64,000 bases of DNA from Thiohalobacter thiocyanaticus. GTDB taxonomy: Bacteria > Pseudomonadota > Gammaproteobacteria > Thiohalobacterales > Thiohalobacteraceae. The stretch is taken from positions 1 through 64,000 of the forward strand of contig NZ_QZMU01000002.1 of NCBI RefSeq assembly GCF_003932505.1. The letters run 5' to 3'. The notes below the pieces were generated by a model. That model ran no database searches. It was given only the letters and a program-made list of their open reading frames with translations, and was not told the origin of the DNA. A program made the position numbers and the translations under genes. Within the stretch, counting starts at the first letter, position 1. The number at the start of each line of letters is the position of its first letter. Below are positions 1 to 64,000 of the stretch, piece by piece.

Positions 1-690
1 GTTATTCATTATCTGTCATGGGCCACCACCTTCCTGTTCCGGGTCGGGAGACAACCCCGCCCGCTGTCGGTGGAATCTTGTGACGCCATCCTGCCCCAGC
101 CCGCAAGCTGAGTAAGGAGCCCACCACAAGGCAGTTCCGAGTCAGCGAGGGCCCCCGCCTTCAAATTGCCGCCCTGCGGGAGCGTTATGGGTCGGCTCTC
201 AGGGCGCTGGGAGTTCCTGATACTCACTGCCGGCCGCTCTGGCGAGTGTGCGCCGGGGCAACATGGAGGAAATCGACATGGAGGCCCGGACGTGGACGTA
301 CCGGGCCGAACGCATGGAAAGGCCAGCGGGAACATGTGTGCCCGGCTCTGCCCTGATCCGTGAAGCTCTAAGGCCCTGCACGTTCACGAAGATGCCCCTA
401 TGTGTTCCCCTCCACCCGTGGCAAAGCGCTCAGTGACGCAACCCTATCCAAGGTACATGTAGCTGATGGGCGGTGGAAGGCACAACCGCACGGGTGCCGC
501 TCCACCTTCCGCACTGGTCGCCGACATAGCGAACTAATCCGAGAGAGGGTGGCAGAGAATGGCATGGCGCATACTATCCCCACGCCGTCGAATCCGCGTA
601 CATGGCGGTAATCTGATGACGAGCCGCACGCGCTGATGCAGTAATGGGCACGATTTCTCAACAAGCACACTGCTAAAAGGTGAGTGGTAT
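1..690 (+). pseudogene. decayed P4-type tyrosine integrase, C-terminal part
   Basis: Three successive reading frames each hold a piece of a prophage integrase. Early bases give an NPARxR-like linker motif. Around 190-245 is FLILTAGRSGE with the first catalytic Arg. Around 255-330 is EEIDMEARTW followed by the AERM motif. Around 400-515 is VFPSTRGKALSDATLSK followed by HGCRSTFR with the HxxR pair. Near 560-690 the expected tail appears in other frames (AHTIP, then ALMQ-stop-WARFLNKHT). The gene is broken by several indels, and its N-terminal half lies left of the window. It would have catalysed site-specific integration of the element ending near the tRNA at 14.8 kb. The assignment rests on motif order, not on one open frame. 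Confidence 0.75.
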
Positions 691-1242
691 CAGCGGCGGG
701 TAAAACTGCAGGATTATGGATAGCCCAAGAACTGATAAAAGCTCTGCGTAGCCTGAAAAGAAAGTCACGGCGCAACAGTATTTAATCAGCCAGTTAAGCT
801 TTGTCTTATGTTGAACGTCATTAACCGAGGGCAAGCGTGCCGGCCAAAGGTGCCCAGATGCTTGCCAGCTTCTATTCTCTTATGCCGATGTTCAGGCCGG
901 AGGTATAGGTGATGAAATGACGAAAGAAGAAGCCAGCGAAGGACAATCGAGCTAACAACCCCTCTACCTTCATCAGCCTCTAAGAGGGTGGCAGGTGGAA
1001 CATTGGCACCACGCAACCCCAAACGTTCAGATGTTCTAAACAATCTTTGAAAGCCTACACAAGCACTGAATACAAGAATGAATACCCCGATCAAATACCG
1101 AAGCGTTTGATACCATGCTTCCACCAGAAAATGCGGTCTGCTGTTTACGCGAGAAAATAAATCCTCCCCCCAATTTTTTTAACTTTCCCCCCCCCCGCGT
1201 CCTAATGTGTCCTCATGGGAGTATCATGGAGGCAAGGACGCA
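691..1242. other. stretch without a recognisable gene between int and alpA remnants
   Basis: No frame gives a protein I recognise. The stretch includes a run of seven T (1174-1180) and ten C (1187-1196) just before the alpA remnant, an unusual density of homopolymers. It may be decayed coding DNA or an attachment/regulatory spacer. Confidence 0.5.
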
Positions 1243-1404
1243 ATGCACTACATCTCAGACCGAAAGCGTTGCGGAGCGATTGGAAGTAAGAGCCCGCGCC
1301 ACAGCTTGTGGCGCTGACGGCGGCCGGCAAATTTCCTCAACCGATTAGACTTCCCCCGGCTGCACACGCTGGGCGACGTGAGGATGTGGGAAGCTGGGGG
1401 CTGA
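1243..1404 (+). pseudogene. decayed AlpA-family excisionase/regulator
   Basis: An ATG at 1243 behind GGAGG-like bases begins MHYISDRK. The protein then continues in another frame as SVAERLEVRARAT, then DGGRQ, then PPGCTRW and a final MWEAG. This is the order seen in AlpA/MerR-like prophage regulators (start, VAERL-V helix, FP-PxRLSPGCTRW wing, WE end). At least two indels are needed to read it. In P4-like elements alpA sits beside int and controls excision, which fits the integrase remnant upstream. Confidence 0.6.
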
Positions 1405-1881
1405 CCGCCTGAAGGTAGCCGCATTAAAGAGCCCGAAACCCGCAGACCAGATCCGCCAGGCCCTGGAGACCCCGTCAGCGCCCCCGAAAAACCGCACCGA
1501 CGAAGCCCGCCGCGTCCCTGTCATCAGAGGCCAAAGCCTGCGCGCGCGAAGCGGTTTAGAGCGGCGATTGAAGGGGGGCACCATGACCCCCGGAAGATTG
1601 CCCGAAAATGGGAGGGATGTTCCGCCCCGATCTGCCGCATCGAACCCCGAAGGCGGAAACGCAGGGCAGTCAATTGGATGGAGACGGTGCCTTGTTTTTA
1701 CCTATCGGAATACGAAAAACGGCCGACGAGGCCTACGCGCAGCGGGTCCTGACGGCGAACACTATCAAAAGCCGGTTCCGGGAATGTGGCCGGAAGTATT
1801 ACCGGCCAGGACCCCGCAAAAAGCAACTGAATCGGTCCGCCTACGAATCCTCACACAGATCGGACGGAGCAGGAGCCAGGC
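1405..1881. other. probably decayed coding DNA, function unknown
   Basis: Plus-strand fragments look protein-like, for example a basic stretch around 1700-1830 encoding KTADEAYAQRVLTANTIKSR. No frame stays open and no family is recognised. Confidence 0.35.
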
Positions 1882-2290
1882 ATGGCGGTAAGGAAACCGG
1901 AGCGAGGCCAAGGGTCGCCGTGAGTCGGGGCGATTCGTCCATTATGCCACAATCACTGCATCCAACCCGGCCGTGAAGACGCTGCACCCTGCATGCCGCT
2001 GGTACTGGTGGCCCTGGTCGCGCAGTATGACGGGAAGAACAACGGCGCTCTTGCACTGCCAATGCCGACAGCACGGCTGTTTGGCATATCGTCACCTGAC
2101 ACGCTGAGCCGGGGCCTCAAGGAATTGCGAATGCGTGGCCGATAATCCAGACGACCCAGGCTCTTATCACCGCCCGAGGTGGCCCGGTAATGCCCATCAC
2201 CTGGAAGCCGACCGACGCCACTGAATGGAGCGCGAAAGCAGCGCCCCCACTAACGACTACCGGGGGTGGACCGATGCACCTGAATTAAAA
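1882..2290 (+). pseudogene. decayed phage/mobile-element helix-turn-helix protein
   Basis: Pieces in different frames line up with a family common in proteobacterial prophages and integrative elements. They are MAVRKPERGQG at 1882, RRESGRFVHY around 1921, then ALVAQYDGKNNGALALP and GISSPDTLSRGLKELRMRG around 2007-2140, then LIIQT and ITWKPTDA. The central part is a winged-helix-like segment (SSDTLxRGLxEL). At least three frameshifts are needed. The usual role, replication or regulation of the element, is not firmly known. The order int, alpA, HTH protein is typical of such elements. Confidence 0.55.
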
Positions 2291-4066
2291 ATCCAGCCTC
2301 TCTCTCATCGTATCACGGCTGATACGACCATCGTATTCGGCACTACCGAAAATCCATTTTGGCCCCCTCCGGATACGACCATCGGATTCAATTTCAGCAC
2401 ATTCCCGGATAAGGACCATCGTAACCTCTAGATATCGAATACCACGGGGTGACGCTGTTGTGAGCGGTGAAAAGGGGAATTATGAACCTGAAATAGCGGG
2501 CGGGCCGATTTTGGGTGACTTGAATGCGATCCCTGGGTCGAGAGCTGTGCGACCGTGGCCTATACCTCAACCACCGTGGTCGGCCTGGTAGGCTGGCGCA
2601 ACTTAACGACTTACGCCGTTGCCTGGCTTCCGTTGGATGATCCCGAATCATATAGCGAGGAAATCCAGAAGCAGCACAAAGCCAACATAACCGCATTCAA
2701 CCGAGGCTGAAGAATTAACCCCACAGGAGAGACAACATGACTTGAACATTTCAACAACCCCGGGACCCACATCATCCGAGGCCAGCACTTAGCCCAACCA
2801 CCAGCCAACAGCGGGTGGAATCGTCACGAGGTTTATTCCCCCGTCGAAGGAACATGACGGCGGAGTGCTCTATGGAGCTGGCGGGCCCATGTCGCGGCCA
2901 ATGTCGCTATCAAGCGAAATGATGCCCTGCTTGCCAAGCACAAGCAACCTAGCGGAACAGCGTTGATCCAGCGAAATTCAAGCAGTGCGTACTATTGGTT
3001 CGGGCCTACGAACTCGCCACCAGATTTTCATGCTCGACATCCGGGCGTAATGAACCGATGACCTGGTTCAAGGAGATCGCGGAGGACTTTGCTGAATATA
3101 CTGACAGGATAGTCCATCGCCCTAAAGCGAGGCCGGCACATAAGGGACGGTCCTCAGTGAACGAGCGCGTCATAAAACTTGTATCAACCAGCCGCTGTCT
3201 AATCTTCTCCCTTGGCACACCTGACTCGTTATCCGTTGGTTGCTCCATGCCACAGCGTTGGGGGGTGGGGAAGGCGCACCACACCCTTCCACTGGGTGGT
3301 CAAATCCTGGGAATAGCTTTCGCCCGACTGGCGGGATCGCTTCTTTGATCCGGTCACCTGATGAGCCTGTGCGCACCCTGCAACGTCCAATCAAACCGGG
3401 GCGGAAACAAGGGGGAGGGGGCGTCAGACCGTTGAAACCTCCCCTGCTAAAAGAAACAAATCAACGCGCGGGACCTTTGGCAAGATGAAAAATCCGCCGG
3501 ATTAGGCGTAAGGATGAATCAATAGGCTAGAGAAACTCACAAGTCGGCCCGCTGGATTCTATGCCGAGGGGGGGCCTGCAACAGAAACACCCTGTCAACC
3601 GGTGCCCGGACGGTGGTGGAAGGACGTTTTACAGCATATCTGCTTGAGCCTTGCCTGCTGCATTCCGGCGACTGCTGACGCGGAGTCTACGCCTGGTCTT
3701 GTCCAAGCTCTCGGCAGCTGGTAAAATGGATATGGAGCATCACCCTATCATCACCGATGAGGGAGATTCCATGCCAGCCTGCTTCCCTGAACACGCTCAG
3801 CGGCGTGGTGGCAGAAAGGCTCTGCAACCCGGCATGGCCCGCGGGCTCCCGGGCTAAGGCTGTTAGCGTGAAAGAGCAGCGCGAGAAGGAAAGACCCCGG
3901 ACGAGGAACAGTGGCTGCATGCACGGGAGGGGGGAGTCCTAGGTTTTTCCTCCCTGCCAAAACCGCACCTGGAGCGCACCAGTCCGCCCGGTTTAATCCC
4001 CGCGGTGGAAGACCCCACCGGAGCGGGGACCGTAGGTGCGCTGGCTGTCCATGCTCAAATCACCAG
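2291..4066. other. long stretch without an intact gene in the decayed element
   Basis: Only short overlapping open frames occur on either strand, none with a recognised motif over more than a few residues. By position between the replication-type remnant and the terminase it probably held further phage genes (for example a small terminase or HNH endonuclease), but the sequence does not support naming them. Confidence 0.5.
2321..2425 (+). repeat. three iterated 18-bp units
   Basis: GATACGACCATCGTATTC at 2321-2338 recurs with one change at 2372-2389 and with more changes at 2408-2425 (GATAAGGACCATCGTAAC). In the frame of the HTH remnant two of the units encode DTTI-x-F, so the repeat could be an internal protein repeat. 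Iterated DNA-binding sites are the other possibility. Confidence 0.35.
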
Positions 4067-5574
4067 GGCAAGTTCGCGGGCAAGCGACTGGATAGAAATT
4101 TTGCCCCGCCCTGTCACGGAAGAAATGGGATACGGTGCCTGATGGCTCTGTTGATAATGCCGATCTGCGGCGGTTTTTTTCCAGGAACCTGCGGCCGATC
4201 GCAAGAAGAACGGCAAAAGCTCCTTGCGGGACTGCTGGCCAGTGGCCCCACACACTGGTATTCCCGGAAGAGCGCGGCAGCGGGATTGTGCTGGCCGCGA
4301 CGAAGGAGCAGGCGGGCCTGGTTTATGACGGCATGGCGTCAACCGTTGAGGCCGATCAGTACCTGCAGAAGCAGTTCCAGGTCAGGCGCTACCGCAGCGA
4401 CATCCTGCACCGGGATACCGGGACGGTGTTGAAGGCGGTATCCACCGAGCTGCATTCAACGGTCGGCACCGCTCCCAGCTTCTTTGTGGTCGATGAACTG
4501 CACCTGCTCGGGGCCAATCAGCGCGGTTCGGCAATGGTTCGCCAGCTCTCATCTGGCATGTCGGTGCGTGAGCACCCCATGGGGATCTATATCACCACCG
4601 CCCCGCTTGGGGTGGCCTCTGGCGTGTATGCGGCCATGGTATCCCGCGCCAGGCGCATCCTGGAGGGCAAAGCCGACAACGACCGCATGTTACCTGTCCT
4701 GTTCGAGATGCCCGAGGATGCCGACCTGGACAACCCCGAACTGTGGTGGATGCCAAACCCATCACTGGGGACCACGATCAACCGGGAATGGCTGGAGCAG
4801 GAACACCGCATTGCCAAGGCCGACCCGGACCCCTTCGCGCTCACGAATTTCTACAGTCAGCACCTCAATGTCCATGCCCAGGAGCGCATCGGCGTGGACC
4901 GCTGGTTGCCGCTCGATGAATGGGACAAGCATGCAGACCCCGATCTGACCCTGGAGCGAGTCGTGCGGGAATCGCGCTACTTGTTCGCTGCTGTGGATGC
5001 CGGCGGGCGGGATGATCCGAGCGTGCTGCTGGTCATGGGTCAGACGAAGGGCGGCGATTACCTTGTCTGGGCCCACCAGTGGCTGCACAGGGACGGTTAT
5101 CTCAAGCGCCGGGAGACGGTGCCCTATGCCGAATTCGAGGCCGCAGGGGATCTGACGGTGTTTGATGAGCCAGACGCCGACATCACCGCCATCACGAGCA
5201 AGATTCTCGACCTTTCGCCTGTGAATACCGCTGTGGACCCGTATGGCCTGAAAACGCTTGTGGAGACGCTGGAGCGGCGCGGGCGGGACGTGACAGGCAT
5301 CCCCCAGGGCTGGAAGCTCTCCCCGCACATCGACTACACGGAGCGCCTGATATACGCCGGACGTATAACCCACCACGGCGGCCCGATGCTGCGATGGAAT
5401 ATCGGCAATGCCCGGGCCGAGGATCGCCACGGCGCACGCAGCATGACAAAGCCATCGGGGGCCTCTGTCGGGCCTGAGAAGATCGACGGCTGCCTGTGCC
5501 TGATCATGGCCTGCGCCATTGCCACAGATCATAGGCCATCGGCCTATGAAGAACATGGGATCAGGGTGCTGTGA
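4067..5574 (+). pseudogene. phage terminase large subunit, 5' end frameshifted
   Basis: From about 4255 one frame runs open to the stop and carries the TerL core: IVLAATKEQA, the Walker B-like FFVVDELHLLG around 4480-4510, and the nuclease-type VDAGGRDDPSVLLV around 4990-5035. This is the HK97-like Terminase_1 family that powers DNA packaging. The N-terminal part is in other frames: GKFAGKRLD near 4067, Walker A-like KKNGKSS near 4200-4225, then LLAGLLASGP. At least two indels therefore break the ATPase start. An ATG in the open frame at 4135 exists but would omit a proper Walker A, so the gene is probably dead, unless the indels are sequencing errors. Its stop overlaps the next gene by 4 bp. 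Confidence 0.75.
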
Positions 5575-6032
5575 GTAACAGCGCCACTCAGCTGGAACAA
5601 CTGCAACGCCGGTTCGAGGCCGGCAATGCGGTTGCCGCCTGGGAGGCGCTGCAGATCGTGCTGGAGGAAAGGCCCGCCGCTCTGCCCGACTGGCTGGCGG
5701 AATACCTGGCAGCTGCAGCGGCCAGCCTGCTCACGATTGAGCCGGACCCCGGACACCTGGCCGGCGCTGTGCTTGAGGCGCTGAGCCTGGCCGGCAATGT
5801 CGGCCCCTCTGTATTTACGCAGTACCGGACCCAGCGTCGCCGCGAGGCTGCCCTGGAGGAAATGGCACAGGAGATCCGGCGCGGGACAAGCCCTGAAATG
5901 GCAGCCGCAGAGGTAGGCGGTCGGCGTGGTTACAGCGAGACAACACTGATGCGGTATTACCGGGAATGGAAAAAGTCTCCCGGAAACCTGTTCCGCACAT
6001 CAGGCGAAAGGTGCGGTACAAATGGACCATAA
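5571..6032 (+). CDS. hypothetical phage protein, 153 aa
   Basis: The GTG start overlaps the terminase stop (GTGA), so the two were translationally coupled. The protein is alanine- and glutamate-rich, helical, with no signal peptide. Its C-terminal third (about 95-140, including SPEMAAAEVGGRRGYSETTL) looks like a helix-turn-helix. I do not recognise the family. The position beside terL would suit a packaging or regulatory role, but that is inference. Confidence 0.6.
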   Translation: MSNSATQLEQLQRRFEAGNAVAAWEALQIVLEERPAALPDWLAEYLAAAAASLLTIEPDPGHLAGAVLEALSLAGNVGPSVFTQYRTQRRREAALEEMAQEIRRGTSPEMAAAEVGGRRGYSETTLMRYYREWKKSPGNLFRTSGERCGTNGP

Positions 6033-6051
6033 CCCAACAGGAGGCAGCCAC

Positions 6052-6787
6052 ATGAAGAGCATTTCAGATTATCCGGAATACCAGAGCGCAGTGGAAAAGC
6101 TTGGCGAGCTGCAAAAGCAGCTGTCTGCCGAGATCGGCAGAATCAATGATCTGAGCGCGAAGATCGGCCGGAATCATGGGTCAATGGATTCTGTCACGGC
6201 CCAGGCCGAGGCCCTGCTGGATGGAGAGGATGCCCCGGCATCCATCAGCACACTGCAGCGCGAACTGGATGAAGCCATGGAACGCGGGGAAGGTACTCGA
6301 AGCCTCTGTCAGGCTGCAGCAGAGCCGGGTGGAGCGGATCAAGACGGCAAGTTCCGCAGAGGCGAATGCGGACATTGAAAAGCCCTACCGCGCTGCGGTC
6401 AAAAAGGCCATTGACGCGGCTGTGGCACAGTCCAAGGCATTTGCCGATGCCCGTCAGCTGGTCGATGACTTCATCGACGCCGGGTTTTTCTTCCACCAGC
6501 CTCAGCTGGCCCTGCTGGGTCGGTTTGGCCGTTGGGATGACCCGGACGCACACATCCATACCCTGCTGCAGGATGCCGAGCGCGAGGGGCTTATCGCTGC
6601 GAAGGACTACCCCCGACCGAAGCAGCACGGCCCTTATGACAATCTCCCGAAAGGACACAACGTCACCACTCTGGCCGCCGGCCCTAGCGGCATCCGAAAG
6701 GTTGAAATTGCCCGAGGCGGCAAGATCGTCAAGGAAGAAATCATCCACCGCCCCAATGATGAGGCAATGGCCGAAGGCTGGGGCTGA
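6052..6787 (+). pseudogene. hypothetical phage protein, broken by a +1 frameshift
   Basis: The ATG at 6052 follows a good GGAGG. The first ~80 residues form a coiled coil (KLGELQKQLSAEIGRI). The frame then goes wrong at GGGG (6286-6289). Removing one G joins it to a second open frame (KVLEASVRLQQSRVERIKTA) that runs to 6787, giving about 245 residues. The C-terminal half is basic and ends EEIIHRPNDEAMAEGWG. The family is not recognised. By position between terminase and prohead protease it could be a head or scaffold component, which is unproven. A homopolymer indel could be real decay or a base-calling error. Confidence 0.6.
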
Positions 6788-6791
6788 CCCG

Positions 6792-7460
6792 ATGCAGATC
6801 GCTGGCCTGATCCCGTTCCACACGCTCACGGAGAGCCCCCAGCCGTTCCGGGGGCGGTCTATGCGTGAGGTGCTGGCCCGTGGCTGTTTCCGGAATCATT
6901 TGAACGGCCGCACGATTCCCCTGACTGTGGATCACAATGATGCCCGCGAACTTGGCAACACCCGCTGCGGGCTGACGGTCTGGGAATCTCCTGAGGGCCT
7001 GCGGTTCAGGCTGGATTCCACCACTACAGCAAGGCACCCCACCATCATCACGGCAATCCGCCGGGGTGACATTACGGGCGCATCCTTCCGGTTCCTGGCG
7101 CTGGACTACGAAGAACGCAGACACCACGGCCTGGGAGAGGATGTGCGCACGATTCTGGAAGCCGAGCTGCGCGAGATCACCCTCATGCTCACGAAGCGGC
7201 CGGCCTACAACGCCAGCCGCGTCACCGTGGAACCCTCAAGCCAAAGGAGGCACTTCACCATGTATCACGATCCGATCACGGCCCGGCAGCGGGCTACGTC
7301 AGAAGGCGCCAGCGTGGCCCTGCGCACTGCCCCGCAGTGGGTCCGGGACCGCATCGAGGCGCAGGACAAAGCCGACGCTGACAAGGCCCGGCGTGTACCG
7401 CACTCAGTCAGTCACCAGCACAACCGCAACCGCCTGCGAATCGCGGAGGCGACATGTTGA
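6792..7460 (+). CDS. HK97-type prohead maturation protease
   Basis: 222 residues from the ATG at 6792, 4 bp after the preceding gene. The N-terminal part contains FRGRSMREVLARGCF and LTVDHNDARELGNT; the His of VDHN corresponds to the catalytic His of the family. The segment RGDITGASFRF carries the conserved G-x-SxxF with the Ser nucleophile, and REITLMLTKRPAY is the usual motif after it. These proteases process capsid and scaffold during head maturation. The usual neighbours, portal before and major capsid protein after, are absent. Confidence 0.85.
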   Translation: MQIAGLIPFHTLTESPQPFRGRSMREVLARGCFRNHLNGRTIPLTVDHNDARELGNTRCGLTVWESPEGLRFRLDSTTTARHPTIITAIRRGDITGASFRFLALDYEERRHHGLGEDVRTILEAELREITLMLTKRPAYNASRVTVEPSSQRRHFTMYHDPITARQRATSEGASVALRTAPQWVRDRIEAQDKADADKARRVPHSVSHQHNRNRLRIAEATC

Positions 7461-7585
7461 GCCTGAACATAGGGGCGATGCTGGTCGGCCTTGTCGCTGT
7501 CGGTTATGGGCTGTGGCTCATCTACCCGCCTCTGTCCTTTATCGGCATTGGCGCGGCTCTGCTCTGGTCCGGGCTGCCAGATTAA
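7454..7585 (+). CDS. small hydrophobic phage protein, 43 aa
   Basis: An ATG inside the end of the protease gene opens a 43-residue frame, MLSLNIGAMLVGLVAVG onward, nearly all of which is hydrophobic and would make one or two membrane segments. It ends 18 bp before the tape-measure gene, which has its own AGGAGG. The function is unknown. Such small membrane proteins occur in phage lysis or tail regions. Confidence 0.5.
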   Translation: MLSLNIGAMLVGLVAVGYGLWLIYPPLSFIGIGAALLWSGLPD

Positions 7586-7603
7586 AGCGATAGGAGGCAA
7601 CAC

Positions 7604-9421
7604 ATGGCAGATTTTGCAAAAATCCAGGTTCAGCTGGAGGCCGAGAGCGCCAAGCTGCGCAAGGAGCTGGACCGGGCGAATGCCAAGCTGACCGGCTTTG
7701 AGCGTGGGGCTAAGAAGTCACTCGATGGATTCTCACGGGCTGCGAAAGCGGCTTTCGGCGTCTTCACTGTGGGGGCCATCGTAGCTGCCACCCGGAACGC
7801 GCTGGAATTCGCAGACTCCATCGACAAGGCCGCACAGCGGGCCGGTGTATCCGCATCCGCCTTGCAGGAACTTCGTTTTGCCGGTGAACAGGTCGGCGTC
7901 ACCACCCAGCAGCTGGATGATGGTATGCGCCGATTCACCCGCAGATTAGGCGAGTTCGCCAATTCTGGCGGGGGTCCTGCCGCCAAGGCATTGCAGGAGC
8001 TGAACATTGCCATCAATGACACTGAGGGCAACCTGCGCCCCACCGAGGATGTCTTCAACGACGTTGTGCAGCGTCTGCAAGGCTTCGAGAGCCAGGCCCA
8101 GCGGGCAGCCTTCGCGGCACAGCTGTTCGGTGACGATGCTGGCCCGCAGTTGGAGCTTCTGCTGCGGCAGGGCGTAGACGGAATCGAGCGGCTGCGTAAA
8201 TCCGCCAGCGTCATGTCGGATGAGCAGGTTGCTGATGCTGTAGCGGCAAAAGACGCCATGAATCAGCTGTCCCAGCAGTTCACAGTGGCGGCAAATAGCC
8301 TTGTTCTACAGCTGGCCCCCGCCCTGGAGGGGCTGGCAGACTTCCTCTCCACGTCCCTGCCGAATGCCTCAAACCTGGGGGCGCGGTCCATTGCCGCTAT
8401 CCGGCAGGCCGCCCTGGAAGTGGGCGCGGCGGTCTCAGGCATGTCGGCTGACCTCTCCGAGACGCTGAGCAAGGTTACATTCGGCGAAGTCTCGAAGCGT
8501 CATGAGCAGTTCGCCAGGGAGTACCGGACCAGGGAAGTCGAACTGCGGCAGGCCATATCCCGCGAGATCCAGGTCCAGATCGATGCCCTGGATGATCTGG
8601 AGCGAAAGAATCAACGATTCACCCTCCCGGACGCTGGCGGCGGGTTCACCCCGTTGCCCTCGCCTGATGGCGATACCCGGGCCCCAACATCCAGCGGCAA
8701 GGCTGGGGATGCCCTGCGCGAAGCCAACCAGGAGGCCGAGAAGCTACAGACCATCCTGGACCGACTCTTCCCTGACCAAGCCAAGGCGCGCGAATTCAAT
8801 GATGAACTTCAGCGCCTCCAGAAAGCCAATCTCCCAGCAGAACAATTGGCAGAGGCTGTCAGGCGGTTGCAGCAGGAATTCGCTGATGCCACGGGTGGAC
8901 CGCGCAAACTGGCAGATGAATCCGAGGAGGCTTTCGAGGAGCTATCGGTATTCGCCGAACAGGCCGCCAGGAACGCACAGGACGCGCTTTCTGAATTCCT
9001 CTATGACCCCTTCGATGACGGGGTGGAGGGCATGGTCAGTGGCTTCTCAGACGCGATGCGGAAGATGGCGGCCGAGGCAGCAGCAGCGCAGATATTCGAC
9101 GCAGCGGGCGAGTTCTTCGGCAGCGGCAGCGGGAGCGCCATCGGGAGCTTCTTCAGCGACATCATCCCCGGCTTTGCCAACGGGACGAATTACGCACCAG
9201 GCGGGCTGGCATTGGTTGGCGAACGTGGCCCCGAGCTGGTCAACCTCCCGAGAGGGTCACAGGTGTTCCCGAATGACCAATCCTCACGGATGGTCGGCAG
9301 CACCACGAATATCTCCGTTACCGTCACAGGAGAACAGGCCGACCGCAACCGCCAGAGCGGCGGCCAGCTGGCGCGTGATATCGCCCGGAACCTGGAGCGC
9401 GGCGCACGGAGGAACGGGTAA
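7604..9421 (+). CDS. phage tail tape-measure-like protein, 605 aa
   Basis: The ATG at 7604 follows AGGAGG. The protein starts with a coiled coil (KIQVQLEAESAKLRKELDRA) and has a hydrophobic patch around 45-60 (AFGVFTVGAIVAATR). It continues with long Ala/Gln/Glu-rich helices and ends with the signature of many tail-length proteins, NGTNYAPGGLALVGERGPEL around 525-545, then NLPRGSQVFPND. Tape-measure proteins set tail length and are often longer, so 605 residues is short. Its stop overlaps the next start (TAATG). Confidence 0.75.
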   Translation: MADFAKIQVQLEAESAKLRKELDRANAKLTGFERGAKKSLDGFSRAAKAAFGVFTVGAIVAATRNALEFADSIDKAAQRAGVSASALQELRFAGEQVGVTTQQLDDGMRRFTRRLGEFANSGGGPAAKALQELNIAINDTEGNLRPTEDVFNDVVQRLQGFESQAQRAAFAAQLFGDDAGPQLELLLRQGVDGIERLRKSASVMSDEQVADAVAAKDAMNQLSQQFTVAANSLVLQLAPALEGLADFLSTSLPNASNLGARSIAAIRQAALEVGAAVSGMSADLSETLSKVTFGEVSKRHEQFAREYRTREVELRQAISREIQVQIDALDDLERKNQRFTLPDAGGGFTPLPSPDGDTRAPTSSGKAGDALREANQEAEKLQTILDRLFPDQAKAREFNDELQRLQKANLPAEQLAEAVRRLQQEFADATGGPRKLADESEEAFEELSVFAEQAARNAQDALSEFLYDPFDDGVEGMVSGFSDAMRKMAAEAAAAQIFDAAGEFFGSGSGSAIGSFFSDIIPGFANGTNYAPGGLALVGERGPELVNLPRGSQVFPNDQSSRMVGSTTNISVTVTGEQADRNRQSGGQLARDIARNLERGARRNG

Positions 9422-9693
9422 TGGCACATGGACCCCTCGAACTGATGCAACTTGCAGACGGCATCGACAGCCTGGGCGGCGACCTGAAGTATGTAGCCAG
9501 CATCGGCAATATGAACGATGAGAAGCTGTCCGAGCTTGCCAGGCATTCGCCCGAGGAAATGGAGCAGCTATTCCAGCGGTTCCAGAAAATCGACAAAACA
9601 CTCAGTAGCTTGCAGTCCCTTCTCGAACACTGGCAGGGCCGGCTGGCGCTGGCGCAGCGTGAGGCGACGGCACAGGATCAGCTTGATTCTTGA
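9421..9693 (+). CDS. small phage protein, 90 aa
   Basis: The start overlaps the tape-measure stop. The protein is soluble, acidic, mostly helical (ELMQLADGIDSLGGDLKYV), with a C-terminal coiled coil. No family is recognised. It is the last gene of the phage structural block; a terminator follows about 60 bp later. Confidence 0.6.
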   Translation: MAHGPLELMQLADGIDSLGGDLKYVASIGNMNDEKLSELARHSPEEMEQLFQRFQKIDKTLSSLQSLLEHWQGRLALAQREATAQDQLDS

Positions 9694-9755
9694 CAGTGCA
9701 GCGATTCCGGGAGTAGCGTTAACGCTACGGGGCTGACTACCCCATACATAGGCGG

Positions 9756-9786
9756 ATACCGCACCCGATAGCCATGCGGTATTTTT
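9756..9786 (+). terminator. intrinsic terminator after phage structural genes
   Basis: ATACCGCA (9756-9763) pairs with TGCGGTAT (9775-9782), and the stem runs into TTTTAT. It closes the terL-to-9693 transcription unit. Confidence 0.65.
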
Positions 9787-9933
9787 ATGCCCATTTCCTG
9801 GGTATCCCCACCGATTATGTCGGGTGTCCGCGAATACAAGACCCTTCGGGGGAATAAGCGGGCCTGTCCTATGTCAGGTAGTCAGCACCCGGCACCCTAT
9901 ACTTCTGACTGAGTAAACATAGGAGATCTCACC

Positions 9934-10311
9934 ATGACAGACAAAGGAATCCCCCTGAGCGATGCTGACAAAGCGGAGATCGATCACTTCATCCGCAGGC
10001 GCTCTATTGATCCAGCCCACTTCACCGAACCTTTCTGCGAACTGACCGCAGACGCGTCAAGGTTCAAAGACTTCACAGACGGAGATCCGCAGTTGATGCG
10101 TGAGGCATTGGCCAATATTCGCGGAATCAAGGAACGGGCTATGGAGGCACTGTACGGGGTCAACTGGCTGCTCCAACACGCACGCGATGGCAACAATGCA
10201 GTTGTCTGGGCGAAAGAGCCGCTAATGTTGCTCACCGAACTGGTGCAGGATATGGACGCCATAGACCGCGAGATTGTGGATCACATGATCAACGGGAGGA
10301 ATGCAGCATGA
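9934..10311 (+). CDS. hypothetical protein, 125 aa
   Basis: The ATG follows AGGAGATCTC. The protein is soluble, acidic and helical, with no recognised domain (ELTADASRFKDFTDGD, RAMEALYGVNWLLQHA). It is the first of three genes coupled by ATGA-type overlaps (9934-10966) behind the 9756 terminator. They probably form one phage accessory operon. Confidence 0.65.
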   Translation: MTDKGIPLSDADKAEIDHFIRRRSIDPAHFTEPFCELTADASRFKDFTDGDPQLMREALANIRGIKERAMEALYGVNWLLQHARDGNNAVVWAKEPLMLLTELVQDMDAIDREIVDHMINGRNAA

Positions 10312-10589
10312 GCGTCCCGGAGCCCATACAACAGATTCTTGATGGCGCACCTCTGCCTACCAAGACAATCACCCTTGAGGTCGATTTACCAGACTGGGCG
10401 CGATACCTGGCCCAAGACAAGGACGGCACATGGCGCATTTTCGTCGGACCGCCTACCGCAACAGGGGGCGGCCCTCACTACCCCGCCTGGTGGGATGCAG
10501 GCCGATTCCGGTCCGAGATACTGGTCCAAGGTCATACACCTAACCCAGGCTGGCGGAACACGCTTCACCCAATCCACGACACCGAATGA
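10308..10589 (+). CDS. hypothetical protein, 93 aa
   Basis: The ATGAGC start overlaps the previous stop. The protein has a beta-type composition with many Pro, Gly and Trp residues (LPDWARYLAQDKDGTWRIF, GGGPHYPAWWDAG). The family is not recognised. It is the middle gene of the three-gene accessory unit. Confidence 0.6.
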   Translation: MSVPEPIQQILDGAPLPTKTITLEVDLPDWARYLAQDKDGTWRIFVGPPTATGGGPHYPAWWDAGRFRSEILVQGHTPNPGWRNTLHPIHDTE

Positions 10590-10606
10590 TGAGAGGGGAT
10601 ATCACA

Positions 10607-10966
10607 ATGAGCGAACCCGCATATAAGGATTTTGCTTGCCGTCTTCAAGACTCACTGATCGAACAGGGTATCGTGTCCAAGGCAGATCAGGAGGATGCAG
10701 TAGCCAGGGCTGCAGAGGTTACAAAGCGCACTGCAAGGCGGTACCTCAGTGGCCTGAATCGGCCGCAGTATTTTGATCCGCTCAGCGGTATGGCGGATGT
10801 CTGCAAGGTCATGCCTATGTGGCTTTATTCAGGTGAAGGGCCTCGCACAAAACGCGAAGAGGAATTCTATTGGCAACTGCTGAAGATGCCACCCGATGAC
10901 AGGATGGCCCTGCATAGGGCGTTGACTCTCCTGCCCGTGAAAACAGCCAACACTGCTTACCAGTAG
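10607..10966 (+). CDS. helix-turn-helix protein, 119 aa
   Basis: The start at 10607 is preferred because GAGAGGGG lies about 10 bp upstream; a longer frame begins at 10586. Residues about 25-50 (DAVARAAEVTKRTARRYLSG) look like a helix-turn-helix, with a tryptophan-rich segment after it. It is probably an element-encoded DNA-binding regulator; target unknown. A repeat-borne terminator follows at 11088. Confidence 0.55.
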   Translation: MSEPAYKDFACRLQDSLIEQGIVSKADQEDAVARAAEVTKRTARRYLSGLNRPQYFDPLSGMADVCKVMPMWLYSGEGPRTKREEEFYWQLLKMPPDDRMALHRALTLLPVKTANTAYQ

Positions 10967-11036
10967 GGAAGGCGGGATTACAGAAATATAATCCCCGGCT
11001 TACAGAACCCTGCCGGTCTGTTTGAGAGAATGCCTC

Positions 11037-11114
11037 GGCGCTGAGCGACAATCTGTCAGCGACCCGATACAGTCAGGGAAGGCGCAGCCCCCGTCCATGT
11101 GGCGGGGGTTTTTG
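11037..11114 (+). repeat. direct repeat copy 1 with terminator hairpin
   Basis: 78 bp beginning GGCGCTGAGCGAC and containing TCAGCGACCCGATACAGTC. It is nearly identical to 13703-13778. Its 3' end is an intrinsic terminator: CCCCCG (11088-11093), CGGGGG (11103-11108), then TTTTT. It ends the plus-strand unit 9934-10966, and its right edge is 6 bp from the convergent gene at 11121. Confidence 0.85.
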
Positions 11115-11120
11115 TGTGCG

Positions 11121-11915
11121 CTATTTCTTGCGGGCTATGCCGATCAGGCCGAGGAGGCCGGAGCCGAATAGCCATGCGGCGGCAGGGATAGGGACGACCG
11201 ACGCTCCCACATCACCATCATGCACCGCCCATGATTGATAATTACCGTACTTATAACCGGGAGCATTATTACCATAACTCATATCGAAGTGCCAGGCATA
11301 ATGGTCATTATCTGGTGCGTACTCCATGGCAGTCCAAAAATAAGCGTGTTTGACATTTGAGAACGGCCCAGTATTCGATATCCCCCAGCCTGGCTGGGGG
11401 CCGCTGCATGACGATGTAGTTGAAAGGCTAGGATCACAATAAGACAGATTACCTAATGTGTTGAAGGACATATGCGCTAGCTCGTTGGCTGTGCTGCCCG
11501 CATACATAGTTCCAGGGGCACTTATGTTAGTGCCACGGTCTTCGGTGCCAATATATGAAAAGTTTTCATCGTTAGCAGTGGTACCATCAATCGGGTTAGC
11601 ATAGGGTAATCGCCAGCCAGTGATGCCACTGCCGTAGGGATCTAAGGTAGCCGCCCAAGCGTTGGCATCAGACCAGGTCATTTCCGTACCGGCATAGAAC
11701 ACGTCCGCCATCCAGGTCACGTCCAACACCGTGTCGTAATATGCCTCGGTAGTGGCAGCATTGCCGTCAAGGTCGCGGCCTTGTAGGGTGGTTTCCCAAG
11801 TGCCCTGCCCACTAACAGAGACATCGAAAGTGCCAGAAGAGGCTGCGAAAACTGTTGATCCTGTACATGCAATTAGAGAGCACGCCGCAATGGCGCTAAG
11901 TGTCTGCTTTTTCAT
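11121..11915 (-). CDS. secreted DUF1566-like protein with VPLPA-type C-terminal anchor
   Basis: 264 residues. It has a signal peptide (MKKQTLSAIAACSLIACTG, cleavage near FAA). The body carries repeated aromatic motifs of the Lcl/DUF1566 type (TWSDANAWAATLDPYG, GWRLPY, HAYFWTAMEY). The tail is VPIPAAAWLFGSGLLGLIG followed by ARKK, a PEP-CTERM/VPLPA sorting signal recognised by exosortase in EPS-producing bacteria. Exported and probably surface-attached. No exosortase is in the window, so sorting depends on genes elsewhere. It lies inside the mobile region between the two repeat copies. Confidence 0.8.
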   Translation of the reverse strand: MKKQTLSAIAACSLIACTGSTVFAASSGTFDVSVSGQGTWETTLQGRDLDGNAATTEAYYDTVLDVTWMADVFYAGTEMTWSDANAWAATLDPYGSGITGWRLPYANPIDGTTANDENFSYIGTEDRGTNISAPGTMYAGSTANELAHMSFNTLGNLSYCDPSLSTTSSCSGPQPGWGISNTGPFSNVKHAYFWTAMEYAPDNDHYAWHFDMSYGNNAPGYKYGNYQSWAVHDGDVGASVVPIPAAAWLFGSGLLGLIGIARKK

Positions 11916-12403
11916 GGTTTCCTCCGAGGTGTTATTAGTCTTGGTTAGGGCTATTTTGCCCTTTAGTATTTAGCGTACCATATGAAAGACCCTAATCAAG
12001 TTAGGTTAAGAGGAAATTACACCGACTATCATTGCCGAATCGGGGCCGGATGCCTGAAACAACTATCCAAGATCAGAAAATTTCTTGAAATTAATTAATA
12101 ACCTATTGTTTATTAATGGGTGATATTGGACTACAAATCCGTGTGCCTCGGCTCAACTCCGGGCCCAGCCTCCCTCTCAAGTCCCTAATTCACCTCGAAC
12201 AAATAGTCCCACTGGAATTGGGATGCAGCACTACAGCCGCCTCCAGGCGGTTATTTTGTGCCTGAAATACGCTAAGCCATGGCCCGCGATTGATTGCTGT
12301 GCTAGGGCAATCTTGTAGTTGCCTCCTCTCTGGCTCCATCTACCGGACCCTATAAATACTTAAAATCATTGCGCTCGCCCTGAAGAAATTGCAGTGACAT
12401 GTT
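11916..12403. other. gene-free AT-rich intergenic stretch
   Basis: No coding frame is supported. It holds several perfect small palindromes: AATTTC-TT-GAAATT (12079-12092) and ATTAATAA / TTATTAAT (12094-12101 with 12110-12117). It lies upstream of the DUF1566 gene and downstream of the SRAP gene, so it may contain the promoter of the former. Confidence 0.5.
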
Positions 12404-13075
12404 TCACGTAGCTTCCCAAGGTTCTATCACTTTCGATGCATCCAATCGGGTGTAATAACCTACGTGGAAGCCTTCCCACCCCTCACCTGATACAGGCTGT
12501 AGCAACGACTGCAACTGCCCAGGCTTCGCCTCCGGGTCCAGCCATTGCCCCCATGCCGCAGCCAGTAGAATAGCTGGCATTCGGGGGTGTATCTCCCCAA
12601 CCACGCTGTTGGGTTCAGTTGTGACGATGGCGCAGGAATCGAAGCCCTCCCCGCCTTCTGGCGGCTCCCAGCGCCCCCACAGGCCCGCCATGAAGAACGG
12701 CTGCCCATCCTGGCGATGGAAGTAATACTGCGGCTTGCGCTTCTCTCCGGTGTCCCTGGGCTCATAGAAGCCATCGGCAGCGATCAGGCAGCGGAAGTGC
12801 TGGAAGGGGAAGCGCCATAGGCGGCTACTGGTCAAGGTCTCAGCCTTGGCATTGATGGTGGAATATCGGGTCTTAGGCTGCTTCTCGAAGGGCGGGATAT
12901 ACGGCCAGCGCAGTAGAGCCAGCTCCCGCACCCCATCCGCACTGATCCGGCAGGCCAGCACTGGCTGTCCCGGCAGGATGTTGTACCGGGGCGGCAGGTC
13001 ATCCAGGTCGCATTGCGCCTGCGTCATCTCGGCAAAGCGCTGCGGCGGGGTAGTTCGGGCGAAGCGGCCGCACAT
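12404..13075 (-). CDS. SRAP / YedK-HMCES family protein
   Basis: 223 residues from the ATG giving MCGRF, so Cys2 becomes the N-terminal nucleophile. Conserved points visible are YNILPGQP with the Asn, AADGFYEP with the Glu, and HPRMP with the His. The family forms a thiazolidine cross-link with abasic sites in single-stranded DNA and protects them. A longer frame upstream (to 13147) would bury Cys2 and is rejected. It lies in the accessory part of the element. A LexA-like sequence lies about 85 bp upstream. Confidence 0.9.
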   Translation of the reverse strand: MCGRFARTTPPQRFAEMTQAQCDLDDLPPRYNILPGQPVLACRISADGVRELALLRWPYIPPFEKQPKTRYSTINAKAETLTSSRLWRFPFQHFRCLIAADGFYEPRDTGEKRKPQYYFHRQDGQPFFMAGLWGRWEPPEGGEGFDSCAIVTTEPNSVVGEIHPRMPAILLAAAWGQWLDPEAKPGQLQSLLQPVSGEGWEGFHVGYYTRLDASKVIEPWEAT

Positions 13076-13137
13076 GGCAGAGACTCCGGTCGTGGGCAGT
13101 CCCCGAAATATACAGAATTCAGCCGGATAGCCCAACG

Positions 13138-13587
13138 ATGCAGGCACCCGTCCGGATGCTGTATATTTATCCAGTGATTCCCGCAGTCGAATATCCCTAC
13201 CTTGGACGAGATATCCGGGTCCGTTTCAGCGTGCCCGGCGTCTGTCTGCCCGTGCGTACCCGCTCAGGCGGCGTCCTGCTACTGCCCTGGGGGCAACGGG
13301 AAGGCGAGCCCGGCCCCTTCCCCCTGGGCAGCTGTGCCAGCCTGGAGGCGATCAAGGCCGGCGAGTGGGACTACTGGTTCCCGATCCCGGTAAAGCTGCC
13401 CCTGACCCGAATGCTTGAGCTGGACCGCCACCGGCGCTGCAGCTGGTCCTTTCCCCTGGTTCGGGGGAATTGCGTCCAGGGCCTTGTAGCGAGGGATGGG
13501 GCTGAGCAGCGGGTGTATGTGGTCACTTTCTGGTGTGAGGATGAAGGGGTGCAGTTGCCGCGAGTGATGGTCAGCCCTGGATGCTAA
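13138..13587 (+). CDS. hypothetical protein, 149 aa
   Basis: Divergent from the SRAP gene. Starts at 13138 or 13156 are possible, and neither has a strong ribosome-binding site. The protein is beta-rich with many Pro, Arg and Trp residues (GVLLLPWGQREGEPG, DYWFPIPVKLPLTRM). No signal peptide and no recognised family. The unit ends at the second repeat-borne terminator (13754-13777). Confidence 0.5.
   Translation: MQAPVRMLYIYPVIPAVEYPYLGRDIRVRFSVPGVCLPVRTRSGGVLLLPWGQREGEPGPFPLGSCASLEAIKAGEWDYWFPIPVKLPLTRMLELDRHRRCSWSFPLVRGNCVQGLVARDGAEQRVYVVTFWCEDEGVQLPRVMVSPGC
13159..13174. promoter_or_regulatory. LexA-box-like sequence between SRAP gene and 13138 ORF
   Basis: CTGTATATTTATCCAG matches the gammaproteobacterial SOS box pattern CTGT-N8-ACAG except for one base. 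A mirror half-site AAATATACAG lies at 13106-13115, nearer the SRAP gene. It overlaps the start of the plus-strand ORF if translation begins at 13138. Regulation by LexA is inferred only. Confidence 0.3.
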
Positions 13588-13702
13588 TCAACCTGCAGGG
13601 AGCAGCCGCATGATGGGCGTTTACAACCAGAGCATGAAATGGCTTACAGATGGATAATCCAGGACTGACAGGCTTCAGCCAAGCCCTGTCGGATACTGCA
13701 GG

Positions 13703-13778
13703 GGCGCTAAGCGACTATCTGTCAGCGACCCGATACAGTCAGGGGAGGCGTAGCCCCGTCCATGTGGCGGGGTTTTTG
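13703..13778 (+). repeat. direct repeat copy 2 with terminator hairpin
   Basis: 76 bp matching 11037-11114 with four substitutions and two single-base indels. The indels sit opposite each other in the hairpin (CCCCG 13754-13758, CGGGG 13768-13772, then TTTTT), so the stem is preserved. It terminates the 13138-13587 unit. Confidence 0.85.
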
Positions 13779-13790
13779 ATTACTGTATAA

Positions 13791-13819
13791 CAAAAAAATA
13801 AGCCCGAAAAAAATCGGGC
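13791..13819 (-). terminator. terminator of the toxin-antitoxin-like operon
   Basis: GCCCGA (13802-13807) and TCGGGC (13814-13819) form a hairpin with A-runs on the plus strand. Read on the minus strand it is a stem followed by a T-rich tail, downstream of the gene ending at 13850. Confidence 0.65.
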
Positions 13820-13849
13820 CACAATGAATTCTATATCCTTGTAAATTGT

Positions 13850-14194
13850 TCAAGCTCGCTTACGAGATTCTTCAATTTCTTCCATTTGCCTTTGTTCCTT
13901 AGCTTCTTGTTCTTCTGCTCGAACGCACTCTCGTAGCAGCCTTTTCGTTTCTGAGTCAGCGAATCTCTTTAGGATTTGGCGCATCAGTGTTTGATAGCCA
14001 ATGCCATTAATCTTCGCGATTAGCTTGAAGTCTTCGATAAGCGATTTTTGCAGACGAATAGAGATCATCTGAAGCTCTAATGCCTCATCGATTGTGCTTT
14101 CGTTTATATCGGCGACTTCGACGTATTTTTCGTCGCGTCCCAATTCGCCGGTTTCCCAGGCTTCTTCAGTTCCGCGGATTTTGCGCTTAGCCAT
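13850..14194 (-). CDS. CopG/BrnA-like antitoxin, 114 aa
   Basis: The central segment MISIRLQKSLIEDFKLIAK and the following GYQTLMRQILKRF have the beta strand and two helices of a ribbon-helix-helix DNA-binding domain, as in CopG-type antitoxins. A charged Glu/Arg/Lys-rich C-terminal helix follows. It is second in a minus-strand pair after the toxin-like gene, separated by 62 bp. Toxin-first order is typical of BrnT/BrnA-like modules. It probably represses its own operon through the palindrome at 14595. Confidence 0.65.
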   Translation of the reverse strand: MAKRKIRGTEEAWETGELGRDEKYVEVADINESTIDEALELQMISIRLQKSLIEDFKLIAKINGIGYQTLMRQILKRFADSETKRLLRECVRAEEQEAKEQRQMEEIEESRKRA

Positions 14195-14256
14195 GATTGT
14201 TCCTTCGTGAGCTGAGCGAGTGACATATATAGAAATGTCTATAGTTGTATATACGA

Positions 14257-14541
14257 TTACATGGCGTATTTCTCGTAAATGCGAATTTCCTTAGAATTTG
14301 CCGGATAGGCCGTTTTAATGTAAATGTCGCCATCTTCCATAATGAAAACGACTTTCAATATCCTCCCGAAGTAAGTTTCCGCCACGAACCACTGACTAGG
14401 TGGATCTGTTAAATGCTCTTCACGAGTGTCTTTGAGAAAACCACCCTCACGTGTAGCAAAACACTGGATGACTTCCTCTTCGCTAACGCTGTGCTTTTCG
14501 ATCAGTTTAGCCTTCACCCTGCTCGATACAATTAAAGCCAT
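14257..14541 (-). CDS. BrnT/RelE-fold-like toxin candidate, 94 aa
   Basis: 94 residues: SRVKAKLIEKHSVSEEEV at the start, then strands WFVAETYFGRILKVVFIM and DIYIKTAYPANSKEI with a final RIYEKYAM. The layout (KH-VSxEEVxxxF, R-LKVVF, KTAYPA) resembles small RNase-type toxins such as BrnT. I have not identified catalytic residues. Inference rests on the paired antitoxin and a palindromic operator upstream. Confidence 0.6.
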   Translation of the reverse strand: MALIVSSRVKAKLIEKHSVSEEEVIQCFATREGGFLKDTREEHLTDPPSQWFVAETYFGRILKVVFIMEDGDIYIKTAYPANSKEIRIYEKYAM

Positions 14542-14594
14542 CGTCCGTAACCATCGTTCTGTTTAGCGGCATACGCACCACAATCTGTATATCT

Positions 14595-14608
14595 CTTGTA
14601 TATACAAG
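14595..14608. promoter_or_regulatory. palindromic operator candidate of the toxin-antitoxin pair
   Basis: CTTGTATATACAAG is a perfect 14-bp palindrome 54 bp upstream of the toxin-like start. A partial copy (GTTGTATATACGA) lies between the two genes at about 14243-14255. Autoregulated TA operons usually have such sites. Confidence 0.45.
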
Positions 14609-14785
14609 CGTATAGACGTACATGGACCTGGTCAAGGAGAAAAATCCTAGTCCAGGTGAGAGGCGAGAAATATATTTCCTTTTAAATTAGTTGGTTATAG
14701 TGCCGATGGCACATTTTGAAAATGTTAGGTAGGAAGTTGGGTAGATATATAAAATAATAATAACTAACTGTTTTATAAGGATAAT

Positions 14786-14875
14786 TGGCGGAGGGGGTGG
14801 GATTCGAACCCACGGAGGTCGTTAAACCTCGCCGGTTTTCAAGACCGGTGCTTTCAACCGCTCAGCCACCCCTCC
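14786..14875 (-). tRNA. tRNA-Ser (anticodon UGA)
   Basis: Read on the minus strand it begins GGAGGGGTGGCTGAG and ends CCCCTCC-G-CCA, giving a 7-bp acceptor stem and encoded CCA. The anticodon loop is CTTGAAA with anticodon TGA (14839-14841). A long variable arm (CGAGGTTTAACGACCTC) is typical of serine tRNAs, and the T-loop GTTCGAATC is present. The gene is intact. Its 3' end faces the decayed phage element, as expected for an integration site. Confidence 0.97.
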
Positions 14876-15133
14876 GGATCGTGCCTGATCCAACCCCGGG
14901 CGGAACCGGGGAATGTCGCCGCCGATGACGGCAACCCGCCCTGAGCCGGGCGCCCGGCTCAGGCGGCCGCATTATGCCCCGGGACGGCGGCGAAGCCAAG
15001 GTTTTTTCAAGGGAAATCGCCCCCATATCAAGACCGCTGGCCTTGTCCCGTCGGGACCATCCCGGTATGCTGAACTTTAGATTGAGTCAACGTGTCATAG
15101 TGGTAGTCAATTCCACAGGAGGACGAACCGACA

Positions 15134-15805
15134 ATGAACACCCCTGAACAGATGATGGCCCGCTCGCAGACGGCGACGCTGGCCACCAACAAGCTGCTGC
15201 GCAACACCTTCACCATGCTGTCCATGAGCCTGATCTTCAGCGCAATCATGGCCAGTGTGTCGATCGTGATGTCGGCCGGCTTCGGTATGTCCCTGGTCGC
15301 CATGCTGGTGGCCTTCGGCCTGCTCTGGTTCGCGCTGCCGCGCACCGAGAACTCCGCCGCCGGTATCGGCGTCGTATTCGCCTTCACCGGCCTGCTGGGC
15401 TTCAGCCTGGGACCCATCCTGACCCACTACCTGGCATTGCCAAACGGCGGCCAGTTGATCGCCACTGCCCTGGGCGGCACCGGCGTGATCTTCATGGGCC
15501 TGTCCGGTTACGCCATGACCACCAAACGTGATTTCAGCTTCATGGCCGGCTTCCTGTTCGTGGGCCTGATCGTGGTCATGATCGCGGCGATCGCCAACAT
15601 CTTCCTGGCCATTCCGGCCATGTCGCTGGCCATCTCCGCCGCGGTGGTGCTGCTGATGAGCGGGCTGATCCTGTTCGACGTCAGTCGCATCGTCAATGGT
15701 GGCGAGACCAACTACCTGCGGGCGACGGTGGCTCTGTACCTGGACATACACAACCTGTTCATCCACCTGTTGCACCTGCTGGCGGCCTTCAGCGGGCGCG
15801 AATAG
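15134..15805 (+). CDS. Bax inhibitor-1/YccA family membrane protein
   Basis: 223 residues, start preceded by AGGAGG. About seven hydrophobic segments span the length, with the family's ISAAVVLLMSGLILFDVSRI around 175-195 and YLDIHNLFIHLLHLL at the end. YccA-type proteins sit in the inner membrane and, in E. coli, modulate FtsH proteolysis. It is divergent from tRNA-Ser(UGA), an adjacency also known beside serT in E. coli. A strong terminator follows at 15838. Confidence 0.9.
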   Translation: MNTPEQMMARSQTATLATNKLLRNTFTMLSMSLIFSAIMASVSIVMSAGFGMSLVAMLVAFGLLWFALPRTENSAAGIGVVFAFTGLLGFSLGPILTHYLALPNGGQLIATALGGTGVIFMGLSGYAMTTKRDFSFMAGFLFVGLIVVMIAAIANIFLAIPAMSLAISAAVVLLMSGLILFDVSRIVNGGETNYLRATVALYLDIHNLFIHLLHLLAAFSGRE

Positions 15806-15837
15806 CTCCGGCGGCCAGTCGCTGACGCAGGCCAGCC

Positions 15838-15868
15838 AGGCCACGGTTTCGCCGTGGCCTGTTTTTTT
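15838..15868 (+). terminator. intrinsic terminator after the YccA-family gene
   Basis: AGGCCACGG-TTTCG-CCGTGGCCT is a perfect 9-bp stem followed by a run of seven T after one G. Confidence 0.85.
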
Positions 15869-15881
15869 GGAGGGAACCGGC

Positions 15882-16070
15882 ATGGAAATGTGGATGAAGA
15901 TCGGGGTGGCCGCGCTGCTGGGCGTGATGGTCTGGCGGTTGTGGCCGGCGGCCAACCACTGGCTCAAGCACGGACCACGTGGCAGCAGCCAGGACTGGCA
16001 GGCGGCACTGCTGCCGATCCTGGTGGTCGTGGCCTTCGTGGTGCTGCTGATCCTGCTGGTGCGGGGTTAG
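15882..16070 (+). CDS. small membrane protein, 62 aa
   Basis: The ATG at 15882 has GGAGG 9 bp upstream, overlapping the end of the preceding terminator's T-run. The sequence has two hydrophobic segments (IGVAALLGVMVWRLWP and LLPILVVVAFVVLLILLV) around a basic loop (HWLKHGPRGSSQDWQ). Function unknown. Confidence 0.65.
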   Translation: MEMWMKIGVAALLGVMVWRLWPAANHWLKHGPRGSSQDWQAALLPILVVVAFVVLLILLVRG

Positions 16071-16099
16071 GTTGGCGCATAAATCCCCCCTCACCCCTG

Positions 16100-16124
16100 C
16101 CCCTCTCCCCGGCGGGGAGAGGGG
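16100..16124. terminator. hairpin between convergent genes
   Basis: CCCCTCTCCCC-GGC-GGGGAGAGGGG, an 11-bp perfect stem without a T-run, lies between the 62-aa protein gene and the gene on the other strand ending at 16134. It could be a weak bidirectional terminator or a copy of a dispersed GC-rich palindrome. Confidence 0.4.
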
Positions 16125-16133
16125 ATGGTTGTG

Positions 16134-16670
16134 TCAGACCGCCATGGCGCTGGTGACCTCGAAGTCCTCGAAGCTGTTCTTCAGCCAGCGATAGGCCGTG
16201 TGCCGCGCCCAGCGGGTCAGGGCCTCGTCGTTTTCCCGCTTCTGAAACACCCCCACCACCAGACCCACCTTGATGGTATCCGGCGTGTAGTGTTCGACCA
16301 GCTCATTGTAGGCATTGAGCTGGGAGGGCCGCACCGTGGGCATGGTAAATGCCACGGTCTGCACCGACTGGAAACTCAGACTGGCGAAGATGGGCCGCAG
16401 CTTGCGGTGAATCTCCTCGCGCACCAGGTTGGCGACGAACCAGCTGGTATGGGAAGCGGCCTCGAGCAGCTCCGGATCCAGTCCGCCATTGTTCTCGAAG
16501 AAATCCAGCGCCGGGTAATAGCCCAGTTCGTGCTCGCGTACATAGGCCACCACCTGATCGGCCAGCTCGGTACCGATGACATAGGGCGAGGATGGCAGGT
16601 GGCGTTCGAAAACGTGTTCCGGCAGTCGAACGAGTATGTTGAGTGCGATCCTGTTGAGCTGGATGGACAC
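16134..16670 (-). CDS. uncharacterised protein coupled to dsrS-like gene, 178 aa
   Basis: A GTG at 16670 begins SIQLNRIALNILVRLP, 4 bp after the dsrS-like stop. The frame extends further upstream but there gives Pro/Ser/Cys-rich shadow sequence, so the GTG is preferred. The protein is soluble, with mixed helix and strand (SPYVIGTELADQVVAYVR, TPDTIKVGLVVGVFQKRE). Family not recognised. Tight coupling suggests a shared role with the dsrS-like protein. Confidence 0.65.
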   Translation of the reverse strand: MSIQLNRIALNILVRLPEHVFERHLPSSPYVIGTELADQVVAYVREHELGYYPALDFFENNGGLDPELLEAASHTSWFVANLVREEIHRKLRPIFASLSFQSVQTVAFTMPTVRPSQLNAYNELVEHYTPDTIKVGLVVGVFQKRENDEALTRWARHTAYRWLKNSFEDFEVTSAMAV

Positions 16671-16674
16671 GCGA

Positions 16675-17805
16675 TCAGCGCCTGCCCCGCAGCACCTGCA
16701 GGTGCTCGAACAGGGGGCTGGTGATGGGTTCGATCTTGCGCCGCATGACACTGCCGATGGCATCGGTGCGGGCGAAGGTGGGCGCGACCAGACGCTCGCC
16801 CACGCCCGAAAACACACACAGGGCATGGATGGCATCGGCCTGGTCGGGCAGGCATTCGAGCAGCTCGGCCAGTACCGTGTCACCGGTGGCTGCCGGATCC
16901 TGCCGGCGCTGCCCGGCCTGCGCCAGCACGGCCTCGATCTCGCGCAGTCGCTCGCCCGGGGCGGCCACCGGGCTGAAATAGTCCTTCAGCGCCTCGAGCA
17001 GCTCCACCACCACGTCCTGGTTGTTGGGCTTGCGCAGTACGGTTTCGACCGTACGCAGGTAAGCCTGCCCGGCCGGGCTGTAGATCCGGTCCAGCAGCCG
17101 GGCGGCGGGATTGCCCTGCTCCAGCAACGGGCGCATGGCGCAGCGCACGTCCTCCCGGGCCGGATGCGGCGGATGTTCCTCCGGCAGTTCATCCGGAACG
17201 GCCTGCAGAAAACCGACGTAATAGGTGTTCTTGTGCCGGGCGCGGGCCCAGATCCTGTCCCGCGCCTCGGCATCGATCAACCCCGGCTGGAGAATCAGAC
17301 GCACGCTTTCGATCATATCCTGCGGGTTTTCCTCGAACGGCAGAAACTCGATCAGGAACTCGGCCAGTTCCCGACCCAGGTCGCTCCTGGCCACGCAGTC
17401 GCGCGCCAGCATCTTGCGGGCATTGTCGGCGCTCGGCATGGCCCACCAGGCCCGGCGGGCGAGGTCCTCGGTCAGGCCCCGGGCATGTACCACGGCGACC
17501 ACCGCCTCCGGCTCACCCAGCATCAGCAGCTTGTCCAGGTTGTTGTCGCGGGTCTGGCCCATGCGGGTCCAGCGCTTGAGGTAGACGGGATAACCGCCGG
17601 GCGAGCCCAGCACCTGGGTCGAGAGCAGCTCCTTGACCTGCTTGACGTAGGATTCGTCCCGGCAGTTCGGATTGAGCCTGACCGCCGTCTCGCCTCGCGG
17701 CGACAGGGCATAGACGGTCATGGAGGACTCGTCGATACGCACCGCCTCCAGCTCGTTGGCCAGCATGACATTCAGGCGCAAGGCATCTTCAGAGGAAAGT
17801 TCCAT
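16675..17805 (-). CDS. dsrS: DsrS-like sulfur oxidation protein
   Basis: 376 residues, cytoplasmic, no membrane segment. The N-terminal part (MELSSEDALRLNVMLANEL, then VLGSPGGYPVYLKRWTRMGQ and LLMLGEPEAVVAVVHA) matches what I recall of DsrS, the last gene of the Allochromatium dsr cluster, whose biochemical role is unclear. Here it is not beside dsrR but about 14 kb upstream of dsrA, on the other strand, followed by an unknown 178-aa gene. No clear Shine-Dalgarno precedes the ATG; an 8-bp inverted repeat abuts it. Identification is by sequence memory, not a search. Confidence 0.65.
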   Translation of the reverse strand: MELSSEDALRLNVMLANELEAVRIDESSMTVYALSPRGETAVRLNPNCRDESYVKQVKELLSTQVLGSPGGYPVYLKRWTRMGQTRDNNLDKLLMLGEPEAVVAVVHARGLTEDLARRAWWAMPSADNARKMLARDCVARSDLGRELAEFLIEFLPFEENPQDMIESVRLILQPGLIDAEARDRIWARARHKNTYYVGFLQAVPDELPEEHPPHPAREDVRCAMRPLLEQGNPAARLLDRIYSPAGQAYLRTVETVLRKPNNQDVVVELLEALKDYFSPVAAPGERLREIEAVLAQAGQRRQDPAATGDTVLAELLECLPDQADAIHALCVFSGVGERLVAPTFARTDAIGSVMRRKIEPITSPLFEHLQVLRGRR

Positions 17806-17830
17806 TTTTATAGACAGCTAGTTATAAAAA
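17805..17830. promoter_or_regulatory. inverted repeat abutting the dsrS-like start codon
   Basis: TTTTTATA (17805-17812) and TATAAAAA (17823-17830) are perfect inverted repeats around a 10-bp spacer, lying where a ribosome-binding site would be. It could be an operator or an RNA hairpin. Confidence 0.35.
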
Positions 17831-17867
17831 TAAATCAATGTAACGTATAAGATGTGCGACCGGCCGT

Positions 17868-18305
17868 TCAGACGGCATCATCGAACCCGGCCAGTTTATA
17901 CAGACGCCGGGCCTCTTCAAGGTTCTGCTCCACTCCGTTACCCTGCTCGTACATCATGGCGAGCGTGGTCAACGAGCCGGCCATACCCTGATCAGCGGCC
18001 ATCTGAAACCACCTGGCGGCCTCTTCGCCGTTTTTCTCGACACATTCGCCCTCAAGGTACATGAACCCGAGGCCGTGCTGGGCCAGGGCATGACCCTGCT
18101 CGGCAGCGGCCCGCATCCATTTATGGGCCAGTTCGTCGTTGCGGGTCATACCCAGGCCGTTCTGATAGATGATCGCCAGGCGGTGCTGAGCCTCGGCATT
18201 GCCCTTCTGGGCGAAGGGGCTCAGCATCTGGGCGGCCCGGGCGAAATGCTTGGCCTCGAAAGCCGCCATGGCGCTGCTGAAATCGACATCGTCTTCAAAT
18301 GACAT
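17868..18305 (-). CDS. Sel1-repeat (TPR-like) protein, 145 aa
   Basis: The start at MSFEDD is chosen because GGAGGATTCC precedes it. The protein carries about three Sel1-type repeats: AQHRLAIIYQNGLGM, ALAQHGLGFMYLEGE and SLTTLAMMYEQGNGV, each followed by a helix such as ARRLYKLAGF. These form a protein-interaction solenoid. No signal peptide is seen, so it is probably cytoplasmic. It lies upstream of the dsrS-like gene in the same orientation. Confidence 0.85.
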   Translation of the reverse strand: MSFEDDVDFSSAMAAFEAKHFARAAQMLSPFAQKGNAEAQHRLAIIYQNGLGMTRNDELAHKWMRAAAEQGHALAQHGLGFMYLEGECVEKNGEEAARWFQMAADQGMAGSLTTLAMMYEQGNGVEQNLEEARRLYKLAGFDDAV

Positions 18306-18748
18306 GGAATCCTCCGGACGGCTGTTCCTGTGCAAACGAATAGTTTACCAAAATAATAAGGAATCAGGGAGACCCCGGAGGATCCGCCATGCCGATGCTG
18401 CTGTTTGATTTATCTGGGAAATCCCTCCCTCCTGGAGGGTTGGCGCCTCCCTCTATGGGGATATACGTCGGGCTTGGGCATATCTGTATACTTGCGCATC
18501 CTGAAGGTAGGCCTGCGCCCGGCCGCAGGCGGCACATCGGCCATGGGCCAGATGCATGAATGCAGTGTGACCGACGCTGACACCATATCGCGACGCGCAG
18601 CTGTAACCAGAAGGTTGCCACCGGTCCGGAATACAGTTGAAGCGGCAACCCGCCAGGAAAGGCTGCGCCCCAGGGGATGTACGGTTGCCTTGAAATAGTG
18701 GAAAATACCCGGCTAACTGAGATCGAGATCAGAGAAGGAGAAGCAAGC
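18306..18748. other. 443-bp stretch without a supported gene
   Basis: It lies between the divergent Sel1 gene and the 67-aa gene. A perfect hairpin GCCTGCG-CCCGGC-CGCAGGC sits at 18511-18530, and other short palindromes follow (for example GGCCATGGGCC). It could hold two promoters and a structured leader or small RNA. No known RNA family is recognised. Confidence 0.45.
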
Positions 18749-18952
18749 ATGAACCCGCATCAGGCATATTATGACGCAGTCACCAAGATGGAAGAAGCTG
18801 GTGTCGACAGTGACTTCATCCAGGGCTGGCAGAGCGGCTACTGGCTGAATCCCGAGCGCGAAGAGCAGCGTGTCACCGACGCCTACAAGGCCGGCTACGA
18901 GAAGGGCAAGGAAAAGGATCCGACCGGTTTCGAGGACTGGATCAAGAAGTAA
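18749..18952 (+). CDS. small acidic hypothetical protein, 67 aa
   Basis: The ATG at 18749 has GAAGGAGAA upstream. The sequence is charged and soluble: NPHQAYYDAVTKMEEAG, FIQGWQSGYWLNPE, AYKAGYEKGKEKDP. The AYxxGYExGK pattern is reminiscent of ribosome-modulation-factor-like proteins, but length and charge differ, so the family is left open. A GC-rich stem with a T-run ends the unit. Confidence 0.7.
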   Translation: MNPHQAYYDAVTKMEEAGVDSDFIQGWQSGYWLNPEREEQRVTDAYKAGYEKGKEKDPTGFEDWIKK

Positions 18953-18984
18953 ATCCGGCTCCCGGGCAGTATCCGAAGCCTGCG

Positions 18985-19023
18985 ACAGCCGCCCTTTTCA
19001 GGGCGCTGGCCGCGGGTTTTTTT
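18985..19023 (+). terminator. probable terminator after the 67-aa gene
   Basis: GCCCT-TTTC-AGGGC with flanking GC pairs, followed after a short GC-rich linker by seven T. Confidence 0.5.
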
Positions 19024-19210
19024 ATGTCCGGCAACCGCACGGAGCGATATGATATTATATTTATAATACAGTTAGTTATTAGATATTTATAATTCTTTTT
19101 CTAGTTTTATCCTGGCCTGACACCATTGACTTGCCTGCCCCGTATCGGGTCTAGTAACGGAAAACGACAAGATACCAATAACAAGATCAAGAAAGCTGGA
19201 GGGGGATGTG

Positions 19211-20938
19211 ATGTCGATTCGACGCCTGCTACTGGCGTGTCTGTGGTTGGGCGCCTGTCCACTGCAGCCCGTCACCGCCGCACCACCGTTGCCGACCGAC
19301 ATCAGGAGCTATGTGGTCCGTTTCGCACCCGAGGCCGAGCCCGGCCGAGCGGCGCAGCAGCTCGAACAGGTGGTCGGCGCCAAACCCAGATACCTGTACC
19401 GCCACGCCATCCAGGGCATGGGCATCGACCTGCCCGCCCCTGCCGTCGAGCGCCTGCGCCGGCATCCGCTGGTCGCCGGCGTGGAGGAGGCTCAGCTGTT
19501 CGAACTGCACGCCCAGCAGTTGCCGACCGGGATCGACCGGATCAACGCCGAGCTCCACCCCGTGGCAGCCATCGACGGCACCGGGACCGCGGTCGACGCC
19601 GATATCGCCATCATTGACACCGGCGTGGATCTGGATCATCCCGACCTGAATGTCTATCGCTACGCTTACTGCTATCAGAAAAATCCCCGGTCGGGGACCT
19701 GCAACGAAGGTGACAACCGCGCCGATGATCGGCAGGGCCACGGCACCCATGTCGCCGGCACCGCCGCGGCGCGGGACAACGGCATCGGGGTGGTCGGGGT
19801 CGCACCGGGCGCACGCATCTGGGCCGTCAATGTCCTCCGCGATGACGGCACCACGACCGCGTTGGAGATCATTGCCGCACTTGATTATGTCATCGCCAAT
19901 GCCGGCGAGATCGAGGTGCTCAACATGAGCCTGGGCTTCACCGGCAGCAGCAGTACATTCGACAGTGCGGTGAGCAATACTGTCGGCGCAGGCGTGACCT
20001 TCGTCACTTCAGCCGGCAATGACGCCGTTGATGTCGCCAATGTCAGTCCTGGCGGACATCCGGACGTGATCACCGTATCGGCGCTGGCCGACAGCGACGG
20101 CCTGATCGGTGCCCAGGGCAGTCTGAGTTTCACCTACAACACCGCCGACGGTAAATGCACCGAGAACCAGGACGACTCCTTCGCCTGTTTCAGTAATCAT
20201 GGCGCCGGCGTGGACCTGATGGCGCCCGGCGTGAGGATTCGCTCCACCTATCTCGATGGTGGCTACAGGAACCTGCACGGAACCAGCATGGCCAGCCCGC
20301 ACGTGGCCGGTGCCGCCGCCCTGTACCGGGCCGAGAACCCCCATGCCAGCCCGGCCGACGTGAAGGCCGCGCTGGTCGCCATGGGTGATCCGGCCCCCTG
20401 CGGCCCCTCTCTGTCCCTGTGCGGGGATGATCCCGACGGCATCCAGGAACCCCTGGTCCTGCTCACCCCCCATTCCGATGTTGATGTCGACAATGTCCTG
20501 GATGATCTGGACAACTGCCCGACCATCCACAATCCGGACCAGTCCGATACGGATGGAGACGGCGTCGGCGATGCCTGCGACCCGGACCGGGACGGAGACG
20601 GCATCGACAACGGGATCGACAACTGCCCCGACACGGCCAACGCGGCCCAGCTGGATCAGGACGGCGACGGCGTGGGGGATGCCTGCGACAACTGCACCCT
20701 GCACGCCAATACACTGCAGCGCGATACGGACGGGGACGGCTACGGCAACCGTTGCGACGCCGACCTGGATAACAGCGGATTAGTTAATCTGGCTGACTTT
20801 TCGCTGTACAGACAACGATACGGGACGGATGACGCCGATGCGGACTTCAATGGCGACGGCATCGTTAACCTGTCAGATTTTTCGATATTCAGGTCTTTCT
20901 ACGGGAATCCGCCCGGACCTTCGGCCGGGACTCCTTAA
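19211..20938 (+). CDS. secreted subtilisin-like protease with calcium repeats and dockerin-like tail
   Basis: 575 residues. A signal peptide occupies about 1-24, then an I9-type propeptide (SYVVRFAP to GVEEAQLF). The S8 domain has Asp136 (IIDTGVD), His177 (GHGTHVAG), oxyanion Asn270 (TSAGNDA) and Ser359 (HGTSMASPHVAG), so it should be active. After about 425 come thrombospondin type 3-like calcium repeats (DTDGDGVGDACDPD, DQDGDGVGDACD). Residues about 515-565 form two dockerin type I-like repeats (DLDNSGLVNLADF, DFNGDGIVNLSDF). Start choice: ATG at 19211 behind GGAGGGGG. The next gene encodes a cohesin-like VPLPA-CTERM protein, a possible binding partner. Confidence 0.92.
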   Translation: MSIRRLLLACLWLGACPLQPVTAAPPLPTDIRSYVVRFAPEAEPGRAAQQLEQVVGAKPRYLYRHAIQGMGIDLPAPAVERLRRHPLVAGVEEAQLFELHAQQLPTGIDRINAELHPVAAIDGTGTAVDADIAIIDTGVDLDHPDLNVYRYAYCYQKNPRSGTCNEGDNRADDRQGHGTHVAGTAAARDNGIGVVGVAPGARIWAVNVLRDDGTTTALEIIAALDYVIANAGEIEVLNMSLGFTGSSSTFDSAVSNTVGAGVTFVTSAGNDAVDVANVSPGGHPDVITVSALADSDGLIGAQGSLSFTYNTADGKCTENQDDSFACFSNHGAGVDLMAPGVRIRSTYLDGGYRNLHGTSMASPHVAGAAALYRAENPHASPADVKAALVAMGDPAPCGPSLSLCGDDPDGIQEPLVLLTPHSDVDVDNVLDDLDNCPTIHNPDQSDTDGDGVGDACDPDRDGDGIDNGIDNCPDTANAAQLDQDGDGVGDACDNCTLHANTLQRDTDGDGYGNRCDADLDNSGLVNLADFSLYRQRYGTDDADADFNGDGIVNLSDFSIFRSFYGNPPGPSAGTP

Positions 20939-21151
20939 CGACGAGGGTTTCGCTGCCGCCCTGCGGCTTTTCTGTCGATTTTGATTACAGCTTATTCTGG
21001 CAGCGATTTTCGCTTTTTATATCAACTTATTGAAATAACAGGTTAAAACATGGCATAACAGAACTTCGCATACATCACAGCATGTCGTTTTATTTAACAG
21101 TTTTGTCCGGATGATAAACTCAACTCATTGTTTATTAATATATTATATTTC

Positions 21152-21167
21152 AGGTACAGATCATGCT
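21152..21167 (+). promoter_or_regulatory. sigma-54-type promoter candidate before the cohesin-like gene
   Basis: AGGTACAGATCATGCT has the required GG-N10-GC spacing and resembles TGGCAC-N5-TTGC at several positions. It is 45 bp upstream of the start. PEP-CTERM gene sets are often RpoN-linked through PrsK/PrsR. Confidence 0.4.
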
Positions 21168-21211
21168 TCCTGACAGGCAGCCGACAATCCTGATAATTGA
21201 GGTGCCTAATA

Positions 21212-21772
21212 ATGACTAAAATGCCCATCAGAGCCATTCTGAGTGCTGCACTGCTTGCCGCATCGTCAGCGCAAGCCGTCACCATCTCACTGGATCCGGC
21301 ATCAACCACGACCGTAGCCGGCAGCAATTTCAGTCTGAATGTACTGGCCGATTTTTCATCGACTGAAATCATCACCGGCTCGGTCGAGTTCAGCTTCGAC
21401 TCGAGCCTGCTGGGCTATACGGATTTCAGCTGGAACAGCGACTTCAAGACACTGTTTCCGTATACCGAACTCATAATCGAGTCCAGCGAGGTAGTCAGTA
21501 TCGGCTTCGGTGCTCTGAGTGGTTTTGGTACGGGTGACGGCCACACCATCGGCACGATCAGCTTCGATGCATTGGCGCCTGGTTCGACTTCCGTCGCCAT
21601 GGCCACCAGCAGCTTGCACGGTGATTATGAGGATTCCAGTTACAACGTGGTCAATGCCAGCTTCAACGACGCCTCAGTCGACCTCTCCGCCGTCCCCGTC
21701 CCCGCCGCTGTCTGGCTGTTCGGCAGCGGTCTGATCGGCCTGGCAGGCATTGCCCGCCGACGCAGCGCCTGA
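21212..21772 (+). CDS. cohesin-like surface protein with VPLPA-CTERM anchor
   Basis: 186 residues from the ATG at 21212. A signal peptide ends near AQA. The mature part (AVTISLDPASTTTVAGSNF, GSVEFSFDSSLLGYTDFSW, GTISFDALAPGSTSVAM) has the strand pattern of a cohesin-type beta-sandwich. The tail VPVPAAVWLFGSGLIGLAG plus ARRRSA is a PEP-CTERM/VPLPA sorting signal. It is exported and probably held in the outer envelope or EPS. It follows the dockerin-bearing protease by 273 bp, and a sigma-54-like promoter precedes it. Confidence 0.8.
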   Translation: MTKMPIRAILSAALLAASSAQAVTISLDPASTTTVAGSNFSLNVLADFSSTEIITGSVEFSFDSSLLGYTDFSWNSDFKTLFPYTELIIESSEVVSIGFGALSGFGTGDGHTIGTISFDALAPGSTSVAMATSSLHGDYEDSSYNVVNASFNDASVDLSAVPVPAAVWLFGSGLIGLAGIARRRSA

Positions 21773-21783
21773 GGCGCATTACC

Positions 21784-22353
21784 TCAGGCCGATTCCTCTT
21801 TGGGCAATTCCGGCAGCAGGCTGGTAATGGCCCGTTTCATCGTCTTCATGAAAAAGGGCACCTCGATGTCGATGATCTGGGTGGTGACCCACTTGCGCTG
21901 ATGCTCGCCCAGAACCTGGGTGACCTGGTCACCGAAATAGCGTGACATCTGGAAACTGGGTTCGTAATCGAAGAAACCGAACTCGGCATAGCCGTCCATC
22001 CGGTCATTGAGCAGATTGATGAAGGGCGCACGGTAGTCATCCGGCCCGGCCAGGTCGCGGCCGTTGTCCTGGACATAGTCGGCCAGCTTCTTCGCCAGGG
22101 CGTTGATGAAGATCGCCCGCTCTTCCTCGTCCATCCTGTTGTAGACGATCCGGTCCACTGCGTGCAGCAGGAAGGCCAGATATTCCTCGATCACCGTCAG
22201 GCGCTGTATCTGGGTGTCGGTCTGGAAACCTTCGTTCTCCAGATTCAGCAGCGACTGCATGCACATCCGCCACAGGGTGAAGCTCAGCGCACTGGCCGTG
22301 TCCTCGATGGTGCGCTGTTTGTCCTTGTTGTTCCAACGGGTCTTGATACGCAC
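21784..22353 (-). CDS. conserved hypothetical helical protein, 189 aa
   Basis: A GTG start with AGAGGAA upstream. The protein is soluble and almost entirely helical (ASALSFTLWRMCMQSLLNLE, RAIFINALAKKLADYVQD), ending EVPFFMKTMKRAITSLLPEL. No known domain is recognised. It stands alone on the minus strand between two plus-strand units. Confidence 0.7.
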   Translation of the reverse strand: MRIKTRWNNKDKQRTIEDTASALSFTLWRMCMQSLLNLENEGFQTDTQIQRLTVIEEYLAFLLHAVDRIVYNRMDEEERAIFINALAKKLADYVQDNGRDLAGPDDYRAPFINLLNDRMDGYAEFGFFDYEPSFQMSRYFGDQVTQVLGEHQRKWVTTQIIDIEVPFFMKTMKRAITSLLPELPKEESA

Positions 22354-22563
22354 GGAAATTCCTCTGACTTAACAATGTATTTCAAAATGTTGGATCATAT
22401 TCTTTGACCAGATTATAGCACTGCTTCGCTTTGTCATCCGGCCCGACCCATGCTAGGATGCCAATAGTATACCATTTTACTCGGGATTTCACGGCAACAC
22501 GGCAAGCCGCCGGGACATGCTTTATTCTAATCGAGGCGGTCCCCCATTGCAGAGGATGTTGAG

Positions 22564-23607
22564 ATGCAGGATGAGTGGAGCAGCCTGAGAGACTCCGTAC
22601 AGCACAACTGCCACATTTCCGATGCCGCGCATGCCGGTGACTACACCCTGTGCGTCTATCTGATGAAGATGCGCGAGTTCTATCGCTGGGAAAAGGGCTA
22701 CGCCTATGCCGACTCCCTCCCCCATCAGGAGGTCGGTGACTGGCTGCGCGAACGCGAACAGCTGTGGGAGGATCTGGAGGCAAGCGATTTCGTCAGCCTG
22801 CCGCTCGAGGACCAGGCCCTCGATCCGCTGGAGGCCGAACAGGTCAACACCCGGCTGCTGCCCCAGGGTCTGGTCTACTCGGCCGGCTACGGCCAGCGGG
22901 CCAAGCCGCACTTCTTTCTCGGCCGGCTGGACCGTCACGAGGATACGGGCGAATACCGACTGATCGTGGCCGGCGAGGAATTCGCCCGGGATCTCACCTC
23001 GCCGCCGGCCATGTCCCAGAACGGCACCATCTTCATCCGCCGCCAGGCCCTGCGCCAGATGATCTGGGAGAAGATGGAGGAATGGCGCTGGAATCGGCTG
23101 GACAACCCCATGGGTCGGGCGATCCGTGCCTATGACTTCGAGCATGACCCCGACGGCTCACTGGACACCATGGCCGAGGCTCAGATCGACACCTTCATCC
23201 TGCACGAGATCGGGGAGGTCCAGTGCGGACGCGAGCTGGGCCCCGAGTGGGAGGAAATGCTGGCCAGCTTCCCCCGTTCCAGGGCCGAGATCCAGGCCCG
23301 CGCCGTGCGTGACAACCTGGCCGATGCCCTGTCCACCCTGCCCCGGCTGCTGGACAAGGCCGATGCGGCCAGTCTGCATTTCTACTTCGCGACCCTGACC
23401 AACATGCGCAAGAGTCTCACGCCCAGCCTGGTCGATGCCTACCAGACCTGGCACCGCGAGGGCAACGACTCGGTGCTGAAGGCCATCATTCAGCGCAGCC
23501 AGTCGCACTGGCGCCGGGTGGCCGAGGCCGTGCTGGAAGACTTCCGCCGCCACGGCCGCGGTTCCATGGAACGCATTCCCGACTTGATCGAAACCAACGC
23601 GCTGTAA
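22564..23607 (+). CDS. conserved hypothetical protein, Sfum_1244-like, 347 aa
   Basis: Begins MQDEWSSLRDSVQHNCHISD and continues GDYTLCVYLMKMREFYRWE, a pattern I associate with a conserved family labelled Sfum_1244 in databases; the function is unknown. A possible metal-binding segment DTFILHEIGEVQCGRELG lies near 215-235. Soluble, with a helical C-terminus. First gene of a plus-strand run with a 2-oxoglutarate oxygenase, an acetyltransferase and a permease. Confidence 0.7.
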   Translation: MQDEWSSLRDSVQHNCHISDAAHAGDYTLCVYLMKMREFYRWEKGYAYADSLPHQEVGDWLREREQLWEDLEASDFVSLPLEDQALDPLEAEQVNTRLLPQGLVYSAGYGQRAKPHFFLGRLDRHEDTGEYRLIVAGEEFARDLTSPPAMSQNGTIFIRRQALRQMIWEKMEEWRWNRLDNPMGRAIRAYDFEHDPDGSLDTMAEAQIDTFILHEIGEVQCGRELGPEWEEMLASFPRSRAEIQARAVRDNLADALSTLPRLLDKADAASLHFYFATLTNMRKSLTPSLVDAYQTWHREGNDSVLKAIIQRSQSHWRRVAEAVLEDFRRHGRGSMERIPDLIETNAL

Positions 23608-23641
23608 GAAAATTACCCTCTTTCCCTACCCGGTCTATCCA

Positions 23642-24253
23642 ATGATGTCCCACGACAGCCCGCAGCGCACACCGCTGCGCACCCTCACGGAAATCCAGCC
23701 CAATTCCTTCATCTTCGAGCAGCGCGGAGCACTGCCGGATTTCATCTGCCAGGACATCATCCAGCGCTTCGAGGCGCACCAGGACGAGCAGTACAAGGGG
23801 CGCATCGGCCAGACGGCGAACGAGGACGCCGGGGTGAAGAAGACCACCGACCTGGTGGTCAGCGGCAAGCCGCACTGGAAGGACGTGGACAACAACCTGT
23901 TCCGTTCCCTGGGCATTGCCCTGCGTGAATTCCGCGAGGCCTTCCCCTACTTCAAGGGGCCGTTCAAGGACATGGGCTATGGCATTCAGCGCTATGTGCC
24001 AGGCGAGTACTATCACTGGCACATCGATGGCGGCAGCCACGAGTTCAGTCAGCGCCAGCTGGTCGCGCTCTGGTATCTCAACGACGTGCCCGGCCCGGGC
24101 GGGGAGACCGAGTTCCTGTTTCAGCAGGTCAAGGTGCGCCCTGAACAGGGTAAGCTGATCCTGTTCCCACCCTTCTGGACCCACGAACACAGAGCAGTGG
24201 CGCTGGACCGGGGAGTGAAGTACATCGCCACCACCTGGGTGGTGTTTGCCTGA
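23642..24253 (+). CDS. 2-oxoglutarate/Fe(II)-dependent oxygenase
   Basis: 203 residues. The iron site shows as HWHID in YYHWHIDGGSHEF (about 119-131) and a distal His in FWTHEHRAVAL near 180, followed by the 2-oxoglutarate-binding basic residue region (HRAV). This is a small prolyl-4-hydroxylase-like jelly roll. The substrate is unknown. Two in-frame ATGs (23642, 23645) occur, without a clear ribosome-binding site. It ends exactly where the GNAT gene starts. Confidence 0.85.
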   Translation: MMSHDSPQRTPLRTLTEIQPNSFIFEQRGALPDFICQDIIQRFEAHQDEQYKGRIGQTANEDAGVKKTTDLVVSGKPHWKDVDNNLFRSLGIALREFREAFPYFKGPFKDMGYGIQRYVPGEYYHWHIDGGSHEFSQRQLVALWYLNDVPGPGGETEFLFQQVKVRPEQGKLILFPPFWTHEHRAVALDRGVKYIATTWVVFA

Positions 24254-24700
24254 GTGAAACCCGACTTTCACCTGAGCAGTCCCTGCGACGAGGCCGAGCT
24301 GAAGCACTATTTCGACCTGCGTTGGCAGCTACTGCGCGCGCCCTGGGATCAGCCGCGCGGCAGCGAGCGGGATGAGTTCGAAGACGCCGCCTTCCATCTG
24401 CAGGTACAGGACCGCAGCGGCAGCCTGATCGGTATCGGACGCCTGCACCGTATCGATGACACGCGGGGCCAGATCCGTTACATGGCCGTGGTCGAGGCCT
24501 GGCGCGGTCGCGGTGTCGGCACGGCATTGCTGGAAGCGCTCGAGCAGCAGGCGCGGGACTGGAGTCTGGACGAAATCCGGCTGCATGCACGGCAGGCCGC
24601 GGTCGACTTCTATGCGCATCACGGCTATTCAGCGGTCGCGCCCTCGCACACCCTGTTCGGCAGCATCCCGCACTTTCTCATGCGCAAGCCGCTGCCATGA
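24254..24700 (+). CDS. GNAT-family N-acetyltransferase
   Basis: 148 residues from a GTG directly after the previous stop. The acetyl-CoA motif is clear: MAVVEAWRGRGVGTALLEAL (about 75-95), with Q/RxxGxG/A. The C-terminal VDFYAHHGYSAVAPSHTLFG is the usual strand 5 region. ElaA-like in size. The substrate is not predictable. It overlaps the permease gene by 4 bp (ATGA). Confidence 0.85.
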   Translation: MKPDFHLSSPCDEAELKHYFDLRWQLLRAPWDQPRGSERDEFEDAAFHLQVQDRSGSLIGIGRLHRIDDTRGQIRYMAVVEAWRGRGVGTALLEALEQQARDWSLDEIRLHARQAAVDFYAHHGYSAVAPSHTLFGSIPHFLMRKPLP

Positions 24701-25439
24701 CCCCGCTCGAACTGACCCTGCTGGTCCTGCTCGCCTTCGCCGGCAGCTTCATCCAGGCCCTGACCGGCTTCGCCCTGGGACTGATCGTCATGGGCCTGGC
24801 CAGTCTGCTGGAGCTGGCCTCCATCCCCTTCCTGGCCGCGGTGGTGAGCATGATCTCGATGGCCAACGGCGCCTGGGTACTGGGTCGGCATCCGCGCGCC
24901 ATCGACTGGCCGCAGCTGGGCTGGATGACCCTGGGGCTGGCGCCCATGATCGTACTGGGGATGGCGTTGCTGGCCTGGATGAACACGGCGATGCCGGTGC
25001 TGTTGCAGCAGCTGCTGGGGGTGGTGATCCTGGCCGCGGCCCTGGTGCTGTTCTTCCCCGCCACCCGCTGCCCCGGCCATCGGGAGCGACCGCGGGGCTT
25101 CTCAGCGGCGCCGCCGGCGGCGTGCTGGGCGGCCTGTTCAGCACCGCCGGCCCACCGATCGTGTTTCACATCTACCGCCAGCCCTGGGACATGGCCCGCA
25201 TCCGCTCCACGCTGCTGGCGATCTTCTTTCTCAGCACCCTGCTGCGCCTGATCGTGCAGATCCTGCGCGGCGAGTTCGAGCCCGCCATGCTGGAAGCTGC
25301 CGCCTGGTGCCTGTTCCCGGTGCTGCTGGCCGCCCAGTTCGGGGCACGACTGACCCGGCATGTGCCGATCGTCCAGATGCGCCGCCTGGCCTTCGCCCTG
25401 CTGGCGGTATCCGGTCTGGGACTGCTGATACGGGGCTGA
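24697..25439 (+). pseudogene. TauE/SafE-family permease, interrupted by a frameshift
   Basis: The first part (from ATG 24697) has the N-terminal TauE repeat, FAGSFIQALTGFALGLIVMG. Near 25085-25105 the frame is lost. The second repeat continues in another frame as GLLSGAAGGVLGGLFSTAGP, PIVFHIY and later segments to 25439. One missing base in GACCGCGGGGCTTCT would restore a single ~248-residue protein with about eight membrane helices. TauE/SafE members export sulfite or organosulfonates, relevant in a sulfur oxidiser. It may be a true mutation or a GC-rich sequencing error. Confidence 0.75.
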
Positions 25440-25451
25440 TGGAGACCCGGG

Positions 25452-26411
25452 TCATTCACTGACCCGGTTCCGCCCGGCATTCTTGGCGCGATACAGGGCG
25501 GCATCAGCGGCATCCAGCAGTCTGTCGCGGTCCTGACCCGGCTCCAGGGCGGCCAGACCGATGGAAGCAGTCACCCCCGGCAACGGATTGCCCTGATAGT
25601 CCCGTACCGGATAGTCGCTCACGGCCTGGCGTAACTGTTCGGCGATGCCGCGAGCGGCCTTGAGGCCCACGCCGGGGAAAATGGCCACGAATTCCTCGCC
25701 ACCGAAGCGGGCAGTGGTGTCCGACACCCGCAATCCCTCCCGCAACGCCTGAGCCACGGACTGCAGGGCGCAGTCGCCGGCCAGATGGCCGTGCCTGTCG
25801 TTGTATGACTTGAAGTGATCCACATCGAGCATCAGGATGGAGAGTTCTTCACCACTCATATTACAGCGCTGGATCTGGCGATCGAGCATTTCGCACAACC
25901 AGCGCCGGTTGTGCATCCCGGTCAGGGGATCCACCCGGGCATCGTGTTCAAAGACGCGCTGCATCCGCAGGCTTTCCAGGATAACCTCGTTGTCATAACG
26001 CAGGCGGCTGGACAGGGTGCGCATCAGGTTGCGCGCCACCACCGGCGCCATGCCGATCAGCTCCCACAGAGTCTGCGATTCGATCACCAGCAGCATACAG
26101 TCGGTATCGGCCACGACCCTGGCCGAAGGCTGCCCACCATCGATGACGGACATTTCGCCGACGCACTGTCCTTCCATGAGGTAGGCCAGGGCCTGGCCAT
26201 CGGCGCCGGGGTTTCTGACCTGGGCGAATCCGGAGATGATGATATAAATCGCATCATTCCGGTGGCTGGGATCCAGCAGGGTCTGACCGGCGAAAACCCG
26301 TACAACCTCGCAACGCTCGTTGACCCAGTGCAGGACATTGAGCGGCACCCCCTCGAACAGGGGCATGGTCGAAATCTGATTTATTTTACTTGTAATATCA
26401 CTGGCATGCAT
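25452..26411 (-). CDS. cyclic-nucleotide-binding-domain diguanylate cyclase
   Basis: 319 residues from the ATG beginning MHASD; a longer frame to 26480 exists. Residues about 15-130 form a cNMP-binding/Crp-like sensor barrel (MPLFEGVPLNVL, MEGQCVGEMSVIDGGQPSARVV). Residues about 160-319 are a GGDEF domain with RVDPLTGMHNRR, active-site GGEEF (237-241) and an RxxD inhibitory site (R228-D231). It should make c-di-GMP under control of a bound ligand. Cytoplasmic. Convergent with the permease gene. Confidence 0.9.
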   Translation of the reverse strand: MHASDITSKINQISTMPLFEGVPLNVLHWVNERCEVVRVFAGQTLLDPSHRNDAIYIIISGFAQVRNPGADGQALAYLMEGQCVGEMSVIDGGQPSARVVADTDCMLLVIESQTLWELIGMAPVVARNLMRTLSSRLRYDNEVILESLRMQRVFEHDARVDPLTGMHNRRWLCEMLDRQIQRCNMSGEELSILMLDVDHFKSYNDRHGHLAGDCALQSVAQALREGLRVSDTTARFGGEEFVAIFPGVGLKAARGIAEQLRQAVSDYPVRDYQGNPLPGVTASIGLAALEPGQDRDRLLDAADAALYRAKNAGRNRVSE

Positions 26412-26545
26412 AACTACTATTCCATATGAATCTGATGCCAGTTTGGCAGATTCAGTGGGGCAGTCTGTGGACTGTTGCACAAATTCCGGGGTGGGAAAAC
26501 GCGGGTAATGAAAAATACCTATACTCGGAGCAGGTTCGTATCAGA

Positions 26546-26902
26546 TCAATCCTGACAGGCACCGTGCTGGCAGGCCAGCGCGCGGATGGCATCCGGCCCC
26601 GGATAACCCGGCGCACCGCTCCGGATGAAGGCCTGCCATTCGGCATGGACTGCAGCCATGTCCGGGTCCGTGCCCTGGCAGCCCAGTACCGTGATCACGG
26701 CATCGCCGAGCTTCCAGGGGCCCTCGCCCCGGAGTTCACCGCGGACCAGGTGAATGGCCTGCGAGGCCGGGCGGCAGAGGTGCCAGAAGGGCTGGAAATA
26801 CAGTATCCCGTCGGGATGCGCAAAACGTTCGGCCATCACGTGCCGACTGCCGTCAGGGTAGCGGATCAGCAACGGAGCGGTAACCTGCAGCAGCTCAGCC
26901 AC
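26546..26902 (-). CDS. hypothetical protein, 118 aa
   Basis: A GTG start 7 bp after the preceding gene's stop implies co-transcription with 26910-27233. Predicted strands (LLIRYPDGSRHVMAERFAH, ILYFQPFWHL) and a C-terminal helix. No recognised family. Three cysteines lie at scattered positions, without a clear motif. Confidence 0.6.
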   Translation of the reverse strand: MAELLQVTAPLLIRYPDGSRHVMAERFAHPDGILYFQPFWHLCRPASQAIHLVRGELRGEGPWKLGDAVITVLGCQGTDPDMAAVHAEWQAFIRSGAPGYPGPDAIRALACQHGACQD

Positions 26903-26909
26903 GGCTGCC

Positions 26910-27233
26910 TCAGGCGAGATCGAAATCGTGCTCGGTCATGTCGCCTTCAAGGTTCAGATGCACCGCCCGGATACCGGGCATGCGCTTGAGCAGATAGGCC
27001 GACATCATGATACCGAGACTTTCATTGTGGCTCTCCAGCGCCGTGAGCAGCTTGTCGGCGACGATCTGGCAGCGCATGTAGACATCCGGACTGTCCACCC
27101 AGGTCCGGCTCATCTGGTAGCCCCGGCTCATGTCCTCGTCCATCCGGGCGAAGAACTCCTCGGCATCATTGAGCAGGTGCTCCGGCACATCGATGGAATA
27201 GGTTTGTTCCCCTGCGTGGACATTCAGTATCAT
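26910..27233 (-). CDS. hypothetical protein, 107 aa
   Basis: The ATG is preceded by AGAGGTAG. Soluble and acidic: LNVHAGEQTYSIDVPEHLL, then DAEEFFARMDEDMSRGYQM, ending VHLNLEGDMTEHDFDLA. Family unknown. First gene of a two-gene minus-strand unit, divergent from the PKHD-type hydroxylase. Confidence 0.65.
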   Translation of the reverse strand: MILNVHAGEQTYSIDVPEHLLNDAEEFFARMDEDMSRGYQMSRTWVDSPDVYMRCQIVADKLLTALESHNESLGIMMSAYLLKRMPGIRAVHLNLEGDMTEHDFDLA

Positions 27234-27264
27234 GGTCTACCTCTTATAACTGGAGTGCCTGAAC

Positions 27265-27939
27265 ATGTTATTGACGCTAGCCGGCGTGCTGTCCACCGAC
27301 CAGCTGCAGCAGATCCGCACCCTGCTGGCCAATGCCCGGTTCCAGGACGGCCGGCTGTCCGCCGGGCGGGAGGCGCATCGGGTCAAGCAGAACGAGGAGA
27401 TGGTTCAGGAACAGGAACTATACACCAGGCTGAATAACATTGTGATGGGCTCCCTCGTGCAGCATGCGGTTTATCAACAGGCGGTGCTGCCGCATCGTGT
27501 GGCCGCGCCCTTCTATGCCCGCTACACCCCCGGCATGAACTATGGCGATCATGTCGACGATCCGGTGATGGGACCCATGGGCCAGCGCTACCGTTCGGAT
27601 GTATCCACCACCGTCTTTCTGAGTGCCCCCGAAGACTACGAAGGCGGCGAGCTGGTGATACGTTCCACCTTCGGCGAGCAGCGGATCAAGCTGGCGGCCG
27701 GGGATGCGGTCGTCTATCCCTCTTCCAGCACGCATCATGTGGCGCCGGTCACCGCCGGCGAACGCCTGGTAGCGGTGACCTGGGCCCAGAGCCTGGTGCG
27801 CGATCCGGGTCGGCGTGAACTGCTCTATTCCCTGGCCCAGGCCCGCGACCTGCTGGTAGAGAAATCACCCGGTGAACGCGAAACCACTCTGGTCAGCAAC
27901 AGCTACACCAACCTGGTGCGGATGTGGGCGGAGGTCTGA
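27265..27939 (+). CDS. PKHD-type Fe(II)/2-oxoglutarate hydroxylase (PiuC/YbiX-like)
   Basis: 224 residues. The iron site is HVDDPVMG in NYGDHVDDPVMGP (about 87-99), with the distal His in STHHVAPVTAGERLVAVTW, followed by the Arg that binds 2-oxoglutarate. Typical family ending SLAQARDLL. PiuC/YbiX members are linked to iron uptake in several proteobacteria, but the substrate is unproven. A single-gene unit closed by the terminator at 27971. Confidence 0.9.
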   Translation: MLLTLAGVLSTDQLQQIRTLLANARFQDGRLSAGREAHRVKQNEEMVQEQELYTRLNNIVMGSLVQHAVYQQAVLPHRVAAPFYARYTPGMNYGDHVDDPVMGPMGQRYRSDVSTTVFLSAPEDYEGGELVIRSTFGEQRIKLAAGDAVVYPSSSTHHVAPVTAGERLVAVTWAQSLVRDPGRRELLYSLAQARDLLVEKSPGERETTLVSNSYTNLVRMWAEV

Positions 27940-27970
27940 CACACGTCTGCTGAGGTCGGGCAGCGGACAT

Positions 27971-28000
27971 AAAAAAAGCCTCACTGCGTGAGGCTTTTTT
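27971..28000. terminator. bidirectional intrinsic terminator
   Basis: Seven A, then GCCTCAC-TGC-GTGAGGC, then six T. It serves both the hydroxylase gene on the plus strand and the convergent 67-aa gene on the minus strand. Confidence 0.9.
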
Positions 28001-28016
28001 CCGGCGCGCCGGGAGC

Positions 28017-28220
28017 TCAGACCTTGGAGCCGACATCCTTGTGCGCCTGATCGACGACCGACATGGCCAGATCACGGTATTCCTGACGGTAACCATCCAG
28101 CGCGTGGCCGGACTCGGGGGCAAAATAATCCTTCGGATCGACCCCGTTCTGGTGTTCGTATTCCATGAATTTCTTCTGCATTTCAATCATTTTCTTGATT
28201 GCTTCAGCCTTGTCGCTCAT
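28017..28220 (-). CDS. small conserved hypothetical protein, 67 aa
   Basis: The ATG has GGAGGCGAG upstream. The sequence is charged and helical: MSDKAEAIKKMIEMQKKF, EYEHQNGVDPKDYFAPE, then a C-terminal helix. No cysteine. Last gene of the minus-strand cluster with the DsrC homologue and the Cas6-like gene, so possibly linked to sulfur metabolism by context only. Confidence 0.65.
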   Translation of the reverse strand: MSDKAEAIKKMIEMQKKFMEYEHQNGVDPKDYFAPESGHALDGYRQEYRDLAMSVVDQAHKDVGSKV

Positions 28221-28392
28221 CGTACTCGCCTCCGGCTAGTTGGCCATAATCATCGATTTCAGGATGCTGGGCGGGACTATACCGTCCCCAAAGGCCCGTC
28301 ACTATATCCCAAATGGGCAAGGGGCTCCAGCACCCGGCCTGCCCGGTCGCCGCGCGGGCGACTCTGAACCCTTCAGCTCAATCTGGAGTGGA

Positions 28393-28737
28393 TCAGTACC
28401 CGCCCTTGCGGCGGCTCTCCGGCAGCCCGGCGACCTTGCCGCCCTGCTTGGAGGGCATTTTCGGGAACAGGGCGTACATGTCCTTGCTGGTGGGCTTGGT
28501 GCCCCACTTCTTGGCCATGTCCTTGAGAATGGTGCGGTCGTTGGGCTGGTTCTGGTTGTTGTTCAAGTACTCGTCGCGCAGATAGTTGATGATGTCCCAG
28601 TGCTGGTCGGTCAGCTGACCGATACCGCCCTCGGCGTCGGCGATCACCTGCGCCAGCTCCTCGCTCCAGTCGTGGGGATCGTTGAGATAGCCGTTTTCGT
28701 TGGTTTCGATGGTCTTGCCGTTGAGTTCGTAAGCCAT
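28393..28737 (-). CDS. DsrC/TusE-family protein without cysteines (RspA type)
   Basis: 114 residues aligned end to end with DsrC: MAYELNGKTIETNENGYL, DWSEELAQVIADAEGG, LTDQHWDIINYLRDEY, ALFPKMPSKQGGKVAGLPE. At the two redox positions of DsrC the residues are Gly100 (for CysB) and Lys111 (for CysA), and the whole protein has no cysteine. It cannot carry persulfide or trisulfide chemistry. The literature class RspA (regulatory sulfur-related protein) has this feature. The ATG has AGAGGAAG upstream. A palindromic element begins 26 bp upstream of the start. Confidence 0.9.
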   Translation of the reverse strand: MAYELNGKTIETNENGYLNDPHDWSEELAQVIADAEGGIGQLTDQHWDIINYLRDEYLNNNQNQPNDRTILKDMAKKWGTKPTSKDMYALFPKMPSKQGGKVAGLPESRRKGGY

Positions 28738-28762
28738 GACTCTTCCTCTGGTTCAAAGCCAA

Positions 28763-29033
28763 AAGGGCCTGTTAACACTACCAAAGCGCCTGCTGTTGGG
28801 CCTGAGAAACCGTCAATCCAGGCGCGAGGAGCGAAGTTTGGTCGCCCCAAATGAGCGACGAGCAACGCCGAGTGACGGTTTCTCAGGCCCAACCCTCCGG
28901 GACGGGCCGCGTTTTGCGTCCCGCGGCGTTGCCGCTCGCTTATGTAGCCGAGCTACACTGCGCTCACGGCGCCTTGCGGAGACACAAAACGCGGCGCCGG
29001 CAGCAGGTGCTTCGGTAGTGTTAACAGGCCCTT
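28763..29033. mobile_element. MITE-like nested palindrome with 33-bp terminal inverted repeats
   Basis: Termini 28763-28795 and 29001-29033 (AAGGGCCTGTTAACACTACC onward) are inverted repeats, identical at 31 of 33 positions. Inside are a perfect 20-bp inverted repeat (28796-28815 with 28873-28892) and a second hairpin (28907-28920 with 28981-28994, with TGTAGC-CGA-GCTACA at its tip), so the strand can fold into a three-arm cloverleaf. No transposase is encoded. CAAAGCC occurs just outside both ends (28754-28760, 29038-29044) and may be a target duplication. Confidence 0.7.
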
Positions 29034-29120
29034 ATCACAAAGCCGCGGAATATACCCTGAAACGGGCACATTTGTAAATTACCAAACACTGAATTGGCCG
29101 CGGCCGGGGCGCCGGGACGG

Positions 29121-29810
29121 TCAGTTCGTGTCCTTGACCGCCGTAATACCCTTGTGCGGGATGAACAGACCGCAGCCGATCTTGCGGCCCTTCCCGATGC
29201 CCTTCTGCTGCAGCAACACGGCCGGCTCGGGCTCCAGATCGGCAATCATCAGGGTGCGCGTATGCAGGGTGCCCTCCGGGGTGCGGAAGGCATGGCTCTT
29301 GCCGGCCATCAGCTTGCGCACCGGAATGCCCAGGGCCTTGATTTCAGCCGCGGCCCAGGCCAGGAAGTCCTCCTCGGACAGCCCCGGCTCGGTCCTGACA
29401 TAGCGGGAAAACAGTGTGGGCAGGGCACTGAGCCGCTTGATGCTGGCCTCGCCCACCTCCAGGGGATAACCGGCGATATCCAGCGTCTGCCCCACCAGGG
29501 CCTCGGCGTCTGCCTGACGCTGTTTGGGGATGCGCAGGCTCATGCGGGCCCGCCGGGAGAGATGCAGCAGTTCGTTGGTGACATCCTCGGGCCGGTACCA
29601 GCCGTTGCCGGATTCGGCGCCGTGGATGAGATGGATGCCCGCGTCTTCCTCCTCTTCCAGCCAGGGCAGCGCGGCGAGCAGCGCACTGGACAGGGCATGA
29701 GCATGGTCCAGCGGCAGCGTACGGGCCGTGATCCGGTAATTGATATCGACGATATCGTCCGGTACCTGAAAGGGTTTATCTTCCTCCCGCTCTTCCTGCC
29801 AGAACATCAT
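29121..29810 (-). CDS. orphan Cas6/Cmx6-like RAMP endoribonuclease
   Basis: 229 residues. The N-terminal INYRITARTLPLDHAHALSS with His36/His38, then HLIHGAESGNG, and a C-terminal glycine-rich GIGKGRKIGCGLFIPHKGI (about 204-222) match what I recall of the type I-MYXAN Cas6/Cmx6 family. Cas6 proteins cut CRISPR transcripts at repeat hairpins using a His in the N-terminal RAMP fold. No CRISPR array and no other cas gene is present. It sits between the RspA-type gene and a 64-aa gene on the same strand, so it may process another RNA. Confidence 0.7.
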   Translation of the reverse strand: MMFWQEEREEDKPFQVPDDIVDINYRITARTLPLDHAHALSSALLAALPWLEEEEDAGIHLIHGAESGNGWYRPEDVTNELLHLSRRARMSLRIPKQRQADAEALVGQTLDIAGYPLEVGEASIKRLSALPTLFSRYVRTEPGLSEEDFLAWAAAEIKALGIPVRKLMAGKSHAFRTPEGTLHTRTLMIADLEPEPAVLLQQKGIGKGRKIGCGLFIPHKGITAVKDTN

Positions 29811-29895
29811 TTTCTACCACCTGAACAAGGGTTCATGAAAACCAGACAACATTGTGAAACAGCTTTACCCAAAAGACTAACCGGAATTGCACAAT

Positions 29896-30090
29896 CTATT
29901 TGTTGTTCGCCTGGGCGAAGGCCGCCTCCAGGCGATCCTCCCAGTCCACCGGGGTATCCTGGAACGGCGGCTTCACATCCATGCGAAAGAACATCTCACC
30001 CTGTGCGGCACGTTCCTGGATCTTCTCGCACAGCTGATCGAAGGAATCCATTTCGTGCTCCTGCAACAGGATCTCACTCAACCACAACAT
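29896..30090 (-). CDS. small hypothetical protein, 64 aa
   Basis: The ATG is preceded by GAGGAGG. Acidic helical protein: MLWLSEILLQEHEMDSFDQL, GEMFFRMDVKPPFQDTPVDW, ending EAAFAQANNK. Family unknown. It precedes the Cas6-like gene by 85 bp on the same strand. Confidence 0.7.
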   Translation of the reverse strand: MLWLSEILLQEHEMDSFDQLCEKIQERAAQGEMFFRMDVKPPFQDTPVDWEDRLEAAFAQANNK

Positions 30091-30162
30091 CTCTGCCTCC
30101 TCTGCCGGGCGGCGATTGCCGACCGCCGGCTGAAATTCGTGTCCGTCAGCGGACCCATGGGC

Positions 30163-31107
30163 TCAGGCCTCCGGGAATACCTCCCGCAGCGCGGTCCCCG
30201 CGACCCGGTCGTAGTAGCGGGCCCGGTACAGCAGGCGGCCGCGGTCCGGATCGGGGTGATCCCGAAATCCTGAGCGGTTATGTAGGGTATTATTGCAGAT
30301 AATACCCTGCCCGGACACCAGCCGATGGTGATAGACGTACGGATTGTCCCGGCGCCAGAGCTCCTGCAGAAAGGCCGCCGCCGTGCGGGTATCCGGGTCG
30401 TCCTTCCAGACGATATTGCGGGTGCGGGCGCTGTAGCGCATGTGCAGCGCGCCTGTGGCCGGATCGAGTGAAAACACCGGGCCGGTGTGCGCCGGCCGGA
30501 TGACCCGCCCCTGCGACACGTTCGCCGGGATGGTCATGGCGTCGGGCGCCATCAGGGCCCGGATCCAGCCCGGACTGGCATCACGCATCAATATATATGC
30601 AAGTTCATGATCCAGGAAGGTGCTCTCCCCGCCTTCAGCTGCCGGCCGTACACAATGCATGACGATGCCCCGGATCTGCCGGTCCGGGGGGTTGTAATAA
30701 CCATCCGTGTGCCAGCTCAGACGCCGGTCGGTATAGGGGATATATTCGCCTCTGGCGCCGTCGCTGGAGACCTGGAGCGACGTGATGCTGTCGTCATCGG
30801 CGCACAGGTTGCCGTCCAGCCGCTCCAGCCCGAACTGCCGGCCCAGGGCGCGGATCGCGTCCTTGCCGGTGATCGCGGGATCGAACTGGTACAGGGCCAG
30901 ATTGGCCTGCCGCAGCCGTGCCAGCAGGGCCGCGTGCTCATCCGCAGTGAGCTGCCGGGGATCGGCCACGGACACGATCAGGTCGGCGACCGTTGCCGGC
31001 CGTCGTGTCAGCTTCCACTCCCGCCAGGCGGCATAGGCGCTCGGCTCGTCCAGGTCGAAGGGATTGCCGTACACTGCCGGGGTCTGGGACGATACGGATG
31101 TACCCAT
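30163..31107 (-). CDS. TauD/TfdA-family Fe(II)/2-oxoglutarate dioxygenase
   Basis: 314 residues from the ATG at 31107 (an in-frame ATG at 31176 also exists). The iron motif is SWHTDGYYN, the distal His is in IICNNTLHNRSGF, and the Arg of RLLYRARYYD binds 2-oxoglutarate. A mid-protein segment GIVMHCVRPAAEGGESTFLD is typical of the family. Members such as TauD release sulfite from organosulfonates, but the substrate here is unknown and non-sulfonate acids are equally possible. It is divergent from dsrA, sharing a ~490-bp upstream region. Confidence 0.85.
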   Translation of the reverse strand: MGTSVSSQTPAVYGNPFDLDEPSAYAAWREWKLTRRPATVADLIVSVADPRQLTADEHAALLARLRQANLALYQFDPAITGKDAIRALGRQFGLERLDGNLCADDDSITSLQVSSDGARGEYIPYTDRRLSWHTDGYYNPPDRQIRGIVMHCVRPAAEGGESTFLDHELAYILMRDASPGWIRALMAPDAMTIPANVSQGRVIRPAHTGPVFSLDPATGALHMRYSARTRNIVWKDDPDTRTAAAFLQELWRRDNPYVYHHRLVSGQGIICNNTLHNRSGFRDHPDPDRGRLLYRARYYDRVAGTALREVFPEA

Positions 31108-31244
31108 GATGAATGCGTCTCTCGCGTCGGGGACAGACTGTTGCAGGGTGGCGCCGGGAAGGATGATAACCGACACACCCCTGTGTCAGACAGGTGCGGT
31201 CGGACCCTGCCGACCACCTCTTTCCTGGCCATTTTTGTAAGTAT

Positions 31245-31263
31245 ATAATTAAACGTTAATTAT
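31245..31263. promoter_or_regulatory. AT-rich palindrome between tauD-like gene and dsrA
   Basis: ATAATTAA-ACG-TTAATTAT is a perfect 8-bp inverted repeat between the divergent dioxygenase gene and dsrA, suited to be a regulator-binding site. No regulator is assigned. Confidence 0.4.
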
Positions 31264-31468
31264 TTAAAATTCCCGGATGCAGGGCATGACATTTCACTGT
31301 CAGGGGCCGCATGGCCGGCCATTGCACACCTACTCCATTTGGGATAGTCTACTGCGGCCCGAACACCCCATGGGTAGGGTATTCACTTCGCGCTCAGATA
31401 CATAGACTTCCCAGCACGGAAAATCGGAGTGCTCGGAGAAGGGTATCAGCACGCACGATTTACACCCG

Positions 31469-31487
31469 GTCCGCACGGTGCGGACCG
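31469..31487 (+). promoter_or_regulatory. hairpin in the dsrA upstream/leader region
   Basis: GGTCCGCA-CGG-TGCGGACC forms a perfect 8-bp stem 115 bp before dsrA with no T-run. The rest of 31108-31601 holds no supported gene and must contain the promoter of the dsr cluster. Confidence 0.45.
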
Positions 31488-31601
31488 CGGTCGACGTGGT
31501 ACTCAAATAGAATTTAGATGTTGTAGTGGAGCGGGTGCCGGCGGTGTTGTTCCAGGTGCCCGAAATGCACAACCAGCCATTCCAAACTTAAGGAGATCGA
31601 C

Positions 31602-32861
31602 ATGGCCGATAAGCACCATGAAACTCCGATGCTTGACGAACTGGAAAACGGCCCGTGGCCGAGCTTCATTTCCGGCATCAAGCGTCTGCGCGACACCCAT
31701 GACAGCGACCGTATTCGCGGCATGGCCAACTCACTGCTTGGCCAGCTCGAACACTCCTACGAAACCCGCAAGGGTTACTGGAAAGGCGGCACGGTTTCCG
31801 TGTTCGGTTACGGCGGCGGCATCATCCCGCGTTTCTCCGAAGTCGGTCACGCCTTCCAGGAGTCCAAGGAATTCCATACCCTGCGCGTCCAGCCGCCCGC
31901 AGGCAACATGTACACCACCGACATGCTGCGCCAGCTGGCCGACAGCTGGGAGAAGCACGGCTCCGGCCTGGTGACCTTCCACGGTCAGACCGGCAACATC
32001 ATGTTCATCGGCACCAACACCGAGGGTACCCAGCACTTCTTTGACGAGATCAATGATTACGGCTGGGACCTCGGCGGCGCCGGTCCCTGCGTGCGTACCG
32101 GCATGTCCTGCGTCGGTGCAGCCCGCTGTGAAATGTCCTGCGCCAACGAGCAGGTCATCCACCGCAAGCTGCTGAACAACTTCACCGACGACGTGCACCG
32201 TCCGGCCCTGCCGTACAAGTTCAAGTTCAAGGTCTCCGGCTGCCCGAACGACTGCCAGAACGCCATCGAGCGTTCCGACTTCGCCATCATCGGCACCTGG
32301 CGCGACGAGATGCAGATCGATCAGGGCGAGGTCAAGAACTTCATCGAGGCCAAGGGCCGTCAGTACATCATCGACAACGTCATCTCCCGCTGCCCGACCA
32401 ACTGCATCAGCCTGAACGATGACGACACCATCACCGTCGACGACCACAACTGCGTGCGTTGCATGCATTGTCTGAACGTCATGCCGAAGGCTCTGCACCC
32501 CGGTAATGACAAGGGTGTCACCATCCTGATCGGCGGCAAGCGCACCCTGAAGATCGGCGACCTGATGGGTACCGTGGTGGTGCCGTTTATGAAGCTGGAA
32601 ACCGAGGAAGACTACGAGCGCATCACCGAGATGGGCGAGGAAATCATCGATTTCTGGGCCGAGAACGGTCTCGAGCACGAGCGCTGCGGCGAGATGATCG
32701 AGCGCATCGGCCTGGTCAACTTCCTGGAAGGCATCGGCATCGACCCCGACCCGAACATGGTTGCCAGCCCGCGCCAGTCTTCCTACGTCCGTATGGACGG
32801 CTGGGATGAGGAAGCCGAGAAGTGGTTCCAGCGTATGCAGGAACAGAAGGCTGCCAGCTGA
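31602..32861 (+). CDS. dsrA: reverse dissimilatory sulfite reductase, alpha subunit
   Basis: 419 residues, start preceded by AAGGAG. With DsrB it forms the cytoplasmic alpha2beta2 siroheme enzyme that oxidises sulfur delivered by DsrC to sulfite. The siroheme-[4Fe-4S] cysteines occur in TGMSCVGAARCEMSC and in SGCPNDCQNA. The inserted ferredoxin domain follows (CPTNC, then CVRCMHCLNVMPKA). Length and motifs fit sulfur oxidisers. First gene of a plus-strand cluster to 44560. Siroheme would be made by CysG at 52.5 kb. Confidence 0.98.
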   Translation: MADKHHETPMLDELENGPWPSFISGIKRLRDTHDSDRIRGMANSLLGQLEHSYETRKGYWKGGTVSVFGYGGGIIPRFSEVGHAFQESKEFHTLRVQPPAGNMYTTDMLRQLADSWEKHGSGLVTFHGQTGNIMFIGTNTEGTQHFFDEINDYGWDLGGAGPCVRTGMSCVGAARCEMSCANEQVIHRKLLNNFTDDVHRPALPYKFKFKVSGCPNDCQNAIERSDFAIIGTWRDEMQIDQGEVKNFIEAKGRQYIIDNVISRCPTNCISLNDDDTITVDDHNCVRCMHCLNVMPKALHPGNDKGVTILIGGKRTLKIGDLMGTVVVPFMKLETEEDYERITEMGEEIIDFWAENGLEHERCGEMIERIGLVNFLEGIGIDPDPNMVASPRQSSYVRMDGWDEEAEKWFQRMQEQKAAS

Positions 32862-32883
32862 CCGGCATTTTCGGTAATTGAGT

Positions 32884-32905
32884 TCCGGGGGGACATCCCC
32901 CCGGA
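32884..32905 (+). promoter_or_regulatory. intercistronic hairpin dsrA-dsrB
   Basis: TCCGGGGGG-ACAT-CCCCCCGGA is a perfect 9-bp GC stem in the 82-bp gap, without a T-run. It could protect the dsrA 3' end or set the dsrA:dsrB ratio. Confidence 0.55.
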
Positions 32906-32943
32906 TCAACAATCAAGTTGTTCAAATAGTTCAGGAGAAGTCC

Positions 32944-34020
32944 ATGGCACTTGAAGACATGCGCCAGCCGATCGAATCCGGCTGCCCTGACGGCTTCCAG
33001 TACACCCATCCGGTCATGATGAAGAACTATGGCCAGTGGAAATGGCACGATCATCCGCGTCCGGGTGTTCTGCGCCACGTCGCCTACAGCGGCGACACCA
33101 TCTGGACCGTCAAGGCCGGCACCCAGCGTATCCTCGACGTTTTCACCCTGCGCAAGCTGTGTGACATCGGCGATCAGTACGCGGACGGCTATGTCCGTTT
33201 CACCCTGCGTTCCAACATCGAGTACATGGTCACCGATGAAGCCAAGGTCGAGCCGCTGATCAAGGCACTCGAAGACGCCGGTTTCATCGTCGGCGGCACC
33301 GCAAACTCCGTTTCCATGATCTCGCACACCCAGGGTTGGCTGCACTGCGACATCCCCGGCACCGACGCCTCCGGCGTGGTGAAGGCGATGATGGACGAAC
33401 TCATCGACGAGTTCCGCAACTGCAACATGCCCAACCGTGTGCACCTGACCACTTCCTGCTGCCAGATCAACTGCGGCGGTCAGGGCGACATCGCCATCAA
33501 CGTACAGCACACCAAGCCGCCGAAGATCAATCACGACCTGGTCTCCAACGTCTGCGAGCGTCCTTCCGTGGTTGCACGCTGCCCGGTGGCCGCCATTCGT
33601 CCGGCCATGGTCAACGGCAAGCCCTCGCTGGAAGTGGACGAGAAGAAGTGTATCTGCTGCGGCGCCTGCTATCCGCCCTGCCCCCCGATGCAGATCAACG
33701 ATGCCGAACACACCAAGCTCGCGATCTGGGTGGGCGGCAACCACTCCAACGCCCGTGGCAAGCCGACCTTCCAGAAGCTGGTCGCAGCCGGCATCCCCAA
33801 CAACCCGCCGCGCTGGCCGGAGGCAACCGCCATCGTCAAGCGCATCCTGAACGCCTACAAGGAAGGCGCCAAGGACTGGGAGCGCATCAACGACTGGATC
33901 GAGCGCATCGGCTGGCCCCGCTTCTTCGAGGTCACCGGCCTGCCCTTTACCAAGTACCACATCGACAACTGGAGAGGTGCACGCAACAGCCTGAACGCCT
34001 CCACCCATATCCGCTTCTGA
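32944..34020 (+). CDS. dsrB: reverse dissimilatory sulfite reductase, beta subunit
   Basis: 358 residues from the ATG at 32944 with AGGAG upstream. Motifs: TTSCCQINCGGQGDIA with the siroheme-cluster cysteines, a second Cys pair in VCERPSVVARCPV, and a ferredoxin insert KKCICCGACYPPCPPM. Partner of DsrA in the sulfite-forming enzyme. Separated from dsrA by a hairpin-bearing 82-bp gap and from dsrE by another structured gap. Confidence 0.98.
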   Translation: MALEDMRQPIESGCPDGFQYTHPVMMKNYGQWKWHDHPRPGVLRHVAYSGDTIWTVKAGTQRILDVFTLRKLCDIGDQYADGYVRFTLRSNIEYMVTDEAKVEPLIKALEDAGFIVGGTANSVSMISHTQGWLHCDIPGTDASGVVKAMMDELIDEFRNCNMPNRVHLTTSCCQINCGGQGDIAINVQHTKPPKINHDLVSNVCERPSVVARCPVAAIRPAMVNGKPSLEVDEKKCICCGACYPPCPPMQINDAEHTKLAIWVGGNHSNARGKPTFQKLVAAGIPNNPPRWPEATAIVKRILNAYKEGAKDWERINDWIERIGWPRFFEVTGLPFTKYHIDNWRGARNSLNASTHIRF

Positions 34021-34050
34021 ACGCGGCCGGGTAGACAGGCTGTCCCAGTT

Positions 34051-34104
34051 GGTCAGGGTGCGGTTAGTGCACGGCGCTAACCGCACCACTTTAATCAACT
34101 GACC
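34051..34104 (+). promoter_or_regulatory. nested hairpin dsrB-dsrE
   Basis: GGTGCGGTTAG (34057-34067) pairs perfectly with CTAACCGCACC (34077-34087), and an outer pair GGTCAG/CTGACC (34051-34056, 34099-34104) encloses it. No T-run follows. It may stabilise dsrAB mRNA or attenuate read-through. Confidence 0.55.
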
Positions 34105-34142
34105 GAATTGGATGTGCAACGAGAACCGAAGGACAGAAGTAG

Positions 34143-34535
34143 ATGAAACTTGCGGTAATGGTAAACGAAGGCCCCTATCAACATCAGAGCGCGGACAGCG
34201 CGCTGCAGTTCACCAAGGCGGCGCTGGAGAAGGGGCATGAGGTGTTTCGTGTGTTCTTCTACCACGACGGTGTGAACAACGGCACGCGGTTCGGTGTACC
34301 GCCCCAGGACGATCGCAACATCACCGTTCAGTGGTCCGAACTGGCCGAGCAACACAACATCGATCTGGTCGTATGTGTGGCAGCAGCCCAGCGCCGCGGC
34401 CTGCTTGACGAGAACGAAGCCAAGCGCCACGGCAAGGACGGCAATAATATCGCCAACGGCTTCCGGATTTCGGGCCTGGGTCAGTTGATCGAAGCTGGCA
34501 TCCAGAGCGACCGGCTCGTCGTATTCGGCGATTGA
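34143..34535 (+). CDS. dsrE: sulfur relay protein DsrE
   Basis: 130 residues. Cys78 in DLVVCVAAAQRRG is at the position of the active cysteine of Allochromatium DsrE. The DsrE/F fold begins MKLAVMVNEGPY. DsrEFH forms an alpha2beta2gamma2 heterohexamer related to TusBCD that passes persulfide sulfur to DsrC. Found with dsrL, it marks the oxidative pathway. Confidence 0.97.
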   Translation: MKLAVMVNEGPYQHQSADSALQFTKAALEKGHEVFRVFFYHDGVNNGTRFGVPPQDDRNITVQWSELAEQHNIDLVVCVAAAQRRGLLDENEAKRHGKDGNNIANGFRISGLGQLIEAGIQSDRLVVFGD

Positions 34536-34563
34536 GAGTTACTGACTAGAAGGTTTCAGAAAT

Positions 34564-34980
34564 ATGGAAAACGAGGGCGGTATCAAGAAGTTCATGTATG
34601 TGAACCGTAAGGCACCTTACGGGACCATTTACGCACTCGAATCCCTGGAGGTGGTCCTGATCGGCGCAGCCTTCGATCAGGATGTCAGCCTGGCATTCCT
34701 GGACGACGGCGTCTACCAGCTGGCAAAGGGCCAGGACACCAAGGGCATCGGCATGAAGAATTTCTCGCCGATCTACAAGGTCCTCGGGGATTACGACATC
34801 AACAAGCTGTATGTCGAAAAGGAATCACTCGAAGCCCGCGGTCTCACCCTCGATGACCTGCAGGAAATCATGTACGAGGACGAGGATGACGACTGGGAGG
34901 AAAAGCCCTCCATCCGTGTGGTCAGCGCCGCCGAGCTGCGCGACCTGATGGATGAACAGGACATCGTTCTCAGCTTCTAG
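34564..34980 (+). CDS. dsrF: sulfur relay protein DsrF
   Basis: 138 residues, DsrE/F-like fold (FMYVNRKAPYGTIYALESLE, LIGAAFDQDVSLAFLDDGVY). No cysteine is seen at the DsrE active position, as usual for the TusC/DsrF subunit. It lies 28 bp after dsrE and 20 bp before dsrH, as part of the EFH block. Confidence 0.96.
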   Translation: MENEGGIKKFMYVNRKAPYGTIYALESLEVVLIGAAFDQDVSLAFLDDGVYQLAKGQDTKGIGMKNFSPIYKVLGDYDINKLYVEKESLEARGLTLDDLQEIMYEDEDDDWEEKPSIRVVSAAELRDLMDEQDIVLSF

Positions 34981-35000
34981 GAACCAAGGGAGATTCAGTG

Positions 35001-35309
35001 ATGGCAATGCTGCATACAGTCAACAAATCACCTTTCGAGAATCGCTCCCTGGATTCATGCCTCGGACGCATCAAGGACGGCGCTGCCGTGCTGCTGTTCG
35101 AGGACGCGGTCTACGGCGCGATGAAAGGTACCGCCGTTGCAGGCAAGGTCCAGTCCGCGATGGAGAAGAGCAAAGTCTACGTGTTAGGCCCTGACCTCAG
35201 GGCACGTGGTATGAGCGAGGATCAGGTCCTGGACGGTATCAATGTCGTCGACTACGGCGGATTCGTCGACCTGGTCACTGAGCACGACAGTGTTCAGGCC
35301 TGGCTCTGA
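35001..35309 (+). CDS. dsrH: sulfur relay protein DsrH
   Basis: 102 residues from the ATG at 35001. A GTG one codon earlier is possible, but the ATG puts the conserved cysteine at position 20 (LDSCLGRIKDG), as in Allochromatium DsrH. TusB/DsrH fold. Third subunit of the DsrEFH sulfurtransferase. Confidence 0.96.
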   Translation: MAMLHTVNKSPFENRSLDSCLGRIKDGAAVLLFEDAVYGAMKGTAVAGKVQSAMEKSKVYVLGPDLRARGMSEDQVLDGINVVDYGGFVDLVTEHDSVQAWL

Positions 35310-35357
35310 CATTTTTGGTTATTTCATTTCTGCTCCAACAGCACGAGGAGATCGATC

Positions 35358-35690
35358 ATGGCAATCGAAGTAAACGGCAAGACCTACGAGACTGACGAAG
35401 AGGGTTACCTGGCCAACCTGAACGACTGGGAGCCCGAAGTGGCAACCGCCATGGCCAAGGAAGACGGCACCGAGCTGAGCGAGAGCCACTGGGAAGTAAT
35501 CAACTTCCTGCGCGAGTACTACGAAGAGTATCAGATCGCTCCTGCCGTGCGCGTCCTGACCAAGGCCATCGGCAAGAAGCTGGGCAAGGACAAGGGCAAC
35601 AGCAAGTACCTGTACGAGCTGTTCCCCTACGGTCCGGCCAAGCAGGCGTGCAAGTACGCCGGCCTGCCCAAGCCGACCGGCTGCGTCTGA
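35358..35690 (+). CDS. dsrC: sulfur carrier protein DsrC
   Basis: 110 residues. The flexible C-terminal arm ends QACKYAGLPKPTGCV, with CysB = Cys98 and CysA = Cys109, both needed to carry sulfur to DsrAB and form the trisulfide processed by DsrMKJOP. The ATG has GAGGAGA upstream. It is the only member of three DsrC-family genes here with both cysteines. In Allochromatium dsrC has an extra promoter of its own; the 48-bp gap here is too short to judge. Confidence 0.98.
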   Translation: MAIEVNGKTYETDEEGYLANLNDWEPEVATAMAKEDGTELSESHWEVINFLREYYEEYQIAPAVRVLTKAIGKKLGKDKGNSKYLYELFPYGPAKQACKYAGLPKPTGCV

Positions 35691-35705
35691 TCACGACAAC
35701 TCCGT

Positions 35706-35737
35706 GATTGCCGGGGGAGGTATCCCCTCCCCCAATC
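35706..35737 (+). promoter_or_regulatory. intercistronic hairpin dsrC-dsrM
   Basis: GGGGGAGG (35713-35720) pairs with CCTCCCCC (35726-35733), extended by GATT/AATC. No T-run. By position it could raise dsrC mRNA stability over downstream genes. Confidence 0.55.
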
Positions 35738-35771
35738 ATTACTACAGAATTGCAACAGTGAGGAGACGACG

Positions 35772-36500
35772 GTGTCGTTTGTGAGTATCGCTTACACCGC
35801 GCTGTTTTATGCCGCAGCGATAGTATTTCTGGTTGGGGTCGGTGCGCGGATCTACCGCTATGCCAGGACACCGGCACCGCTGAAGATCCCGACCACGCCG
35901 GCACCGACGACCACGGGCGGCGTCGTTCTGCGCATGTTCCGCGAAGTCGTCTTCTTCCAGAGCCTGTTCCGCTCCAACAAGTGGATCTGGTTGTTCGGCT
36001 GGATTTTTCACTTCTCACTGTTACTGGTGCTTCTGCGCCACATCCGTTATTTCCAGGATCAGATCTGGCTGTGGGTGAGCCTGATCCAGCCTTTCGGCAA
36101 GTACGCCGCCTTCGGCATGGTCATCGGCCTGCTGGGTCTGTGGGCGCGGCGTGTCCTGGTCGATCGCGTGCGCTACATCAGCGCTCCGTCCGATCATCTG
36201 ATGCTGGCGCTGCTGCTCGGCATCGGCCTCAGCGGCATGATGATGACCTTCGTCTCACATACCGATATCGTGTCCGTCAAGGCGTTCTTCCTGGGCATGA
36301 TCCGCTTTTCGCCGCAGGAACTGCCGACTGACCCGGCCCTGCTGATCCACCTTTTCCTGGTAGCACTGCTGTTGATCGTGTTCCCTATCAGCAAACTGCT
36401 GCACGCACCCGGTGTGTTCTTCAGCCCGACCCGGAACCAGGTCGACAACCCGCGTGAAAAGCGGCATCTGGCACCGTGGGCTGCCGAGCTGGAAAAATAA
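35772..36500 (+). CDS. dsrM: membrane cytochrome b subunit DsrM
   Basis: 242 residues from a GTG behind AGGAGACGACG. NarI-like: about five to six membrane helices (YTALFYAAAIVFLVGVGARI, WLFGWIFHFSLLLVLL, LMLALLLGIGLSGMMM, LLIHLFLVALLLIVFPI). Histidines in HFSLL, LLRH and LIHLF are candidates for haem b ligands. Exchanges electrons between the quinone pool and DsrK. Short relative to sulfate-reducer homologues, as usual in sulfur oxidisers. Confidence 0.96.
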   Translation: MSFVSIAYTALFYAAAIVFLVGVGARIYRYARTPAPLKIPTTPAPTTTGGVVLRMFREVVFFQSLFRSNKWIWLFGWIFHFSLLLVLLRHIRYFQDQIWLWVSLIQPFGKYAAFGMVIGLLGLWARRVLVDRVRYISAPSDHLMLALLLGIGLSGMMMTFVSHTDIVSVKAFFLGMIRFSPQELPTDPALLIHLFLVALLLIVFPISKLLHAPGVFFSPTRNQVDNPREKRHLAPWAAELEK

Positions 36501-36548
36501 TCGCAGAGTTTTGTGACACCTTTGCGGCAGTAGACTTAGGAGCGAACT

Positions 36549-38075
36549 GTGGCTGACTTTGACGTCCCGAAATTTAGAGAGATTCCCATCATCCCGAAGC
36601 TCGAGGAAGGGACGATGGAGCACAGCAAGCCGTACGTCGCCAAGGCCGATTTCCAGCAGCCTCTGGGCTACCCCGGCGAGCTGGTCGACAACTGGAAGGA
36701 AGTCGCCATCGACAAGATGGGCGAACTGCTGGGCAAGTACCGCTCGTTCCAGGTGTTCCTCGATGCCTGCGTCAAGTGCGGCGCCTGCACCGACAAGTGC
36801 CACTATTATCTCGGTACCACCGACCCCAAGAACATGCCGGTGGGACGCCAGGACCTGCTGCGCAAGGTCTACCGTCGCTACTTCACCTTTGCCGGCAAGT
36901 ATTTCCCCAAGCTGGTCGGTGCCGAGGACCTGAGCGAGGAAGTGCTGGACGACTGGTACAGCTACTTCCATCAATGCTCCCAGTGCCGGCGCTGCTCCGT
37001 GTTCTGCCCCTACGGGATCGACACCGCCGAGATCTCCATGGCCGCGCGCGAAATCATGGACGCCGTCGGCAAGGGTCAGAAATACTGCAACGAGATCATC
37101 GGCAAGGTGTTCAAGGTCGGCAACAATCTCGGCCTGCCCCAGCCCGCGCTGGAAAATACGCTGGAGGGGATCGAGGAGGACGTCGAGGACGATACCGGCG
37201 TCAAGGTACGCTACCCGCTGGACGAGAAAGGCGCCGAGGTACTGCTGGTCACCCCGTCGGCCGATTTCTTCGCCGAGCCCCACGTGGACGGCCTGATCGG
37301 CTACGGCAAGGTTTTCCATGAGGCCGGCATCAGCTGGACCCTGAGCTCTCATGCTTCGGAAGCGGCCAACTTCGGCATGTTCATCGGCTCCTACGAGAAC
37401 ATGCGCCGGGTGTCCATGCGCATCCGCGAGGCGGCGCTGGATCTCGGCGTGAAGCGCATCATCTTCGGCGAGTGCGGGCATGCCTGGCGTGTGGCCTACA
37501 GCTTCCTGAACACCCTGGCCGGTCCTTTCGACTTCCTGGACCCGAACTACCCTGTCCCGCAGCACATCTGCGAGTTCACGCATGATCTGATCAAGCAGGG
37601 CAAGCTGAACCTGGACAAGTCGCGCAACGACGACATGAGCCTGACCTACCACGATTCCTGCAACGTGTCCCGTGCCTCACGCATGGGCGATACGCCCGGG
37701 GGTCAGTTCAGCATCCCGCGCGATATCATCCGGGCCAGCTGCAACAACTTCTACGACATGTCGGCCGACACCATTTACGACAGCACTTACTGCTGCGGTG
37801 GCGGCGGCGGTCTGCTGACGGACGATTTGATGGAGCTGCGCGTCAAGGGCGCGCTGCCCCGCATGGAAGCGCTCAAGAAAGTTGTGGATGAACACGGCGT
37901 CACGCACATGGCCGCGATCTGCGCCATCTGCAAGAGCCAGTTCGCCAAGGTAATGCCGTACTACGGCTTCACTCTCGATCAGATCGTCAGCGTCCATCAG
38001 CTGGTCAGCAACGCGCTTATCCTGACCGGCCAGAAATCGGACGACGACGATGATGACGCGAGTGACGAGGATTGA
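36549..38075 (+). CDS. dsrK: Fe-S protein DsrK (HdrD-like)
   Basis: 508 residues from a GTG. Two [4Fe-4S] motifs, CVKCGACTDKCHYY and CSQCRRCSVFCPYG, precede two CCG-type regions for the non-cubane catalytic cluster (GECGHAWR and STYCCGGGGGLL). It acts on the DsrC disulfide/trisulfide at the cytoplasmic face with DsrM. The C-terminus is strikingly acidic (DDDDDASDED). Confidence 0.97.
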   Translation: MADFDVPKFREIPIIPKLEEGTMEHSKPYVAKADFQQPLGYPGELVDNWKEVAIDKMGELLGKYRSFQVFLDACVKCGACTDKCHYYLGTTDPKNMPVGRQDLLRKVYRRYFTFAGKYFPKLVGAEDLSEEVLDDWYSYFHQCSQCRRCSVFCPYGIDTAEISMAAREIMDAVGKGQKYCNEIIGKVFKVGNNLGLPQPALENTLEGIEEDVEDDTGVKVRYPLDEKGAEVLLVTPSADFFAEPHVDGLIGYGKVFHEAGISWTLSSHASEAANFGMFIGSYENMRRVSMRIREAALDLGVKRIIFGECGHAWRVAYSFLNTLAGPFDFLDPNYPVPQHICEFTHDLIKQGKLNLDKSRNDDMSLTYHDSCNVSRASRMGDTPGGQFSIPRDIIRASCNNFYDMSADTIYDSTYCCGGGGGLLTDDLMELRVKGALPRMEALKKVVDEHGVTHMAAICAICKSQFAKVMPYYGFTLDQIVSVHQLVSNALILTGQKSDDDDDDASDED

Positions 38076-38162
38076 TTTGCTTGCAGTAATTCGGACGTAC
38101 AATTTTTAATCTCTAGATACGAATACCGGCATACCGGGTTCACCTAGATCAGGAGAACAGGC

Positions 38163-40112
38163 ATGGCAACTTCCCAAGACGACATGAAACTCACTTTCCG
38201 CAAGTTCGAGGACGGCGAACACACCTGGAGCAGCATGCACGACAAGATTTTCGTCGCCGACGAATCTCACAAGTGCCCTGTATACGTTCACCGTACGCCG
38301 CCCTGCCAGGGAAGCTGTCCGTCGGGTGAGGACATCCGCGGCTGGCTGCAGATCGTGCGCGGCATCGAGAAGCCGCCCCAGGACGTCAGCATGCATGAAT
38401 ACGCCTTCCAGCGTCTGACCGAATCCAACCCCTTCCCCGCCATGATGGGACGCGTCTGCCCGGCCCCGTGCCAGGACGGCTGTAACCGCAACGAGGTCGA
38501 GGATTTCGTCGGCATCAACGCCGTCGAGCAGTTCATTGGCGACAGCGCGGTCACGAACGACTTCAAATACGAAGCACCGGCACTCAAGACCGAGAAGAAG
38601 GTCGCCATCATCGGCGGCGGCCCGGCCGGCATGGCCGCTGCCTATCATCTGCGTCGCCGCGGCATCGCCAGCTGCATCTTCGATGACCACGACAAACTCG
38701 GCGGCATGATGGAATACGGCATCCCCGGTTACCGTATCCCACGTACCCATCTGACCCATGAGATCAACCGTATCGTGGAGATGGGCGACATCGAGGTGCG
38801 TACCAACACCCGCGTCGGCAAGGACGTGACGGTCGATGCACTGGAGAAGGAATTCGACGCCATTGTCTGGGCCATCGGCTGCAAGACCGGCCGCGGTCTG
38901 CCCGTCGAGGGCTGGGAAGGCACCCCGAACTGCGTCTCCGGCGTGGCTTTCCTGGAGGCCTACAACAAGGGCGACCTGCAGGTCACCGCCGACAAGGTGG
39001 TCTGCGTCGGCGGCGGCGACACCTCCATCGACGTGGTCTCCGTAGCCCGTCGCCTGGGCAAGATCTCCACCATCAATGAGAAAGAGCGTCCCGAGGAGGT
39101 CATCCACGGCTACACCGCCCACGATGCCGCCATGACCGCTGCCCGTGAAGGTGCCGAGGTCACCCTGACCGCACTGTTCCCGAAGGAAGAGATGACGGCC
39201 ACCGAACACGAGGTGCGCGACGCCCTGGCAGAAGGCGTGACCATTCTCAATGAAGTCATGCCCGTCGCCCTGGTCAAGGACGACAACGGCCGCGCCACCG
39301 CCCTGCGCATGGCCAAGTGCGAGATCAAGGACGGCCGCCCGACTCCGGCCGAAGGCACTGAGTTCGACATCGAAGCCGACCTGATCGTGGCCGCCATCGG
39401 CCAGGGCGGTGACCTGGCCGGCCTGGAAGATTTCGACAATGGTCGCGGTCTGATGGATTCGGACCAGTACTATCAGGTACCGAACCGTCCGGGCCATTTC
39501 GTGGCCGGCGACATCATCCGTCCGCACCTGCTGACCACGGCCATCGGCCAGGCCTCCATCGCCGCCGAGAGCATCGAGCACTATCTGAACAACGAGTCTC
39601 AGGTCAAGCGGCCCAAGGTCGACAAGCACCACTTCGATCTGCTGGCCAAGCTCAACGAGGCCAACCTGTCACCGATCGAGTTCCAGCCCCAGGGCGACAT
39701 GCGCGGCACCTCCGAGGCCAAGTATGCGGTGCATAACTACGAGGACCGCGCCAGCCAGGAGATCATCCCGCACACCGAGCTGTTCCTGGGTCACTTCTCC
39801 TACACGCCGCGGGTCAAGCGCAAGGAGCACGGCCCGGGTGCCGAGGAAGTGCTGGGGCATTTCGAGGAGCGTTACGACTGCTACACGGATGATGAAGCCG
39901 TGTCCGAGGCCGGCCGCTGCATGAGCTGTGGCATGTGTTTCGAGTGCGACAACTGCGTCATCTACTGCCCGCAGGATGCGGTCTATCGTGTCAACAAGGC
40001 CGAGTCGACCACCGGGCGTTATGTCGCGACCGATTACACGCGCTGCATCGGCTGTCATATCTGTGCGGATGTCTGCCCCACCGGCTACATCGACATGGCC
40101 ATGGGTGAATAA
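38163..40112 (+). CDS. dsrL: iron-sulfur flavoprotein DsrL
   Basis: 649 residues, start after AGGAGAAC. Domains in order: N-terminal cysteine segment (PPCQGSCPSG, CPAPCQDGCNRN), FAD-binding IIGGGPAGMAAAYHL, NAD(P)H-binding VCVGGGDTSIDVV, a linker, and a C-terminal 2x[4Fe-4S] ferredoxin part (CMSCGMCFECDNC, CIGCHICADVC). GltD-like NAD(P)H:acceptor oxidoreductase that couples to DsrAB in sulfur oxidisers. Its presence, without dsrD, supports the oxidative direction. Confidence 0.97.
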   Translation: MATSQDDMKLTFRKFEDGEHTWSSMHDKIFVADESHKCPVYVHRTPPCQGSCPSGEDIRGWLQIVRGIEKPPQDVSMHEYAFQRLTESNPFPAMMGRVCPAPCQDGCNRNEVEDFVGINAVEQFIGDSAVTNDFKYEAPALKTEKKVAIIGGGPAGMAAAYHLRRRGIASCIFDDHDKLGGMMEYGIPGYRIPRTHLTHEINRIVEMGDIEVRTNTRVGKDVTVDALEKEFDAIVWAIGCKTGRGLPVEGWEGTPNCVSGVAFLEAYNKGDLQVTADKVVCVGGGDTSIDVVSVARRLGKISTINEKERPEEVIHGYTAHDAAMTAAREGAEVTLTALFPKEEMTATEHEVRDALAEGVTILNEVMPVALVKDDNGRATALRMAKCEIKDGRPTPAEGTEFDIEADLIVAAIGQGGDLAGLEDFDNGRGLMDSDQYYQVPNRPGHFVAGDIIRPHLLTTAIGQASIAAESIEHYLNNESQVKRPKVDKHHFDLLAKLNEANLSPIEFQPQGDMRGTSEAKYAVHNYEDRASQEIIPHTELFLGHFSYTPRVKRKEHGPGAEEVLGHFEERYDCYTDDEAVSEAGRCMSCGMCFECDNCVIYCPQDAVYRVNKAESTTGRYVATDYTRCIGCHICADVCPTGYIDMAMGE

Positions 40113-40150
40113 AACGACATCCCCGCACAGCAGCAGCATTAGGAGTGGAC

Positions 40151-40660
40151 ATGACGCGGTTGTTTAAACCCCTGCAGTCACTGGTTCTGGCAGTCGGGAT
40201 GGCCTTTCTGGCCATCCCGCTGCTTGCCGGCGCCGAGGTTCCCCGGCCGGACATCCCGCAGGCCAATGCCCGCTACAGCGAGGCCCAGGGATGTGTCGAA
40301 CCGACGGAGGAGATGCGCAAGAATCACATGGAGTACATCCTCCATCAGCGTGACGAGACCATGCGCCAGGGCGTGCGCACCAAGCAGTACAGCCTGGAGG
40401 AATGCATCAACTGCCATGTTCCCAAGCCCGAATCCGGCAAAATCGTGCGCAGCGACAGCAAGGAACATTTCTGCAGCAGCTGCCACAGCTATGCGGCGGT
40501 GAAGATCGACTGCTTTTCCTGCCATCGCGACACGCCAATGCCGGATGCCGAGCCCGGCATGCACCGGCTTGGCGGCGGCAAGGGCCATCACTTCACCGAA
40601 ACCGAAACCGAGCTGACTGCCGACGTACTGCGGGCAGCCACGGAGGAAGGACTGCAATGA
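40151..40660 (+). CDS. dsrJ: periplasmic triheme cytochrome DsrJ
   Basis: 169 residues from the ATG at 40151, placed 5 bp after AGGAG; an upstream in-frame GTG at 40145 is rejected. An N-terminal hydrophobic segment (LVLAVGMAFLAIPLLAG) serves as signal or anchor. Three CXXCH motifs (CINCH, CSSCH, CFSCH) bind haem c. Part of the DsrMKJOP transmembrane complex. It overlaps dsrO by 4 bp. Confidence 0.96.
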   Translation: MTRLFKPLQSLVLAVGMAFLAIPLLAGAEVPRPDIPQANARYSEAQGCVEPTEEMRKNHMEYILHQRDETMRQGVRTKQYSLEECINCHVPKPESGKIVRSDSKEHFCSSCHSYAAVKIDCFSCHRDTPMPDAEPGMHRLGGGKGHHFTETETELTADVLRAATEEGLQ

Positions 40661-41424
40661 GCGAGCACGTAGACACCTCACGCCGCCGCTTCATTGGCGG
40701 GACGGCAGGTGCCGCTGCCGGCATGAGCATCGCGCCCGGCGTGTTTCTCAACCAGGTCGCACAGGCCAAGCCCGCCGATCAGCCTGTCACCAGCGAGAAT
40801 CGCTGGGGCATGCTGATCGACACCAACAAGTGCGGCGACGGCTGCGATGCCTGCGTGCGCGGCTGCATGGAAGAGAATGGCTGGGGTGACATCAACGACA
40901 GCGAACCCCACTCCGCACCCGAGCAGAAGGCACAATGGATCCGCATCGTCGAACTGCGTGACACCCGCACCGGCTATGCCCACCAGTTGCCCTTGATGTG
41001 CCAGCACTGCAAGCATCCGCCCTGTGTGGACGTCTGCCCTACCGGCGCCTCCATGAAGCGTGCCGATGGCATCGTGCTGGTCGACAAGCACATCTGCATC
41101 GGCTGCCGTTACTGCATGATGGCCTGCCCCTACAAGGCCCGCTCCTTCATCCACGAGGATCTGCAGGATCAGCTGGTCGTCGCCCCGCGCGGCAAGGGTA
41201 CGGTCGAGAGCTGCACCCTGTGCGTGCACCGGGTCGACAGGGATGGCGCCGATGCCGTCCCTGCCTGTGCCGAAGCCTGTGCAGCGGAAGGCCATGACGC
41301 CTTCGTGTTCGGCGATCTGAACGATCCGAACAGCGAGATTTCGCGCCAGCTGGCCCTGCATGGCGGCACCGAGATCCGCGCCGACCTGGGTCTCGACCTG
41401 GGTGTTCGTTACCGCGGCATCTGA
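40657..41424 (+). CDS. dsrO: periplasmic ferredoxin DsrO
   Basis: 255 residues, Tat signal SRRRFIGGTAG at the N-terminus, so exported folded. Four cysteine groups for [4Fe-4S] clusters: CGDGCDACVRGC, CQHCKHPPC with CPTGA, CIGCRYCMMACPY, and CTLC with a later CAEAC. It transfers electrons between DsrJ and DsrP. Coupled to dsrJ. Confidence 0.97.
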   Translation: MSEHVDTSRRRFIGGTAGAAAGMSIAPGVFLNQVAQAKPADQPVTSENRWGMLIDTNKCGDGCDACVRGCMEENGWGDINDSEPHSAPEQKAQWIRIVELRDTRTGYAHQLPLMCQHCKHPPCVDVCPTGASMKRADGIVLVDKHICIGCRYCMMACPYKARSFIHEDLQDQLVVAPRGKGTVESCTLCVHRVDRDGADAVPACAEACAAEGHDAFVFGDLNDPNSEISRQLALHGGTEIRADLGLDLGVRYRGI

Positions 41425-41462
41425 TCAACTCCACAGACGCACAAGCATAAGAGCCAGGATCC

Positions 41463-42704
41463 ATGAAGAAGACAATCCATTTCAGAGAAGTGACGAACAA
41501 TGGAACGGGCTACTGGGGCCTGATCGGCATCCTCGGCCTTATCGTGGCCATCGGCCTTGGTGCCACTTACTACATGGAACATCACGGCCATTATGTCACC
41601 GGCATGAACAATCAGATCGTGTGGGGTATCCCGCACGTCTTCGCGGTGTTTCTCATCGTTGCCGCGTCCGGTGCACTCAATGTCGCCTCCATCGGCTCCG
41701 TTTTCGGCAAGGCACCCTACAAACCGCTGGCGCCTCTGTCCGGCCTGCTCGCTGTTACCCTTCTGATCGGCGGTCTGGCCATCCTGGTACTCGATCTCGG
41801 TCGTCCCGACCGTCTGATCGTGGCCATGACCTACTACAACTTCAAGTCGATCTTCGCCTGGAACATCATTCTCTACAACGGCTTTATCGCCATTGTCGCC
41901 GTGTATCTGTGGATGCTGATGGATCCGTCCAAGAAACAGTATTCCTCCACGGTCGGTTTTTTCGCCTTCCTCTGGCGCCTGATCCTGACCACCGGCACCG
42001 GCTCCATCTTCGGCTTCATCGTCGCCCGCCAGGCCTACGATGCCGCCATCATGGCGCCGCTGTTCGTGGTGATGTCCTTCTCCTTCGGGCTGGCCATCTA
42101 CCTGCTGGTGCTCATGGCCGGCATGAAATGGACCGGCCGGCCGCTGGGTGACGCCCTCCTGCGCCGCCTGAAGAACCTGCTGGGCGTATTCGTCGGCGGC
42201 GTGCTCTATTTCGTGCTGGCCTATCACCTGACCAACCTCTACGCTACCGAGCATCACGGCTACGAGCATTTCCTCCTGCTCGGCGGCGGCATCTACACCC
42301 AGCTGTTCTGGATCGGGCAGATTCTGATCGGCAGCCTGATCCCGCTGGCCATGCTGTATCACCCCGGTCTGGGCAGGTCGCGCACCGCTATCGGCTGGGC
42401 CTGTGCGCTGGTCATCCTCGGCGGGCTGACGCAGATGTACACCATCATCATTGGCGGCCAGGCCTACCCGCTGGTTCTGTTCCCCGGCATGGAGGTCAGC
42501 AGCAGTTTCTACGACGGCGTGGTCGCCGAGTACAGCCCCGCGCTGCCCGAGTTCCTGCTGGGCATCGGCGGCTTCGGCATCGCCCTGATCGCCGTGGCGC
42601 TGGCGGTGAAGGTTCTGCCCTTCATGCCGCAGACGCTGGAAGACGCCGTCGCCGATCCACACCATGGCGGCGCAACCGACGCCGCGGCCGGCAAAGCGGC
42701 CTGA
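41463..42704 (+). CDS. dsrP: integral membrane protein DsrP (NrfD family)
   Basis: 413 residues with about ten membrane helices (GLIGILGLIVAIGLGATYY, HVFAVFLIVAASGALNVAS, LLAVTLLIGGLAILVLDLG and on). NrfD/PsrC-like quinone-interacting subunit of DsrMKJOP. A strong hairpin follows before dsrN. Confidence 0.97.
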   Translation: MKKTIHFREVTNNGTGYWGLIGILGLIVAIGLGATYYMEHHGHYVTGMNNQIVWGIPHVFAVFLIVAASGALNVASIGSVFGKAPYKPLAPLSGLLAVTLLIGGLAILVLDLGRPDRLIVAMTYYNFKSIFAWNIILYNGFIAIVAVYLWMLMDPSKKQYSSTVGFFAFLWRLILTTGTGSIFGFIVARQAYDAAIMAPLFVVMSFSFGLAIYLLVLMAGMKWTGRPLGDALLRRLKNLLGVFVGGVLYFVLAYHLTNLYATEHHGYEHFLLLGGGIYTQLFWIGQILIGSLIPLAMLYHPGLGRSRTAIGWACALVILGGLTQMYTIIIGGQAYPLVLFPGMEVSSSFYDGVVAEYSPALPEFLLGIGGFGIALIAVALAVKVLPFMPQTLEDAVADPHHGGATDAAAGKAA

Positions 42705-42725
42705 TCACCAGGCCACGTCAATGCT

Positions 42726-42764
42726 GACAGAACGCGCACAGTCACCGGCTGTGCGCGTTCTGTC
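42726..42764 (+). terminator. strong hairpin/attenuator between dsrP and dsrN
   Basis: GACAGAACGCGCACAG pairs perfectly with CTGTGCGCGTTCTGTC (16-bp stem, 7-nt loop) and is followed by only TTTCT. It ends 13 bp before the dsrN start, so it can lower read-through into dsrNR or shield the dsrP transcript. Confidence 0.65.
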
Positions 42765-42777
42765 TTTCTGAAAGACA

Positions 42778-44199
42778 ATGTCCCGTTTCTATATCAGTGC
42801 CGCACACAAGTCCTCGGGCAAGACCACACTGTCCCTGGGGCTCGCGGCTGCCATGACACAGGAAGGTTTCAGGGTTCAGACCTTCAAGAAGGGCCCCGAC
42901 TATATCGACCCCATGTGGCTGCGAGAGGCCAGCGGCCGACCCTGCTACAACCTCGATTTCAACACCATGCAGCCGGATGAAATCCGTGGCCTGGTGGCCA
43001 CCCGGCTGCAGGGCATGGACATCGGCCTGGTGGAAGGCAACAAGGGCCTGTTCGACGGCATGGCGCTGGACCTGAGCAACAGCAATGCCGCGCTGGCGCG
43101 GCTGCTGGCAACGCCTGTGGTACTGGTCATAGACGTCCAGGGCATGACCCGCGGCATCGCCCCGCTGCTGCTTGGCTACATGCAGTTCGACCCCCAGGTA
43201 CGCATCGGCGGCGTGATCCTGAACAAGGTCGCCGGCAGCCGCCATGAGACCAAGCTGCGTGAGACCATCGAGCACTATACCGACATCCCGGTGGTCGGTG
43301 CCGTGCACCGCAATCCCGACCTGCGCATCGATGAGCGCCACCTGGGGCTTGTTCCGAGCAACGAGGCCTCGGGCGCCCGCGATCTGATCGACCGCATCGC
43401 GGCCCTGATCCGCGACCAGGTCGACCTGTCCCGGCTGCGCAAAATCGCCGCCACGGCACCCGGGCTGGCCACACCTGCAGAGCGCAGCCAGACCGTTGAA
43501 CCCGCGCCGGCGCTGCGTATCGGCATCGCCCGCGACGCCGCCTTCGGTTTCTACTATCCCGACGACCTGGAGGCCCTGGAAGCGGCCGGTGCCAGCCTGG
43601 TCCCCATCGACACCCTCACCGATACCGAACTGCCGGCGATCGACGGCCTGTTCATCGGCGGTGGCTTTCCCGAGGCCTGCATGGACCGGTTGGAGGCCAA
43701 CACGGGCCTGCGCCGGGCCATCCATGACGCCATCGAGGCCGGCCTCCCCACCTATGCCGAATGCGGTGGTCTGATGTATCTCACCCGCAGCCTGCACTGG
43801 CAGGACCGGCGGGCGGAGATGGTGGGTATCATCCCGGCCGATACCGTCATGCATGCCCGCCCCCAGGGCCGTGGCTACATCGTCCTGCGCGAGGCAGCGG
43901 CCCACCCCTGGCAGGGCACGGCGCCCCCGGACACCATCGCCGCACACGAATTCCACTATTCACGCCTGGAAAATTTCGATACCGACGCGGCCCGTTTCGC
44001 CTACCAGGTGGTACGCGGCAGCGGTATGGACGGCCGGCACGACGGCTATGTCTACAAGAACCTGCTGGCCTGCTACGCCCACCTGCGCGATACCGGCCAG
44101 TACCACTGGGCACTGCGCTTCGTGGACTTTGTACGCCGGACAAAAACCCCACACCACACGGGTGAAGGCGACGATGCCCGGACCAATGTCTTAGAATAG
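42778..44199 (+). CDS. dsrN: DsrN, cobyrinate a,c-diamide synthase-like amidase
   Basis: 473 residues, CbiA-like. N-terminal P-loop AAHKSSGKTTLSLGLAAAM, DYIDPMWL, then the C-terminal glutaminase domain with GLPTYAECGGLMYL (catalytic Cys in AECGG) and EFHYSRLEN (His). Proposed to amidate siroheme into siroamide for DsrAB. No strong ribosome-binding site. Confidence 0.95.
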   Translation: MSRFYISAAHKSSGKTTLSLGLAAAMTQEGFRVQTFKKGPDYIDPMWLREASGRPCYNLDFNTMQPDEIRGLVATRLQGMDIGLVEGNKGLFDGMALDLSNSNAALARLLATPVVLVIDVQGMTRGIAPLLLGYMQFDPQVRIGGVILNKVAGSRHETKLRETIEHYTDIPVVGAVHRNPDLRIDERHLGLVPSNEASGARDLIDRIAALIRDQVDLSRLRKIAATAPGLATPAERSQTVEPAPALRIGIARDAAFGFYYPDDLEALEAAGASLVPIDTLTDTELPAIDGLFIGGGFPEACMDRLEANTGLRRAIHDAIEAGLPTYAECGGLMYLTRSLHWQDRRAEMVGIIPADTVMHARPQGRGYIVLREAAAHPWQGTAPPDTIAAHEFHYSRLENFDTDAARFAYQVVRGSGMDGRHDGYVYKNLLACYAHLRDTGQYHWALRFVDFVRRTKTPHHTGEGDDARTNVLE

Positions 44200-44239
44200 T
44201 CCGTGTAATTCACGCATTAACCATCACGAGGTGTCACCC

Positions 44240-44560
44240 ATGATCACCATTACCCCCGCCGCCGCCAAACAGATCAAAGAAGCGGCCAAGCAGTCCCGTA
44301 TGGAGGGCATGGCCCTGCGCATCGCGGCCGACCGCCAGTCCGATGGCAGTATCCACTACGGCATGGGTTTCGATGACCTGAACCGGGACGATGACACCCG
44401 CTATGCCTCGGAAGGCATCGAGCTGGTTATCGCCCCCACCAGCCGCGCCCTGCTCGACGGCACCGTTGTGGACTTCGTGGAAATCGAACCCGGCGACTTC
44501 CAGTTCATTTTCATGAATCCCAACGACGCCAACTACACCCCGCCGGAGAACGCGGGCTGA
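44240..44560 (+). CDS. dsrR: DsrR, A-type-scaffold-like protein without cysteine ligands
   Basis: 106 residues from the ATG at 44240 (GAGG 8 bp upstream). IscA-like fold (MITITPAAAKQIKEAAK, GFDDLNRDDDTRYASEGIEL), but the three cysteines of A-type Fe-S carriers are absent, as reported for Allochromatium DsrR. That protein affects dsr expression after transcription. Last gene of the contiguous cluster; dsrS is elsewhere. Confidence 0.93.
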   Translation: MITITPAAAKQIKEAAKQSRMEGMALRIAADRQSDGSIHYGMGFDDLNRDDDTRYASEGIELVIAPTSRALLDGTVVDFVEIEPGDFQFIFMNPNDANYTPPENAG

Positions 44561-44716
44561 GCAGCCACGCAACGGGATCCGGACCCGACCGCGCTGCCCC
44601 GGACGGATGTCCGCCGGCGGTGATGGTGGTATAGTGAAGGCTCGAAGTCAGTCGCTTTCGACCCGCCTTCCAAGCAATATGGCATTGATTTCACGGCAGA
44701 ACGTCACTGAGGTCGG

Positions 44717-46363
44717 ATGAGCCAGGAATCCCTTGAACAGACCGAATCCCGGCGCAGGCGGGAACCGCACACGGAAGACTCCGGCGCGGTGGTCTCCCTG
44801 CGCAACCGGGTACTGAATCCCCTGCTGCTGCCGATGCTGGGGCTGGGAGTGATCTTTGCACTCACGCTTGCTCACCTGTGGCTGGCAGAGCCGGGCAGCG
44901 GCTTCTATATCCTCCAGACCCTGCTGAGCCTGCTGGGACTGGTCCTGGTCATCACCGGCATCATCCTGATCCGCAATGAACTGCTCCGGCCGCTGCAGGA
45001 GATCCGCTCCTGGGCCACCATGATGCTCAACGACCAGCTCGCCAGCCGGATCCCGGTACCGCCCCGGGGCCTGTTCACCGATCTGATGCATGACATCAAC
45101 CAGTTCAGTGACCGTTTCCAGAGCCTGTCCCTGGACATGGAAACCCAGGTGCGCAAAGAGACCCGCCACATCAAACAGAAAACGCGCTCGCTGGAAATCC
45201 TCTACGACGTAGCGGCCAGCATCAACAGCTCTCGTGATCTGGACGATCTGCTCACCCGCTTTCTGCATACCCTGAAGGAAGTCGTGCAGGCGCGCGCCGC
45301 CACCGTACGTCTGCAGGGCAAGGACAACCAGATGCGGCTGGTCGCCAGCCTGGGCCTGAGCGAAGACATCGTACGCAAGGAACAATACCTGCCCTCCGAC
45401 CGCTGCCTGTGCGGCCAGGCCGCTACCGAGGGTTCGGTGCAGGTGCATACCAGCCTGCGTACCTGCAACCGGCTGGTGGGCAGCGATTTCTTCGATAGCC
45501 AGGAAATCGAGATGATCGCCGTGCCCCTGCAGTACCGGGGACGCACCCTCGGGGTGTACAACCTGTTCGTCAACAAGAACAACAAGCTCGACAACGGTGT
45601 GGACCGGGAGCTGCTGGTCAGCATCGGCCGGCACCTGGGCATGGCCATCGAGAAGGCCGGCGTGGACGAAGAGGCCAACCGCCTGTCCATCATCGAGGAA
45701 CGCACCCGCATCGCTCACGAACTGCACGATTCGCTGGCGCAGACGCTGGCCAGCCTGCGGTTCCAGGTCCGGGTGTTGGACGAAACTCTGCACCAGGGTG
45801 ATGAGTCCGCCCTGTGGGCCGAACTGGAACGCATCGAGAACAGCCTGGATGAGGCCTACACGGAGCTGCGCGGCCTGATCGACCACTTCAGCGCCCCCAT
45901 CGACCGCCGCGGCCTGATCCCGGCGGTGGAAAAGGTGATCCAGCGCTTTCGTAACGAGTCCGACATCCAGATTTTTCTCCAGCAGGAATGGGGCAATCGC
46001 GATCTGCCCGACGACATGGAGATCCAGGTGCTGCGCATCATCCAGGAGGCCCTGGCGAATGTACGCAAGCACAGCCAGGCCCATGTGGTGCGCGTGCTGA
46101 TGCGCGGCGATGCCGTCGGTAACTATACCGTGCTGATCGAAGACGACGGCGTCGGCATGGCCAAACCCAACAAGGGCGGCGGACCCGGCGAGCACGTGGG
46201 CCTGTCCATCATGGAGGAACGCGCCCAGCGCCTCGGCGGGCGCATCCGCATCGAGTCCGAACCCGGCGAGGGTACGCGCATCCAGCTCATGTTCAAGGCG
46301 CCGCCGTCGACCCAGGTCAACCTCCAGGAAGTCAACATACCGGTGGAAAACGTCACCCGATGA
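44717..46363 (+). CDS. NarX-family sensor histidine kinase with cytoplasmic GAF domain
   Basis: 548 residues. Two membrane helices (about 33-55 and 64-86) with almost no periplasmic loop, so there is no NarX-type nitrate sensor. HAMP-like segment about 87-140, GAF domain about 165-315 with Cys230, Cys232 (SDRCLCGQA) and Cys250. HisKA_3 motif RIAHELHDSLAQTL with phospho-His337, and an HATPase end (EDDGVGMAKPN). The GAF cysteines suggest a redox or metal sensor. Overlaps its response regulator by 4 bp, 156 bp after dsrR. Confidence 0.92.
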   Translation: MSQESLEQTESRRRREPHTEDSGAVVSLRNRVLNPLLLPMLGLGVIFALTLAHLWLAEPGSGFYILQTLLSLLGLVLVITGIILIRNELLRPLQEIRSWATMMLNDQLASRIPVPPRGLFTDLMHDINQFSDRFQSLSLDMETQVRKETRHIKQKTRSLEILYDVAASINSSRDLDDLLTRFLHTLKEVVQARAATVRLQGKDNQMRLVASLGLSEDIVRKEQYLPSDRCLCGQAATEGSVQVHTSLRTCNRLVGSDFFDSQEIEMIAVPLQYRGRTLGVYNLFVNKNNKLDNGVDRELLVSIGRHLGMAIEKAGVDEEANRLSIIEERTRIAHELHDSLAQTLASLRFQVRVLDETLHQGDESALWAELERIENSLDEAYTELRGLIDHFSAPIDRRGLIPAVEKVIQRFRNESDIQIFLQQEWGNRDLPDDMEIQVLRIIQEALANVRKHSQAHVVRVLMRGDAVGNYTVLIEDDGVGMAKPNKGGGPGEHVGLSIMEERAQRLGGRIRIESEPGEGTRIQLMFKAPPSTQVNLQEVNIPVENVTR

Positions 46364-47043
46364 GTCTGCGCGTCATACTGATAGATGATCACACCCTGTT
46401 CCGGGTCGGCCTGCAGGGGCTGCTCTCACATCGCGGTATCGAGATCGTCGCCGCGGTAGGTGATGGCAAGGAAGGCATCCGCCTGGCCGAAGAGCTCAAG
46501 CCGGATGTTATCCTGCTGGACATGCGCATGCCGGACATGGACGGCCTGGGCGTCCTGCGTCAATTGCGTCAGAGCGGACTCAGGATGCCCATCGTCATGC
46601 TCACAACCAGCAGCAATGAACAGGACCTGGTCGAGTCCCTGCGTAACGGCGCCCAGGGCTACCTGATCAAGGATATCGAACCCGACGACCTGGTCGTCGC
46701 CCTGCGCGAGATCGTCGCAGGCAAGACCGTGGTCGCCCCGGATCTCGCTCCGGTGCTGGCCAAGGTAGTACAGGGTGAAAGCGTCAGCACCCATGAGTCG
46801 AACGCCAGCCCGTTTGACGAACTGACGCCGCGGGAAAGCGAAATCCTGGGTCTGCTGGCGGAAGGACAGAGCAACAAGGCCATCGCCCGCAACCTCGGTA
46901 TCTCCGACGGCACGGTCAAGCTGCACGTCAAGGCCATTCTGCGCAAGCTGGGGGTCCACTCACGGGTGGAGGCCGCCGTGATCGCGGTTGAGCAGGGTCT
47001 GCGTTCGACCCGCGAGGATCTCGGGGGGCGCGAGGCCGAGTAA
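46360..47043 (+). CDS. NarL-family response regulator
   Basis: 227 residues. Receiver domain with phospho-acceptor Asp54 (VILLDMRMPDMDG) and Lys in GYLIKD. C-terminal LuxR-type helix-turn-helix (LTPRESEILGLLAEGQSNKA, LGISDGTVKLHVKAIL). Coupled to the kinase gene. Position after dsrR makes the dsr cluster or rhodanese a likely target; no binding site is identified. Confidence 0.94.
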   Translation: MSLRVILIDDHTLFRVGLQGLLSHRGIEIVAAVGDGKEGIRLAEELKPDVILLDMRMPDMDGLGVLRQLRQSGLRMPIVMLTTSSNEQDLVESLRNGAQGYLIKDIEPDDLVVALREIVAGKTVVAPDLAPVLAKVVQGESVSTHESNASPFDELTPRESEILGLLAEGQSNKAIARNLGISDGTVKLHVKAILRKLGVHSRVEAAVIAVEQGLRSTREDLGGREAE

Positions 47044-47071
47044 AAGCGCCAGTTTCCATGCGGAGCAAACA

Positions 47072-47542
47072 ATGAAGAAGTACACAGACCTTATCGAAGA
47101 GGCCACGGCCCAGATCCGGGAGGTCTTCCCCTGGGACATGGAAGAACTCGAACAGCAGAACGACAACATCCTGCTGATTGACACTCGCGAGCCCCATGAA
47201 TACGAAGCCATGCGCATAGATGGCTCGATCAATGTACCACGCGGCATCCTGGAAACCGCCTGTGAGTGGGGCTTCGACGAAACGGTCCCCGAACTGGTGG
47301 AGGCACGCCATCGCCCGGTAGTCGTGGTGTGCCGCTCCGGGAACCGCAGCGCACTGGCGGCCGTAACCATGCAGCAGCTCGGCTACGAGGGTGTCTATTC
47401 GCTCAAGACCGGCCTGCGCGGCTGGAACGACTATGAGCTCCCCCTGATCGACAACAGCGGCAAACAGGTCGATCCGGACGATGCCGAGGAATATTTCACG
47501 CCCAGGCTCAAGCCCGAGCAACTGCCTCCAGAGCAGCGCTGA
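47072..47542 (+). CDS. rhodanese-like sulfurtransferase
   Basis: 156 residues from the ATG at 47072; the upstream extension overlapping the regulator gene is rejected. Single rhodanese domain with active loop VVCRSGNRSAL (Cys87) and DTREPHEYEAMRIDGSINVP. Probably handles persulfide sulfur in the cytoplasm, fitting the dsr neighbourhood. 28 bp after the regulator gene, likely one operon. Confidence 0.93.
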   Translation: MKKYTDLIEEATAQIREVFPWDMEELEQQNDNILLIDTREPHEYEAMRIDGSINVPRGILETACEWGFDETVPELVEARHRPVVVVCRSGNRSALAAVTMQQLGYEGVYSLKTGLRGWNDYELPLIDNSGKQVDPDDAEEYFTPRLKPEQLPPEQR

Positions 47543-47590
47543 ACTTCAAACCCGATTGAAACCATCCGCCGCAGGGCGGCTACCTGCCGC

Positions 47591-49567
47591 ATGGATTGCA
47601 GTATGAATCACAGCAGTATCGATGATGCCCGATGGTTGCAAAAGCACAGTGACGCCTCTCTGCGCCGGCTGCTGCCGCGCATCGAGGAGCGCTACAAGGC
47701 TCAGACCGATCCCGCCGAGTGGGCAGCCTACATCGACAGGCTGACGACCTACTTCCCGCAGCTGTTCAAGCGCCTGCATGGCCTGTATGGCCAGCATTAT
47801 GATTTCTTCTATCACCTGGAAAGCATCCTGGCCTCGGCCACCGAAATGTGGCTGCAGCGCCCGGCCGAGCTCAAGGCGCTGGATGCCATGCGCGAACTCG
47901 ATCCGCACTGGTACCAATCCAACCGCATGGTCGGCGCCATGTGCTACGCGGATCTGTTTGCCGGCGACCTGAAGCGCCTGCGCGAACGTATCCCCTACCT
48001 CACCGAACTGGGCATAACCTATCTGCACCTGATGCCGGTATTCAAGGTACCTCAGGGCGACAACGACGGCGGCTATGCCGTGAGCAGCTACCGTGAGATC
48101 GATCCACGGCTGGGCGAGATGAATGACCTGCGCGAACTGGCCACCGAGCTGCGACACCACGGCATCTCGCTGGTACTCGATTTCGTCTACAACCACACTT
48201 CCGATGAGCACGAATGGGCACAGCAGGCACTGCGCGGCGACGAGGACCACCAGGACTACTACCGTATGTTCCCCGACCGGAGCATGCCGGATGCCTACGA
48301 GCGCAGCATGGGCGAGATCTTTCCCGAGGACCACCCCGGCGCCTTCACCTATCGCAACCGCATCAAGAAATGGGTGTGGACCACCTTCAACACCTTCCAG
48401 TGGGATCTGAACTACGAGAATCCGGTCGTGTTCAGCGGCATGCTGGAAGAGATGCTGTTTCTCGCCAACCAGGGCGTGGAGATACTGCGGCTGGACGCCG
48501 TGGCCTTTCTCTGGAAGCGCCTCGGCACCGACTGCCAGAATCTGCCCGAGGCCCACTGGATCATCCAGGCCTTCAACGCGCTGGTCAATATCGCCGCCCC
48601 GGCCATGGTGTTCAAGTCCGAGGCCATTGTTCATCCCGACGAGGTCAGCAAGTACATCAGTCCGCAGGAATGTCCGCTGTCCTACAACCCCCAGCTCATG
48701 GCCCTGCTCTGGGACGCTCTGGCCACCCGTGATGTCAGGCTCCTGCACTACGCCATGGAGCGCCGCTTCGCCATCCCCGAGGGCTGCGCCTGGGTCAACT
48801 ATGTGCGCTGTCACGACGACATCGGCTGGGCCTTCTGCGATCAGGATGTCGAGGCGGTGGGCTTCGATCCACGGGCGCACCGGGATTTTCTGACCAGGTT
48901 CTATACCAACCGCTTCGAGGGCAGTTTCGCGCGCGGCGCGCCGTTCCAGGAAAACCCGGACACGGGCGATGCACGGGTCTCCGGCACCTGCGCCTCGCTG
49001 TGCGGCCTGGAACAGGCGCTCGCGGAATCCGACGAAAACGAAACCGAGCTTGCCATTCGGCGCATTCTGCTGCTGCACGGGGTGATCATCACCATCGGCG
49101 GCATTCCGCTGATCTACATGGGCGACGAGATCGGCATGCTCAACGACTACAGCTACGACAAGGACCCGGCCAAGGTCGGCGACTCACGCTGGCTGCATCG
49201 CTCTGCCTTCGACTGGGAACGCGCCGAACAGCGCCGCGACCCCGCCACGACCGTCGGTCGTATCTATCAGGGCATCCTGCGTCTGATCCAGCTGCGCCAG
49301 CAGAATGATGCCTTCCGGCGCACGGAGACCGAAATCGTCAACACCGGCAACCGCCATGTGTTCGGTTTTTTTCGCAACCATGAACAGCACAGCCTGTTCG
49401 TGCTGGCCAATTTCAGCGAACGCGAACAGCGACTGGAGGCGCGCTACCTGCGTATGATGGGCATGCGCAAGTCGATGGTCGATCTGTTCGCCGGCCGGAC
49501 CATCATCGCCGCGCAGGAACTGGTGCTGGAACCCTACCAGCTGATGGTCCTGTCGCGGTTGCACTGA
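47591..49567 (+). CDS. amylosucrase-type GH13 enzyme
   Basis: 658 residues. GH13 motifs: VLDFVYNHTSDEH (~197), nucleophile Asp302 in EILRLDAVAFLWK, acid/base Glu344 in VFKSEAIVHP, and Asp ~409 in VRCHDDIGWAF. Each is 16 residues beyond the equivalents of Neisseria amylosucrase. Such enzymes make alpha-1,4-glucan from sucrose or hydrolyse sucrose. No signal peptide. The start could also be the ATG at 47603. Standing alone after the rhodanese, it suggests a storage-glycogen or sucrose link. Confidence 0.9.
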   Translation: MDCSMNHSSIDDARWLQKHSDASLRRLLPRIEERYKAQTDPAEWAAYIDRLTTYFPQLFKRLHGLYGQHYDFFYHLESILASATEMWLQRPAELKALDAMRELDPHWYQSNRMVGAMCYADLFAGDLKRLRERIPYLTELGITYLHLMPVFKVPQGDNDGGYAVSSYREIDPRLGEMNDLRELATELRHHGISLVLDFVYNHTSDEHEWAQQALRGDEDHQDYYRMFPDRSMPDAYERSMGEIFPEDHPGAFTYRNRIKKWVWTTFNTFQWDLNYENPVVFSGMLEEMLFLANQGVEILRLDAVAFLWKRLGTDCQNLPEAHWIIQAFNALVNIAAPAMVFKSEAIVHPDEVSKYISPQECPLSYNPQLMALLWDALATRDVRLLHYAMERRFAIPEGCAWVNYVRCHDDIGWAFCDQDVEAVGFDPRAHRDFLTRFYTNRFEGSFARGAPFQENPDTGDARVSGTCASLCGLEQALAESDENETELAIRRILLLHGVIITIGGIPLIYMGDEIGMLNDYSYDKDPAKVGDSRWLHRSAFDWERAEQRRDPATTVGRIYQGILRLIQLRQQNDAFRRTETEIVNTGNRHVFGFFRNHEQHSLFVLANFSEREQRLEARYLRMMGMRKSMVDLFAGRTIIAAQELVLEPYQLMVLSRLH

Positions 49568-49586
49568 GTGGTCAGGTGGTATTGAA

Positions 49587-49673
49587 GCCACGGATAAACA
49601 CGGATGAAAACGAATAAAACCAAAATGAATGGATCATTAATTCTACCTGTGTTTATCCGTGTTCATTCGTGGC
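49587..49673. repeat. palindromic intergenic repeat (ACGGATAAACACGGAT type)
   Basis: GCCACGGATAAACACGGATG (49587 on) and its near-reverse-complement ending 49673 form a ~25-bp imperfect stem around an AT-rich loop. The unit looks like the CCACGGA-rich repeats seen at 57727. Confidence 0.6.
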
Positions 49674-49701
49674 CAATATACCTCGCGGGATCGAATAACG
49701 C

Positions 49702-51009
49702 ATGAACGACAAACACCGCATCGTGATCGTCGGCGGCGGCGCCGGCGGGCTGGAGCTGGCCACCCGGCTCGGCCGGAAACTCGGGCGGCCAGGGCGGGCT
49801 GATATCACCCTGGTCGATGCCAATCGCACCCATATCTGGAAACCGCTGCTGCACGAGGTCGCCGCCGGCACTTTCGACTCTTATGAGAACCAGCTCGAAT
49901 ACCTGGCCCAGGGCGCGAAGAACGGCTTCCATTTCCGTCTGGGACGAATGGATGGCCTGGACCGGGAGAAAAAGGAAATCCAGGTCGCCCCCACCTGCAA
50001 CAGCGAGGGCGAGGAGATCATTCCCCGGCGCACCTTCGGCTATGACACCCTGGTCATCGCCGTCGGCAGCATCAGTAACGATTTCGGCATCCCGGGCGTG
50101 AAGCAACACTGCCTGTTCCTCGATACCAAGGCCCAGGCCGAGAATTTCCAGACCCGGCTGCTGGAATCCTATATCCATGCCCACGCCCAGAACCGGCCGA
50201 TGGAGCTCAGCCAGCTCGACGTCGTGATCGCCGGCGGCGGCGCGACCGGCATCGAGCTGGCTGCCCAGCTGCACAAGGTCTCACGTCTGTTCCGGGCCTA
50301 TGGCCTGGACAATTTCACCCCGAACGCGATCCAGATCAGCATTGTCGAGGCTGCCGAGCGTATCCTGCCCGGCCTGCCCGAGCGCCTGTCCCAGGCTGCC
50401 CATGGTGAACTCAGCCGGCTGGGCATCGATGTCATTACCGGACAGCGCGTCACCGAAGTCACCGCCACCGGCATCCGGACCGACAGCGGTCAGTTCATCC
50501 CCGCGGCGATCAGGGTCTGGGCCGCTGGCATCAAGGCGCCCGACTTTCTCGGGGAGATCGCCGGGCTGGAAACCACCCGCAGCAATCAGCTGGTGGTGCG
50601 CCCCACCCTGCAGACCACGCGGGACGACGCCATCTTTGCCCTGGGCGACTGCGCCGCCTGCCCCTGGCCGGAGAAGAACAGCCTGGTGCCGCCACGGGCA
50701 CAGGCGGCACACCAGCAGGCCTCGCACCTGTATCGTGTGCTGCGCCAGCGGCTGAACAACGAAGCCCTGTCGGAGTATCACTACCGGGACTACGGCTCGC
50801 TGGTCTCGCTCGGCCGCTACAGTACGGTGGGCAATCTGATGGGGAACCTGACCGGTTCCGTGATGGTGGAAGGTTTTATTGCAAGAATGGTGTATCTGTC
50901 GCTGTACAAGCTGCACCAGCTGGCGCTGTTCGGTTTTTACCGGACCGCAATGCTGAGTATCTCACACCTGTTCCGGGCCGGCGTACACCCGGAGATCAAG
51001 CTGCACTAA
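49702..51009 (+). CDS. type II NADH dehydrogenase (NDH-2)
   Basis: 435 residues. FAD-binding IVIVGGGAGGLELATRLG at the N-terminus, NADH-binding VVIAGGGATGIELAAQLH near 175-192, FAD-contact FALGDCAACP near 315, and a hydrophobic/amphipathic tail (YLSLYKLHQLALFGFYR) that attaches to the inner membrane. Oxidises NADH with quinone without pumping protons, so it can consume NADH formed by DsrL-type reactions. It follows the palindromic repeat. Confidence 0.92.
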   Translation: MNDKHRIVIVGGGAGGLELATRLGRKLGRPGRADITLVDANRTHIWKPLLHEVAAGTFDSYENQLEYLAQGAKNGFHFRLGRMDGLDREKKEIQVAPTCNSEGEEIIPRRTFGYDTLVIAVGSISNDFGIPGVKQHCLFLDTKAQAENFQTRLLESYIHAHAQNRPMELSQLDVVIAGGGATGIELAAQLHKVSRLFRAYGLDNFTPNAIQISIVEAAERILPGLPERLSQAAHGELSRLGIDVITGQRVTEVTATGIRTDSGQFIPAAIRVWAAGIKAPDFLGEIAGLETTRSNQLVVRPTLQTTRDDAIFALGDCAACPWPEKNSLVPPRAQAAHQQASHLYRVLRQRLNNEALSEYHYRDYGSLVSLGRYSTVGNLMGNLTGSVMVEGFIARMVYLSLYKLHQLALFGFYRTAMLSISHLFRAGVHPEIKLH

Positions 51010-51038
51010 TACTTCTTCACTATCATGTTGAAGGAGTA

Positions 51039-51710
51039 CTAGGCCCCGAGCCGCCGGCGGGCGGCGGCCGCCAGTCCCACCAGACCGGAGCCGAACAGCA
51101 GCAGCGCACCCGGCACGGGGATAGCCGCGGGGGGCAGCAACCCATCCGTCTCCATGGTCAGGAAACTCAGACCACCCCGGGTCTCGGGGAAATAGCGGCC
51201 GAACAGTCCCACCTGCAGGTCAGCGCTCTCCAGACCGAGCAGCAGGCTGCTGTAATCCATGGCCAGTCCGAAGCGGATCGCCAGGGATTCGTGTTCGGCG
51301 TCCGTACCCGCATTGATACCGCTCACTGTGGCCGGCCCGCTGATACCGAAGGTATAGGCAGGCGCACGCTTCGCCGGATGCAGGGTACCGGGTCTGGCGA
51401 GACCTTCCATGAAATCCACCCGACCCACGCTGCCGCTTTCGATGCCGTTCAATCCGGAGAAGAAACCGTCGCCGAAGAAATAGATGTGCGGCAGGACCAC
51501 CGAGGTCTCCGAACCGATGTTGGCGAAGGTGAAGGTGACCTCGTCAGTCGCACTCTGACTGACATCGATCCGGAACTGCGCCTCGCCCACGGCACAGCCG
51601 ACATCCACGCCCGGCCGCACGGCGGCACAGAGGGGATCCAGAGATACCGCCTGCAGCAGACCCGGCAACGGGAGCAGCAGACTGAAGATGATGGCTTTCA
51701 GACGCGACAT
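51039..51710 (-). CDS. secreted VPLPA/PEP-CTERM protein, 223 aa
   Basis: The start at MSRLKA is chosen because AGGAAATCCC precedes it. Signal peptide MSRLKAIIFSLLLPLPG with cleavage near LLQAV. The mature part is a beta-rich domain (AQFRIDVSQSATDEVTFTFA, IYFFGDGFFSGLNGIESG), no known family. The tail is IPVPGALLLFGSGLVGLAA plus ARRRLGA, a PEP-CTERM sorting signal. A well-formed sigma-54-like promoter lies about 40 bp upstream. Confidence 0.85.
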   Translation of the reverse strand: MSRLKAIIFSLLLPLPGLLQAVSLDPLCAAVRPGVDVGCAVGEAQFRIDVSQSATDEVTFTFANIGSETSVVLPHIYFFGDGFFSGLNGIESGSVGRVDFMEGLARPGTLHPAKRAPAYTFGISGPATVSGINAGTDAEHESLAIRFGLAMDYSSLLLGLESADLQVGLFGRYFPETRGGLSFLTMETDGLLPPAAIPVPGALLLFGSGLVGLAAAARRRLGA

Positions 51711-52115
51711 GGGATTTCCTGATGACAAGTTGATTAGCCCATGTACATAAGCAAGGATCAGGCCATTTTTATAACCTGATGATATATTAATTATTTTCGA
51801 CAACCCCATGGTTTGGGGCTGTAAAAATGTAATTTTTATCGACAGATTATTTTCCGAAAAACAATAACACCTATAATTTTTATTAATATCATAAAGATAA
51901 AATCATTAATAAATCATAATTTTAGACTAAAGGGGTATGGCATAAAATTTATTGTAAGAAATAGCCTACAAATTCGATCGATTTAACAGAATCTGGCTCG
52001 CACACAGCCCCTCCCCCCCGACCGGATTTGGCAGCGGGATTCCGAGCCCCATGTAAAAAAGGCGAACAGGTCCGTTCCGGGGTGCAGCGGGCCCCGGATC
52101 AGAGGAGTCAGGGAG
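51711..52115. other. AT-rich gene-free stretch upstream of the VPLPA gene
   Basis: No coding frame. It contains the sigma-54-like promoter at 51750-51765 and AT-rich sequence with repeated TTATTAAT-type words (for example near 51882 and 51906). Confidence 0.5.
51750..51765 (-). promoter_or_regulatory. sigma-54-type promoter of the VPLPA gene
   Basis: On the minus strand TGGCCTGATCCTTGCT fits TGGCAC-N5-TTGC(A/T), with exact GG-N10-GC spacing. It lies about 40 bp before the start codon of the gene at 51710. Confidence 0.6.
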
Positions 52116-52457
52116 TCAGGCGTAGTGCTTGTGGTAACTGCGGCGGGTACCGGCACGCTGGACGATGACGCCCGAGATCTGGTGCAGGCCGTCGATCTCA
52201 AGGGTTTCGTAGCTCGAGCGCATGGGCTTGAGATAGTACCTGTCGTCCTGGACCAGCAACTGGCGGAAAATCAGGTCATCGCCCTCCAGCCGTGCGAGCA
52301 CAAAGGAGCCGTTCTGCACCACGCCCGACGGGTCGATGATGATAATACAGCCCTTGGCAAACTCGGGCTCCATGCTGTCGTCGAGTACCTGCAGGGCAAA
52401 CAGCTCCGCCTCGCCGCAGGAGCCGGAATCGATCTGGATGTCTAGGGGTTCGCTCAT
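52116..52457 (-). CDS. S24/LexA-fold protein lacking the catalytic Lys
   Basis: 113 residues, start preceded by AGGAGGTGAGCG. The fold matches the C-terminal domain of LexA: ELFALQVLDDSMEPEF with Ser28 at the nucleophile position, and SFVLARLEGDDLIFRQLL, where Arg65 replaces the catalytic Lys. There is no N-terminal helix-turn-helix. It is therefore probably a non-proteolytic binding or dimerisation module. It follows cysG by 41 bp on the same strand. Confidence 0.75.
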   Translation of the reverse strand: MSEPLDIQIDSGSCGEAELFALQVLDDSMEPEFAKGCIIIIDPSGVVQNGSFVLARLEGDDLIFRQLLVQDDRYYLKPMRSSYETLEIDGLHQISGVIVQRAGTRRSYHKHYA

Positions 52458-52498
52458 TCGCTCACCTCCTGCCTGAACGGCGTTGTTGGCTGTGAACC

Positions 52499-53935
52499 TC
52501 AGCCGCGCCCGGCCTGGCCGTGCGAGCTGAAGACGGTGCCGGGAACATGTTCCTCGGCCTGATACCATTCGAGCTTCTCGTGCAGACTGACCACTTCGCC
52601 CACAATGGTCAGAGTCGGCGCCCTCACCCCCGCCTGCTGGACGATCTCGGGCAGGGTCCGCACCGTGCCGATCAGCACCCGCTGGTTGGGCGTGGTGCCC
52701 TGTTCCACCAGCGCGGCCGGCATGTCGGGGGACATGCCGTGCTCGATCAGGCGCTCGCTGATGACGGAAATCCCGGTCAGTCCCATGTAGAAGACCACGG
52801 TCTGACGCGGTTGCACCAGGGCCGGCCAGTTCAGATCCAGATCGCCGGCCTTGAGATGACCGGTAACGAAGGTCACCGACTGGGCGTAATCGCGATGCGT
52901 CAGCGGAATCCCGGCATAGCTGGCGCAACCGGCGGCAGCGGTGATCCCGGGCACCACCTGGAACGGCACGCCTTCCTGGGCCAGGGTCTCGATCTCCTCG
53001 CCGCCGCGGCCGAAGATGAAGGGGTCACCGCCCTTCAGGCGTAATACCCGCTTGCCCTGTCTGGCCTGATCCACCAGCAGCTGATTGATCCCTTCCTGGG
53101 GTACGGCATGGTTGTCCTTTTCCTTGCCGACATAATAACGCTCGGCATCGCGCCGGGTCATATCCAGAATCGGCCCGGCCACCAGCCGGTCGTAGATGAC
53201 CACGTCGGCCTGCTGCATCAGGCGCACGGCGCGGAAGGTCAACAGATCAGGATCCCCCGGGCCGGCGCCGACCAGATACACTTCGCCCATTGCGCGCGCG
53301 GCCGGCTTGCCGCTGAGGGCATCCTCCAGCGCCTGGCGGGCCTCGTCGTCACGGCCGGCAAAGACCATTTCGGCAATTGGCCCCTGCAACACCTCCTCCC
53401 AGAAGTGCCGGCGCCTGGCCTCGTCGGGGATCGCCTGCCTGGCCCTGTCCCGATAGGCCTCGGCCATGGCCGCCAGCCGGCCATAGGTGGAGGGGATGAG
53501 GGTTTCCAGCCGGGCACGCAGCTGGCGGGCCAGCACCGGAGAGGCGCCGCCGGTGGACACACTGACCAGCACCGGAGAGCGATCCATGATCGAGGGCACG
53601 ATGAAGCTGCACAGATCGGCATTATCGACCACGTTGACCGGGATACCGCGTGTCTGGCACAGCTCGGAGACCCGGGCATTGACCGCGCGATCGTCGGTCG
53701 CGGCGATGACCAGCTGCCTGCCGCTGATGTCCGCATCCTCGAATACCCCCCGACGCCACTCGATCGCGCCGCTGTCGGCCTGACGCTGCAGGTCGGGCGT
53801 CAGGGCCGGAGCCACCAGATGCACACGCGCGCCGGCGCGCTGCAGCAGGGCCACCTTGCGCTCCGCGACACCACCCCCGCCGACTACCAGACAGGGTTTG
53901 TCGGTCAGGGTGAGATAAATTGGTAAATAATCCAT
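52499..53935 (-). CDS. cysG: siroheme synthase CysG (trifunctional)
   Basis: 478 residues, full fusion. The N-terminal precorrin-2 dehydrogenase/ferrochelatase part has VVGGGGVAERKVALLQRAGA and SVSTGGASPVLARQLR. The C-terminal uroporphyrinogen-III methyltransferase part begins EVYLVGAGPGDPDLLT and has DVVIYDRL, LKGGDPFIFGRGGEE and GITAAAGCASYAGIPLTHRD. It makes siroheme for DsrAB and assimilatory sulfite reductase. Likely operon with the S24-like gene. Confidence 0.97.
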   Translation of the reverse strand: MDYLPIYLTLTDKPCLVVGGGGVAERKVALLQRAGARVHLVAPALTPDLQRQADSGAIEWRRGVFEDADISGRQLVIAATDDRAVNARVSELCQTRGIPVNVVDNADLCSFIVPSIMDRSPVLVSVSTGGASPVLARQLRARLETLIPSTYGRLAAMAEAYRDRARQAIPDEARRRHFWEEVLQGPIAEMVFAGRDDEARQALEDALSGKPAARAMGEVYLVGAGPGDPDLLTFRAVRLMQQADVVIYDRLVAGPILDMTRRDAERYYVGKEKDNHAVPQEGINQLLVDQARQGKRVLRLKGGDPFIFGRGGEEIETLAQEGVPFQVVPGITAAAGCASYAGIPLTHRDYAQSVTFVTGHLKAGDLDLNWPALVQPRQTVVFYMGLTGISVISERLIEHGMSPDMPAALVEQGTTPNQRVLIGTVRTLPEIVQQAGVRAPTLTIVGEVVSLHEKLEWYQAEEHVPGTVFSSHGQAGRG

Positions 53936-54096
53936 CGGTGATGACCCAGTCTGGGATGCAAGGCCGCGCCCCGGATCGGGTGGCGGCAGAAACAGGAACT
54001 GCCCGGGCAGTCCGGCCGGGCGGAACTATAATTGTTTAGGTACTGTTTTACAAGAAATTTCCAGCAAACCAGGAGGGTATTTTACGCCCTGTGGAC

Positions 54097-54780
54097 TCAG
54101 GGGAATGGCTTGCTGAAGCTGCCGATCAGACTGTAGCCGGCGTCCTGCTCGCCGTATCCCAGACCGGAACGGTCGATCAGGCGGACACCCAGCCCATAAC
54201 CGCCGAAATCACCTTCGGCGGCGATGCTGAGGTCGGGATAGTCATGCTCGAATCCGGCACCCCGACGATAGCTCTGGCCCATCTGCAGGGAGACGGACAT
54301 GCGCTCGCTGACCGGCGCCGTCCAGCCGGCCTGGTAGTACAGGCTCTGCTGCTGGCTGCCGCCCTCGGCCCGTGGCTCGTCCAGGTACCAGACCTGGCCG
54401 CTGAAGCCCTGATAACGAACACCCAGGAAGGCGTCATGGTAGTCGGCCCGGCTGCGGCCCGGCGGCGGCTGCCGGTCGAGCATCTGGCCGTGAGACAGGC
54501 CGGCATCGAGTGCCAGGCCATTGTCCAGGGTCCTGGTCAACTGCAGCCCCAGTGGTGCCGGGGTGGCGGAAACCGTCTCGTAGCCCCCGGCGTTGCCCTG
54601 CCAGGCACGACTGTCCAGGGGTTCGCGCGCCAGGGAGGTTTCCGTGGTGGAGAAGGCCCAGCCCTCATAGCCGACGCCGGCGGCAGCGTCCGCCGCCTGC
54701 AGGGACGGAGCGAAGAGCAGCGGCGCGCAGAGCGCTGCGCGCAGGCACAGATGCCGGATGTAATTGCCGCAAGCTGACAT
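54097..54780 (-). CDS. outer-membrane beta-barrel protein, TorF/porin-like
   Basis: 227 residues. Signal peptide (LCLRAALCAPLLFAPSLQA). The mature chain shows alternating strands (GYEGWAFSTTETSLARE, FLGVRYQGFSGQVWYLDE, LSIAAEGDFGGYGLGVRLID) and a C-terminal aromatic end (YSLIGSFSKPFP). It resembles small putative porins of the TIGR02001 type. Function unknown. Stand-alone on the minus strand. Confidence 0.6.
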   Translation of the reverse strand: MSACGNYIRHLCLRAALCAPLLFAPSLQAADAAAGVGYEGWAFSTTETSLAREPLDSRAWQGNAGGYETVSATPAPLGLQLTRTLDNGLALDAGLSHGQMLDRQPPPGRSRADYHDAFLGVRYQGFSGQVWYLDEPRAEGGSQQQSLYYQAGWTAPVSERMSVSLQMGQSYRRGAGFEHDYPDLSIAAEGDFGGYGLGVRLIDRSGLGYGEQDAGYSLIGSFSKPFP

Positions 54781-54975
54781 GGCGTAGTGGCTGTGAGGCC
54801 CAAGTCTGTATTTGGTCGTTTAACGCTAACATAGCACAGGAAAACACACTGATACAAAGCTCACAAATCCACACTGGCATACCCTGGGCAGCAGGATTTG
54901 CCGTGTTTCCCTTGTTACCGTCTACCTACGGAACAAATTTTATGTTCACTCTTCAATTTGTGTCATAACCCATCA

Positions 54976-57636
54976 TTATTCTGTACATTCCTCCCCCAGG
55001 CTGCGCTCAGCGATTTCATACAGGTCGCGCGACACGCCTGGCGCGTCGCGCATCGTCTGCAGCTGCTCACGCATCCCCGCCTGGCGCGCGGGGTTGTAAC
55101 GGCGCCAGTCGGTGAAAGCGGCCGCCAGCCGCGCGGCCACCTGGGGATTGCGGGCGTCCAGGGTACGTATCTGTTCTCCGATGAAGCGATAGCCGGCCCC
55201 GGATTCGTTGTGAAACCCCACCGGATTGCCCTGGGCAAAGGCCCGCAGCAGGGAATAGACCTTGTTGGGATTGGCCAGGCTGAAGGCCGGGTGACCGGTC
55301 AGGGCCTGTACCCGGTCCAGGGTATCCGGCCGGGCAGCGGTGGCCTGCAGGCTGAGCCATTTGTCCACCACCAGGGTATCTGCCTGCCAGCGCGAATAGA
55401 AATCCTCCAGCACCGCCTCGCGCTGCGGACAGTCGCTGTTGACCAGGGCCTGCAGGGCGGCCAGCGAGTCGGTCATGTTGGTCGCACTGCGGTACTGTCC
55501 CAGGGCCAACTCATACGCCGCTTCATCCTCGCAGGCGATGAGATAGTTCAGGCACAGGTTGCGCAGGCGGCGCCGGCCGGCGGCGGCCGCATCCGGACTG
55601 TAGGGCCCGGTTTCGGTGAGGGCCTGATAGCAGGCTTCCCATTCCGGACGCAGGGCCTGCGCCAGGGCACGACGCAGCGCCTCGCGCGCGCCGTGCAGCT
55701 GCTGTGGCTCGATCGTATCGACGAACTCGGCCAGATAGCCCTCGCCCGGCAGGGTCAGGGCCAGGGCGCGCAGGGCCGGATCCAGCGCCGCATCGTCCAG
55801 GGTGTGCCGGCAGGCCTCGACCAGGGGTTGAATCAATTCGCCCGTCAACGCCTCCGGCGGATGCGTCAGCAGCAGGCGCCGGGCCAGGGTCTGACCCGCC
55901 TCCCAGCGACAGAAGGGATCGTCCTCGTGGGCCGACAGCAGCGCCAGCTCGGCATCGCGGTAGTCCAGGTTCAGCTTGACCGGCGCGGAGAAGCCGCGCA
56001 ACAGCACCGGCACGGGTTCGGCCGCGATGTCCTGGAACACGAAGGTCTCCTCCTCCTGGCACAGCTCCAGGACGCGCGATTCACCCACGGCCTGCGCCTC
56101 GCCATAGAGACGTAGCGGCAGCGCCCTGCCCTCGCCGTCACGCAGCCCCATGGCCACCGGAATGTGGAAGGGCTGCTTGGCCGACTGCCCCGGGGTGGCC
56201 GGGCACTGCTGGCGCAGGGTCAGGGCGAAGGTACACGCCTGTGGGTCGTAGTGACGCTCCACGGTCAGCTCCGGCGTGCCGGCCTGGTCGTACCAGCATC
56301 GGAACTGCCGCAGGCTGACCCCGTTGGCCGCCTCCAGGGCGTTGACGAAATCGTCCGTGGTCACGGCCTGGCCGTCGTGGCGCTCGAAATAGCGGTCGCA
56401 GCCGCGGCGAAAGGCCTCGGGACCGAGCAGGGTGTGCAGCATGCGCACCACCTCCGCGCCCTTGTTGTAGACGGTGACGGTATAGAAGTTGTCAATGGCG
56501 ACATAGTGGTCCGGTTTGACCGGATGGGCCATGGGACCGGCGTCCTCGCGGAACTGGTGGGTACGCAGGATGTTCACATCAGTGATGCGCTGCACGCCGC
56601 GCGAGTTCATGTCGGCAGAGAACTCCTGGTCGCGGAACACGGTGAAACCTTCCTTCAGGCTCAGCTGGAACCAGTCGCGGCAGGTGACCCGGTTACCCGA
56701 CCAGTTGTGAAAATACTCATGGCCGATCACACCCTCGATGTTCTGGTAGTCGCTGTCGGTGGCGGTGTCGGGACGGGCCAGCACATAACGCGAATTGAAG
56801 ATGTTGAGGCCCTTGTTTTCCATCGCCCCCATGTTGAAATCGTCGACGGCGACAATCATGTAGCGGTCCAGATCGTATTCGCGACCGTAGACCGCCTCGT
56901 CCCACTTCATGGCGCGTTTCAGCGAGGCCATGGCGTGATCGCACTTGTCCAGGTTGTGCTTCTGCACATAGATGTAGAGATCGACCTCGCGCCCGGAACG
57001 GGTGACAAAGCGGTCCTCGATCCAGCCCAGATCCCCGGCCACCAGGGCGAACAGGTAGCAGGGTTTGGGAAAGGGATCCTGCCAGGTGACATAGTGACGG
57101 CCGTCCTCCAACTCACCGCTGGCGACGGGGTTGCCGTTGGAAAGCAGCACCGGACAGGCCGATTTGTCGGCACGCAGGGTGGTGGTGAAGCACGCCATCA
57201 CGTCGGGCCGATCCGGGTAGAAGGTGATGCGGCGGAAGCCTTCGGCCTCGCACTGGGTGCAGAAATTGCCGCTGGAGGTATAGAGGCCGGACAGTTCGGT
57301 ATTGGCCGCCGGCTGGATGCGGGTCTCGATCTCCAGCAGCCCGGTCTCGGGCAGATCCCGGACCTCGAGGCCGGCTTCATCCAGGCGATAGCGGTCGGCC
57401 GCCAGCGGCTCGCCGTCCAGGCTGATGCCCAGCAGTTCCAGCGCCTCGCCGTCGAGGTGCAGGGGCGTGCCCGGCGCAGTCTCCTGCGCCCGGCGAAAAT
57501 GCAGCCGGGAACGCACCCGGGTCGCGTCCGGGTCCAGATCGAAATCCAGTTCCACTGCCTCGATGTGCCAGGCCGGTGGCTGATAGTCCTTGAGATAGAC
57601 GGTGACGGGCTTCGGGGTGTCGGCTTTGCGGTCCAT
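54976..57636 (-). CDS. pepN: aminopeptidase N
   Basis: 886 residues, M1 metallopeptidase. GAMENKGLN exopeptidase motif, zinc site HEYFHNW at about 306-310 with the downstream Glu in LKEGFTVFRDQEF. Length and C-terminal helical domain (NPNKVYSLLRAF) match E. coli PepN. Cytoplasmic broad-specificity peptidase. Stand-alone gene. Confidence 0.98.
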   Translation of the reverse strand: MDRKADTPKPVTVYLKDYQPPAWHIEAVELDFDLDPDATRVRSRLHFRRAQETAPGTPLHLDGEALELLGISLDGEPLAADRYRLDEAGLEVRDLPETGLLEIETRIQPAANTELSGLYTSSGNFCTQCEAEGFRRITFYPDRPDVMACFTTTLRADKSACPVLLSNGNPVASGELEDGRHYVTWQDPFPKPCYLFALVAGDLGWIEDRFVTRSGREVDLYIYVQKHNLDKCDHAMASLKRAMKWDEAVYGREYDLDRYMIVAVDDFNMGAMENKGLNIFNSRYVLARPDTATDSDYQNIEGVIGHEYFHNWSGNRVTCRDWFQLSLKEGFTVFRDQEFSADMNSRGVQRITDVNILRTHQFREDAGPMAHPVKPDHYVAIDNFYTVTVYNKGAEVVRMLHTLLGPEAFRRGCDRYFERHDGQAVTTDDFVNALEAANGVSLRQFRCWYDQAGTPELTVERHYDPQACTFALTLRQQCPATPGQSAKQPFHIPVAMGLRDGEGRALPLRLYGEAQAVGESRVLELCQEEETFVFQDIAAEPVPVLLRGFSAPVKLNLDYRDAELALLSAHEDDPFCRWEAGQTLARRLLLTHPPEALTGELIQPLVEACRHTLDDAALDPALRALALTLPGEGYLAEFVDTIEPQQLHGAREALRRALAQALRPEWEACYQALTETGPYSPDAAAAGRRRLRNLCLNYLIACEDEAAYELALGQYRSATNMTDSLAALQALVNSDCPQREAVLEDFYSRWQADTLVVDKWLSLQATAARPDTLDRVQALTGHPAFSLANPNKVYSLLRAFAQGNPVGFHNESGAGYRFIGEQIRTLDARNPQVAARLAAAFTDWRRYNPARQAGMREQLQTMRDAPGVSRDLYEIAERSLGEECTE

Positions 57637-57726
57637 GGCGGGTGATTCCGGGTTGCTGCATGACAGAACCCTTTATTCTGCCCTAATCGAAGGGCTGTGG
57701 CATCCCATCCTGCCGGAATCGTGATA

Positions 57727-57905
57727 GCCACGGAAAACACGGTAAGCACGGACAAATTGAAATCTTGTGGCATCGTAGGTCGGGTCAGCCGCAGCGTAAC
57801 CCGACACTCACGGCGGAAACGTCGGGTTACGCCCTGTCGGGCTAACCCGACCTACGATACTCATACAATCATAATCCTGTCCGCGCTTTCCGTGCTTTCC
57901 GTGGC
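57727..57905. repeat. nested palindromic repeat, two families inside one another
   Basis: Outer arms 57727-57754 and 57878-57905 (GCCACGGAAAACACGG type, about 25 of 28 paired) enclose inner arms 57774-57805 and 57821-57856 (CGTAGGTCGGGT...AACCCGAC type). No coding capacity. The gene-free stretch 57637-58023 otherwise holds only the terminator at 57909. Confidence 0.7.
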
Positions 57906-57908
57906 CAT

Positions 57909-57936
57909 AAAAAAACCCTCCCTTGACAGGGAGGGT
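57909..57936 (-). terminator. terminator of the tandem DsrC gene
   Basis: Read on the minus strand ACCCTCCCT-GTCA-AGGGAGGGT is followed by a T-run (A-run 57909-57915 on the plus strand). It lies 88 bp past the stop at 58024. Confidence 0.8.
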
Positions 57937-58023
57937 AAAGCTACACCCCTCGAAGAAACCGGTGTAAGCAGGTTTACGGCAACAACCGTAAATTCTTTAG
58001 TGTTGTTGGTATAACCAACAGAT

Positions 58024-58815
58024 TCAGCCGTCGATGCAGCCCTGCGGCTCGGGCAGACCGGCGATGCGCGAGCCCTGCCGCGAGGGACCTTTGGGAAACA
58101 GCTTGTAGAGATAATCGGCGCTGGCCTTCTCCGGGCCGATCTCCTCACGCATGTGACGCATCAGGATCTTCACCATCGGGCTGATTCCGTATTCGAAATA
58201 GAAACCGCGCAGGAAGTTGAGAATCTCCCAGTGCTCGGCGGTCAGCTCGATGCCCTCCTTCTGGGCCATGTGCATGGCGACCCGTTCATTCCAGCGGTGC
58301 AGGTCGATCAGGTTGCCGGTAGGGGTGACTTCGTAACGTTCGCCGTCGAACTCGAAGCTGCCGACGAAATGCCCGGCCGCCCTGGACTGCTTGACCTGCG
58401 GGTTGTCGGCAGCGCGGTTGTCGGCATAGGTGCGGCGTTCCAGTTCTGCATCCAGATGCGGCACGGGCACGCCGGCCAGCTTGGAGCCCTGCACCAGCAC
58501 ATCGCCTGGAAACAGCGAATCCAGACGTTCATCACGGGCCAGTTCCTCATAGCCCTCGCGCAACAGGGCGCGCTTGAGCAGCTTGCGCACCGGCGAGACG
58601 TTGTATTCACCGTAGTAGCTGCGCATCAGGTTGATCACGTCCCAGTGATCCCGGGTCAGGTTCACGCCCATGGACTCAGCCATGGCAGCGGCGACATCCG
58701 GACTCCAGTCGTCGAGGTTGTGCAACCGCCCGTCGGGCATCAGCGGGATGGTCTTGCCGCCGACATCCATGACGGCGCCGGTGGGAAATTCCACGACATT
58801 CGAGGTGTGTGGCAT
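58024..58815 (-). CDS. tandem DsrC/TusE fusion protein
   Basis: 263 residues containing two complete DsrC-family domains. Domain 1 (about 15-120: GGKTIPLMPDGRLHNLDDW, LTRDHWDVINLMRSYYGEYN, GSKLAGVPVPHLD) has no cysteine. Its CysB/CysA positions are Ser111 and Asp122. A ~30-residue charged linker follows. Domain 2 (about 150-263: LTAEHWEILNFLRGFYFEYG, RQGSRIAGLPEPQGCIDG) keeps only CysA = Cys260, with Ser249 at CysB, as in TusE. The single-cysteine second domain could carry a persulfide. Monocistronic, with its own terminator. Confidence 0.9.
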   Translation of the reverse strand: MPHTSNVVEFPTGAVMDVGGKTIPLMPDGRLHNLDDWSPDVAAAMAESMGVNLTRDHWDVINLMRSYYGEYNVSPVRKLLKRALLREGYEELARDERLDSLFPGDVLVQGSKLAGVPVPHLDAELERRTYADNRAADNPQVKQSRAAGHFVGSFEFDGERYEVTPTGNLIDLHRWNERVAMHMAQKEGIELTAEHWEILNFLRGFYFEYGISPMVKILMRHMREEIGPEKASADYLYKLFPKGPSRQGSRIAGLPEPQGCIDG

Positions 58816-59084
58816 GTCAGTACCCTTTTGTCTCTGTGTTCAGATCCAGCCTTTTATGGCGTTCCCTGGCAGGAACATGGGCCGGTCGACCGTCACCGGC
58901 AACCATCCCCTGTCACCCGTTGTAGCGGTACGGTGCGCGCGATCTTGAATCCTGGACCGACGATTCCTGTTATGATTCATTATGTTAGAAAATACTGATA
59001 CAAATACCGGATCCCTCCCCCGGTGGCACGCTGTCCGGGCAGCGGCTATCCTGACGTCCAGAAACTGCACCGGCCCTGAAATCC

Positions 59085-59456
59085 ATGAGAAAAGAGATTG
59101 CAATACAATGTGATAAAGCGATCCAGGATATTCTTCTGACAGCCCTGGAAAACTATATCGATGTCGCCTTCCCGCCCCACAGTTCGGATTGCGCCCAGGT
59201 CGCGCGCAGCGCCCTGCAGGATGCGGTCACGGCCCTGAAGTCGGAGTTCTCCGTACAGGACCAGGCCGTTTACAACAAGCGTCTGCGCGCCATGTTCCGG
59301 GAAGGCATCAAGCTGCATTACCAGCTGCAGGAGGCCGATACCGGCCGCCGCCACGCGGCCGAACGGGAGCTGCTGCTGGCGGTGGTCGGCGGTGAACCCG
59401 CCGACCGCGAGGCGCTGGAGCAGGCACGCGCCCGGGATACCGGGACCGCGGCTTGA
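59085..59456 (+). CDS. hypothetical protein, 123 aa
   Basis: Helical soluble protein (MRKEIAIQCDKAIQDILL, SALQDAVTALKSEFSVQDQ, NKRLRAMFREGIKLHYQLQE). No recognised domain. First in a plus-strand run with 59532, the diguanylate cyclase and sixA. The upstream 58816-59084 gap holds no supported gene. Confidence 0.65.
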   Translation: MRKEIAIQCDKAIQDILLTALENYIDVAFPPHSSDCAQVARSALQDAVTALKSEFSVQDQAVYNKRLRAMFREGIKLHYQLQEADTGRRHAAERELLLAVVGGEPADREALEQARARDTGTAA

Positions 59457-59531
59457 GACAGGAGCGGAACGGGAGGATAATCCCTGCGCTCCCCCATCCT
59501 ACACAGACCGCAGATCAATACAGACTGGAGC

Positions 59532-60230
59532 ATGACTACAACCCCTCTGTTCAGCCGCGAGCCCGGCGCCCATGAACGTCATCTGCGGCGCCGGTACGAA
59601 AATCCCCTGTTTTCCGCCGAACGCCGGCAGATCAGTGAACAGGATGTGCTGGCCGCGCGCCGGCGCGATCAGCAGCAGCTGGAGAGCTTCCTGGAACGCT
59701 TTCATCAGGTGGTGCAGCGAGCGGTGGAACTTGACACCAACGTCCAGAGCGACGTCATCCTGGAACTCAAGGAGGAACTGGACCGCTGTTACGAGGAGGC
59801 CGCCGGCCTGACCGGGGATCAGTCCCGGATCAAGGAAGCCATCGTCCGCTTGGTGGACACCATCATGCGGGCTGTGCGCCAGGGCGCGGAAAACGACGCC
59901 GTGGCCCTGCGCAAGCTCGACGAGGAGGACCAGGCCCGCGCCCTGCATTTCGAACTGCTGGAGGAACCGCTGGTCGCCGATCTGCTCAATCCCGAAGCCG
60001 TGATTCCCGAGGGCGACCTCATCCCGACCCTGCTCGGGGCCGAGCCCGCCGTGCTGGAGAAGGTCCTGACCCTGTTCAGCGATGAGCAGCTCACGATGAT
60101 AATCCGGGATGCGCGCCGGCTGCTGGAATCAAACCCGGCCGCTGCCGTCGGCCTGGAACAGGCCCGGGCCAACCTGGCCCGGATTCAGGCCGCGGCCACC
60201 GAGCAGGCCGGCATGCATACCATCAATTAG
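59532..60230 (+). CDS. hypothetical helical protein, 232 aa
   Basis: Charged, largely coiled-coil protein (DQQQLESFLERFHQVVQRAV, LELKEELDRCYEEAAG). The second half (EVIPEG-like DLIPTLLGAEPAVLEKVL, TLFSDEQLTMIIRDARRLLE) is probably a separate helical domain. No membrane segment. Function unknown. Confidence 0.7.
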   Translation: MTTTPLFSREPGAHERHLRRRYENPLFSAERRQISEQDVLAARRRDQQQLESFLERFHQVVQRAVELDTNVQSDVILELKEELDRCYEEAAGLTGDQSRIKEAIVRLVDTIMRAVRQGAENDAVALRKLDEEDQARALHFELLEEPLVADLLNPEAVIPEGDLIPTLLGAEPAVLEKVLTLFSDEQLTMIIRDARRLLESNPAAAVGLEQARANLARIQAAATEQAGMHTIN

Positions 60231-60298
60231 GGGCACCCGGCCCGCCGGTGTATAATCCGGTCGGCCGGAGAATAACAAACCGCACAAGGAACGAAGCC

Positions 60299-61426
60299 AT
60301 GAGTATTCTGCGCCGTCGAACCGCGGATGACCGACGCTCGGGACGTGACCGGCGCTGGACCGACACGGCCGCCTGCCAGGGACTCAATCCGGACGTCTAC
60401 CGCTATCCGGACTGGTCGGAGCAGCTCATCCAGTTCCTGACCCGCTACCTGTTCTTCAGCCTCGGCATCCTGTTCTTCAATTTCACCCAGAACATCGAGC
60501 CGGTCTGGTTCAGCCGCCTCGAACTCAATATCGCCTTCGGCCTGTATTTCGTCATCAACACCCTGAACTTCCTGCACGCCAGTCGTCGCCCCATCTGCCC
60601 CGCCCGCTACCATTTCGCCATGTGGGTGGATATCGCCATCACCGCCATCTCGGTGCTCAACGATCCCTACGCCATCCCGCCCTCGCTGCTGGTATTCATC
60701 ATGGTGGTGCTGGGCAACGGCATGCGCTACGGCATGCGCCTGTTCGGTGAGGCCGTGATCGGCTGCTTCGGCGCCGTGATGCTGGTCTTCACCCTGCGCT
60801 ATTCCAACATGGGTGAACTGTTCACGCCGGGCATGCTGTTCCTGAACCTGTTCGGGGGCATCATCCTGGTCTATGCCTATATCCTGATGGGACGGATCGA
60901 GCAGTCACGCCGCGAGCTCGAGCACAACAGCCGCATCGACCCCCTTACCGGCCTGATGAACCGGGGCGCGCTGATGGAGCTGTCCGACCGCCTGTTCCAG
61001 AGTCTCGGCGGCGGCTCCCATCGCGCCGTGGTGATGTTCGCCGACATGGACAAATTCAAACAGGTCAACGATACCTATGGCCACGGCATGGGCGACCAGG
61101 TTCTGCGCAAGGTGGCCGAAATCATGCGGGGCTCGCTGCGCGGCACTGATCTCGCCGCGCGCATCGGCGGCGACGAATTCGTCCTGGTGCTGACCGACAT
61201 CACCCTGGACGAGGCCGAGCTGGTCGCCACCCGCATCCAGGAGCAGATCGCGCTCTATGCCTGTGACCACCAGCTGCCCTGCAGCGTGACCATCGCCCTC
61301 GGCGAGGCGCCGACCCATGGCCGCAGCCTCGATGCCATCCTCGACCACGTCGACCGGGCCCTGTACAAGTGCAAGCGCACCCGCGACTGCACCGGCATCA
61401 TGCGCGCGGAAACCCTCCAGGCCTGA
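60299..61426 (+). CDS. membrane diguanylate cyclase (GGDEF)
   Basis: 375 residues from the ATG at 60299, with AAGGAACG upstream. About six membrane helices fill residues 40-195 (YLFFSLGILFFNF, MLFLNLFGGIILVYAYIL). The GGDEF domain follows with DPLTGLMNRGAL, active site ARIGGDEFVLVL, and inhibitory RGTD five residues before it. It should synthesise c-di-GMP in response to a membrane or quinone-linked cue. An 8-bp gap separates it from sixA. Confidence 0.94.
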   Translation: MSILRRRTADDRRSGRDRRWTDTAACQGLNPDVYRYPDWSEQLIQFLTRYLFFSLGILFFNFTQNIEPVWFSRLELNIAFGLYFVINTLNFLHASRRPICPARYHFAMWVDIAITAISVLNDPYAIPPSLLVFIMVVLGNGMRYGMRLFGEAVIGCFGAVMLVFTLRYSNMGELFTPGMLFLNLFGGIILVYAYILMGRIEQSRRELEHNSRIDPLTGLMNRGALMELSDRLFQSLGGGSHRAVVMFADMDKFKQVNDTYGHGMGDQVLRKVAEIMRGSLRGTDLAARIGGDEFVLVLTDITLDEAELVATRIQEQIALYACDHQLPCSVTIALGEAPTHGRSLDAILDHVDRALYKCKRTRDCTGIMRAETLQA

Positions 61427-61434
61427 GGCCGACC

Positions 61435-61944
61435 ATGAGCAAGACCCTCGCCCTGCTGCGCCACGCCAAATCCGACTGGGACGCCGGCACCACGGATATC
61501 GACCGCCCCCTGAACAAACGCGGGAAGAAGGATGCCCCGAGCCTCGGTCGCTGGCTGCAGAGACAGGCCTGGCGGCCGCAGCTGATTCTTAGTTCCCCTG
61601 CCGTCCGGGCCCGTCAGACCATTGAGGCCGTGATCGAACAGGCCGGGATGCAGGACGTCGAGCTACGCTGGGAGGAAGAACTCTACCTGGCCAGCCGGAA
61701 GTCACTGTTGCAACGCATCCGCGGGCTGTCCCAGGAAACGAAAAGCGTGCTGCTGGTCGGGCACAATCCCGGGCTGGAGGAGGTGCTGGAATACCTGAGC
61801 CGGACGGCGGTACCAACCACCGACAGCGACAAGCTGTTCACCACCGCCAACCTGGCGCTGCTGCGGCTGGACGGCAACTGGAAGGATGCGGGCCGCGGCA
61901 CGGCCGAACTGGTAGAGCTGGTCCGGCCGCGGGATCTGGGCTGA
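61435..61944 (+). CDS. sixA: phosphohistidine phosphatase SixA
   Basis: 169 residues from the ATG at 61435. Histidine-phosphatase motifs: LLRHAKSDWD with the phospho-acceptor His, SSPAVRARQTIEAV, and LLVGHNPGLEEVL with the second His. SixA removes phosphate from histidine kinases or PTS proteins. Follows the GGDEF gene in one operon. Confidence 0.93.
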   Translation: MSKTLALLRHAKSDWDAGTTDIDRPLNKRGKKDAPSLGRWLQRQAWRPQLILSSPAVRARQTIEAVIEQAGMQDVELRWEEELYLASRKSLLQRIRGLSQETKSVLLVGHNPGLEEVLEYLSRTAVPTTDSDKLFTTANLALLRLDGNWKDAGRGTAELVELVRPRDLG

Positions 61945-61982
61945 GACTGGCTATCAGGCATTTGTGCTGTCAACGCAGAATA

Positions 61983-62138
61983 CGCGGAGGCGCAAAGATT
62001 TAGAAACCTTCGATCAATTACGTCATTGCGAGGAGCGTAGCGACGTGGCAATCTCTAACCGATTGATTCTGCATTACGAGATTGCCACGCTTCGCTCGCA
62101 ATGACGATATAAAATTCATTGGACTTTGCGCCTCCGCG
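61983..62138. repeat. nested palindromic repeat (second composite)
   Basis: Outer perfect 15-bp arms CGCGGAGGCGCAAAG (61983-61997) and its complement (62124-62138). Inner arms 62021-62055 and 62078-62106 are of the CGTCATTGCGAGGAGCG...GTGGCAATCTC type, a repeat common in many bacterial genomes. Lies between the convergent sixA and serS genes; no T-run. Confidence 0.7.
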
Positions 62139-62188
62139 CCTCTGCGCTCTCGGCGTTACCCATTACCGCTGCATGGCATGACACGGAC

Positions 62189-63788
<1,600 letters not shown>

Positions 63789-63792
<4 letters not shown>

Positions 63793-64000
63793 AACTGTCT
63801 CCCCAGTGCTATACCGATGGCCGCCGCCCCGATGCAGAGCAGTACGCTCAGCAGGACATTCGCCGCCGCCCGGCCCAGCTCACCGGCCTGCATCAGGTTC
63901 AGGGTCTCCAGCGAGAAGGTGGAAAAGGTGGTGAAGGCCCCCAGCAGCCCGACCAGCCAGAAGGCCCGCAGCGCCGGTGCCACCGCCAGCCGCTCCACCA
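63789..64000 (-). CDS. crcB: fluoride exporter CrcB, partial
   Basis: C-terminal ~70 residues of CrcB, with the pore motif [16 protein letters not shown] and a last membrane helix ([19 protein letters not shown]). The start lies beyond the right window edge. CrcB/Fluc forms a dual-topology fluoride channel. Confidence 0.9.

Follow-up and report, generated by a model that had tools for sequence, protein, structure and literature searches.

A conserved tandem DsrC fusion with a single invariant cysteine in sulfur-oxidizing bacteria

Thiohalobacter thiocyanaticus encodes a protein in which two DsrC domains are fused in tandem, and in which exactly one of the 263 residues, Cys260, is a cysteine. 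Relatives and a 369-genome sample of the class were searched, and 20 genomes of 11 families proved to carry the same fusion, as 21 genes in all. Because it is conserved in sulfur-oxidizing bacteria of eleven families, we conclude that the protein is genuine and under selection. Dissimilatory sulfur metabolism relies on DsrC as its central sulfur carrier, and sulfur-oxidizing genomes often encode many uncharacterized DsrC-like proteins. As far as the literature searched shows, this architecture, built from a known domain, is real, conserved and undescribed: a search of open-access papers, with few subscription journals among its sources, found nothing relevant on a tandem or fused DsrC. We tentatively propose that the fusion is an accessory persulfide carrier associated with the Dsr pathway, with one live and one dead DsrC domain, a reading that we hold to be quite possible, if somewhat short of probable. 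A conserved live/dead tandem provides a defined handle on the role of extra DsrC copies, with Cys260, Asp122 and the linker as separate targets for mutation and assay.

The gene lies in the window, the 64,000-nucleotide stretch of DNA that was analyzed. In the layout below, CysA denotes the penultimate cysteine of DsrC and CysB the cysteine 11 residues before it.

58024..58815, minus strand: tandem DsrC-DsrC fusion gene, 263 amino acids with a single cysteine (open reading frame and translation; two PF04358 matches)
58435..58776, minus strand: domain 1, about residues 14-127, predicted DsrC fold without redox cysteines, arm end ...AGVPVPHLDAELE (Pfam E=1.2e-23; DsrC fold match; one clade across 21 genes)
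58483..58485, minus strand: Ser111, at the CysB position of domain 1 (alignment)
58450..58452, minus strand: Asp122, at the CysA position of domain 1, invariant together with Glu124 in 21 of 21 fusion genes
58366..58434, minus strand: flexible linker, about residues 128-150, varying in length and sequence (pLDDT, alignment, charge)
58027..58365, minus strand: domain 2, residues 151-263, a single-cysteine DsrC domain with the arm RQGSRIAGLPEPQGCIDG (Pfam E=5e-38; fold match)
58036..58038, minus strand: Cys260, at the CysA position of domain 2, the sole family-wide invariant cysteine (alignment)
57915..57936, minus strand: intrinsic-terminator-like hairpin downstream of the fusion gene, nine pairs followed by TTTTTT

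Each half, taken alone, passes the curated cut-offs for the DsrC/TusE/DsvC superfamily. PF04358 (DsrC) matches residues 18-120 and residues 156-261, with the E values given above and with 84 bits for domain 1 and 130 bits for domain 2 against a cut-off of 24.9; the corresponding scores for TIGR03342 are 81 and 131 bits against a cut-off of 53.5. AlphaFold models, made from shallow input alignments (12 rows, with domain 1 covered by two rows in the full-length job), gave a mean pLDDT of 78 for the full-length protein and 83 for domain 1 alone. In the full-length model both domains were well predicted, and residues 121-150 were predicted to be disordered (pLDDT <50). All significant Foldseek matches of these two models in the PDB were DsrC structures; against 1yx3 the TM score by target length was 0.84 for domain 1 (E=3.4e-9) and 0.91 for the full-length model. 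Domains 1 and 2 are thus both predicted to share the DsrC fold. The initial annotation of this DNA had described two full DsrC-like domains, a view that a first domain without the DsrC fold would have overturned, and both the profile matches and the predicted structures bear its description out. It had also described a charged linker: the linker is there, short and flexible, with an unconserved sequence, and its charge was overstated (net charge about +1). That the join is an assembly artefact is ruled out by the presence of the same fusion in 20 genomes.

The arms of the two domains set the fusion apart from known DsrC-type proteins. As first noted from the translation, there is one cysteine in 263 residues, and Ser111 and Asp122 occupy the redox-cysteine positions of domain 1. 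Domain 2 has Ser249 at the CysB position and Cys260 at the CysA position, and their 11-residue spacing equals that of Cys100 and Cys111 in A. vinosum DsrC. The single CysA of domain 2 therefore stands as described, but its description as penultimate does not, since I-D-G follows and places Cys260 fourth from the C-terminus. The fusion resembles DsrC (TIGR03342/PF04358; A. vinosum DsrC, PDB 1yx3) in its fold, in the core residues GxL...W...HW...LFP...AGxP and in the CysA of domain 2, and differs in having two domains per chain, CysB in neither, no CysA in domain 1 and residues after CysA. Neither half has the penultimate CysA with CysB 11 residues before it that marks DsrC proper: domain 1 has Ser/Asp, and domain 2 has Ser/Cys and then IDG. 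RspA-type proteins, such as the cysteine-free paralogue at 28393-28737 of the window (end ...SRRKGGY), share with domain 1 the loss of redox cysteines, but domain 1 has the arm LDAELE and forms a separate clade, and the protein as a whole keeps CysA in domain 2. A cysteine-free domain beside a single-cysteine domain is thus unlike single-domain DsrC, TusE and RspA, as had been proposed. Among the proteins compared, those of highest identity (49% with domain 2, 42% with domain 1) were single-domain, two-cysteine DsrC proteins with a CID tail (e.g., L032 and L077; ...RQGCRIAGLPRPNDCIDLS), which have the same CID extension after CysA but keep CysB.

Domain 2 had been likened to TusE, and it does have CysA with Ser in place of CysB, a combination common in TusE-type proteins (PMC3397948). 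Furthermore, no other CysA-only protein is found among the ten DsrC-family genes of the genome. On these grounds the fusion could be equivalent to TusE and relay sulfur between a TusBCD-like complex and MnmA, toward 2-thiouridine formation in tRNA. We give this reading very little chance. The TusE profile NF008562 scores 167 bits on the whole protein and 111 on domain 2 against an equivalog cut-off of 191, the sole cysteine is fourth from the end where TusE has a penultimate one, and domain 2 groups apart from E. coli TusE in the tree; on score, C-terminal tail and tree we reject a TusE equivalog, and the data do not support the TusE-like identity of domain 2. The fusion also differs from TusE by an arm Glu that replaces Lys (GLPEP) and by the extra N-terminal DsrC domain. 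In addition, a relative whose genome is 100% complete (G004) lacks the fusion, none of its eight DsrC-family matches is CysA-only, and tRNA thiolation would not predict the association with dsrA described below.

Across the 21 fusion genes, no cysteine is invariant except the CysA of domain 2 (others are sporadic and occur in few members), and the domain 2 arm RQGS.I.GLP.PQGC is nearly invariant. The CysA position of domain 1 is Asp in every member, with an invariant Glu two residues later, and a basic helix, RKLLKR, is conserved in the same domain. Purifying selection acts on both domains, with dN/dS (NG86) of 0.02-0.07 for domain 2 and 0.05-0.17 for domain 1; the latter value indicates that the dead domain is maintained. 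The fusion might be an ordinary duplication relic, redundant or without function, given that it is a standalone gene with a patchy distribution within the host's family (the complete member G004 lacks it). However, selection on both domains and arm residues that are invariant across 11 families make this extremely improbable.

In a maximum-likelihood tree each domain forms one strongly supported group, domain 1 being a clade of its own (support 100/99), a pattern consistent with one fusion event and subsequent spread, vertical or horizontal. The two domains may be sisters, as an internal duplication would make them, a grouping seen in 62% of bootstrap trees (AU p=0.53). The tree does not support a derivation of domain 1 from RspA, since it places this domain apart from the RspA-type cysteine-free paralogues next to dsr. 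One genome (G109) has two adjacent fusion copies, and in a sample of 398 genomes of the phylum the fusion was found only in the T. thiocyanaticus genome studied here. Viral copies of the fusion were searched for and none were found; single-domain DsrC is present on viral contigs.

The fusion is associated with Dsr sulfur oxidation, in line with the co-occurrence with dsr genes for which a check had been suggested at the outset. dsrA is present above cut-off in 18 of the 20 fusion genomes. In the class sample of 369 genomes, dsrA is present in 14 of the 16 with the fusion, compared to 101 of 353 others (Fisher p=3e-6, an optimistic value because the sampled genomes are related and not independent). 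Two fusion genomes, G188 and G195, are missing both dsrA and DsrH; G188 carries the fusion on a contig of 3.9 kb, G195 is 81% complete, and the lack of dsrA is likely due to incompleteness or contamination. Just 14 of the 115 dsrA genomes in the class sample carry the fusion, and thus Dsr oxidation does not need it; the complete family member G004 likewise has dsrA and no fusion. The window itself contains a dsr operon with dsrA, dsrB, dsrEFH, dsrC, dsrM, dsrK, and DsrL-like and CobB/DsrN-like genes, including the following.

34143..35309, plus strand: dsrEFH, candidate sulfur donor (NCBIfam TusD/TusC/TusB equivalogs)
35358..35690, plus strand: canonical two-cysteine dsrC of the dsr operon (TIGR03342 E=1.1e-50)

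DsrH/TusB is encoded by a single gene in the genome, that within dsrEFH, making this the only DsrH/TusB-containing complex found. The fusion gene is outside the operon, about 22 kb from dsrC. It stands alone, with neighbors that differ between families, and no operon partner was found among those neighbors, which include an M1 aminopeptidase and a GGDEF protein; the hairpin downstream of it is consistent with a one-gene transcript. Divergent from the fusion gene is a gene for a conserved 123-amino-acid protein with no Pfam match (59085-59456, plus strand), homologues of which are beside the fusion in G001, G002 and G003 and, as judged by eye, in G317.

We postulate that domain 2 is the live carrier. 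In A. vinosum, DsrEFH passes sulfur to DsrC on the penultimate cysteine (CysA, Cys111) only, and CysB is irrelevant to this binding (PMC3397948). Because Cys260 is invariant, and by analogy with that protein (PMC3397948), domain 2 would receive sulfane sulfur as a persulfide on Cys260, most likely from DsrEFH. The longer C-terminus after Cys260 and the presence of Glu256 for the usual Lys could point to a different partner. An internal disulfide that involves CysB has been proposed for DsrC. Since domain 2 has no CysB, it would form no such disulfide for product release, and would instead hand its persulfide sulfur on or hold it.

We infer that domain 1, conserved yet free of cysteine, most plausibly serves to dock on a DsrC-binding surface. 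It would dock on this site without chemistry, through an acidic arm that has replaced the one with cysteines. Both DsrEFH (alpha2beta2gamma2) and DsrAB (alpha2beta2) have two-fold symmetry and a pair of DsrC sites per complex, which makes bivalent binding by the tandem plausible; in this way the fusion might gate or buffer the passage of sulfur to canonical DsrC. In a more specific form of this proposal, which we consider quite unlikely, the live/dead tandem would occupy both DsrC sites of DsrEFH (or DsrAB), and its LDxELE arm would mimic the charged, oxidized CysA arm to gate or buffer Dsr sulfur flow. If true, the tandem would be a pseudo-carrier regulator, analogous to pseudoenzymes.

The fusion might also bring substrate to DsrAB as an alternative carrier, perhaps to one of the two enzymes encoded by the two dsrAB loci of the genome, on the view that DsrC presents its CysA-bound sulfur to DsrAB (PMC3397948). 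However, it has no CysB for product release, it has extra residues after CysA whereas DsrC stops at Cys-Val/Ile, and most fusion genomes have a single dsrA above cut-off. We regard such a role as highly improbable.

The main rival to a carrier with a docking domain is a sulfur-sensing regulator. Here domain 1 would bind DNA through the helix-turn-helix-like core of DsrC, and persulfidation of Cys260 would alter binding at dsr or other promoters, making the fusion a one-component sulfur-responsive regulator. A putative part in regulating transcription has been ascribed to DsrC (Venceslau et al. 2014, as cited in PMC7787665), a single cysteine would suit a sensor, and the RKLLKR helix of domain 1 is basic and conserved. 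Both models also had weak matches to the LexA winged helix, which were below significance (Foldseek E of about 0.6-1.7, probability up to 0.63). However, domain 1 is acidic in most members (pI about 4.6-5.6, and 6.1-6.8 in three), a net charge that does not support DNA binding. Moreover, it groups apart from RspA-type paralogues, and the upstream sequence, read by eye, shows only a partial palindrome, in three congeners. We therefore think a regulator unlikely, and the data slightly favor a carrier with a docking domain. Of the roles first suggested, a self-contained regulator plus carrier and a scaffold for DsrC-binding partners, either may yet apply.

Several further DsrC-family genes were noted. 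The RspA-type paralogue at 28393-28737 (minus strand) is upstream of and divergent from dsrA, and its C-terminus, RKGGY, is conserved in relatives. The second dsrAB pair is outside the window (G000 contig C1:649920-652211; L154:13885-16371), and a DsrC homologue near it (L154:18563-18907) has kept CysB and has Trp at the CysA position (KQACRLAGMKRPRAWSTG); this type is also found beside the second dsrA of G004 (L164). Another gene on C1 of G000 (L010:2378-3022) encodes a DsrC domain that has no cysteine and is preceded by an additional N-terminal region, about 100 amino acids long and with no Pfam match. A long version of this protein is also present in G317 (L125) and, judging from open-frame length, is likely in G002, G004 and G090. 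In G224 and G104, two adjacent single-domain, two-cysteine DsrC genes with CVDWP tails (L074, L075) form an unfused tandem. Lastly, a short contig of G188 (C211) has at its edge a DsrC-family fragment (L123), which is accompanied by an exonuclease-like gene and other phage-like genes and is perhaps a viral copy.
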